From contig JAQVGI010000010.1 in assembly GCA_028696805.1 (NCBI GenBank), forward strand, positions 1 to 40,050: DNA of 40,050 nucleotides, in the 5' to 3' direction. Each line of letters opens with the position of its first letter. The stretch's first letter is position 1. Shown piece after piece: positions 1 to 40,050 of this stretch. Below the pieces are notes generated by a model, which was not told where the DNA came from, did not search any database, and worked only from the letters and a program-made list of their open reading frames with translations. The stretch is from Alphaproteobacteria bacterium. GTDB lineage: Bacteria > Pseudomonadota > Alphaproteobacteria > CAAHEQ01 > UBA3637. Made by a program: the position numbers and the translations under genes.

Positions 1-212
1 ATGAGCATCGGCCCCTTCTTCGTGGGGATGTCGGCGTACTCGATGACGTCGACGATGGGACGCGAGCCGATCTTGCGGATGCAGCCCAGGGACTTCAGCG
101 GGCGGCCGCCGTATCCGATGCGGACGAACCCGCCGGAGATCCGGCGGATCAGCCGGCGGCGGACATCGACGAGCTGAATCCCGAAGCCGCCGAAGCGGAC
201 GTGCTGGAATAA
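1..212 (+). CDS. C-terminal tail of an unidentified protein (5' end outside window)
   Basis: An open frame enters from the window edge and ends at TAA 210-212, 13 bases before the next start. The last 35 or so codons encode an acidic Ala/Asp/Glu/Pro-rich tail ending ADVLE, typical of a disordered C-terminus. I cannot name the protein. The first ~95 bases look unlike a coding + strand here: this frame has rare codons, while a minus-strand frame over the same bases has almost only G or C in third positions. Either the C-terminal tail is real and the first ~95 bases are foreign (contig-edge chimera), or a minus-strand gene begins here. The reading is trusted only for the last ~115 bases. Confidence 0.35.
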   Translation, partial: EHRPLLRGDVGVLDDVDDGTRADLADAAQGLQRAAAVSDADEPAGDPADQPAADIDELNPEAAEADVLE

Positions 213-225
213 AAAGGGGAGCGAT

Positions 226-1707
226 ATGAAAAAAGCGATATGGGCTTTGGCGCTGGGCGCCGGATTGTGCGCCGCATCCGCGTCCGCGGGCTATTTCATC
301 CCGGACAGCCAGGCCTTCGATTTCCTGGGCAAGGGCAAGGCGAAGAAAACAACGGCGGCGCGCCCGGCCGAGCCGTCGACCAGCGCGATGATCCAGAAAA
401 TGTTCGCCTACGCCTTCGGCGCGCGCGACGACCAGGTGATCGTCGTCCCCCAAAGCGCGGATTTCGTCGTCAGCGTGCCGGCGAACAGCGGGCTGGGCAT
501 CGTCGAGGACGCGGAGGGCGACGACCAGACGAACACGTTCCTGATGGAAAAAGCGGATGATTTCTTCCGCATGACGCAATACAGGATGTCCCTGTCGGAC
601 ATCAGGCAGATACAGCCGTTCATCTTTCCGTTCATTTTAGGCACCCCGATTTCGGCCGAAATGGCCCAGGCCGATTTATACTGGATACCGAAGTTCAACA
701 TTTTCTCGCAAAAATCCATCGCGCTGCAGCAGGCGGCCGTGGACATGCCGGGCAATATGAAGGTCGCCGCCGGCCAGGCGTCGCTGGAATCCACCACCAT
801 CGTGAACGACGCCATGCGCGACACGATGCTTGTTTACGAGCTGGGCAACGCGACGCTGTCCGCGGGCTGGGGGAGCGTTTCCGCGCAGCAGGTCAGCGGC
901 AAGACATCCTTGCTGCGCCTGCCCGTTTCCGGCCGCTGGGAGACTCATGTCGAACGCATCCAGTGGCAGAACGGCTTCATGCTCGACAACCTGTCCCTGA
1001 CGCTGCTGTCCGACAAGACGCCCGCCCTGACGGGCCGCTTCGCCGGGCGCGTCAATAAGGAAAAAACGCTGGACATCGGCTTCGACATGAGCCAGATCAC
1101 CTTCGGTCAGGCTTGGGCGTTGCTCTTTCCGCACATGCCCCGGACCATCTCGGCGCAGGTCAGCATCAGCAACCTGGATCCCGTCTTGAAAATCATCGGG
1201 GAGTATGCGACGCAGGCCCAGCAGAACCCGAACCAGGCGCCCGTCCTGAAACAGATCGCGCTGGACAAAATCAACGGCATGTGGTCGGACGTCCGGATCG
1301 ACATCAAGCAGATCAGCGCGGCGAACGAGACGACGAAGCTGACCCTGTCGGGGTGGCTTGTCCCGCCCAAAAGCGGCGTCAACGCGCTGCCCGAGGCCGA
1401 ATTGAAGATGCAGGTCGTCAACCTGGACATCCTGTCGCCGCGGCCCAAGGTGAACAAGGCCGCCTGCAACTACGCCAAGACGACCGCGCGCAAGGACGCG
1501 TCGCCGGCCGAGCTGGCCCAAATCCAGCGGGCGTGCAAGCCGCAGGGCGGCATTCTGGACGCGATGCGCCCCTACCTGAACGCGAAGGCGCGCGTGCGGG
1601 GGCCGAACAACCAGACGATCGACACCTTCGACATCGCGGTCAAAAACGACAAGGTCAAAATCAACGGCAAGGACGCGACGGCCGATTTCTTCCCGCCCAA
1701 GCCATGA
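226..1707 (+). CDS. Exported protein of unknown function, 493 aa
   Basis: The start is set by an AAGGGGAG ribosome site 6 bases upstream. Residues 1-22 form a Sec signal peptide (MKK, hydrophobic core, ASASA cleavage region). The rest is mainly beta-rich, with repeated G-W/L-x-V stretches (for example [12 protein letters not shown] around 244 and LSGWLVPPK around 383), one Cys-Asn-Tyr segment and a C-terminal [13 protein letters not shown]. The overall look resembles the large alphaproteobacterial periplasmic families of the DUF2125/DUF945 or AsmA-like type, but I cannot assign one without a profile search. It precedes sufE by an ATGA-type junction (the TGA at 1705-1707 overlaps an ATG), so it is probably co-transcribed with sufE and tolB. 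An envelope role is inferred from the signal peptide and the tol neighbours only. Confidence 0.75.
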
Positions 1708-1721
1708 CGGAGGCCGGACGC

Positions 1722-2123
1722 ATGACGGAACGCGAGCTGCTGGAAAACTTTTCGTGCCTGACGGACTGGGAGGACAAATACCGCTATCTGATCGAGCTGG
1801 GCGACGCGCTGCCCGCCTTTCCCGAAGCGGACAAGACGCCGGCGCATGCCGTGCCGGGGTGCCAGTCACGGGTCTGGATGACCCATCGGCGGCGGGGGGA
1901 CAGGCATTTTTTCAACATCGCGGGGGACGCGCATATCGTCCGCGGGCTGGCGGCGATCCTGCTGGTTCTGGTCGACGGGCGGACGGTGGCGGAGATTCAA
2001 TCCGTCGATTTCGACGCGGCATTCCGGCGGCTGGGGCTGCTGGAGCATTTGTCGCCGACGCGCCGCAACGGCTTCGCATCCCTCGTCCAGCGCGTCCAGG
2101 AATCGGCGCGGGAGGACGCATGA
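1722..2123 (+). CDS. sufE: SufE, cysteine desulfurase sulfur acceptor
   Basis: This 133-residue protein takes persulfide sulfur from SufS on an active-site Cys and passes it to the SufBCD scaffold for Fe-S cluster assembly. The family signature PGCQSRVW is present, with the acceptor Cys at residue 47, and the flanking segments ([31 protein letters not shown]) match the fold. An alternative in-frame ATG at 1704 overlaps the upstream stop. I chose 1722 because GGAGG at 1709-1713 sits about 8 bases before it. The stop overlaps the tolB start (ATGA). No sufS or sufBCD genes are in the window, so the Suf partner is assumed. Fe-S supply fits the ferredoxin-rich hydrogenase and radical SAM proteins encoded further on. 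Confidence 0.93.
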
Positions 2124-3433
2124 CCCTTATCAGATTTTTTGTGCTCGTTTTCTTTTTCGCGCTGCCGGCCGCCGCCGAGCTGCGGATCGATGTGACGGGC
2201 GCCCGGTCCGAGCCGACGCCGGTCGCGTTCCCCGACATCGGCGCCTATACCCCGGAAACGCAGGCGATCGCCGCCGACATGGCGCGCGTCATCGAATCGG
2301 ATCTGGTGCGCTCGGGCCTGTTCCGCATCGTGAACCGGGACGCGTATATCCAGCACCTGGCCTCCGTGTCCGACCGGCCGCGCTTCGCGGACTGGCAGGC
2401 CATCAAGGCACACGCGCTGATTCAGGCGCAGCTGGACGCGATGCCGGACGGCGCGATCCGGATTTCGTTCCGCCTGTGGGACGTGTTCATGCAGCAGCAG
2501 ATGGAGGACCGCGTCCTGTCCACGGCGCCGGACGGCTGGCGCAAGCTGGCGCACCGGGTCGCGGACATCGTCTATTCCCGCATCACCGGCGAGACGGGGT
2601 ATTTCGACACGAAAGTCGCTTTCATTTCCGAAACGGGCAACCAGCGCAAGCGCACCAAGCGGCTGGCCGTGATGGACTCGGACGGCGCGAATGTCCGCTA
2701 CCTGACGGACGGCGCGGACATGGTTTTGACGCCGCGCTTTTCGCCGAACATGCGGGAAATCGCCTATTTTTCGTATAAGGGCGGCCAGCCGCGCGTCTAC
2801 ATCATGGATCTGGCGACGAACGCGTCGCGGCTGGTCGGCCAGTTCGCGGGCATGACCTTCGCGCCGCGCTTTTCGCCGGACGGGCGGAAGCTGATCATGT
2901 CGCTGGCGACGCGCGGCAATTCGGACATCTACCTGCACGACCTGGCGACCGGCCAGACGACGCAGCTGACCAACAATCCGGCGATCGACACATCGCCGTC
3001 CTTTGCGCCCGACGGCAAAAAAATAGTCTTCAACTCGGACCGCAGCGGGCGGCAGCAGCTGTATGTCATGGACGCGGACGGCGGCAATGTCCGGCGCATC
3101 TCGTTCGGCGAGGGCAGCTACGCGACGCCGGTCTGGTCCCCGCGCGGCGATTACATCGCGTTCACGAAAATCAAGGACGGCCAGTTCCATATCGGCCTGA
3201 TGCGGCCGGACGGCGCGGGCGAGCGCCTGATCGTCAACGGATGGGCGGTCGAGGCTCCGTCATGGGCGCCGAACGGGCGCGTTCTGTCCTTCTTCCGCCA
3301 GGAGCCGTGGGACGAACGCGGCGCCGGCGGGCGGACGAAAATCTACACGATCGACGTCACCGGATACCATGAGCAGCTGATTCCGACGCCGCAGGACGCC
3401 TCGTCGCCGGCATGGTCGCCGCTGCTGCATTAA
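2120..3433 (+). CDS. tolB: TolB, periplasmic beta-propeller of the Tol-Pal system
   Basis: A 437-residue periplasmic protein that binds Pal and TolA and supports outer-membrane constriction at division. A signal peptide (residues 1-20, ending AAAE) is followed by the alpha/beta N-terminal domain (about 20-165, with [14 protein letters not shown]) and a six-bladed propeller with repeated RFSPDGRKL / [11 protein letters not shown] / [11 protein letters not shown] blade motifs. The length is normal for TolB. The ATG overlaps the sufE stop and has GGAGGA at 2111-2116. tolQ, tolR and tolA are not immediately upstream; sufE and an exported protein are there instead, so the operon is rearranged or split compared with the common tolQRAB-pal order. 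pal follows after one inserted lipoprotein gene. Confidence 0.96.
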
Positions 3434-3441
3434 AAAAAGTG

Positions 3442-3470
3442 TTGATTTCCGTTTAAAAAGGGGATAAAAG
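3442..3470 (+). promoter_or_regulatory. Possible sigma70 promoter before the 3505 lipoprotein
   Basis: TTGATT (3442-3447), a 17-base spacer, then TAAAAG (3465-3470), in the 71-base gap after tolB. The -35 is good and the -10 weak. It could allow the lipoprotein and pal to be expressed apart from tolB. Confidence 0.4.
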
Positions 3471-3504
3471 GGAAACAAGCAGGTTTGAAACAAAGGAGTC
3501 GCCG

Positions 3505-4176
3505 ATGAAAAAATTGCTCACTGCCGCGCTGTGTCTGGCCGTCGTTGCGTGCCAATCGCACGAGTTCGATCCGGATATCGACCGGGCGCAGGCCGCGCGC
3601 AACACCGCCAAGGCGGAATACGTGCTGGAAAAAGGATGCCCCTTCGCGCGGGAGGACGCGGCTTTCCGGGATTGCGTCTACGCGACCTATATGAGCTCAT
3701 CGCCGAGGACTTTCAAGGCGAAGGAGCTGGACGACGGGCAGTCCATCGCGGTCGTCAGCGACGCCAAGCGCCAGGCCGTCAATGTCAAGACCACCAAGAC
3801 GACGACCATCGAAACGACCGAAAAAATCACGACGCCGGCGGGCGTGACCGAAACGGTGCACGAGCCGATTATCACGCAGACGACGGATGAATACACCCTC
3901 CGCAGCGGACAGGATCGGGCCGCAGTGATCACGCAGCCGAAGACCATCGTTGTCCGGGAGACGACTTTCGCCGAGCCTGTTCCGCCGCCACCGCCGCCGG
4001 CCGCCGCAGAAAAGCCCGCGCCGCCGCAACCCGCCCTGAAAAAGCCGGAGCCCCCGAAACCCGAGCCCAAAAAGACCTGGTGGGACGAATACAAGGAGCA
4101 GAACAAACCGGATGCGCCGGATGCCTGCGACTGCAACAACCCCAACGAGGCCTGCCCGCGGTGCTATAACAAATGA
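3505..4176 (+). CDS. Proline-rich lipoprotein inserted between tolB and pal
   Basis: A 223-residue protein with a lipoprotein signal peptide: hydrophobic LLTAALCLAVVA followed by the lipobox Cys at residue 16. Residues about 17-75 are charged with a Cys pair (GCPF, DCVY). Residues 90-140 are strikingly Thr-rich (KTTKTTTIETTEKITT). A TonB/TolA-like Pro/Lys/Ala linker then runs from about 155 to 190 (PPPPPP, KPEPPKPEPKK), and the protein ends in a small Cys cluster (CDCNN, EACPRC). AAAGGAG lies 6 bases before the ATG. I do not recognise a family. Position and architecture suggest an outer-membrane-anchored, wall- or periplasm-spanning partner of Tol-Pal, but that is inference. The C-terminal Cys cluster could form disulfides or bind metal. 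Confidence 0.8.
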   Translation: MKKLLTAALCLAVVACQSHEFDPDIDRAQAARNTAKAEYVLEKGCPFAREDAAFRDCVYATYMSSSPRTFKAKELDDGQSIAVVSDAKRQAVNVKTTKTTTIETTEKITTPAGVTETVHEPIITQTTDEYTLRSGQDRAAVITQPKTIVVRETTFAEPVPPPPPPAAAEKPAPPQPALKKPEPPKPEPKKTWWDEYKEQNKPDAPDACDCNNPNEACPRCYNK

Positions 4177-4183
4177 CGCGTTT

Positions 4184-4207
4184 CCCCCCGACAACGCCGC
4201 CGGGGGG
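4184..4207 (+). other. G:C hairpin between the lipoprotein gene and pal
   Basis: CCCCCCG (4184-4190) pairs perfectly with CGGGGGG (4201-4207) across a 10-base loop, 7 bases after the lipoprotein stop. No T-run follows, so it is not a standard intrinsic terminator; it may be an mRNA processing or stability element, or an attenuator before pal. Confidence 0.5.
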
Positions 4208-4271
4208 CTGTATCGATGAAAAAAACCGGGGAATGGGGCGTCGTTCCCGCTATTTTGAGAAAGGAATGAAC

Positions 4272-4760
4272 ATGTTCAAACAATTATGCGCCGTGATGAT
4301 GGCCTGCGCGATCCTGTCCGGCTGCGCCGGCAAAAGCGGATCCGAATTATACGGCGAGGACGGCGGCTGGAAAGACGACGTCAACATCATGGATTTGAAA
4401 ACGACCGGCCTGACCGACAAGCTGAAAGCGACCGGATACGATGTCGTCTACTTCAAGCTGGACAGCTCGGAGCTGAACGCGGAGGCGCGCGCCAACCTGG
4501 CGAAGCAGGCCGTGTGGCTGAAGGACAACCCGAAGGCTTTGATCGTGGTCGAGGGCAACTGCGACGAGCGCGGAACGACCGAATACAACCTGGCGCTGGG
4601 CGAGCACCGCGCGAACGCCGCGCGGAACTACCTGATGTCCAACGGCATCGAGGCCAAGCGCATCCGGACCATCTCCTACGGCAAGGACAAGCCGGCGGCG
4701 TTGGGATCGACCGAGGAAGCCTGGGCCAAAAATCGGAACGCGGCGAGCGTCGCCTACTAA
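4272..4760 (+). CDS. pal: Pal, peptidoglycan-associated lipoprotein
   Basis: A 162-residue outer-membrane lipoprotein that binds peptidoglycan and TolB. The lipobox LSGC puts the lipidated Cys at residue 18. A short linker leads to the OmpA-C domain (about 55-162), with the hallmark stretch GNCDERGTTEYNLALGEHRA and the SYGKDKP / NRNAA region that binds diaminopimelate. An open frame extends upstream, but AAGGA at 4261-4265 sits 6 bases before the ATG at 4272, and the signal peptide only makes sense from there; 4266 is a close alternative. The final residues read NRNAASVAY, where most Pal proteins have NRRA-V; this is a mild divergence. cpoB follows. Confidence 0.96.
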   Translation: MFKQLCAVMMACAILSGCAGKSGSELYGEDGGWKDDVNIMDLKTTGLTDKLKATGYDVVYFKLDSSELNAEARANLAKQAVWLKDNPKALIVVEGNCDERGTTEYNLALGEHRANAARNYLMSNGIEAKRIRTISYGKDKPAALGSTEEAWAKNRNAASVAY

Positions 4761-4773
4761 AAAAATACGATTT

Positions 4774-4803
4774 TTGTTGAAAACGCGAACCCTTCCGTAT
4801 AAA
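4774..4803 (+). promoter_or_regulatory. Possible cpoB promoter nested in the pal hairpin
   Basis: TTGTTG (4774-4779), an 18-base spacer, then TATAAA (4798-4803). The -10 lies inside the loop of the hairpin and the spacer forms its left arm, so termination of upstream transcripts and initiation for cpoB-tilS share the same bases. Confidence 0.5.
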
Positions 4804-4817
4804 ATGGCGGAAGGGTT
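4788..4817 (+). terminator. Perfect 10-bp hairpin after pal
   Basis: AACCCTTCCG (4788-4797) and CGGAAGGGTT (4808-4817) are exact inverse complements with a 10-base loop, followed by TTCGTTT. It is a plausible intrinsic terminator or attenuator for the tolB-pal transcript. Its loop contains the TATAAA of the promoter entered separately. Confidence 0.6.
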
Positions 4818-4836
4818 TCGTTTGGGGAGTCAATCG

Positions 4837-5502
4837 ATGAAAAAAATCGCGTTTCTTTTAATGCTGGCCGTTTCCGTTTCCGCGGGGGCGCAGCCGGCGG
4901 CCGAAATTCAGAACATAGACGAGCTCTACGCCCGGCTGGACGATCAGGAGCAGGTCATCAAATCCCTGACCGGCAAGACCGAGGAGCTGGCCGACCGGCT
5001 GGACAAGCTGGACGAGCGCGTCGGCAGGATGAACGCGGACATCGACATGCGCTTCCAGACGCTGGCGAAGCCGGAGCCGAAACCGGAGCCGAAGCCCGTC
5101 CAGCCCGCCGCGGAGCAGACGGAGCAGCAGCGGTATGACGCGGCCTACGCGCTGATGAAAAAAGGCGACCATGCGGGCGCCGAAACCGCTTTCCGCGCGT
5201 TCATCCGGGCCTATCCGAAATCGAAGCTGGCCGGCAACGCCAACTACTGGATCGGGGAGACGCTGTATGCGCGCGGCCGGCATGCCGAGGCTGTCGGCGT
5301 GTTTGCGGACGGGCTCGCCGCATACAAAAGCAACGCCAAGGCGCCGGACAATATGCTGAAACTGGGCCTGTCGCTGAAACACCTGAACAAGCGGGCGGAG
5401 GCATGCGCGGCTTTCACGGGGCTGGCCGCCGAGTTCCCGAAAGCCGGCGACGCCGTCAAAGCGCGCGCGGCGGACGAGGCGAAAAAACTCGCATGCCCGT
5501 GA
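4837..5502 (+). CDS. cpoB: CpoB (YbgF), Tol-Pal-linked division coordinator
   Basis: A 221-residue periplasmic protein that couples Tol-Pal constriction to peptidoglycan synthesis. A signal peptide (1-18, ending SAGA) precedes an N-terminal coiled coil (about 22-70, heptad-rich with EELADRLDKLDERV). A Pro/Lys/Glu linker (KPEPKPEPKP) follows, then a C-terminal TPR domain (about 95-221: YDAAYALMKKGDHAGAE, then NYWIGETLYARGRHAEA, then LKLGLSLKHLNKRAEA). The length is typical. GGGGAG at 4824-4829 sets the start at 4837 even though the frame is open further upstream. Its 3' end overlaps the tilS start by 10 bases. Confidence 0.93.
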   Translation: MKKIAFLLMLAVSVSAGAQPAAEIQNIDELYARLDDQEQVIKSLTGKTEELADRLDKLDERVGRMNADIDMRFQTLAKPEPKPEPKPVQPAAEQTEQQRYDAAYALMKKGDHAGAETAFRAFIRAYPKSKLAGNANYWIGETLYARGRHAEAVGVFADGLAAYKSNAKAPDNMLKLGLSLKHLNKRAEACAAFTGLAAEFPKAGDAVKARAADEAKKLACP

Positions 5503-6717
5503 TCGACGCATCCTGGCTCGCGCAGCGGATCGCCGCGCTTTCCTTGAAACCGGATGAGCGCGTCGCGGTCGCGGTGTCCGGCGGCGCGGACAGCGTCTGC
5601 CTGGCCCTGCTGATGAAAAAAGCACGCCTGAATATCGTCGCCGTCACGATCGACCACGGGCTGCGGCCGGAATCCGCGGCGGAGGCCGCCGCCGTGCACG
5701 CCCAGATGCGCCGCTTGAAAATCCCGCACGAAACGCTGGCCTGGACGGGCGCGAAGCCCAAGACGCGCATCGAGGAAACGGCGCGCGCCAAACGATACGA
5801 ATTGCTGACGCGGTTCTGCCGCGACAACGGCATCCAGTTCCTGTTCCTGGCGCACCACCAAAACGACCAGGCCGAAACATTCTGGGCGCGGCTGGCGCGC
5901 GGCAGCGGGCTGGACGGGCTGGCGGCGATGGACACGCAAACCGGACGCGGCGGCATCACGCTGGTGCGCCCGCTGCTGGATCAGCCCAAGCAGGCCATCC
6001 TCGACACCTTGAAAAAACACCGGCAGACATGGGCCGAAGACGCGATGAATGCCGATGCGGCGTTCGAGCGCGTCCGGTGGCGGCGCCATCAGAAAACCCT
6101 CTCGGACATCGGCCTGACGCCCGAAAAAGTCGGCAAATCCGCCGGGCGGCTGGCCCGCGCGAAGCAGGCGCTGGATTTCTACGCGCGGCAGGCGTTCCGC
6201 CGCTGCGTCCGCGTTTATCCCCAAGGATATGCCCTGATCCGGCGGGATGCGGACAATCCGCCCGAGATTCAAATCCGCCTGATCCAGCTGCTGCTGGACA
6301 TCATCGGCCAGTCGGACCGGCCCGCCTCGCTGGATTTTTTGGAAAACTACATCGCGGAGCGCCCCAAAACCGCCACCATCGGCGATTGCTGCCTGACGCG
6401 CCACAAAAACGGCCTGTATGTCGCCAAGGAATACGCGCGGCAGGAAAAGCCCAAGCACCTTCCGGCCGGCGTTTTGGACACCTGGGACAGGTTCCTGGTC
6501 TACGCCACGGCGGATGTCGTGCTGTCCAACCGCCCCGTCCGGCGCGACGACCGCCTGCCGCATTTGGTGCGCCAGTCCCTCGTCCAGGCCGCCGCCGGCG
6601 GCAAGCCGGTCGCCGTCCGATACATCCGCACCGACAAAGAGCTTGCAAAAATCATCGGAAAACCCTATAAAAAGGGAGAGAGAAAGAGCGTTTATTGTTT
6701 ACTGACAAGGAGCCGCG

Positions 6718-6725
<8 letters not shown>
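5493..6725 (+). CDS. tilS: TilS, tRNA(Ile)-lysidine synthase
   Basis: A 410-residue enzyme that converts the wobble C34 of tRNA-Ile(CAU) to lysidine using ATP and lysine, so that the tRNA reads AUA. The N-terminal PP-loop motif SGGADS (residues 29-34), HGLRPES and [11 protein letters not shown] are clear. The C-terminal half is divergent, as is common. I place the start at the ATG overlapping the cpoB stop, because the frame upstream is the shadow of cpoB and the family begins just before the PP-loop. The ribosome site is weak, consistent with translational coupling. The last 8 bases overlap ftsH, and the ftsH promoter lies inside this gene. Confidence 0.95.
6643..6671 (+). promoter_or_regulatory. 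sigma70 promoter for ftsH inside tilS
   Basis: TTGCAA (6643-6648), a 17-base spacer, then TATAAA (6666-6671), about 46 bases before the ftsH ATG. It overlaps the end of tilS coding sequence. Confidence 0.65.
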
Positions 6726-8589
<1,864 letters not shown>

Positions 8590-8595
8590 AGCCGG

Positions 8596-10272
8596 CTAAT
8601 CCAGCGCCCGATACGCCGGAAAGCGCCCCTGCGCGACCTCGTCCAGCGATGTCAGCGGCTGGTCCATCAGCGACCGGTAGACCCAGTAATTGACCATGAT
8701 GCGCTCGGCGAACGCGCGCGTTTCCTTGCTCGGGATGCTTTCCAGGAACAGCAGCGGGTCGCCGTCGTATTTCATCTTGCGGCTTTTCCATTTGGCCAGG
8801 TTCCCCGGCCCGGCGTTGTAGGCGACCGCCGTGTAAATCAGGTTGTTTTCAATCTGCGGATTTTGCAGCAGGTTGCGCAGATAAATCTGGCCGAGCGCCA
8901 GGTTGTATTCCGGCTCCTTCAAGTTCTGGACTTTCCACGGGTAGGCCATCTGGCGCGCCAGCTCGCGGGCCGTCTTGGGCATCAGCTGCATCAGCCCGAC
9001 GGCGCCGGCCGCGCTCTGGGCCCTGTCGTTGAAGCAGGACTCCTGGCGCACGAAGGCATACACCAGCGCCTTGTCCACCCGCCACCCGTTCGTCGGCGTC
9101 CAGTTCGGCGCCGGATACCGCGCGCCGTTGTCGCCGTTGACCTGCCCGGTCAGGCCCATCAGGTCCTCCTCGAATCCGGCCTTTTGCGAAATCATCCGCA
9201 GGATGCTCCTGGCCTCCGCGTCCGCTTCCAGATACAGCTGCGACAGCTCGCGCTTCGCCCACTCGTCCCGCCCGATCTGGCGCAGCGCATACACGCGCGT
9301 CAGCGCCGGATGCGAAAAATCCGCCGTCACATCGTCGTTCGCCTCGCCGGGAATATCCCAGACATGGTTCAAATCCTGGCCCAGCAGCCGCATCGCCAGC
9401 AACCCGTAGAACACGCGCGGATTTTCCGCCGCCCGCGACAGGTATTTCTTCACATGCTCGAACCGCCCCGTCTTGATATGGGCGCGCGCCGTCCAGAAAG
9501 ACGCGCTCGCGCGCAGCAGCGGGTATGTCGCGCTGTGGTCGGACACATAGGCGAAGTAATCCGCGGACTCCTCGAACCGCCCCTGCCGCCAGGCGACCAG
9601 GCCGGCCGTCCACGCGGCCAGCGGGGTTTTCTTGACATTGATCTGTTTCAGCTGCTCGGCCGCCAGCCGGTCATGCCCGTCCAGGAAATACGAAAACGCC
9701 AGCGCCGTCCGCGCGCTCGCGATGTCCGCCCGGGGTATCAGCCGGCGCATCTCGTCCGATTCGATATGCCGGCGCGCGCGCAGCGTCTGGCCGGTCGCCA
9801 GCGCCCGCGCGATCTGGCGCATCAATGTCGTCGCCTTCCGATTGGCGTATACTTTTCCGCGCACCAGGTCTATCGGCTCCTGCCGCGTCACATAGCTGCA
9901 TGCGCCCGACTGCCCGCCGAAGATGCTCTTGGGCCGCGCCGCCGGCAGCCGGGCCTTCTTCTGCTTGCCCAGCGCGTAGACGTCCGCGGCCATCGGAAAA
10001 TCGCCGTATGCGTCCAGCCACGCCGTTATCTCGGCCGCCTTCGTCGGGTAGCCCTTCGCGAAAAAGCGGTGATACAGCACATACCCGTTCAGCACGTCGT
10101 CGTCCAGAACGCCCGTCAATTTCCGGGCGCCGGCGAAATCGCCTTTTTCCTGCAATGTGAAAATCTTCCGATACACCTGCGCGTCGGATTCGGATAACAC
10201 GTCCGGCGTGCCGGCCCACGCCGCCGGACACCAGAGAAGCATAACCGCCCAAAAAGCGCAGCGTCCCGTCAT
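8596..10272 (-). CDS. Soluble lytic murein transglycosylase
   Basis: A 558-residue periplasmic enzyme that cleaves the MurNAc-GlcNAc bond of peptidoglycan to give 1,6-anhydro ends. A signal peptide (1-20, AAWAG) precedes a long alpha-superhelical U-domain (about 30-390, many short helical repeats such as ALAFSYFLDGHDRLAAEQL). The C-terminal goose-lysozyme-like SLT domain carries the catalytic Glu at about 411 (FVRQESCFN), then GAVGLMQLMP and AYNAGPGN, all family hallmarks. It is downstream of, and one base from, another exported-protein gene, and divergent from a Mur ligase/LD-carboxypeptidase pair, which fits a peptidoglycan-turnover locus. Slt70-type is the best guess within the family. Confidence 0.93.
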   Translation of the reverse strand: MTGRCAFWAVMLLWCPAAWAGTPDVLSESDAQVYRKIFTLQEKGDFAGARKLTGVLDDDVLNGYVLYHRFFAKGYPTKAAEITAWLDAYGDFPMAADVYALGKQKKARLPAARPKSIFGGQSGACSYVTRQEPIDLVRGKVYANRKATTLMRQIARALATGQTLRARRHIESDEMRRLIPRADIASARTALAFSYFLDGHDRLAAEQLKQINVKKTPLAAWTAGLVAWRQGRFEESADYFAYVSDHSATYPLLRASASFWTARAHIKTGRFEHVKKYLSRAAENPRVFYGLLAMRLLGQDLNHVWDIPGEANDDVTADFSHPALTRVYALRQIGRDEWAKRELSQLYLEADAEARSILRMISQKAGFEEDLMGLTGQVNGDNGARYPAPNWTPTNGWRVDKALVYAFVRQESCFNDRAQSAAGAVGLMQLMPKTARELARQMAYPWKVQNLKEPEYNLALGQIYLRNLLQNPQIENNLIYTAVAYNAGPGNLAKWKSRKMKYDGDPLLFLESIPSKETRAFAERIMVNYWVYRSLMDQPLTSLDEVAQGRFPAYRALD

Positions 10273-10273
10273 C

Positions 10274-10945
10274 TTACGATATCGGGATGAGTTTGACGCG
10301 TTTCTTGCACTCCTCGGCGGACATGCCCGGAACGACGCAGGATTTTATCTCCATCTGGGGCAGGCTCATGATATACGCGCAGGAGCTGCCCGCCAACGTG
10401 ATGCTCGATTTCCCTTCGCCGTCCGGCGCGACGCCGCCGAACGACAGCGTCGCCTTCATCGTGCCGTATGTCAGCTGAACCGTCACATCCTGCGCCTGCT
10501 TCTTCAATTTGTTCACCAGAGAAAACTGCGCCGTGCAATATGAAAAGCCCTGCATCGGCGGCTGAACGCTCTTGACATCGCTGGCGATGATGTAGATTTC
10601 CTCTTTGGTTTTCTTGTCGTCCTTTTTATCGCCGGCGGCGGAGGACGTTTCCGGCGCGGACGGCGCGGCCGCCAGCTGCTGTTGCAAAACCTGCGGCAAA
10701 TCGCCGGCCGGCGCGATGTCCGGCAGCGCGACGCTCCCCGACGCATCCAGCGCCTGCCCGATGGTCGCCGCCTTTGGCGCGAGCGGTGGAACGGGCTTTG
10801 AAACGGGCGCCGGAGCGTCGGGCTTCGCCGCGGGGGCCTGCGCGGGGGCCGGAGCGTCCGGCTGCAATTCCGGGAACAGGCCGCCCTGCGCCCAAACGGC
10901 GCCAGACGCCAGCGCCGCACCCGTCAATAAAATCAGCTTGAACAT
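10274..10945 (-). CDS. Exported Pro/Ala-rich protein of unknown function
   Basis: A 223-residue protein with a signal peptide (1-19, GAVWAQ), a long low-complexity Ala/Pro region (about 28-105, PAPAQAPAAKPDAPAPV) and a folded C-terminal domain (about 115-223). That domain contains four spaced Cys (SYCTAQF, SSCAYIM, KSCVV, EECKK), so two disulfides are likely in the periplasm. GGGAGG lies 5 bases before the ATG. The stop is one base before the transglycosylase start, so the two are surely co-transcribed. I do not recognise the family; a role in the cell wall or envelope is guessed from its operon partner. Confidence 0.8.
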   Translation of the reverse strand: MFKLILLTGAALASGAVWAQGGLFPELQPDAPAPAQAPAAKPDAPAPVSKPVPPLAPKAATIGQALDASGSVALPDIAPAGDLPQVLQQQLAAAPSAPETSSAAGDKKDDKKTKEEIYIIASDVKSVQPPMQGFSYCTAQFSLVNKLKKQAQDVTVQLTYGTMKATLSFGGVAPDGEGKSSITLAGSSCAYIMSLPQMEIKSCVVPGMSAEECKKRVKLIPIS

Positions 10946-10955
10946 ATTTCCTCCC

Positions 10956-10984
10956 TTTACATTCGGTTTGTTTTAGACTAACAT
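10956..10984 (+). promoter_or_regulatory. Rightward promoter of the Mur ligase operon
   Basis: TTTACA (10956-10961), a 17-base spacer and TAACAT (10979-10984), about 30 bases before the Mur ligase start. It interpenetrates the leftward promoter, so one polymerase would exclude the other. Confidence 0.5.
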
Positions 10985-11003
10985 CAACGCATCGGGATGT
11001 AAA
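10975..11003 (-). promoter_or_regulatory. Leftward promoter of the 10945/transglycosylase operon
   Basis: On the minus strand TTTACA (11003-10998), a 17-base spacer and TAGTCT (10980-10975). Its -10 overlaps the rightward promoter's -10. Confidence 0.45.
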
Positions 11004-11013
11004 GGACTTTTTG

Positions 11014-12393
11014 ATGACGAACTATTTTTTCTGCGGCATCGGCGGCATCGGGATGAGCTCCATCGCGCTGTATCTGGCGCGCCAGGGCAACGCCGTCGCC
11101 GGTTCGGACAGGTCTTTCGACGCCGGGCATAACGGGGAGATGCGCCGAACGCTGGCGCGGGCGGGCATTGCCCTTTTCCCGCAGGACGGGCGCGGCGTCC
11201 GGCCGGATACGGATGTTTTTGTCGTGTCCAGCGCCGTCGAGGATTCCATCCCGGACGTCAGGCGGGCCAAAGACCTGCGCATTCCCATCCGGCGGCGCGC
11301 GCAGGTGCTGGCCGGCATCCTGCACGATTACAGCGGCATCGCGATCGCCGGCACGTCCGGCAAGACGACGATTACGGCGATGGTCGGCCATATCCTTTAC
11401 AAAAACGCCCTGGATCCGACGATGATCAACGGCGGCATTTCCAACAACGCGTATCACCGGGAAAAGCCGTCCAACCTGATTTTCGGACACGGCCGCCATT
11501 GCGTGATCGAGGCCGACGAATCGGACGGATCGATCGATTTATACACGCCCGATTACGCGGTGGTCAGCAACATCTCGCTGGATCACAAGCCGCTGGACGA
11601 AATCCGCCCGCTGTTCGCTTCTTTCCTGAGCCGGGCGAAGCGCGGTGCCGTCGTCAACGCCGACTGCCCGGAAACGCGCCGGCTGCGCCTGGACAGACCG
11701 AATGTCATCTCGTTTTCCGCGGCGGGCGACAAGCGCGCGACGCTGCGCGCCGAAAACATCCGCCAGATGCCCGGCGGCATCCGGTTCGACCTGAACGGCA
11801 TGCCCGTGCGGCTTCCCCTCGTCGGCGCATACAATGTCGCGAACGCGCTGGCCGCCGTCGGGGCGGGGCTGCTGGCCGGTATTCCGGTCGCGGACAGCGT
11901 GCGCGCATTGAAAACCTTCCGCGGCACGCGCCGACGGATGCAGGCGATCGGCGCCGCCCGCCGCATCGCCGTCATCGACGACTATGCGCACAACCCCGAA
12001 AAAATCAAAGCCGCCCTGACCGCCCTGCAAAGTTTCCCCGGCGCCGTGTTCGTGATTTTCCAGCCGCACGGCTTCGCGCCGACGCGCCTGATGAAAGACG
12101 AGCTGATCCGGACGCTGCACGAAACGCTCGGCCCGCGAACGACCTTCATCATGCCGGACATCTACTACGCCGGCGGAACCGTCGCGCAGGATATTTCGTC
12201 CCGGGACATCGTCGATCCGCTGGTCCGCAAGGGGTGCCGCGCGCATTACATTCCGACGCGGGCGGAAATCATCGCCTTCCTGATGCCGCGCGTCAAGCCC
12301 GGCGCGCGGATCGTCGTGATGGGCGCGCGCGACGACACGCTGACCGATTTCGCCAAGGACATCCTGAACCATATCAAGAAGGGGAAGCCATGA
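11014..12393 (+). CDS. Mur ligase of the MurC/Mpl type
   Basis: A 459-residue cytoplasmic ATP-dependent amide ligase. The N-terminal Rossmann motif CGIGGIGMSS (about 7-16) is that of MurC/Mpl, which bind UDP-MurNAc. The ATP loop GTSGKTT is at 113-119; the usual His of GTHGKTT is Ser here. EADESDGS, the NISLDHKPLDE segment and the C-terminal DDYAHNPEKIKAAL complete the fold. MurC adds L-Ala; Mpl adds recycled tripeptide. The stop overlaps the start of an LD-carboxypeptidase gene, which makes tetrapeptide into the tripeptide used by Mpl, so I favour a recycling ligase, but sequence alone does not exclude MurC. The ATG at 11014 has AAAGGA 7 bases upstream; a TTG at 11011 is an alternative. Confidence 0.85.
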   Translation: MTNYFFCGIGGIGMSSIALYLARQGNAVAGSDRSFDAGHNGEMRRTLARAGIALFPQDGRGVRPDTDVFVVSSAVEDSIPDVRRAKDLRIPIRRRAQVLAGILHDYSGIAIAGTSGKTTITAMVGHILYKNALDPTMINGGISNNAYHREKPSNLIFGHGRHCVIEADESDGSIDLYTPDYAVVSNISLDHKPLDEIRPLFASFLSRAKRGAVVNADCPETRRLRLDRPNVISFSAAGDKRATLRAENIRQMPGGIRFDLNGMPVRLPLVGAYNVANALAAVGAGLLAGIPVADSVRALKTFRGTRRRMQAIGAARRIAVIDDYAHNPEKIKAALTALQSFPGAVFVIFQPHGFAPTRLMKDELIRTLHETLGPRTTFIMPDIYYAGGTVAQDISSRDIVDPLVRKGCRAHYIPTRAEIIAFLMPRVKPGARIVVMGARDDTLTDFAKDILNHIKKGKP

Positions 12394-13268
12394 AAACCAT
12401 CCGCATCGTCGCGCCGGCGTCGCCGATCAACAGGCTGACCCCGGCGGATTTCGCAAAAATAAAGGCCGCGTTTTCAAAGTGGGGATATAATGCGATCTGG
12501 TCGGACGCCGTGTTTCAAAAAGACCGGTTCCTGGCCGGATCCGATGCTGTCCGCGCGCAGGACATCAACGCCGCCTTCGCCGACGTGGGGGTGGACGCCA
12601 TTGTCGCGCTGAAAGGCGGATACGGCAGCCCGCGCCTGCTGGACAAAATCGATTACGACGCCGTCCGGAAAAACCCGAAGCCCTTTTTCGGGTTCAGCGA
12701 CATAACGGCCTTGCAGCTGGCCCTCTACGCGCGCGCCGGATTGCCGAGCCAGACCGGATTCATCGCCAATTATGCGTTGAAGCCGCTGCCCCCCCTGCTG
12801 CGCCGGACGCTGCCGAGCGCCCTGAAAAACGAAGCGCAGACATTCGCGCGGCTGAAACCGATGGCCGGCGGGCGGGCGCAGGGCATCCTCGTCGGCGGCA
12901 CGCTGACGCTGATCGAAACGCTGGTCGGGACGCCCTACCTGCCCGACATGCGGGGGAAAATCCTGCTGCTGGAAGATGTCGGGGAGGAGCCGTATAAGAT
13001 CGACCGGATGCTGACGCATCTGCGTCTGGCCGGCGTTTTCAATCAGATCGGCGGGCTTGTCCTCGGGCAATGGGAAAAGTGCGTCGCCAAGGATAAAGCC
13101 GACGGCACAATCGCCGCCGTGCTGCGCGACCATTTCGCGCGCGCGCCGTTTCCGGTTATTGCGGGCTTCCCCTACGGACACGCCCCCGACCATGTCGTCG
13201 TCCCCATCGGCGCCGCGGCGGCGCTGGACGCGGACAAGGGCACATTGCGGATAGACGCGCTCCGGTGA
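12390..13268 (+). CDS. ldcA: LD-carboxypeptidase (S66 family, LdcA type)
   Basis: A 292-residue serine peptidase that removes the terminal D-Ala from murein tetrapeptide in the cytoplasm during recycling. The nucleophile Ser is at about 103 (FFGFSDITAL), the Glu at about 195 (LLLEDVGEEPYKIDRML) and the His at 264 (FPYGHAPDH), forming the Ser-Glu-His triad of S66. LKGGYGSPRLLD is typical of LdcA rather than MccF. AGAAGGGGAAG sits before the ATG, which overlaps the ligase stop. There is no signal peptide, as expected. A second, more MccF-like S66 protein is encoded at 28425. Confidence 0.93.
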   Translation: MKTIRIVAPASPINRLTPADFAKIKAAFSKWGYNAIWSDAVFQKDRFLAGSDAVRAQDINAAFADVGVDAIVALKGGYGSPRLLDKIDYDAVRKNPKPFFGFSDITALQLALYARAGLPSQTGFIANYALKPLPPLLRRTLPSALKNEAQTFARLKPMAGGRAQGILVGGTLTLIETLVGTPYLPDMRGKILLLEDVGEEPYKIDRMLTHLRLAGVFNQIGGLVLGQWEKCVAKDKADGTIAAVLRDHFARAPFPVIAGFPYGHAPDHVVVPIGAAAALDADKGTLRIDALR

Positions 13269-13269
13269 A

Positions 13270-13716
13270 TTACCGCTGCTGCTGCCGCTCCGCCGCCAGA
13301 TAAGCCTCCAGCTGCTTTTTCTGCAATTTCAGGAAGAAAATCGGACGGGCGCTGCGCGGGCTGTAAGAGAGACTCAAAAAAGGCGTCAGATAGGCCAGAT
13401 GCGCCAGGTGCGCTTTGCATGCGATGATATCGCCGGCCTCCTGCGCGCACAACAATTCTCTTTGGGTTTGATTAACGGCCAGATGGAGGGCCTTGCTTTG
13501 CAACACCATGCGACATTTGAACAGGCTTTCCATATCGCGGTCATACCGGTATGACCGGGCCAGCGCGCCATATGCGCCCCGTATCTCGGGGTCATATCCC
13601 CAATTGCGCATGACGACCCGCGCCATTCCGGCCTTATAATACGCCTTTTCCTGCGGCGTCTGCGCGACGCACTGCTCCCAGATGGGAACGGACGCATCGG
13701 AAAACAATCTGGACAT
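13270..13716 (-). CDS. Unknown 148-residue protein
   Basis: A soluble, mostly helical protein with no signal peptide, rich in Arg, Tyr, Ala and Leu. It contains a run of short helical segments (GAYGALARSYRYDRDMESLF; CKAHLAHLAYL) and ends KLQKKQLEAYLAAERQQQR. It has its own GGAGGG site 7 bases before the ATG and a strong promoter 31 bases upstream, so expression is very likely. It lies between the ldcA stop (1 base) and the end of mnmG. I do not recognise it. A loose resemblance in composition to the small paralogues at 27.4-28.2 kb is not enough to claim homology. Confidence 0.75.
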   Translation of the reverse strand: MSRLFSDASVPIWEQCVAQTPQEKAYYKAGMARVVMRNWGYDPEIRGAYGALARSYRYDRDMESLFKCRMVLQSKALHLAVNQTQRELLCAQEAGDIIACKAHLAHLAYLTPFLSLSYSPRSARPIFFLKLQKKQLEAYLAAERQQQR

Positions 13717-13746
13717 GATACCCTCCTGACATCAGATGACGGGAGA

Positions 13747-13775
13747 ATCATACAGCCGTTCGAATCGTTTGTCAA
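13747..13775 (-). promoter_or_regulatory. Strong promoter of the 148-residue gene
   Basis: On the minus strand TTGACA (13775-13770), a 17-base spacer and TATGAT (13752-13747). The final TGA of full-length mnmG (13774-13772) is the TGA within this -35 box. Confidence 0.75.
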
Positions 13776-14005
13776 GTTTTTCTTTTGCGGACGCGGGCGA
13801 TCACGGCCGTCACAGCCGCCGGCGTCATGCCCGGCTGGCGCGTCATCGCGCCGATGGTCGCCGGCCTGCTTTTGTTCAGCCGCCCGACGATTTCGTTGGA
13901 CAGCCCGCCGATTTTCGCGAAATCCAGGTCGTCCGGGATTTTCAACGCCTCTTCTTTCTTGAACGCATCGATGTCCAGACGCTGGCGCGCCAGATATCCG
14001 GCTTA
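13772..14005 (-). pseudogene. mnmG: Detached C-terminal 76 codons of mnmG, after an in-frame TAA
   Basis: Reading on in the same frame past TAA (14005-14003) gives 76 uninterrupted codons to TGA at 13774-13772. They are the canonical MnmG C-terminus: AGYLARQRLDIDAF, KIPDDLDF, GGLSNEIVGRL and RPATIGAMTRQPGMTPAAV. The stop replaces the Tyr of the highly conserved EIEGRYAGYL segment (TAT or TAC changed to TAA). 534 + 1 + 76 residues equals a normal-length MnmG. This domain contacts MnmE and tRNA, so loss should impair the enzyme. A sequencing error is possible. Confidence 0.85.
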
Positions 14006-16132
14006 CCGCCCCTCGATTTCCAGCTGCCCGGCGACATCCGGCCGGATTTTAGCCAACTCCGGGAACGCGCGCGTCAGATCCGCCCACGCCACATCCGGAT
14101 AGGCCAGCAGATCCAGCGGCGTTTTGGCGCCGGCGGACAAGGCGACCTTGAACCCAAGCGCCGCCGCCCGCTTCGGCGCACAGATTGTTTTTTGAATCAG
14201 CGTCCGCGCCGCGTCCAGCGCTTTTTCCTTCGACCGGAAAGCCCGCGCCCGCGCCGCGCCGACGCACCCGACCTCCATGCCGCGCCGCGTCAGGCGCAGG
14301 TCGGCGTTGTCCGCGCGGATGCTCAACCGGTATTCGGCGCGCGAGGTAAACAGGCGATACGGCTCGTCCACGCCGTGCGTCGTGATGTCGTCTATCATCA
14401 CGCCGAGATACGAATCCGACCGGTCGCAGGTGAAGACTTCCTCCGACCCGCCCGCGCGCAATCCCGCGTTGATGCCGGCGAGCAGGCCCTGGCCCGCGGC
14501 CTCCTCATACCCCGTCGTGCCGTTGATCTGCCCGGCCAGAAACAGCCCCCGGATTTTGCGCGTTTCCAGCGTCGGCTTTAATTCCCGCGGATCGACGAAA
14601 TCGTATTCGATTGCATACGCGTGGCGCAGGAACGCCGCCCGCTCCAACCCCGGAATCGAGCGCACGAACGCCTCCTGCACGTCCCGCGGCATCGATGTCG
14701 AAATCCCGTTCGGGTAAATGCTGTTGCCGCCGCGCGTTTCGGGCTCCAAAAAAACATGATGCGATTCGCGGCCGGCAAAGCGCACGATTTTGTCCTCGAT
14801 GCTGGGGCAATAGCGCGGGCCGATCGCCTGAATCTGCCCCGAATACAGCGGCGCGCGCGCGAGGTTGGCGTGCAGAATTGCGTGCGTGCGCGGCGTCGTG
14901 TGCGTGATGTGGCACGGCATCTGATCCGGGTGGAAATCCCGGGTCAGAAACGAAAAAGGCTTCGGCTCTGCGTCGCCGTCCTGACGCGCGCACACGGACC
15001 AGTCGATCGTGTCCTTGTCCAGCCGCGCCGGCGTCCCCGTTTTCAGCCGCCCCATCGCCAGCCCCATTCCCTTCAACGCGGGCGTGATGCCGTGGCTGGC
15101 CGGCGCACCGAACCGGCCGCCCTCGGTTTTTTCCGGCCCGATGTGCATCACGCCGTTCAGGAACGTCCCCGTCGTGACGACGACCGCGCGCGCGGCGTAT
15201 TCCTTGCCGTCCGCCACGACGCCCGACACGCCGGCGCCGTCCCGCAGGATGTCATCGGCGCTGCCCGCTATAATCGTCAGATTCGGGTAATTCAGAAGTA
15301 TCCGCTGCATCTCGGCTTTGTAGGCTTCCTTGTCCGCCTGGGCGCGCGGACCTTGGACGGCGGGGCCCTTGGATTGGTTCAGCACGCGGAATTGCAGCCC
15401 CGTCGCGTCGATGACCCGCCCCATCAGGCCGTCCAGCGCATCGATCTCGCGCACCAGCGTCCCTTTGCCCAAGCCCCCGATCGCCGGATTGCACGACATG
15501 TCTCCGATGGTGTCGATGCGGTGCGTGATCAGCAGCGTCCGCGCCCCCATCCGGGCGGCCGCCGCGCAAGCCTCGCACCCCGCATGCCCGCCGCCGATAA
15601 CGATCACATCGAAGTCCCCTCCCTTGTGATGGGAGTCGTGATTCGTGGTTCGTAATTCGTACTTACCCCCTCCCTTGCCTTTCAAGGGAGGACTGGGGAA
15701 GGTTCCGCTATCATCCCCTCCCTTGCCTTTCAAGGGAGGACTGGGGAGGGTTCCCTGGTCCGGGAGGGTTTTACGCGCCATTCTCTCTGTCAAAACATCT
15801 TTAATCACCCGCAAACATCCCTCCGTATTTTTCAACGCATCATTGTTCCAAAACCTCAAAACGCAATACCCTCGTTTTTGAAAATAAACATCCCGCTCTT
15901 GATCACTCGGCGATTGATGGTGCTGCCCGCCATCTGCTTCTACAATCAGCCGGGCACGCGCGCAATAGAAATCGACAATATAGGTATCGTCAAAAATATA
16001 TTGCCGATGAAAGCGCGCCCCCAGGCAGTCACGGCGCAAAAAATGCCATAGCCGGCGTTCCGCGTCTGTCATCCGGCGGCGCAGTTTGCGCGCTTTTTGA
16101 ACGAAATCCAAATGTTTTTCTTTTTGTGTCAT
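14003..16132 (-). CDS. mnmG: MnmG tRNA U34-modifying flavoenzyme, fused in frame behind a DUF559 domain and cut short by TAA
   Basis: MnmG with MnmE installs (carboxymethyl)aminomethyl at wobble U34 of tRNAs. Here one open frame of 709 codons starts at ATG 16132. Residues 1-120 are a DUF559 nuclease-like domain ([38 protein letters not shown]-(D/E)xK-like D54, E65, D67). Residues 123-172 are repeat-derived linker (SPPLKGKGG twice). MnmG begins at 174 with [14 protein letters not shown], the FAD-binding site. It continues through [18 protein letters not shown] and [19 protein letters not shown]. The native ATG before FDV is missing (GGA GGG GAC TTC). A GTG at 15607, 8 bases after GGAGGGG, could start MnmG alone as 534 residues. 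The frame ends at TAA inside the conserved EGRYAGYL, so the C-terminal domain is lost unless read through. mnmE lies just upstream. Confidence 0.85.
15667..15706 (+). repeat. Palindromic repeat, copy 1
   Basis: A 40-base unit with a perfect stem CCTCCCTT/AAGGGAGG and a 7-base loop, then ACTGGGGAAGGTTCC. On the minus strand it encodes SPPLKGKGG. It is identical to copy 2 at 39 of 40 positions. Confidence 0.85.
15715..15754 (+). repeat. Palindromic repeat, copy 2
   Basis: Direct copy of the 15667 unit, 48 bases on; the single difference is GGGGAGGG against GGGGAAGG. Confidence 0.85.
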
Positions 16133-16155
16133 CCGAACCCGCCCTTTAAGGAAAA

Positions 16156-16190
16156 CCCTCCCTAACCTTCCCTTGAAGAACAAGGGAGGG
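16156..16190 (-). repeat. Palindromic repeat, inverted relative on the mnmE side
   Basis: Inverted family member with a 10-bp stem (16166-16175 with 16181-16190, one G-T pair) and loop AAGAA. On the minus strand it starts CCCTCCCTTG like copies 1 and 2. It begins 4 bases before the mnmE stop region and could also act as a 3' hairpin. Confidence 0.7.
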
Positions 16191-16193
16191 AAA

Positions 16194-17504
16194 TTATTTC
16201 CCGATGCAGAAATCGCGGAAGATAACATCCAGCAGTTCATCCGCATCTATCCGCCCCGTGATGCGCCCCAGCGCCCGCGCCGCCAAACGCAGCTCCTCGG
16301 CTTTCAATTCCAGTTCGGACACGCGGACGGCGTTCGCCAACGCGCGGTGCGCCTCCTCCAACGCAACGCGATAGCGGTCGCGCGTGATGCCCGTCGAACT
16401 GGCGAAATCCGCATGCAGGACCGACTTGACGGCCTCCCACAGCGCCGCAATGCCCTTGCCGGTTTTGGCGGACACAGCCAGGCCCTCCGGCGGTTTTCCG
16501 GCAATCCGGTCGATCTTGTTCCACACCCGGATGACGCGGCTGTTTTTAATCGCGATTTTATCGGCCGCCCCGTTGTCCGACGCGTCCAGCACATGCAGCA
16601 CCAGGTCGGCCTCCTCGGCGCGTCTGACGGCGCGGCGGATGCCTTCGGATTCGATTTCCGCGCGCGTTTCACGCAGGCCGGCGGTATCGGCCAGAATCAC
16701 CGGAAAGCCGTCCACATCCAGGTGCGCCTCCACGATGTCGCGCGTCGTGCCGGCCGTTTGCGACACAATCGCGACCTCGCGCCGGGTCAGGGCGTTTATC
16801 AGCGACGACTTGCCGACGTTCGGCGCGCCGACAATCGCGATTTGAAAGCCCGTCCGCAGCTTCTCGCCCGCCTTATTGTCGTTCAGGTACCGTGCAACCT
16901 CCCCGGCCAATTCCGCCAAATCGGCATCTATCCGGCGCAATTTTTCGGGCGGAATATCCTCGTCCGGAAAGTCGATGAACGCCTCCAAATACGCCATATG
17001 CCGCACCAGCCGATCCCGCCAGCCGTCATACAGCGCCGCCAGACGCCCGTCCAGCTGGGACAACGCCTGCGCCCGCTGCTTTTCGGTCTGGGCCCCTATC
17101 AGATCCATCAGCCCTTCGGCCTGCGTCAGATCCATCTTGCCGTTGACGACGGCGCGACGGGAAAACTCCCCCCGCTCGGCCGGACGCGCGCCGGTATCGG
17201 CAATCGCGTCGGACACCGCCTGAACCACGGCGCGGCCACCGTGCACATGGAACTCCGCGACATCCTCGCCGGTGAAGCTGCGCGGCGCCTTGAAGCATAG
17301 CAGGACGGCTTTGTCCAGCTCCTGCCCGTTGTGCCGGAGCGGCGCGACATACGCATGCCGCGGCTGTATTTTTTTCAGGCCGGACAACGCGCGCGCAATC
17401 TCCCACGCCCGGTTGCCGGACACCCGGATCACCGCGACGCCGGCCGCGCCGTGCCCGCTGGCCAGCGCGTAAATCGTATCCGCCAAATGGTAGGATTCGG
17501 CCAT
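16194..17504 (-). CDS. mnmE: MnmE, tRNA U34-modification GTPase
   Basis: A 436-residue GTPase partner of MnmG. The N-terminal tetrahydrofolate-binding domain (about 1-120: [33 protein letters not shown]) is followed by a helical domain interrupted by the G domain. The G domain has GAPNVGKSS at about 225, [16 protein letters not shown] and NKID. The protein ends FCIGK, with the essential C-terminal Cys. All key motifs are intact, in contrast with its damaged partner gene. The start overlaps the engB stop (ATGA); an open frame upstream is an engB shadow. Confidence 0.97.
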
Positions 17505-18145
17505 CAGATGCCCTCCAACACGCGGACGACCTGCGCGCGCAGCCAATCGATGTTCTGGCGCGCCGATGCGCTGGTCAGGATGATTTCCGGAAAGCACGCC
17601 GGATGTTTTGCGGCCGCGGCGCTTGTTTTTTCCAGCATATCCTGCGCCGCCGTGCCGGATACTTTGTCGGATTTCGTCAGGACGATCTGATAGCTGACCG
17701 CCGCGCCGTCCAGCATTTTCATGATATTCTCGTCCGTTTTTTTGATGCCGTGCCGGATGTCGACCAGCAGGAAAACGCGCCGCAGCTGAACCCGGCCGCG
17801 CAGATACGCGTGGATCAGCCGCGTCCAGTTTTGCACCTTTTTCTCGGGCGCCGCCGCGTATCCGTATCCCGGCAGATCGACGAACAGACAGGATTGCCCC
17901 AGCTTGAAGAAATTGATTTCCTGCGTCCGGCCGGGCGTGTTCGACGCGCGCGCCAGCTTTGCAACGCCGGTCAAAACATTTATCAGCGAGGACTTGCCGA
18001 CATTCGACCGCCCCGCAAAGGCGATCTCGGGCAGCCGCGATGCCGGCAGCTGATCAACCGCGACAACGCCCTTGACGAATTCGGACGGCGCGGAAAATAA
18101 TTTCTGCCCCTTCGCAATCAACTCTTTTTTGAACAGCTCGTCCAT
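17504..18145 (-). CDS. engB: EngB (YihA/YsxC), ribosome-assembly GTPase
   Basis: A 213-residue GTPase needed for late 50S assembly. P-loop GRSNVGKSS is at 45-53, followed by TPGRTQEINFF (switch I), DLPGYGYA (G3), LTKSDK (G4) and SASA (G5). AGGAGGG lies 7-8 bases before the ATG. It is separated from yidC by a ~365-base gap filled by a tandem repeat, and is coupled to mnmE downstream. Confidence 0.97.
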   Translation of the reverse strand: MDELFKKELIAKGQKLFSAPSEFVKGVVAVDQLPASRLPEIAFAGRSNVGKSSLINVLTGVAKLARASNTPGRTQEINFFKLGQSCLFVDLPGYGYAAAPEKKVQNWTRLIHAYLRGRVQLRRVFLLVDIRHGIKKTDENIMKMLDGAAVSYQIVLTKSDKVSGTAAQDMLEKTSAAAAKHPACFPEIILTSASARQNIDWLRAQVVRVLEGI

Positions 18146-18190
18146 TGGTTTGCCCTCCTATGAAACGGACGGAATACCCGCCCGACTCCT

Positions 18191-18512
18191 CTCCCCTAAA
18201 ATTGATTATAACGCGGCAAATCGGCAGGGCTTCGAGGCGATGTTTACACTTGAGTAAATGAGCCGAAAAAGACCGATCGAGTTGCCTACCCCCTTCTCCC
18301 CTAAAATTGATTATAACGCGGCAAATCGGAAGGGCTTCGAGGCGATATTTACACTTGAGTAAATGAGCCGAAAAAGACCGATCGAGTTGCCTACCCCCTC
18401 TCCCCTAAAATTGATTATAACGCGGCAAATCGGAAGGGCTTCGAGGCGATGTTTACACTTGAGTAAATGAGCCGAGAAAGACCAATCGAGTTGCCCGTTA
18501 GAATCAATTTTA
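18191..18512. repeat. Three tandem 104/105-bp structured repeats with inverted ends (MITE-like)
   Basis: Copies begin at 18191, 18296 and 18400 and differ at only a few bases. Each can fold: GGCAAATCGG pairs with CCGATcgagTTGCC, enclosing GGC..GCC and TTTAC/GTAAA arms. The outer left end TAAAATTGATTATAACG (18197-18213) is matched 16 of 17, inverted, by 18496-18512, which overlaps the yidC stop. On the minus strand each copy holds a TATAAT (18210-18205 in copy 1) but no good -35. The array fills the whole yidC-engB gap; there is no gene in it. Confidence 0.9.
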
Positions 18513-20165
18513 ATCCACTTTCATTTTTTTCATGATGTATTTCTGTTGCGCAATCGATAATATATTGCTCCATGTCCAGTAGATGACAAGGCCGGAGGCG
18601 AAATTCGCCATCATGAAAGTGAACAGGAGCGGCAGGAACTTCATCACGTTCGCCTGGGTCGGGTCGGTCGGCTGGGGCTGCATTTTCTGCTGGATATACA
18701 TTGTGATGCCCATCAGGATCGGCCAGATGCCGAGGTGAAGGAACATCGGCTCGTTCCACGGGATGAGGCCGAACGCCGTGAACAGCGAGGTCGGGTCGGG
18801 CTGGGACAAATCTTGAATCCATCCGAAAAACGGCGCCTGGCGCATCAGGATGGACACGGACAGAACCTTATACAATGCGAAGAAAATCGGAATCTGGATC
18901 AGCATCGGCAGGCACCCGGCCATCGGGTTGACCTTGTCGCGCTTATACAGCGCCATCAGCTCCTGCTGCATCAGCATTTTGTTGTCTTTATGGCGCTCTT
19001 GCAGCTCTTTGATTTTCGGCTGGATCCTGCGCATTTTGGCCATGGATTCATACGATTTCGTCGCTATCGGCAGCATCGCGATGCGCAGCAGGGTCGCGAA
19101 AATCAGAATCGCAACGCCCATGTTTCCGAAGATTTTGAACAAAAACGCCAGAAACGCCAGAAACGGCTTTGTCAGGAAATAATACCACCCGTAGTCGATC
19201 GTCAGATCGAACCGCGGAATGTTCAGCGATTCCTGATAGCGGTTGATCAGGGCGGCTTCCTTCGCGCCGATGAAGACGCGGGTCGTCCGCTCGATGGACT
19301 GGCGCGCCGGCACCGCCAGCGCGGCCGTCTGGAACCCGGCGACATACCGGTCGCCCGTCTTTTGGTAAGTCATCGTCAGCGCGTCCGGCGGCGGAATCAG
19401 GATCGTCTGCCAGTATTTGTCGGTGATGCCCGTCCACCCACCCGCGGCCGGCTTCGAAAAGGCGTCTTTGTCGACGGACGCGTAGCTTTCCTCGAACAAT
19501 TTGCCATCGAAATACCCGACGAAGCCCTCGAAAACGGCGGCTATCCGCGCGGATTCAGGCGGCGCCGCGCGCGTGATGCTGCCCGCCAGAACGCCCGCAA
19601 CCGGCGCATCGGTCAGGTTGATGACGCGGTCGGTCAATGTCATCATGTAATGCTCGTCCAGTTCAATAACCCGCTCGATTTTGACGGACGGCGTCTGATA
19701 GGTCAGCGCAACGGGCGTCTGCGGCGTCAGCCGATTCCCCGACACGGCCCAGGCGCCCGGCTTTTCGGGCAGGCCCATGCCCGTCCACGACACGCTCACC
19801 GCCTCGCCGGGTTTCAGCAGAACGACGGGGGCGCTGTCCTTGTCGGGCGTTTCGCGGTAGCGGAGCAGCGACACGTCGGACACCTGTCCGCCCCGGCTGC
19901 CCAGCATGCCGGACAGAACGGCGTTCGCGACGGGAATCGCCTGAACATCCACGACGGGCAGCGTCGGCAGCAATGTGTTCTTATCCGCCGGCGCGGGAAC
20001 GGCGGGCGCGGGCGCTGCGGCAACGACGGGCGCTTCCGATTCCGCCGACGGCGCGCCGTTGTCTTTCTTGCCGAAAAATTGGAAGGAAAACAAAACGACG
20101 ATCACCAAAACCATCGCGATGAAGATGTTGCGCTGCTCTTCCTTCTGGCGTCCGATATCGTTCAT
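18510..20165 (-). CDS. yidC: YidC, membrane protein insertase
   Basis: A 551-residue inner-membrane insertase working alone or with SecYEG. TM1 is at about 14-31 ([17 protein letters not shown]), followed by a Pro/Ala linker and the large periplasmic beta domain (about 65-330). The conserved C-terminal five-helix core (about 340-545) contains [10 protein letters not shown], the cytoplasmic hairpin [38 protein letters not shown] and the final [20 protein letters not shown] before ATG 20165 and the ATGA overlap with yidD fix the start. The stop lies inside the inverted end of the repeat element. Confidence 0.97.
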
Positions 20166-20410
20166 TTTTTCCTCTTTTCGGCTTTCGGCGGCACCGGATC
20201 GTATCCCGATCCGCCCCACGGGTGGCACTTCAAAATGCGTTTGGCGGTCAATATAGCACCTTTTCGGGCGCCATGCAAGGAAAAAGCCTCCTCGGCGTAT
20301 TCGGAGCATGTCGGCTGGAACCGGCACCGCCCGCCCAGCAGCGGCGACAAAAACCACCGGTAGAGTTTAATGCCGGCCAAAAAGGGAACAACGCCGATTT
20401 TTTTCATCAT
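20162..20410 (-). CDS. yidD: YidD, membrane protein insertion efficiency factor
   Basis: An 82-residue small protein, with the family signature Cys residues and motif [12 protein letters not shown] and the C-terminal [14 protein letters not shown]. It is thought to help YidC-dependent insertion. It sits in the standard slot between rnpA and yidC, overlapping yidC by ATGA. Two ATGs in a row (20410, 20407) are equally good starts; the ribosome site is weak, suggesting coupling to rnpA 3 bases upstream. Confidence 0.95.
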
Positions 20411-20413
20411 GGC

Positions 20414-20743
20414 TTATTTAATCTGCCGGACCATTTTCTCAAGCTCGGCGCGGATCTGGTCAAAGGTCATCTCCAAGATGTCGCGCCGCGCGATGATCGC
20501 GATGTCGCATCCGCCGAGGGCCGCGAACCCCGCAGACAGCCGCACCGCCTCGCGCAGACGGCGCCGGATCCGGTTGCGCACGACGGCGCCGCCGATCTTC
20601 TTGGTGATCGTGAAGCCGACGCGCGCGGCCGGCAGGCGGTTCGGCAGGTATTGCATCACCAAGCCCGTCCCGACGATCCTGCGCCCCTGATGCGTCAGGG
20701 CCAGGAATTGCCGCCGTTTTTTCAATCGTTCTGTCGTCCTCAT
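20414..20743 (-). CDS. rnpA: RnpA, protein component of ribonuclease P
   Basis: A 109-residue basic protein that binds the RNase P RNA and tRNA precursor leader. The family box RNRIRRRLREAVR and the GFTITKKIGGAVVRN strand are clear. I start at ATG 20743 because the family begins with a short RLKKRRQF segment; the AGGAG here is only one base from the ATG, which is unusually tight, so a slightly upstream start is possible. It follows rpmH by 103 bases. Confidence 0.93.
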   Translation of the reverse strand: MRTTERLKKRRQFLALTHQGRRIVGTGLVMQYLPNRLPAARVGFTITKKIGGAVVRNRIRRRLREAVRLSAGFAALGGCDIAIIARRDILEMTFDQIRAELEKMVRQIK

Positions 20744-20846
20744 GCTCCTATGAACAAAGCCCCGACATAGGACAATCAGGGCTTTTGCTTCCATCCTCCG
20801 CATCGGATGCGCGACGCGCGCACCGCTTGTGATTCAACCGGAACGC

Positions 20847-20984
20847 TTACGCGCTCAACGTTTTGCGCCCTTTGCGCCGACGCGCGCTCAAAACGGATTG
20901 CCCGCTTTTCGTCGCCATGCGCGCCCGAAAGCCGTGGCGCCGCGTCCGGACGATTTTGCTGGGCTGATATGTGCGTTTCACCAT
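20847..20984 (-). CDS. rpmH: Ribosomal protein L34
   Basis: A 45-residue basic protein of the 50S subunit: [19 protein letters not shown] at the N-terminus, then ARMATKSG and [11 protein letters not shown], a near-perfect L34. AGAGGAG precedes the ATG. It heads the rpmH-rnpA-yidD-yidC transcript and has a strong promoter. Confidence 0.97.
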
Positions 20985-21017
20985 GAAAAACTCCTCTGAT
21001 TCCAAAAAACTGACGCC

Positions 21018-21046
21018 TTTATACCCGTTTTTTCATCCAAAGTCAA
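21018..21046 (-). promoter_or_regulatory. rpmH promoter
   Basis: On the minus strand TTGACT (21046-21041), a 17-base spacer and TATAAA (21023-21018). The -35 lies in the last codons of the upstream deacylase gene. Confidence 0.8.
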
Positions 21047-22151
21047 GCACAATTTGCCAAAGCAGCCGACGCCAATCGTCCAGCTGGCCCTTTTCGATGA
21101 ATTCGTCGGGCTGGTGCGCCTGCGCGATGCGGCCGGGGCCCAGGATAAGCGTCGGTATGCCGCGCGCGCTGAAACAGCCGGCCTCGGTCCCGTAGGACAC
21201 TTTCGGATACGCCGCCATCGGTGCGTGCGTCAGAATCCGCCGCGCGAACGCGTCGCCCGCATCCGTCGCGAATCCCCGCAGCCCCGCCGTCTCCCGATGC
21301 GCGACGGACACCCCCGCCGGCAGGGGCAGCCGCATCAGAGCCTCGGACAGCGCGCGCATGAAAGCTTCCTTTTGCGCCGCATCCAAAAACCGGCCGGAAT
21401 AGGCCATCTCGGCCTTGTCCGGTATCATGTTGGCGGCAATGCCCGATTGGAACAATGTGATGTCCGCGACGCAATGCGGCACTTGGAAAGCGGCGTCGCT
21501 CCTGTCCTGAAAGGGCTTCAGCGCCCCGTAAAAAGCCCCGTAAGCCGCCATGGCGCCGGCCAATGCATTCGCACCCTGCGCCGGATCGGACGAGTGGGCG
21601 GTTTTTCCATGGACTTCGATAACCCCTATCACGCTTTCCTTCTGCCCCAGTAGAACCTCCAACCCCGTCGGCTCCATCACGATGCACCCGGCCGCGCGCG
21701 GTAAAATGCCGAGCCTGTCCAGCGCGTCCAGCGCTTCATGCACGCCGGTGCCGGCCACTTCCTCGTCGGGCGTCAGGACGATGCACGCCGACTTCCCGTG
21801 CGCGACTATATCGGGGATCAGCGACAGCGCGACGGCAATCGCGCCTTTCATGTCCGTCGTGCCGCGCCCGAACACTTTGTCCGGCGTTTCCGTCAGCGCG
21901 AACGGCGGCATCGTCCATCCGGCGCCGGCCGGCACCACATCCAGGTGCCCGGACAGCAGCAGCGGCCGCGCCCCCTCCCCGATGCAGATGATCAGCGACG
22001 CGCGCGCCCCGTCGGCGCTCCGCACCCGATGCGTCGCGACGCCCCCCAGCGGCTTCAGATACGATGCGATCCATTCGACGGCCGCCGGCGTCGCATGCCC
22101 GGTGGTTGTGTCGCAGGCGATCAGGTGCCTTAAAATCTCCAGATAGGTCAT
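21033..22151 (-). CDS. argE: M20-family deacylase, ArgE-like (acetylornithine deacetylase)
   Basis: A 372-residue cytoplasmic zinc amidohydrolase. The metal and catalytic motifs of M20 are present: SGHLDVVP, GRGTTDMKG, TPDEEVAGTG, MEPTG and a dimerisation lid segment. The C-terminal YGTEAGCFSARGIPTLILGPG followed by AHQPDEFI is typical of ArgE, which releases acetate from N-acetylornithine in arginine synthesis. The closely related DapE and other acyl-amino-acid hydrolases cannot be fully excluded. The start overlaps the upstream GNAT stop (ATGA), so the two are co-transcribed. Confidence 0.87.
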   Translation of the reverse strand: MTYLEILRHLIACDTTTGHATPAAVEWIASYLKPLGGVATHRVRSADGARASLIICIGEGARPLLLSGHLDVVPAGAGWTMPPFALTETPDKVFGRGTTDMKGAIAVALSLIPDIVAHGKSACIVLTPDEEVAGTGVHEALDALDRLGILPRAAGCIVMEPTGLEVLLGQKESVIGVIEVHGKTAHSSDPAQGANALAGAMAAYGAFYGALKPFQDRSDAAFQVPHCVADITLFQSGIAANMIPDKAEMAYSGRFLDAAQKEAFMRALSEALMRLPLPAGVSVAHRETAGLRGFATDAGDAFARRILTHAPMAAYPKVSYGTEAGCFSARGIPTLILGPGRIAQAHQPDEFIEKGQLDDWRRLLWQIVLDFG

Positions 22152-22840
22152 ATGCAGGCGCGCTCCTTCTCCTCGCGTTTTATTCTATCGGATGCCAGCC
22201 GGTTTTTCAAGATGCATATCGGCGTCGCGAACCGCCGGACGTCCGGGAAGAACCACATGTCGAAACGGCAGTCCGCCGTCTTTTGGCCGACGGCGCCGGA
22301 CGCGGCGGCGACATCCTGCTCAAACCGCCCGCCGTGAAGGGCGCCGCCGACGGACTGATAAAACCGGCTGGACCCCGAATAGCCGCCCAGCGTCACAACG
22401 ACGGCCTGGGCCGCCCCTTGCTTCAGCAGGTGCCCGCCCATCGCGGACATCAGAAAATGCCCGACGCCGAACCCCTGATGCCGCGGATGGACATACAGCG
22501 TTTGAACCTCGCCGTATGCGCGCGGCATGGAGCGCCCCATCACGCCGGCGACGAAGCTCCGCTCCGCCGCGTCGCTCACGACATGGCACCGCGCGACGCC
22601 GACGATTTCCGGGCCGCCGCCGGACGCCCTTTCGGCGACGAACAGCGCGTGCTCATCCCCCCGCTCGGCTTTCTGCTGGAAGGAACGGGCCCAGTTGGCA
22701 TGCAATTTTTCGAGGGAGAACGTGGCCTCCAAAACGGCCGGGGAAATATGGCCGCCGTAGGCCTGCATCGCCGACAGCGAATGCGTTTGAACGATGTGCG
22801 GCAAATCCGACGGCACGGCGGAACGTATGATGACAGACAT
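22148..22840 (-). CDS. GNAT-family N-acetyltransferase
   Basis: A 230-residue protein with a GNAT fold: N-terminal IIRSAVPSDLPHIVQTHSLS, the acetyl-CoA-binding motif VQTLYVHPRHQGFGVGHFLMSA (Q/R-x-x-G-x-G/A type, about 118-140), and VVTLGGYSGSSRFYQSVGG near 170. The C-terminal ~45 residues are an extra basic tail. I start at 22840 (AAGGA 6 bases upstream), not the upstream TTG at 22846. Substrate unknown. Operon position before the ArgE-like gene hints at amino-acid metabolism, but that is weak. Confidence 0.87.
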   Translation of the reverse strand: MSVIIRSAVPSDLPHIVQTHSLSAMQAYGGHISPAVLEATFSLEKLHANWARSFQQKAERGDEHALFVAERASGGGPEIVGVARCHVVSDAAERSFVAGVMGRSMPRAYGEVQTLYVHPRHQGFGVGHFLMSAMGGHLLKQGAAQAVVVTLGGYSGSSRFYQSVGGALHGGRFEQDVAAASGAVGQKTADCRFDMWFFPDVRRFATPICILKNRLASDRIKREEKERACI

Positions 22841-23261
22841 AAACAATCCTTGTTGATTTTGAATGGGTGGATAGAACGGAAAAACAGATGAAGATACAGA
22901 TATGAAATGTTATTTGCCCGCGGGGGCAAACCAGAAAGCATAAAAAGAGGCCGCCGCATAACCGGCGCGCGCTTTTTCAGATAAGTCCGTCATCAGACAA
23001 GACATGCTTTCCCTTTTTCATAAAAACATCCGAAACCAACCGGATTCGCGTTCAATTTACCGCATTTTCGGCGCGGTGTCAAGAAAAAAATAAAAAATGC
23101 GATTTCAAGAAAGGTTCACACAACGCGCCAGGCCGAACCTTGACTTTCGCGTCCGATTCCGGCATACTGGCGCGCAGAAAACCACACCGAACATATCCTC
23201 TGGCAGCCGATGGGTCGAACACCGGGCGGGGCGGAATGCGGTCTTTGAAAAAGCAAGGAAA
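22841..23261. other. 421-bp intergenic region between divergent GNAT and hydrogenase genes
   Basis: I see no convincing gene. It holds a 7-bp hairpin TTTGCCC/GGGCAAA (22913-22930, 4-base loop) in what would be the GNAT leader, an A-tract/GC/T-tract segment at about 22944-22978 that looks like a weak bidirectional terminator, and the hydrogenase promoter. The ~94-base leader after that promoter is long for this genome. Confidence 0.5.
23140..23168 (+). promoter_or_regulatory. Promoter of the hydrogenase-like gene
   Basis: TTGACT (23140-23145), a 17-base spacer and CATACT (23163-23168). Confidence 0.7.
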
Positions 23262-24728
23262 ATGACTGATACGACGGAAAGCGAAACGAAAAGGTTGAAG
23301 CGCGAGATACTGGTGCGCCTGATACGGGCTTTTTTGACGGACGATTTTCCGGAAAGCGCGCGCCGCATCCCCTACGACATGCGCCCCAAGGGCTGCGAGG
23401 TCGAATACCGGTGCTGCGTTTATAAGGAGCGGGCCATCCTGCGCGCACGCACGATCGCGGGGCTGGGATTTTCGATCGAGCAGGACGACGAATCGACGCT
23501 GCTGTCCGACTACGCCCGCCGCGCCGCCGCGCGGGAGGCGCCGGAGGAAAATCCGCTGACCGTGCTCGAAAGCGCATGCAAGGGATGCCCGCCGTCGCGG
23601 TACCGCGTCACGGATCTGTGCCAGAACTGCGTCGCGCGCCCGTGCATGCGGACATGCCGGTTCGGCGCCATTTCCCACAGCGACGGACGCTCCCACATCG
23701 ATTCGGAGAAATGCAGGAAATGCGGGCTGTGCATGGCGGCCTGCCCCTACGGCGCGATCGTGAAAACCGTCGTGCCGTGCGAAAACGCCTGCCCCGTGGA
23801 CGCCATCGGCAAGGACGCATCCGGCTTCGCGCGCATCGACGCGGGCAAGTGCATTTCGTGCGGCAAGTGCGTGACGGCCTGCCCGTTCGGCGCCATCCAT
23901 GCGAAAAGCCAGCTGATCGATGTTCTGCGGAAAATCAAGGAGGGTGGCGAAGTCGTCGCGCTGATGGCGCCGGCGATCGCGGGGCACCTGCCCGGCACGC
24001 CCGGCCAGCTGAAAACGGCTTTGCGCGCGGCAGGGTTTTCGGACGCATACGAGGTCGCGCGCGGCGCGGACATCGCCGCCCGGACGGAAGCCGAGGACTT
24101 GCGCGAACGCCTCGCGGCCGGCGCGGCGTTCATGACGACATCGTGCTGCGCGGCCTATAACGAGCTTGTCAAAAAACACCTGCCGGAGCTCGCGCCTTTC
24201 GTGTCGGAGACGCGGACGCCGCTGGCTTACACGGCCGGGCGGGTGCGGACCAAACACCCCGATGCCGTTCTTGTTTTCCTCAGCCCATGCTTCGCGAAGC
24301 GGCGCGAGGTTCTGGACAACCCCGATGTGCAGCATGTGCTGAACTTCGAAGAGGTGGCGGCGATTTTCATCGCGCGGGACATAGATGTCGCCGCATGCGC
24401 GCCGGCGACTTTCGACGATGCCAGCTCGCAGGAAGCCCGCGCTTTTCCCTTGTCCGGCGGCGTCGCGCGCGCGGTGCAGGCCGCCTGGACGGGCGCGCCG
24501 GACGCCGTCAGGCCCGCCGTCGTCAACGGGCTGGACAAAGCGTCCATCCGGGATTTGAAAGCGTATGCCCGGGCCGGGCAGTGTCCGGCGGGCAACCTGG
24601 TGGAGGTGATGTCGTGCGACGGCGGATGCATCGGCGGCAACGCGTGCGCGAACCCGCTGAAAGCCGCGTTGAAAAGGGTCGCGGATTACAGCCGGCAGGC
24701 CCATCCGCTCGTGAAAAAACAGGATTGA
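23262..24728 (+). CDS. Monomeric [FeFe]-hydrogenase-like protein with ferredoxin domains
   Basis: A 488-residue cytoplasmic protein. An N-terminal ~100-residue helical region is followed by a Cys-rich ferredoxin-like block (about 107-215) with CxxC/CP clusters (CQNCVARPCMRTC, CRKCGLCMAACPYG, CISCGKCVTACPFG), enough for about three or four [4Fe-4S] clusters. The H-cluster domain then carries the three ligand motifs: TSCCAAYN (Cys 295/296), SPCFAKRRE (Cys 343) and EVMSCDGGCIGG (Cys 452/456). This spacing matches single-subunit [FeFe] hydrogenases of strict anaerobes (group B-like). TSCCAAY in place of the usual TSCCPxW suggests altered proton transfer or a sensory role. No HydEFG maturases are in the window. 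Start 23262 has AAGG just upstream; an open frame before it crosses the promoter. Confidence 0.85.
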   Translation: MTDTTESETKRLKREILVRLIRAFLTDDFPESARRIPYDMRPKGCEVEYRCCVYKERAILRARTIAGLGFSIEQDDESTLLSDYARRAAAREAPEENPLTVLESACKGCPPSRYRVTDLCQNCVARPCMRTCRFGAISHSDGRSHIDSEKCRKCGLCMAACPYGAIVKTVVPCENACPVDAIGKDASGFARIDAGKCISCGKCVTACPFGAIHAKSQLIDVLRKIKEGGEVVALMAPAIAGHLPGTPGQLKTALRAAGFSDAYEVARGADIAARTEAEDLRERLAAGAAFMTTSCCAAYNELVKKHLPELAPFVSETRTPLAYTAGRVRTKHPDAVLVFLSPCFAKRREVLDNPDVQHVLNFEEVAAIFIARDIDVAACAPATFDDASSQEARAFPLSGGVARAVQAAWTGAPDAVRPAVVNGLDKASIRDLKAYARAGQCPAGNLVEVMSCDGGCIGGNACANPLKAALKRVADYSRQAHPLVKKQD

Positions 24729-24741
24729 ACCCCCGCCTCCG

Positions 24742-25665
24742 TCAGTCGAAATCCCGCCGGACGCGCCGGTAGAGTTTCGGGCTGCCGTGCCCGGTGTCGG
24801 CGAACAGCACCAGGCGCGATTGCGGCAGCGCTTTGTGCAGATCATACGCCTGATACGGCGGGCAGCAGAAATCCAGCCTGTTCTGATAAATGATAGTCGG
24901 AATATGCGCCATCTTGGACGCATTTTTAATCAGCTGCCCGTCGGTCAGGAACATGTTGTGCTTCGTGTAATGCATGACGATCCGGAACTTCAAGACCGCC
25001 TCGTCGGTCAGCTCCGGCGCGTCGAACGCGACGGCCGCGTCACCCAGCCGATGCTCGAAGGAGCCGTAATACCGCAGCGCCTTTTTCTGGTCGGCCTTGT
25101 CGGGCGAAAAAATAAGCGCGTGGTAGTAATCGTCGACAGATTTCCTGCCGGCCTGCGCGCGGAAAACATCCACCGCATCCGGATAGAAAAGCGGCGCGGA
25201 CGAGCCGAACAGCGCCGTATCCCGCTTGCGCCCCAGAAACACGCTGACCAGGACGACCTGCTTCACCCGCCGGGGATGCGTCTGTGCGAACAGCGTTGCG
25301 CACGTCGCGCCGAAGGAGGCGCCGCACGCGATGATCTTGCCCGCGACGTTCAGGTGGTCGAGCAGCCGCACCGCGTCCGCCATCGTGTCCTGAATCGTGT
25401 TCTTGTGAAAGGCGTCCTTGAACAAGGAGCGCCCGCACGCGCGCTGGTCGAATAAAATCACGCGGTATTTTTTCAGGTTGAAAATGCCCGCGTATTCGGG
25501 GCTGCTCGAACTGCCCGGCCCGCCGTGGAACGACAGCACCACTTCGCCGCGCGGGTTGCCGACCTGCTGGTAATAAATCCGGTGCCCGTCGCGCGCGGGC
25601 AGGTGCCCCTCGTCATACGGCCTGATCGGCCGTTTCAAGCATTTCAAGAAATCGAACACACCCAT
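24742..25665 (-). CDS. Alpha/beta hydrolase, proline-iminopeptidase-like (S33)
   Basis: A 307-residue cytoplasmic hydrolase. The oxyanion motif HGGPGSS is at 47-53, FDQRACGRS at 72-80 (typical of prolyl aminopeptidases), the nucleophile GASFGA puts Ser at 117, and the likely acid and base are Asp 265 (NRLDF) and His 293 (TGHG). PIP enzymes release N-terminal proline from peptides. The first ~20 residues are an extra basic segment. GGAGG precedes the ATG. It converges on the hydrogenase gene with 13 bases between stops. Confidence 0.85.
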   Translation of the reverse strand: MGVFDFLKCLKRPIRPYDEGHLPARDGHRIYYQQVGNPRGEVVLSFHGGPGSSSSPEYAGIFNLKKYRVILFDQRACGRSLFKDAFHKNTIQDTMADAVRLLDHLNVAGKIIACGASFGATCATLFAQTHPRRVKQVVLVSVFLGRKRDTALFGSSAPLFYPDAVDVFRAQAGRKSVDDYYHALIFSPDKADQKKALRYYGSFEHRLGDAAVAFDAPELTDEAVLKFRIVMHYTKHNMFLTDGQLIKNASKMAHIPTIIYQNRLDFCCPPYQAYDLHKALPQSRLVLFADTGHGSPKLYRRVRRDFD

Positions 25666-25768
25666 GCGCCCTCCTTTTTCAAATCCCGCCGGATGTCATT
25701 CTGACACACTTTGCGCCGGAAAACAACCGAAATTTTCAACACCGCCCGGGCGCGCGCAATAAAATCCG

Positions 25769-25798
25769 TTGACTTTTTTTGTCCATGTATGATACACT
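25769..25798 (+). promoter_or_regulatory. hisS promoter
   Basis: TTGACT (25769-25774), an 18-base spacer containing a T7 run, then TACACT (25793-25798), 24 bases before the hisS ATG. Confidence 0.65.
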
Positions 25799-25822
25799 GC
25801 TCCCAACAGACAGGGGTTCGCC

Positions 25823-27139
25823 ATGACAGACAAAATTGAATGCATCGACAAGCTGCCGCTGCGCGGCATGCGCGATTTTTTGCCGAAGGATTGGATTTTC
25901 CGCGCCAAATTGATGCGCGCATGGACGGAGGCCGCCGCCGAGGCCGGCTTCGTGCGCTACGAAACGCCGATCGTCGAGCCGCTGGCATTGCTGGAACGGA
26001 AAAGCGGCGAGGAAATCTCCGATCAAATCTACAACTTCGAGGACAAATCCGGCCGGAAAATCGCGCTGCGCCCCGAAATAACGCCGTCGATGGTCCGGAT
26101 CGTTTCCGGCAACCGCGACGCGTTCCCCGCCCAGGGAAAAGTCTACGCCATCGGGCAATGCTTCCGGTATGAGCGTGCGTCGCTGGGCCGGAAGCGCGAG
26201 CATTTCCAATGGAACATCGACATCGTCGGCACAGAGACGACCGCCGCCGAGGCGTATCTGTTGAAAACCGCGGTGGTTGCGCTGCAAAAGCTCGGCTTTT
26301 CGGCGGCGGATTACCAGATCCGCGTCAACAATCGGCAGCTGGTTTCCGACTTCCTCGCGACGCTGGGCATTTCCGGCGACGCGGCGGCGGCCGCGATGGG
26401 CGTGATGGATAAGAAAGACAAAATCGCGCCGGCGGATTTCCGCGCGATGCTGGCGGATATCGGGGTTTCGGACAAGCAGGCAGACGCCCTGACCTCCTTC
26501 ATGGCGGCGAAAAGCCTCGCGGATCTGGAATCGTTCGGCCTGGCGCAATCGCCGGCTTTGGCGGACATGAAGCGCTTCCTGTCGCACTGCGCCGCGCTGG
26601 GCATTTCGGAGTATGTGGCGATCGACACGGGCATCGTCCGCGGGCTGGTCTACTACACCGGCATCGTGTTCGAGGCGTTCGACACCCGGCGCAAGTTCCG
26701 CGCGATTTTCGGCGGCGGGCGATACGACCACCTGTTCGAAAAGCTGACGGGCAAGCCGGCTGCGGCCGTCGGATTGGGCTTCGGCGATGTGGTCATCGAA
26801 GAATTGTATAAGGACAAGTTTGCTGACCGCCTGTCGGATGCCGGCGTCGACATCCTGATCGGCTGCGGCGACGATGCGGCCGTGGACGACGCGCTGGCCG
26901 CGTTTCGGGCCGTTGCCGGAGAGGGTCTGGCCGCCGAATGTGACTTCAAGCCGGCGCCGCTCGGGAAGTTCCTGGCGCGCGCCAACAAGCGCGGCGCCCA
27001 CATCGCCGGATACATCGGGGATCAGGAACGCGCGGCCGGGGAAATCCTGTTCAAAAATATGGCCACCGGCAAACAGATTGCCGTCAAAACAGCCGATAAA
27101 ATGTTATCCGCCCGATTGAAACAACTGCTGGGCGAATAA
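25823..27139 (+). CDS. hisS: Histidyl-tRNA synthetase
   Basis: A 438-residue class II synthetase. Motif 1 region GMRDFLPKDW, then LRPEITPSMVRIV, motif 2 FRYERASLGRKREHFQWNIDIVG, the His-specific loop RGLVYYTGIVFEAF (most bacteria have RGLDYY, so the usual Asp is Val), motif 3 GGGRYDHL near 300, and a C-terminal anticodon-binding domain. The motif 2 loop (GRKREHFQWN rather than the common GRYREFHQ) resembles the divergent synthetases described in an alphaproteobacterial clade whose tRNA-His lacks G-1; tRNA-His is not in the window to test this. AGGGG precedes the ATG by 6 bases. Confidence 0.95.
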   Translation: MTDKIECIDKLPLRGMRDFLPKDWIFRAKLMRAWTEAAAEAGFVRYETPIVEPLALLERKSGEEISDQIYNFEDKSGRKIALRPEITPSMVRIVSGNRDAFPAQGKVYAIGQCFRYERASLGRKREHFQWNIDIVGTETTAAEAYLLKTAVVALQKLGFSAADYQIRVNNRQLVSDFLATLGISGDAAAAAMGVMDKKDKIAPADFRAMLADIGVSDKQADALTSFMAAKSLADLESFGLAQSPALADMKRFLSHCAALGISEYVAIDTGIVRGLVYYTGIVFEAFDTRRKFRAIFGGGRYDHLFEKLTGKPAAAVGLGFGDVVIEELYKDKFADRLSDAGVDILIGCGDDAAVDDALAAFRAVAGEGLAAECDFKPAPLGKFLARANKRGAHIAGYIGDQERAAGEILFKNMATGKQIAVKTADKMLSARLKQLLGE

Positions 27140-27144
27140 GCCCC

Positions 27145-27444
27145 TTACCGCCTTTCCCTGCCGCCCAGCTGATTATATTGGGTTCTGTATGCCGCCGCCA
27201 GTCCGGCCAGCTTGTGGACATTATGTCTGACGACCTTTTTCTCGAACCACGCGGGATCGACATTGGCGCAGCTGCACCAAAAATGGCGCGCGGCCTGCCA
27301 CGGGCCGGACGCATTGAACAAGAACTTTTCGGCGGCCAGCTCGTCCCTGACTTCGAGGCCCTTTTTCTTGGCCCCCTTCGCGCCGCCCATGTCTTCGATG
27401 GCCAAACCAAGGACGGCGGCGGCCAATGTTTCTCCCGCGCCCAT
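27145..27444 (-). CDS. Unknown 99-residue protein, last gene of a small-gene operon
   Basis: It starts one base after the stop of the upstream gene (TAACATG), so it is translationally coupled. The N-terminus is a Gly/Ala-rich helix (GAGETLAAAVLGLAIEDM), followed by Lys-rich GAKGAKKKGL. The core ARHFWCSCANVDPAWFEKKVV resembles small phage and prophage proteins that carry a W-x-C-x-x-A-x-x-DP-x-x-(V/F) core; I infer a phage-like origin only weakly. The convergent hisS stop is 5 bases away. Confidence 0.65.
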   Translation of the reverse strand: MGAGETLAAAVLGLAIEDMGGAKGAKKKGLEVRDELAAEKFLFNASGPWQAARHFWCSCANVDPAWFEKKVVRHNVHKLAGLAAAYRTQYNQLGGRERR

Positions 27445-27445
27445 G

Positions 27446-27679
27446 TTATTCCCGCCCCCGGATTTCCTGCATTTTCCACTTCGCTCGATCCATCGCAAAG
27501 CGTTTCCGCATTTGGGCACGGGACACTCCTGTCCAACCAGGTATCCCGTCTAGCAACGCCAAAACCTGAAAGCGAAACGCGCATTCCAGCCCCTTGTGAT
27601 ACAGCTGAACATTTTTGGGCGAAAACGGCAAGCCGGCCATATTCTGTGAAACCATCTTTTCAATTTCTGTATCTGTCAT
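27446..27679 (-). CDS. Small tandem paralogue 1 (77 aa), unknown
   Basis: Begins MTDTEIEKMVSQNM and shares with its two upstream neighbours the core NM-x-G-x-P-x-S-x-x-N-x-Q-x-Y, then KGxECAxR and a Leu/Ala helix. The C-terminus KMQEIRGRE is charged. AAGGAG sits 7 bases before the ATG. No known domain recognised. Middle member by conservation; its central region is the most divergent (GIPGWTGVSRAQM). Confidence 0.75.
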   Translation of the reverse strand: MTDTEIEKMVSQNMAGLPFSPKNVQLYHKGLECAFRFQVLALLDGIPGWTGVSRAQMRKRFAMDRAKWKMQEIRGRE

Positions 27680-27718
27680 GCACGCTCTCCTTTTTGATGG
27701 CTTTATCCAACACCCCTG

Positions 27719-27967
27719 TTATTCCCGCTCCACCCGCTCCCGGATTTTCCGCACATCCCGCCTGGCCGCGACAAGCGCCGCATGATGGCGCATCGCGGAG
27801 CCGACCGGCGCGGCATAGGCAAAAGCCGGGTCGTTCTGCATCTCCGCCAAATGATGGAGGCGAAGCGCGCATTCAATCCCCTTGTAATATATCTGAATAT
27901 TCCTGTGCGAATACGGCCATCCGTCCATATTGTGCGAAACCATTTTTTCAATTTCCGGCTGTGTCAT
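27719..27967 (-). CDS. Small tandem paralogue 2 (82 aa), unknown
   Basis: Begins MTQPEIEKMVSHNM, nearly identical at the N-terminus to paralogue 1, with core PYSHRNIQIYYKGIECALR and a basic helical C-terminus DVRKIRERVERE. AAAAGGAGAGG precedes the ATG. The 3' ends of paralogues 1 and 2 also share DNA (TGTTATTCCCGC followed by CCCGGATTT on the + strand), which suggests recent duplication. No function recognised. Confidence 0.75.
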   Translation of the reverse strand: MTQPEIEKMVSHNMDGWPYSHRNIQIYYKGIECALRLHHLAEMQNDPAFAYAAPVGSAMRHHAALVAARRDVRKIRERVERE

Positions 27968-27989
27968 GTTCCTCTCCTTTTCGATAAGT

Positions 27990-28244
27990 TTATTCGGTCG
28001 TTCGTGTCCGCTCCCGGACAGCCTGCATTGTCCGCTGGGCGGCGTCCATCGCCAAGTGCTGCCGTAGCCGAGCGCTGAACTGCGGCTTGTGATGCGACAC
28101 TTCTTTTTGCAACATCGCCAAATACTCGAAGCGGAGCGCGCACTCCACTCCCTTATAATAAATCTGCATATTTTCGCGCGAAAACGGCAAACCCTGCATA
28201 TTCCGCTCGGCCGCCTGTTCGGCTTCTTCCACCCACATCGTCAT
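27990..28244 (-). CDS. Small tandem paralogue 3 (84 aa), first gene of the operon, unknown
   Basis: Core RNMQGLPFSRENMQIYYKG followed by VECALRFEYLAMLQ, clearly homologous to paralogues 1 and 2; the C-terminus MQAVRERTRTTE is charged. The N-terminus MTMWVEEAEQAAER differs from the other two. A very good AAAAGGAGG site and a near-perfect promoter upstream imply real expression. Predicted to be small, helical and cytoplasmic. No family recognised. Confidence 0.75.
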   Translation of the reverse strand: MTMWVEEAEQAAERNMQGLPFSRENMQIYYKGVECALRFEYLAMLQKEVSHHKPQFSARLRQHLAMDAAQRTMQAVRERTRTTE

Positions 28245-28303
28245 ATCCGACCTCCTTTTGAGAACGCTATCCCCTATTGTTTTGTCAATCTTTTTATAGC
28301 CCC

Positions 28304-28331
28304 ATTATACACGATTTCGCGGCATTGTCAA
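28304..28331 (-). promoter_or_regulatory. Consensus promoter of the small-paralogue operon
   Basis: On the minus strand TTGACA (28331-28326), a 16-base spacer and TATAAT (28309-28304): both hexamers are perfect. The leader before ATG 28244 is about 50 bases and contains a second TTGACA without a -10. Confidence 0.85.
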
Positions 28332-28371
28332 ATGATTTTTAACCGCCCCGCGGCAAAGGCAAACAAAAAGG

Positions 28372-28399
28372 TTGATAATTCGTCCCAAGGGCGTATAAT
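28372..28399 (+). promoter_or_regulatory. Promoter of the MccF-like peptidase gene
   Basis: TTGATA (28372-28377), a 16-base spacer and TATAAT (28394-28399), 25 bases before ATG 28425. The -35 context AAAAAGGTTGATAATTCG closely resembles the one at 34695-34712. Confidence 0.8.
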
Positions 28400-28424
28400 G
28401 AACCTATACAAGAAAGGACTCTGC

Positions 28425-29501
28425 ATGAAACGCCTGATCAAACCCGCCGCATTGAAGCCCGGAGACACCATCGCCGCCATCTCGCTGTCGTGGGGAGGCC
28501 CCGGCGCGATACCGCACCGCTACGAGCAGGGCAAGCGCCAGTTCATGGAAACTTTCGGCGTCCGCGTCGTCGAAACGCCGCACGCGCGGGCCAAGCCGGA
28601 CGAACTCTCCAACCATCCCGAGAAACGGCTGGACGACCTGATCGGCGCTTTCAAAGACCCGGACATCAAAGGCATCGTCTGCACGATCGGCGGGAATGAC
28701 ACCAACCGGCTGATACGCCTGATGACCGATGAGCACTACGGCATCATCCGCGACAACCCCAAAGTCTTCATGGGCTTTTCGGATACGAGCGTCAACCACT
28801 TCATGTGCTACCGGGCGGGATTGAGTTCGTTTTACGGCGGGTGCTTTCTGTTCACATTCGCCGAAAACGGCGGCATTCCGGCATACACGGCCGAGAATAT
28901 CAAAAAGACATTGTTCGACCCGCGGCCGATCGGCGTCCTGCCCGAAAGCCCCGAGTTCATCGTGGACACCATCGACTGGAATATCAAGGAATCGCCCGTC
29001 CGCCCCCGGCGGGCCGGCACGCCGTGGCGGTATATCAACGGCCGGAAACCGGCGCGCGGGCGGCTGATCGGCGGCTGTTTCGACAGCTTCATCAATTCCC
29101 TGAACGGCACGGCGCTGTGGCTGCCGGCCGCGGAATACGAAGACACGATTCTGTTCCTGGAAATCTGCGAGGAAATGCCGCCGCCGGCCAGCGTCAAATG
29201 CTGGCTCCGGCTGCTCGGCGTTCAGGGCATCCTGGACCGCGTCAACGGCATCCTGTTCGCGCGCCCGGGCAACGATGTCTGGCAAAACCCGGCGGACGCG
29301 GATGCCTGGGTCGCCCGATACCCCGAGTACGACCAGGCCTTGCTGGACGCCTGCCGCGAGTTCGGGCGGACGGACATGCCGATCGTGACAAACATGGATT
29401 TCGGGCACACGATGCCGCAGCTGACGCTCCCCTACGGCGCGCTGTGCGCAATCGACCCGCCGGCCCGCAGCGTTTCCATCCTGGACAGCGGCGTGGAATA
29501 G
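28425..29501 (+). CDS. S66-family peptidase, MccF-like
   Basis: A 358-residue serine carboxypeptidase-like protein. The nucleophile Ser is at 119 (FMGFSDTSVNH), the Glu at 246 (LFLEICEEMPPPASV) and the His at 328 (NMDFGHTMPQ), with VCTIGGNDTNRL before the nucleophile. The DT-N after Ser and NMDFGHT are features of the MccF clade, which cleaves microcin C and related aminoacyl-nucleotides, rather than of LdcA (compare the gene at 12390). Function could be detoxification of such compounds or murein recycling. AAAGGA sits 6 bases before the ATG. Divergent from the small-paralogue operon with a shared 180-base intergenic region. Confidence 0.88.
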   Translation: MKRLIKPAALKPGDTIAAISLSWGGPGAIPHRYEQGKRQFMETFGVRVVETPHARAKPDELSNHPEKRLDDLIGAFKDPDIKGIVCTIGGNDTNRLIRLMTDEHYGIIRDNPKVFMGFSDTSVNHFMCYRAGLSSFYGGCFLFTFAENGGIPAYTAENIKKTLFDPRPIGVLPESPEFIVDTIDWNIKESPVRPRRAGTPWRYINGRKPARGRLIGGCFDSFINSLNGTALWLPAAEYEDTILFLEICEEMPPPASVKCWLRLLGVQGILDRVNGILFARPGNDVWQNPADADAWVARYPEYDQALLDACREFGRTDMPIVTNMDFGHTMPQLTLPYGALCAIDPPARSVSILDSGVE

Positions 29502-29527
29502 CCCCTCCCACCTCCCGTTTTATTTTG

Positions 29528-29556
29528 TTGATTTCGGCCGGAAAGTGGTGTATTCT
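29528..29556 (+). promoter_or_regulatory. cysS promoter
   Basis: TTGATT (29528-29533), a 17-base spacer and TATTCT (29551-29556). Confidence 0.7.
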
Positions 29557-29595
29557 ATGTGTGATATTATTCCCTATTTGTCAGGAAAGGATGCC

Positions 29596-30993
29596 ATGAA
29601 ACTATTCAATACATTTTCTCGATCAATGGAAGATTTCAAACCCATGGACGGGAAAGAAGTCAAAATGTATTGCTGCGGCCCGACCGTTTACAGCTACGCG
29701 CATGTGGGGAACCTGCGGGCTTACATCGGCCAGGATGTCCTGAAAAAAACGCTGCTGCGCGCCGGGTTCAAGGTCAAGCACGTGATGAACGTCACGGATG
29801 TCGGGCACCTGACCAGCGACGCGGACAGCGGCGAGGACAAAATGCTGCGGGCGGCCGAGCGCGAAAAGAAAAACGTCATCGATCTGGCCCGGGGCTACGA
29901 GGCCAAGTTTTTCGAGGACGAGCAGGCGCTGCGCATCACGCGCCCGGACATCGTCTGCCGCGCGACGGAGCACATCCCGGACATGATCGCGTTCATCGAG
30001 CGGCTGGAAAAGCTGGGGTTCGCCTACAAGGCGGGCGGCAACGTTTATTTCGACACGGCCAAATACCCGTCGTATGGCGCGCTGGCCCGGACGGACATCA
30101 AGAACCTGAAACACGGATCGCGCGTCGCGGAGGATGCCCATAAGCGCAACCCGACGGATTTCGTGCTCTGGTTCACGACATCCAAGTTCGAAAACCAGAT
30201 CCTGCAATGGGATTCGCCGTGGGGCAAGGGCTATCCGGGCTGGCACATCGAATGCTCCGTGATGTCGACGAAATACCTGGGGGAGCGGATAGACATCCAC
30301 TGCGGCGGCATCGACCACATTCCCATCCACCACGAAAACGAGCGCGCGCAAAGCGAATGCTGCCTGGGCCACAAGTGGGTCGAAACGTGGGTGCACAACG
30401 ATTTCCTGCAGCTCAAAGACATGAAGATGAGCAAGTCGGACGGCAACATCATCACCATCGATGTGCTGAAACAGAAAGGATACGATCCGCTGGCGTTCCG
30501 GTATCTCTGCCTGACCGCGCATTACCGGTCGCCGCTCGCGTTCTCGTTCGACATTCTGGACGGCGCGCAGAACGCCTATGACAATTTGAGGGCGCGCGTC
30601 GTCGACCTTCGGAAAAAAGACGAGCCGGCCGACCCGGCGCGCGTGGACAAAATCGTGCGCAGGTTCGACGAATGCCTGTTCAACGATGTCGGAACGCCGC
30701 AGGCGTTGAGCGTGATGTGGGACGCCTTGAAGGACGTCGCGACAAGCGCCGGAACGAAGCTGGCCGCGCTGCAACGGATGGACGAAGTGCTGGATTTGGG
30801 CACGGACACGTTCCGGGAGCAGCGGCATGCGCTGGACGCCGAAACGGAGGCGCTCATCGCCCAGCGCGCGCTGGCCCGCCAGAACAAGGATTGGAAAAAG
30901 TCGGATGAGATCCGGGACGCGCTGCTGGCGAAAGGCATCGTCATCAACGACCTGCCCGGCGGCAAGTTCTCTGTCGAGAAGGCCGGAAATTAG
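29596..30993 (+). CDS. cysS: Cysteinyl-tRNA synthetase
   Basis: A 465-residue class I synthetase. The N-terminal zinc Cys is in MYCCGPTVYSYAHVGN, which also contains the HIGH-like HVGN. Further zinc ligands are in GWHIECSVM and GGIDHIPIHHENE, KMSKSDGN is at about 280, and a DALR-type helical C-terminus ends LARQNKDWKKSDEIRDALL. AGGAAAGG precedes ATG 29596; an open frame extends back to 29545 through the promoter and is not used. The AT-rich remnant island starts immediately after its stop. Confidence 0.97.
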   Translation: MKLFNTFSRSMEDFKPMDGKEVKMYCCGPTVYSYAHVGNLRAYIGQDVLKKTLLRAGFKVKHVMNVTDVGHLTSDADSGEDKMLRAAEREKKNVIDLARGYEAKFFEDEQALRITRPDIVCRATEHIPDMIAFIERLEKLGFAYKAGGNVYFDTAKYPSYGALARTDIKNLKHGSRVAEDAHKRNPTDFVLWFTTSKFENQILQWDSPWGKGYPGWHIECSVMSTKYLGERIDIHCGGIDHIPIHHENERAQSECCLGHKWVETWVHNDFLQLKDMKMSKSDGNIITIDVLKQKGYDPLAFRYLCLTAHYRSPLAFSFDILDGAQNAYDNLRARVVDLRKKDEPADPARVDKIVRRFDECLFNDVGTPQALSVMWDALKDVATSAGTKLAALQRMDEVLDLGTDTFREQRHALDAETEALIAQRALARQNKDWKKSDEIRDALLAKGIVINDLPGGKFSVEKAGN

Positions 30994-31287
30994 CTAGCGC
31001 TCTGTGCGTTTCAAAGCCCCATCGTGCCCTTGATAGGGGGAAAGTTTCCGAAGCATTGTATCAATCCGGCCGGTAAAGAAAGTCAGTGTCGGATCCTCTC
31101 GGGCGCCCATTTTTCCCCACCACCCCAGCTGGTGCCCCTCCCGCCATGTTATGCTTTCAAACACAGAGCATTTATATTTCGATTTCGCGACGGACAGCAA
31201 CGCCCGAACCAGGAAATTCGCGTATTTGCACCCCTGATGCTCCGGGCGGATAAAAACCTCGCCCTCGCACAGATGATTCCCGTCGCA
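30994..31287 (-). pseudogene. 3' remnant of a GNAT acetyltransferase
   Basis: From 31287 the frame reads 97 residues beginning CDGNHLCEGEVFIRPEHQG and continuing KYANFLVRALLSVAKSKY, a GNAT beta4/acetyl-CoA loop (EHQGCKYA) and following helix, to TAG abutting the cysS stop. Upstream in this frame is TGA, and there is no plausible start; the 5' half is replaced by the recombinase stub in another frame. It looks like an acetyltransferase gene cut by an insertion or deletion. Substrate unknown. Confidence 0.6.
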
Positions 31288-31366
31288 TCACGGCTTTAAA
31301 ATCCGTGTCTAAATTATCGTCCTTGGACTTTCGAACGTAAATAGCACATCTGACCGTTTCCATCAT
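31283..31366 (-). pseudogene. N-terminal stub of a large serine recombinase
   Basis: About 27 codons from ATG 31366 read METVRCAIYVRKSKDDNLD then TDFKAVM. This is the start of the resolvase domain of large serine recombinases (RCAIYxRKS, catalytic Ser at residue 14, then the NLDTDF stretch matching the usual GLEQEF). It follows DUF2924 with an ATGATG overlap, the usual pairing in alphaproteobacterial elements. The remaining ~500 codons are gone; the frame runs on to a stop at about 31172 as nonsense. Confidence 0.65.
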
Positions 31367-31653
31367 TTGCCTCCCAACCCGAAGAAGTAGCGTCCGGAGA
31401 GGCGTTGGCCGGTAATCTGATAGGTCACGGCCGAGAGTGAATTATACACTTTGCCATCCAATTCCACGCCATCGTCCAGGATGCGGATACGATATTGCTT
31501 GCCGTTATATCTTCTAAAAAGCTCTGTTCCCGGCGGAAAATCCTTTGGCCGAAGCAATTTGGAGTTCTCATTCAAGTTTTCTAGCAGTGCTTGCGTACTG
31601 CTCCGAAGGCCGCGGCATTGTAACTCTTGAACATCCCATTTTCTATAACACAA
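31363..31653 (-). pseudogene. DUF2924 protein, probably 5'-truncated
   Basis: The C-terminal ~75 residues match DUF2924, the small partner encoded before integrative serine recombinases: PPGTELFRRYNGKQYRIRIL, then DDGVELDGKVYNSLSAV and the final ITGQRLSGRYFFGLGGK. The N-terminal part (from MCYRKWDVQE) does not look like the family's usual N-terminus and lacks a good ribosome site, so the gene start has probably been replaced. TGA overlaps the recombinase ATG. Confidence 0.7.
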
Positions 31654-31754
31654 ATAGTGTTTCTAAAATGAACGGGATTAAGGTCGATTTGGGCTTGATT
31701 ATACAAATCATGTAAGAATTCTGCCGTAACAAAATCACCAACGCTTCTATACAT
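31581..31754 (-). pseudogene. Unidentified coding remnant, 57 residues
   Basis: A frame starting ATG 31754 and ending TAG 31583-31581 has a protein-like composition (MYRSVGDFVTAEFLHDLYNQ; HFRNTICVIENG) and remains open upstream of the ATG to beyond 31800. It overlaps the start of the DUF2924 frame and, upstream, the restriction-enzyme remnant on the other strand, so at most part of it is genuine. No ribosome site. I do not recognise it. Confidence 0.3.
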
Positions 31755-31769
31755 CGACAATGACTTTGA

Positions 31770-32105
31770 AAAATATATGATAGCGGCACGGAAAGCAAAT
31801 TTGCCAAGAGTTTGGATGCTGATCCTGATGTTCGGATGTTTTTTAAGATTCCAACGCGCTTTAAGATCAAAACTCCTATTGGGCCTTATACACCGGACTG
31901 GGCCGTTTATTTAGAAAAAAATGGCGAGCAAAAACTATATTTTGTGCTGGAGACCAAAGGGAGTATAGATATGTTTGATCTGCGCGGCGGGGAGAAAATG
32001 AAAATTCACTGTGGCAAGCAACATTTTGACGCTTTGGATAATGGCACACACTTTCCGGGAACCCCCGTTGAAAACTGGACTGAATTCAGAAAAACTATTT
32101 TATAA
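31770..32105 (+). pseudogene. C-terminal remnant of a type III restriction endonuclease (Res)
   Basis: In frame from 31770 (TGA just before it) to TAA 32103-32105, 111 residues read KIYDSGTESKFAKSL, DPDVRMFFKIPTRFKI, TPIGPYTPDWAVYLEKN, then KLYFVLETKGSIDMFDLRGG and KIHCGKQHFDAL. This is the PD-(D/E)xK nuclease domain at the end of type III Res subunits (PDWAV and ETK catalytic residues). Roughly 10 percent of a ~950-residue protein remains; helicase domain and Mod are absent. Confidence 0.75.
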
Positions 32106-32500
32106 TGGAAGAAAATTCAACCGCAGATCAAGAAAAAGTCTTCCCTTCCCGATTTGGCGACGTGGGTATCTGAGTTTTGCTTTAGAACGCTGAAAAGCCA
32201 AGTGACCCAATATACCAGCTTTACAAACCGTATCCCCTTCGTCGTCAATTATGCCCTCGAACCCGATGAAAAGAAGTTGTATGGGATGGCCAACGCTTAT
32301 CTCTCATTACCCACCAAAGCGGCTTATCCGGAAATGGATACTTATCAGCTTTCCTTGATGTTTCACCATACCTTATCTTCCTCGTCACAAGCGTTTGCCA
32401 ATATGTTGAATGCACCCATTGGGCGGGCACAAGGGGATGAGTGTGCCCTGTTGCAGGGAATGCAGGAATTGGCCAAAGATATGTTTTGGGGAATTTTGAG
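32106..32500 (+). pseudogene. Internal fragment of a SNF2/RapA-like helicase
   Basis: Directly after the Res stop and in the same frame: SLPDLATWVSEFCFRT, QVTQYTSFTNRIPFVVNYAL, PDEKKLYGMANAYLSLP and MDTYQLSLMFHHTLSSSSQ then AFANML. This resembles the segment between the two RecA domains of SNF2-type helicases found in defence islands (ER-x-LYxxxxxYL, then LxLxxRKLLASSxxA-like). No start, no Walker motifs; 3' coding signal fades near 32500, though the frame stays open into the tRNA. Likely one of several deletions that eroded the island. Confidence 0.6.
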
Positions 32501-32530
32501 GAAAAAGAGGGGAGTGCTTATAACAAAAGA

Positions 32531-32550
32531 CCTCTTGCTTCAACAAGAGG
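32531..32550. other. Hairpin at the right end of the island
   Basis: CCTCTTG (32531-32537) and CAAGAGG (32544-32550) with a 6-base loop; may be the old 3' hairpin of the helicase fragment. Confidence 0.4.
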
Positions 32551-32600
32551 ACTTCTTAAAAAACCGCGCGGAACTGCGCCGTTCAAGGGATATTTTGGAC

Positions 32601-32630
32601 ACAAAAAAAGGACGCATATCTATCGTCCTT
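32601..32630 (-). terminator. Intrinsic terminator of tRNA-Ala
   Basis: On the minus strand AAGGACG (32630-32624), a 9-base loop and CGTCCTT (32614-32608), followed by a T7 run (32609-32603), right after the tRNA 3' end. Confidence 0.85.
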
Positions 32631-32638
32631 GTGTCTTT

Positions 32639-32714
32639 TGGTGGAGGTAAGGAGGGTCGAACTCCTGACCTCTGCAATGCCATTGCAGCGCTCTACCAAC
32701 TGAGCTATACCCCC
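32639..32714 (-). tRNA. tRNA-Ala (anticodon GGC)
   Basis: The minus strand reads GGGGGTATAGCTCAGTTGG at the 5' end, anticodon arm CTGCA-ATGGCAT-TGCAG giving anticodon GGC (reads GCC/GCU), T arm with GTTCGA, and acceptor TACCTCC-A with CCA encoded. 76 nt in all; the acceptor pairs fully with one G-U. Its 3' end faces the decayed island. Confidence 0.96.
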
Positions 32715-32739
32715 ACGGGCGGCCGAACCGACAGCGCCT

Positions 32740-32767
32740 ATTATACATATTTTCGGGCGGATTGCAA
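32740..32767 (-). promoter_or_regulatory. tRNA-Ala promoter
   Basis: On the minus strand TTGCAA (32767-32762), a 16-base spacer and TATAAT (32745-32740), about 25 bases before the tRNA. Confidence 0.75.
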
Positions 32768-32876
32768 GAAAAAAATCGCGGGCGCAGGTGCGGCGCGGCC
32801 GGAAGCGCGGGCACGGCGCAGGCATGGATGCGCATAAACCGCGGGCGCAATATGAACGACATTGCGCAGCCGGCGC

Positions 32877-34628
32877 CTACATCTTGTCCGGCACCATCAG
32901 CCCCAGGATGTCCGCGACACTCTGCGCCGCGCGCAATGTGTATTGCGTCAGCGCCAGGCGCGCAGCGCGCGTGCGCGCACCCGCGTCCCGGATGGGGCAG
33001 TCGTGGTAGAACAGGTTGAAATCCTGCGCCAGTTTGAACACATAATCCGCCAGCATGTGCGGCGCGCGGTTCGCATAGGCCGCCTGAACCGCATCCGGAA
33101 AAGCATACAGGCGCAGCAAAAGCGCCCGCTCGGCCGGATGTGCGCACATCACAGGCGTTTTGTCGCCCGCCGCCCCCACCTTGTCCAAAACGGCTTTCAT
33201 CCGGACAATCGTGTAGAGGATATACGGGCCCGTCCGGCCCTCCACCTGCGTGATTTTGTCGATGTCCAGAACGCAGTCTTTCGTCTTGTCGTTGATCAGG
33301 CCCGCGAATTTCAAGGCGCTGACGCCGACCTTTTCGGCAACGGCCGCCTTTTCGGCGTCGGTCAGGCCGCGGCCGATCTCGCCGGCATCCATCCGCGCCT
33401 TGACGGATTGAACCGCCGTGTCTATCAATGTGTCCAGCGGCATCACGCCGCCGTCGCGGGTCTTGAAGGGCTTGCGGTCCGCGCCGCACACGGCTCCGAA
33501 CGCAAAGTTTTCAAACGACACGCCCGGCGCCAATCCGGTCTGGCGCGCCGCGTCGAACACCTGTTTCAGGTGCAGCGACTGCCGCGCGTCCACCGAGTAG
33601 ATGATGATGTCCGGATGATACTGATCCGCGCGCCGCGCGATGGTCGCCAGGTCGGACGCCGCATAGGTGATGCCGCCCACGGAGTTCAGAACGATGACCG
33701 GCGGCAGCGGCGCATCGGACGCCGCGGCGTCCAGCGGAATAATCCACGCGCCGTCGTCCAGCTTCAACGTGCCGTCTTTCCGCCACGCGGCGGCCAGCTG
33801 CAGCGCCCTGTCATAGGCGGCGCTTTCGCCCGTCCACACATCGAACCGAATCCCGAGCCGGTCGTATGTCTTTTTCATCGAGGCGACGGACATATCCAAA
33901 AACTGCCGCCACAAGGCGCGGTAGCCGGCGTGCCCTTCCTGCAACAGCCGGGTGCTTTCGCGCGCGCGGGCCAGGAAATCCGCGTCCGTCTTGATCCGCG
34001 CGGACGCCGCCGGATACATGTCGATAAGATCGTCGTTCGTGAACGGCGGATGCTTCGGGAACGCGGTCGCCTTGGCGTCGAAATAGGGCAGATCCGGATA
34101 CTTTTCCCGGACGGCTTCGATCATCAGGCCCATCGGCCGCCCCCAGTCGCCCAGGTAATTCTCGCCGACAACGACGTCGCCGGCGAACCGGCACAGGCGC
34201 AGAACGGCCTCCCCCAGATTCGCGGACGGCAAATGTCCGGCGTGCAGGATTTTCGCGACATTCGGGCCGCCGTAATCCATCACGATTTTTGTCGGGGCGC
34301 CCGCCGGCGCATACCCGCACGTGCCGGAGCCCAGAATCTCCGGCGCCAGCTTGCCCAAAGCATCGTCCGCGATTTTCAAATTGACGAAGCCCGGCCCGTC
34401 GACGGACACGGACGCGAAAAAAGCGTCCTTGCGCAGCTCGGCGGCGGCGGCGTCGGCAACAACCCGCGGATTTTGCTTCGTCACCTTGGCATAGGCCAGC
34501 GCGCCGTTGATCTGGTAATCGCCGATGTCGGGCCGGTCGGACGGGCGCGTCAGCGTTTCCGCCCCGCCGAATCCCGCAGCCGTAAAAGCGGCCGCCGCCT
34601 TGTCCTTGATCAAGTCCGATAGAGTCAT
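32877..34628 (-). CDS. argS: Arginyl-tRNA synthetase
   Basis: A 583-residue class I synthetase. The N-terminal Add-1 domain is at about 1-110, the HIGH-like site in NVAKILHAGHLPSANLGEA (HAGH) at about 125, and YLGDWGRPMGLMIEA follows. The region equivalent to KMSK is GADRKPFKTRDGGVMPLDTLI, as usual for ArgRS lacking a canonical KMSKS. The DALR C-terminal domain ends ADILGLMVPDKM, typical of bacterial ArgRS. AAAGGA lies 6 bases before the ATG. Followed by tRNA-Ala after 162 bases. Confidence 0.97.
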   Translation of the reverse strand: MTLSDLIKDKAAAAFTAAGFGGAETLTRPSDRPDIGDYQINGALAYAKVTKQNPRVVADAAAAELRKDAFFASVSVDGPGFVNLKIADDALGKLAPEILGSGTCGYAPAGAPTKIVMDYGGPNVAKILHAGHLPSANLGEAVLRLCRFAGDVVVGENYLGDWGRPMGLMIEAVREKYPDLPYFDAKATAFPKHPPFTNDDLIDMYPAASARIKTDADFLARARESTRLLQEGHAGYRALWRQFLDMSVASMKKTYDRLGIRFDVWTGESAAYDRALQLAAAWRKDGTLKLDDGAWIIPLDAAASDAPLPPVIVLNSVGGITYAASDLATIARRADQYHPDIIIYSVDARQSLHLKQVFDAARQTGLAPGVSFENFAFGAVCGADRKPFKTRDGGVMPLDTLIDTAVQSVKARMDAGEIGRGLTDAEKAAVAEKVGVSALKFAGLINDKTKDCVLDIDKITQVEGRTGPYILYTIVRMKAVLDKVGAAGDKTPVMCAHPAERALLLRLYAFPDAVQAAYANRAPHMLADYVFKLAQDFNLFYHDCPIRDAGARTRAARLALTQYTLRAAQSVADILGLMVPDKM

Positions 34629-34653
34629 CTGATTCCTTTCCGAATAATGTGAA

Positions 34654-34682
34654 ATTATACCAAAAACGCCGCATAAAATCAA
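34654..34682 (-). promoter_or_regulatory. argS promoter
   Basis: On the minus strand TTGATT (34682-34677), a 17-base spacer and TATAAT (34659-34654). Confidence 0.8.
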
Positions 34683-34701
34683 GCCGTCTGTTTGGAAAAA
34701 G

Positions 34702-34730
34702 TTGACAATTCGACGGCGGCATGATATAAT
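34702..34730 (+). promoter_or_regulatory. Consensus promoter of the radical SAM gene
   Basis: TTGACA (34702-34707), a 17-base spacer and TATAAT (34725-34730): a perfect match in both hexamers, 29 bases before the ATG. Confidence 0.85.
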
Positions 34731-34758
34731 AGGCCGTTTTTTTACCTCGGAGTCCGCA

Positions 34759-36132
34759 ATGACGCTCATCAAAGGATTGGATGCAAACCGGCCGGTCGAT
34801 CTGGTCCTGATCAACACGCCGTCGCGCGATTATGAAAAGCGCCCCAAAGAGTCCTACAAAGACCGCGGCTCCATTCCGCCGTTCGGGCTGGCCTATATCG
34901 CGACGGCCGCCCGGCACACCGGATTCAACGCCGGCGTCCTGGATGCCGAGTTCCTCCGGCTTTCCGACCGGGACATCGCGGATCAGATTGCACAGGCCGC
35001 GCCGCGCTGGGCCGGCATCAACCTCTTTTCCATCACTTACGGACACAGCGCCCGCATCCTGCGCCAGCTGCCGACGGATATCAAGATCATGCTCGGCGGC
35101 CCGCACGCCCGCGCGTGCCCGGACGACATCCTGCGGGACGCCGCCCTTCCGCGCATCGACGCGCTGGTCATCGGCGAGGGCGAAACCCGGGTCGTCGAGC
35201 TGTTGAAAGACACCGGCAGCCGCGCGCGGCTGCCCCTGGTGCACTGGGTCGAAAACGGATCCGTCCGGCAAGGCGCGGCGCCGGCGGACGCGCGGGCCTT
35301 TCTGGCGCCGGATCTGACGGACATGCCGCTCGTCGACCGCCGCTTCCTGGAAAACAGCGAGTCCGTGACGGACGGGTTGGAATCCGCGAAGATAATCGCC
35401 TCCCGCGGGTGCCCGTATGACTGCACCTTCTGCGGCTCGGCCCGGTCCGCCGCGCCGGATGTCGCGGTCCGCCACCGCGGCGCACACAGCATCATCGCGG
35501 AAATGAAAGCGCTGCGCCGGGAAAAAGGCGTCCGGTATTTCGATTTTTTGTACGAGCTGTTCCTGATAAGCCCGTGCTTCATCAATCAATTCACCCACGC
35601 CTTGGAAAATGAAAAAGAGCTATCCGGCATCCGCTGGGAAGCGAACGGGCGCGTCGACGTGTTCGACCGGATCGACGCGGAGGGCTTGACGCGCCTGAAA
35701 AACGCCGGCCTGTCCAAAATCACCCTCGGCATCGAATCCGGCAGCGACGCAGTGCTGGCGCGCATCAAAAAGCAGACGAGCGTCGACGCCGTCCGGCGCG
35801 TGTCGGACAAAGTCCTGTCGGCGGGCATCCACCTGTGCGGCAATTTCATCTTCGGGTTTCCGGACGAAACGCCGGCGCAAATGCGGCAGACGGCGGATCT
35901 GGTCCGGCATCTCTACGGATTGGGCAGGCCGGGCAAGTTTTCGGCGTTCATCTACGAATTCTTTCCGTTCCCGGGCACGCAGGAGGCCCGAAAGCTGATC
36001 GCGGCCGGCAAATTGCAGCCGACGGCGGAGCACGGCTGGGAGCAGCCGCAATTCATCTGCGCGCATTCCGGCGAGCGCCGCCGGCTGATTGTCGGGCTGA
36101 TGAGAGAATTCGGCATCCACGGGAAAAACTGA
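34759..36132 (+). CDS. B12-binding-domain radical SAM protein
   Basis: A 457-residue protein. The N-terminal cobalamin-binding domain (about 14-150: LVLINTPSRDY, PPFGLAYIATAARHTGF, IKIMLGGPHA, ALVIGEGE) lacks the DxHxxG of base-off binders, as in most class B radical SAM proteins. The radical SAM core follows, with CxxxCxxC at 218/222/225 (SRGCPYDCTFCGS), GIESGSD near 330 and FIFGFPDE near 370. Such proteins methylate or rearrange unactivated carbons; the substrate cannot be told. It stands alone under a consensus promoter, with GGAG 6 bases before the ATG. It converges on truA. Confidence 0.9.
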   Translation: MTLIKGLDANRPVDLVLINTPSRDYEKRPKESYKDRGSIPPFGLAYIATAARHTGFNAGVLDAEFLRLSDRDIADQIAQAAPRWAGINLFSITYGHSARILRQLPTDIKIMLGGPHARACPDDILRDAALPRIDALVIGEGETRVVELLKDTGSRARLPLVHWVENGSVRQGAAPADARAFLAPDLTDMPLVDRRFLENSESVTDGLESAKIIASRGCPYDCTFCGSARSAAPDVAVRHRGAHSIIAEMKALRREKGVRYFDFLYELFLISPCFINQFTHALENEKELSGIRWEANGRVDVFDRIDAEGLTRLKNAGLSKITLGIESGSDAVLARIKKQTSVDAVRRVSDKVLSAGIHLCGNFIFGFPDETPAQMRQTADLVRHLYGLGRPGKFSAFIYEFFPFPGTQEARKLIAAGKLQPTAEHGWEQPQFICAHSGERRRLIVGLMREFGIHGKN

Positions 36133-36141
36133 CGGACGGCC

Positions 36142-36876
36142 TCAATACCGGACGCCGATGAAATACAGCCCCCGGGCGGGCGCCGTTTCGCCGCCGCGCT
36201 TCCTGTCGCAGGCGCGGAACGCATCCTCGAAATCCGCGATCGTCCACCGGCCGCTGCCGACGGATACCAGGCTGCCGACGATGTTGCGCACCTGATGGTG
36301 CATGAACGACCGCGCGCGCGCCGTGATGAGAATCCTGTCCCCTTCCCGCTCCACGCGCAGCTCGTCCAGCGTTTTGACCGGCGATTTCGCCTGGAATGCC
36401 GCCGCGCGGAACGTCGAAAAATCGTGCTTGCCGATCAGCATGTCGCCCGCCCGCTGCATCTGCGCGGCGTCCAGCGGCGCCCGGACATGCCAGACGCGAT
36501 CCCTGTCCAGCGCGGGCGGGTGCGGCGTGTTCTGAATCACATAGACATAGGTGCGCTGCCTGGCGCTTGTCCGCGCGTGGAAGGTGTCCGGCACAGGCTC
36601 CGCCGACCGGATGACGATCGGATGCGGCCGCACCAGCGCGTTGACGGATTCGCGCAGGCGCTCCCCGTCCAAAACAGCGTCCGTATCGAAATGGGCGACC
36701 TGCCCCCACGCGTGCACGCCGGCGTCCGTCCGCCCGCTGCCGAACAGGACGACCGGGTGGCGCAGCGCGACCGCCAGCGCCTCTTCCAGCACCTGCTGCA
36801 CGGAGTCGGGCGCCTGCTGCCGCTGCCACCCGACGAAGGGCGTGCCGTCGTATTCGATCGTCAGCCTGTATCTCAT
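36142..36876 (-). CDS. truA: TruA, tRNA pseudouridine(38-40) synthase
   Basis: A 244-residue enzyme that isomerises U38-U40 in the anticodon arm of many tRNAs. The catalytic Asp is in GSGRTDAGVHAWGQVAHFD. It also shows YDGTPFVGWQRQ at the N-terminus, FHARTSARQRTYVYVI, and a C-terminal FMHHQVRNIVGSLVSVGSG followed by PARGLYFIGVRY. The start overlaps the fmt stop (ATGA), so def-fmt-truA is one operon, a common arrangement in alphaproteobacteria. Confidence 0.97.
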   Translation of the reverse strand: MRYRLTIEYDGTPFVGWQRQQAPDSVQQVLEEALAVALRHPVVLFGSGRTDAGVHAWGQVAHFDTDAVLDGERLRESVNALVRPHPIVIRSAEPVPDTFHARTSARQRTYVYVIQNTPHPPALDRDRVWHVRAPLDAAQMQRAGDMLIGKHDFSTFRAAAFQAKSPVKTLDELRVEREGDRILITARARSFMHHQVRNIVGSLVSVGSGRWTIADFEDAFRACDRKRGGETAPARGLYFIGVRY

Positions 36877-37772
36877 AGAATCGTCCCGACCGGCATGGAA
36901 AACCCTTGCAGCAGCGCGCCGGCGGACAGGGCTTTCTTCCCCTCGCGCTGCAAGGTCAGCAGCTGCAAACTCGTGCCGCCGCCGCACGCGATGCGCGGCA
37001 GATGGTCGACGATCGTGCCGGGCTTTTCGAGCACCCGCTCGTGGACGCGCGCCTGAAAAACCTTTATCCGCTCGCCGTTCCACAGGAAATAAGCCCCCGG
37101 ACACGGGTTGAACGCCCGGATGTTCCGCTCGATCTGCCCGGCGGGCAGGCGCCAGTCGATGACGGCCTCGGCCTTGTCGATTTTCTCGGCATATGTCGCG
37201 CCGCCGGGCTGCTGGACCGGCTGAGGCCGCTCATCCAGCGCTTTCAAAATCAGCCGCGCGCCCAGCTCGGACAGCGCGTCGTGCAGCTGCCCCGCCGTCA
37301 TGCCGGGCGGTATCGGCACGGATTCGGACATCAGGATATCGCCGGTGTCCAGCCCGGCGTCCATCCGCATGATCGTGACGCCGCCCGTTGTGTCGCCGGC
37401 CTGAATCGCCCGCTGAATCGGCGCCGCGCCGCGCCACCGCGGCAGCAGCGACGCGTGGATATTGACGCACCCCATCTTCGGCGCGTCCAGCACCGCCTGC
37501 GGCAGGATCAGGCCATACGCGCACACGACCGCGACATCCGCGGCCAGCGCCTTGAACGCGTCCTGAACCTCGGGCGTTTTAAGGGTTTCGGGGCACCGCA
37601 CCGGGATATGGTGCGCCTCGGCCTCGATTTGAACCGGCGACGGACGCGGCGCTCCCCCGCGCCCCGCCGGCCGCGGCGGCTGGGTGTAGACGCAGACGAC
37701 CTGATGGTGCGTCATCAGCGCGCGCAGGGCGTTGACCGCAAAACCCGGCGTCCCCATGAAGACGATTTTCAT
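36873..37772 (-). CDS. fmt: Methionyl-tRNA formyltransferase
   Basis: A 299-residue enzyme that formylates initiator Met-tRNA using 10-formyl-THF. The N-terminal Rossmann strand is KIVFMGTPGFAV, the catalytic segment CVNIHASLLPRWRGAAPIQRAI carries Asn/His/Asp-type residues, and MRMDAGLDTGDIL follows. The C-terminal OB-like domain (about 205-299) includes AFNPCPGAYF. GGAGGA sits 6 bases before the ATG, which overlaps the def stop; pairing with def is expected functionally. Confidence 0.97.
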   Translation of the reverse strand: MKIVFMGTPGFAVNALRALMTHHQVVCVYTQPPRPAGRGGAPRPSPVQIEAEAHHIPVRCPETLKTPEVQDAFKALAADVAVVCAYGLILPQAVLDAPKMGCVNIHASLLPRWRGAAPIQRAIQAGDTTGGVTIMRMDAGLDTGDILMSESVPIPPGMTAGQLHDALSELGARLILKALDERPQPVQQPGGATYAEKIDKAEAVIDWRLPAGQIERNIRAFNPCPGAYFLWNGERIKVFQARVHERVLEKPGTIVDHLPRIACGGGTSLQLLTLQREGKKALSAGALLQGFSMPVGTIL

Positions 37773-38296
37773 GCCGATTCCTCCGCTTCCTTTTTGCGGC
37801 GCTTTTCCAAATGCCGCAGCAGGCGCCCGCGCTTGAAAGGCGTCAGGTAGTCGATGAACAATTTGCCGTCCAGGTGGTCCAGCTCGTGCTGCAATGCGAT
37901 CGCCAGCAATCCGTCCGCCGCCAGCGTCCGCTCCGCGCCGTTCTCGTCCGTGTAGGCCGCCGTCACGGACACATGCCTGTCGACGCACGCGTATTCCTTC
38001 GGCACGGACAGGCAGCCCTCGTTGTGGCCGATGGTTTCCGCGGACACGCCGGTGATGCGCGGATTCACCAGCTTATACGGCCGGGGCGGCTCGCCGTCGC
38101 CGGACGCGTCGATGACCGCCACGCGCTTCAAAACGCCGACCTGGTTGCCGGACAGCCCGACGCCGTTGTGCGCATACATCGTCGCCAGCATGTCGTCCAG
38201 CATCCGCCGGATGTCGTCGTCGACGGCGGCGACCGGCTGCGCCTTTGCGCGCAATGCGGGGGACGGGACTTCCAAAACTTTCAAAACACGCGCCAT
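37769..38296 (-). CDS. def: Peptide deformylase
   Basis: A 175-residue metalloenzyme that removes the N-terminal formyl group from new proteins. Motif 2 EGCLSVP and motif 3 QHELDHLDG (the HELDH zinc/iron site) are exact. Motif 1 reads GVGLSGNQVGV where most deformylases have GxGLAAxQ, so the two Ala are Ser-Gly; this is a mild variant near the active-site wall. First gene of def-fmt-truA. GGAAAG precedes the ATG; a TATAAT on the minus strand at 38333-38328 with a weak TTTTCA -35 may be its promoter. Confidence 0.95.
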   Translation of the reverse strand: MARVLKVLEVPSPALRAKAQPVAAVDDDIRRMLDDMLATMYAHNGVGLSGNQVGVLKRVAVIDASGDGEPPRPYKLVNPRITGVSAETIGHNEGCLSVPKEYACVDRHVSVTAAYTDENGAERTLAADGLLAIALQHELDHLDGKLFIDYLTPFKRGRLLRHLEKRRKKEAEESA

Positions 38297-38402
38297 TTTT
38301 TGCTTTCCTTTTCGATTGAATATGCCTATTATACACGAAAACAACCCGTTTGAAAAGGGAAAAAGCGCACCTGCCGTTTCCCTGGCCTGAAAGGAGCCCG
38401 CC

Positions 38403-38954
38403 ATGATTCGCCTGTTCGCCGGTCTGGACATCCCCGACGCCGTCAAGGAGCAGATACAATCCCTGCCCAAAAACCTGTCCGGCGCGCTTTGGAAAAGCGG
38501 CGAGAAGCTGCACCTGACGCTCCGGTTCATCGGCAATGTCGAGGAGCCCGTCGCGGACGAGATCGTCCGCACGCTGCGCGATGTCCGCTTTCCGACGTTC
38601 CGGCTCGGCCTGAAAGAGCTGGGCTACTTCGCCGTCGGCGACAATCCCCACCACCTGTGGACCGGCGTGGACGACAGGAAAGCCGTCGGCGAACTGGCGG
38701 ACAGAATCGACGCTGCCGTCAAGAAAGCCGGCGGCGGAATGAACGACAGGTTCAAATTCATGCCGCACGTCACGCTCGCCAAGCTGCAAGGCGCGACGCT
38801 GCCCGGCGTCCTGCGCTACATCGAGCAGCACAACCTGTTCAAATCCGAGCCGTGGCCCGTGGAGTCGTTCGTGCTGTTCAGCAGCCACGCCCGCGCGCAC
38901 GGCGACGGCAAGAATTACCGCATCGAGGAGCAGTTTCCGCTATCGCTGGTCTGA
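38403..38954 (+). CDS. thpR: RNA 2',3'-cyclic phosphodiesterase (2H superfamily, ThpR/LigT)
   Basis: A 183-residue member of the 2H phosphoesterases. The two catalytic HxTx motifs are HLTL (about residue 37) and HVTL (about 121), framed by RLFAGLDIPDAVKEQI and FKFMPHVTLAKL. It opens 2',3'-cyclic phosphates at RNA ends and can join tRNA half-molecules in vitro. AAAGGAG lies 7 bases before the ATG. No promoter of good quality is visible in the 106 bases shared with divergent def. Confidence 0.92.
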   Translation: MIRLFAGLDIPDAVKEQIQSLPKNLSGALWKSGEKLHLTLRFIGNVEEPVADEIVRTLRDVRFPTFRLGLKELGYFAVGDNPHHLWTGVDDRKAVGELADRIDAAVKKAGGGMNDRFKFMPHVTLAKLQGATLPGVLRYIEQHNLFKSEPWPVESFVLFSSHARAHGDGKNYRIEEQFPLSLV

Positions 38955-39110
38955 CGCAAAAGCCGGCGACTCGGTTTTCGTCGGAATCTCCCGCAAAACA
39001 AAGGATTTTCGATATGAAAACGGAACGGAAAGACATTCGAAACCGCGCCGCCGGCACACGCAATTGGTGCATCCCGCGCGCCCCTTCGGAACGAAAAGAC
39101 GCCTGTTTCT

Positions 39111-39125
39111 TTAATCAAAAGTTAA
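39111..39125 (+). promoter_or_regulatory. Candidate CtrA-binding site upstream of dnaA
   Basis: TTAA (39111-39114), 7 bases, TTAA (39122-39125): the core consensus of the alphaproteobacterial cell-cycle regulator CtrA, about 88 bases before the dnaA -35. Confidence 0.5.
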
Positions 39126-39212
39126 TTTCGTTGCCAAAAACACCATATGTTGTGGTCGCGCCCTCTACATCTTGCGTCAAGCACTTTATTTCTTTATTTT
39201 CAAAAAAGTTCG

Positions 39213-39241
39213 TTGATTTTCGCATCCCTTCTTTTTAAGAT
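39213..39241 (+). promoter_or_regulatory. dnaA promoter
   Basis: TTGATT (39213-39218), a 17-base spacer and TAAGAT (39236-39241), about 60 bases before the dnaA ATG. Confidence 0.6.
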
Positions 39242-39302
39242 GGGGATATCGCAACGGGTTTCGTGCCCGCTTGATTCACCTTTTTCGCTGCGGAGAGATT
39301 CC

Positions 39303-40050
39303 ATGGACACACTGATCGGACAATGGCAAGATGTTTGCGTCGCTTTGAAAGACCGGCTGGGCGAAGGCGTGGCGGGCAGATGGCTGTCCAAAATCACGCC
39401 GCGCGCCGTCGTGGACAACCGCGTCTGCCTGACCGTTCCGTCCCCGTGCGTCTGCGAGATGATCCAGCAGAACTTCGCAGACCCGATTCTGTCCGCGTGG
39501 CGGCAGCACGACCCGTCCATCGAAGCGATCAGCTTTTCCGTCCGGCCGGCGGTTCAGCCGCCCCTGGTCCTGCAGCCCGCCGCAGCCGCGCAGCCCATCG
39601 CCGCGGCGCCGGCGCCCGTCGCGGACGAAGTTGACGACGACATTCCGTGCCGGCTGAACCCGCATTACACATTCGACACGTTCGTCGTCGGCCAGACGAA
39701 CCAGTTCGCCTACGCCGCCGCGCAAAAAGTCGCCGCGGACGATTCGGCCGTGTTCAACCCGCTGTATATCCACAGCGCCGTCGGCCTGGGCAAGACGCAC
39801 CTGATGCAGGCGATCGCGTGGCGGATGAAGGAAACCTGCCCGGACAAATCCGTCCTCTACCTGTCGTCCGAGGAGTTTTTCCACCGCTTCATCAAGGCGA
39901 TTCGCACGAACGCCGGCGCCCGGTTCGCGGAGCAGTTCCGCTCCGTCGACGTGCTGATGATCGACGACTTGCAGTTCATCGTCGGCAAGAACCGCACGCA
40001 GGAGGAGTTTTTTCACACGTTCAACCACCTGACCGCGATGGGCAAGAAGA
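39303..40050 (+). CDS. dnaA: DnaA, replication initiator (3' end beyond window)
   Basis: The first 249 codons are present. Domain I (about 1-80, WLSKITPRAVV) is followed by an Ala/Pro linker (about 90-115). The AAA+ domain starts at LNPHYTFDTFVVGQTNQFAYAA, Walker A VGLGKTH has Lys 164, and Walker B VLMIDDLQF has Asp 221/222. The first Gly of the P-loop, GxxxxGKT in most DnaA, is Ser here (HSAVGLGKT), an uncommon but probably tolerated change. GGAGAG precedes the ATG. The DNA-binding domain IV lies outside the window. Confidence 0.96.
   Translation, partial: MDTLIGQWQDVCVALKDRLGEGVAGRWLSKITPRAVVDNRVCLTVPSPCVCEMIQQNFADPILSAWRQHDPSIEAISFSVRPAVQPPLVLQPAAAAQPIAAAPAPVADEVDDDIPCRLNPHYTFDTFVVGQTNQFAYAAAQKVAADDSAVFNPLYIHSAVGLGKTHLMQAIAWRMKETCPDKSVLYLSSEEFFHRFIKAIRTNAGARFAEQFRSVDVLMIDDLQFIVGKNRTQEEFFHTFNHLTAMGKK

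Follow-up and report, generated by a model that had tools for sequence, protein, structure and literature searches.

What are the four small genes that stand in a row behind a perfect consensus promoter in a reduced alphaproteobacterial genome, three of them evidently copies of one another? The window that we analysed, a stretch of 40,050 nucleotides, belongs to a 0.96-Mb genome (98% complete). A group of reduced-genome, fermentative gut alphaproteobacteria, the order Rs-D84, has been described (PMC12306168), and both the size of the source genome and a hydrogenase-like gene in the window would fit that description. We suggest, with a probability of about 0.45, that the locus is a lineage-restricted ORFan operon encoding small soluble binding proteins that combine a fixed core with a fast-changing C-terminal helix. 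The binding-protein part of this model comes from a structure prediction that used three sequences and from a by-eye reading of residue periodicity.

Layout and expression signals of the operon

The operon (27145-28331) consists of four minus-strand genes in the order p1-p2-p3-p4 behind a single consensus promoter. Its features, in the direction of transcription, are the following.

28304..28331, minus strand: sigma-70-type promoter, TTGACA-N16-TATAAT (-35 box at 28331-28326, -10 box at 28309-28304)
28250..28259, minus strand: p1 ribosome-binding site, AAAAGGAGGT
27990..28244, minus strand: p1, 84-residue paralogue (AF2 model with three helices, pLDDT 83.8, pTM 0.71)
28116..28239, minus strand: tandem repeat copy 1, in p1 (67% identity to the reference copy)
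27972..27981, minus strand: p2 ribosome-binding site, AAAAGGAGAG
27719..27967, minus strand: p2, 82-residue paralogue
27845..27968, minus strand: tandem repeat copy 2, in p2 (79% identity to the reference copy)
27685..27695, minus strand: p3 ribosome-binding site, AAAAAGGAGAG
27446..27679, minus strand: p3, 77-residue paralogue (TAACATG, with one base between its stop and the p4 start)
27557..27680, minus strand: tandem repeat copy 3, in p3 (the reference copy)
27145..27444, minus strand: p4 (P0001), a basic protein of 99 residues, unrelated in sequence to p1-p3; 5 nt separate its end from the stop of the convergent hisS

The initial annotation had described three tandem paralogues of 77-84 residues, a 99-residue protein and a TAACATG junction before the last gene, and all of these were found in place, p4 starting one base after the p3 stop. 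Judged by codon usage, ribosome sites and repeats, the four genes are real. For each gene, coding potential was above 0 in the annotated frame and negative in all others, and four ATG-initiated open reading frames of at least 77 residues on the minus strand were seen in none of 2,000 composition shuffles.

The promoter, which had been called perfect, matches the consensus at 12 of 12 positions, with 59 nt between the -10 box and the p1 start, and is one of just 14 such promoters in the 958,722-base genome, against 0 for a reversed-pattern control. Behind the other 13 we recognised by eye rplU-rpmA and a gene for an rpoH-like sigma factor, which is consistent with a strong housekeeping-type promoter. 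Strong ribosome sites had been claimed throughout; this holds for p1, p2 and p3, which have a AAAAGGAG-type site in common, but not for p4, whose site is the weak GGGGGCGGG and whose translation probably depends on coupling to p3. The strong expression signals that had been noted are thus present in the promoter and the p1-p3 sites, and the operon is probably strongly expressed, a level that we read from these signals. A search for an operator at the promoter gave nothing better than imperfect and widely spaced inverted repeats.

Several features around these signals deserve mention in their own right. The divergent ldcA has a promoter-like site of its own on the plus strand (28372-28399, 11 of 12 positions), 40 nt away from the operon -35 box, so that a single intergenic region would hold both promoters. 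At the other end, 5 nt separate the ends of p4 and the convergent hisS (27137-27147); as no good terminator was found in this gap or shortly after it, transcription of the operon may continue antisense into hisS. Two other perfect promoters precede genes for similar-looking, Pro/Ala-rich proteins (L070 and L075, starting MVIRIDMN and MTIRINMD), possibly a second lineage-specific paralogue pair.

Origin of the three copies

p1 is 45% identical to p2 and 45% identical to p3, and 26 positions are the same in all three, which bears out the shared core described earlier. A genome-wide search with p1 returned p2 (E 2.0e-16), p3 (E 1.2e-14) and no other match. At the DNA level there are direct repeats of 124 nt per gene, including the start region, at spacings of 288 and 271 nt, and further, shorter repeats lie over the ribosome sites and around the stop codons of p1-p3. 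Since the repeats reach the ribosome sites and the surroundings of the stops, what was duplicated is the whole gene with its leader; p1-p3 are the product of two tandem duplications of a unit of about 280 bp carrying its own ribosome site. A stretch of 49 nt spanning the p3 stop and p4 start (27429-27477) is 71% identical to that spanning the p2 stop and p3 leader (27702-27750), and the first codons of p4 may therefore derive from duplicated spacer. The possibility that p4 itself is a further, diverged copy of the p1-p3 gene was also considered and ruled out (hhalign probability 0.5%).

Distribution and homology searches

The genome set of the family is the same as that of the order, 43 genomes including the source. 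No relatives of p1-p3 were found in the 42 other family genomes (none congeneric), no real ones in 384 other class genomes, and none in 397 other phylum genomes, a set that overlaps the class set. Likewise, p4 had no real match in 56 relatives and the 384 other class genomes. Three weak matches were rejected: one (L006) is antisense to a malate-dehydrogenase-like gene and two, from the class genome set, either lie within an undecaprenyl-pyrophosphate-synthase-like gene (L056) or have a stop in frame (L057).

Family libraries were equally silent. Neither Pfam nor NCBIfam gave a match to the operon proteins in hmmscan, toxin and antitoxin domains included; none of the four proteins matched PADLOC-DB, even at E 1; and a PDB sequence search found no homologue. 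There was no significant match in PHROGs, where the best, phrog_30913 (unknown function) to p3 at E 0.029, and a further one, phrog_3377 (HNH endonuclease) to p1 at E 0.15, each touch a single paralogue and are at chance level. No relative was found by tblastn in phages and plasmids, or by pattern scans of genome collections and of viral contigs, the viral scans being built on short peptide patterns that distant relatives could escape. Degenerate motifs written by hand and scanned over viral contigs matched only out-of-context chance frames.

As far as the collections searched show, p1-p3 are a new lineage-specific protein family. The statement that they match no known family holds for Pfam, NCBIfam, PHROGs, PADLOC and PDB sequences. 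The immunity, antitoxin, anti-phage or phage-derived role put forward in the initial annotation gained nothing from these searches, which gave no PADLOC, PHROG, Pfam or NCBIfam match and no phage, plasmid or viral relative.

Constraint and structure

Divergence among p1-p3 is concentrated in the C-terminal half. Synonymous distances between the paralogues are 0.6-0.87, so synonymous sites are unsaturated, and the NG86 dN/dS values of the three pairs are about 0.65, 0.50 and 0.71, with bootstrap 95th percentiles of 0.83-1.15. With three paralogues, these overall values fit relaxed constraint and positive selection equally well; the duplication with divergence that had been proposed stands, and the 'diversifying' function attached to it does not follow.

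The two halves of the proteins were then set against a neutral expectation from a simple simulation of three paralogues (star tree, dS 0.6-0.75, without the real tree or codon bias), which for this reason we take as support for a constrained core and for nothing further. In the 31 columns of the core, 16 are identical in p1-p3, whereas 3.4-4.9 are expected, and this count was reached in 0 of 2,000 simulations; in the C-terminal 31 columns, 7 are identical against 3.5-5.2 expected (P 0.06-0.24). Regional dN/dS also counted toward constraint on the core, with no demonstrable constraint in the C-terminal half. We regard this as evidence for purifying selection among the paralogues on a predicted helix-loop-helix core, and change in the basic C-terminal helix appears indistinguishable from neutral.

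Structure prediction of the single proteins, another proposed check, was informative in part. The AF2 model of p1, for which the three paralogues were aligned as input, places helices at residues 2-14, 22-46 and 57-82 (mean pLDDT 83.8), and Foldseek found no match to it at E <=0.001 (best E 0.65 in the PDB and 0.68 in BFVD). That of p4, with a pLDDT of 57, was too poor for a structural search. In the p1 model, the invariant residues lie where helix 1 ends, in the GxPxS loop and along helix 2; a small-xxx-small pair (G31 and A35) can be made out by eye, as can the position of Q26, K30, E33 and R37 on one side of helix 2, which suggests that the invariant helix 2 residues are a packing or binding surface. 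The operon proteins are net basic (pI 8.0-9.9, GRAVY -0.76 to -0.32), have no hydrophobic segments and are predicted to be helical, and their C-terminal halves are basic.

p4 and the surroundings of the operon

The phage-like core ascribed to p4 came down to a 17-residue resemblance. FWC-x-x-A-x-x-DPA is common to p4 and a protein on IMGVR_UViG_3300037264_001498 (8 of 17 residues identical, pairwise E 4e-4) that sits beside a RusA-like gene (L059), but the rest of that protein is dissimilar and its context different. Moreover, it was retrieved by a deliberate search for the p4 motif itself, so the match carries little weight. The weak best PHROG match of the viral-contig protein is phrog_7024, and this profile recognised nothing in the source genome. 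We also rejected membership of p4 in a phage 'CxLAGxDP' family, as a search of 142 genomes gave chance frames only and phrog_7024 is absent here. No recognisable toxin domain was found in p4.

Housekeeping genes flank the operon, its neighbours being hisS, ldcA (an S66 LD-carboxypeptidase), cysS and an alpha/beta hydrolase gene. hisS was matched well in 11 relatives; unrelated genes follow it in 10 of them and the contig ends there in one, so the site of the operon is not conserved. Relatives of ldcA were also located. The neighbourhood survey that had been proposed yielded housekeeping neighbours at a site that is not conserved, and gave no indication of function. No mobile-element gene, integrase or phage gene lies inside or directly beside the operon, and no polymorphic-toxin gene was recognised adjoining it. 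On the far side of ldcA and cysS, some 3 kb from the operon, an AT-richer patch (31172-32837, GC about 0.41-0.48) adjoining tRNA-Ala contains fragments of a DUF2924 protein, a type III RE_endonuc domain and a recombinase-like N-terminus, and looks like a decayed mobile element.

What the operon may do

Three other explanations bear on the same observations. The chromosome could have captured a phage- or mobile-element-derived accessory cassette of regulators, counter-defence or anti-phage genes, an unlikely though serious alternative. The absence of the operon from the 42 other family genomes fits capture, as does a third-position GC of 0.57-0.75 in the operon genes against 0.76-0.84 in their neighbours, and the element remnants and the p4 resemblance to a protein beside a RusA-like gene point the same way. 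However, PHROGs, phages, plasmids and viral contigs gave no match, integrase and phage genes are missing from the operon and its immediate borders, which are housekeeping on both sides, and the p4 motif match came from a motif-directed search, while phrog_7024, the weak best match of the viral protein it retrieved, is not found in the genome.

We think it less probable still that the genes have a mundane lineage-specific housekeeping or host-adaptation role, for example in nucleic-acid binding or stress, with duplication for dosage under relaxed constraint. A consensus promoter shared with rpoH-like and rplU-rpmA genes, basic C-terminal halves and the closeness of the latter to neutral expectation would all suit such a role, but dosage alone leaves a fixed core with a changed third helix unexplained, and the relatives searched hold no homologue. 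A toxin-antitoxin or immunity set, in which p1-p3 would be antitoxins or immunity proteins and p4 the toxin or partner, is in our view improbable. The small co-directional genes, with p3 and p4 abutting, would suit it, and arrays of immunity genes likewise contain duplicated, diverging members; against this, toxin and antitoxin families went unmatched in every library, no polymorphic-toxin gene is recognised beside the operon and p4 has no recognisable toxin domain.

We therefore return to the lineage-restricted operon of binding proteins. Here p1-p4 would be non-catalytic proteins, small binders or adaptors. A common scaffold and contact surface would be provided by helix 1 together with the N-M-x-G-x-P-x-S loop and helix 2 (Q-x-x-x-K-G-x-E-C-A-x-R); within it, G31 and A35 would permit tight helix packing, and Q26, K30, E33 and R37 would make up a polar stripe. 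The third helix, basic and free to change, would determine the partner, or tolerate change in it, and three isoforms and p4 would be made together at a high level. No clue to function came from a partner, a structure match or the neighbourhood. Rapid divergence, together with the lack of these genes in every relative searched, makes a conflict-related target (a phage, a mobile element or a competitor) our leading guess. The most specific version, a three-helix binding family with a diverging recognition helix, deployed as an isoform set with p4 against phages or competitors in reduced-genome gut alphaproteobacteria, is one to which we give little credence at present.

Three diverging copies in one operon are an internal natural experiment that separates constrained from free residues, and we consider the locus of moderate interest because the copies reveal these parts. 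If the third helix is a recognition surface, a small genome would be retaining and enlarging a set of arms-race genes; if it is not, the operon would add one more well-documented ORFan family. Like other lineage-restricted (ORFan) small-protein families, p1-p3 are small, diverge fast, occur in tandem copies and lack homologues outside their lineage. The operon differs from typical families of this kind in its unusually perfect promoter and in the constrained 31-residue core of its proteins.
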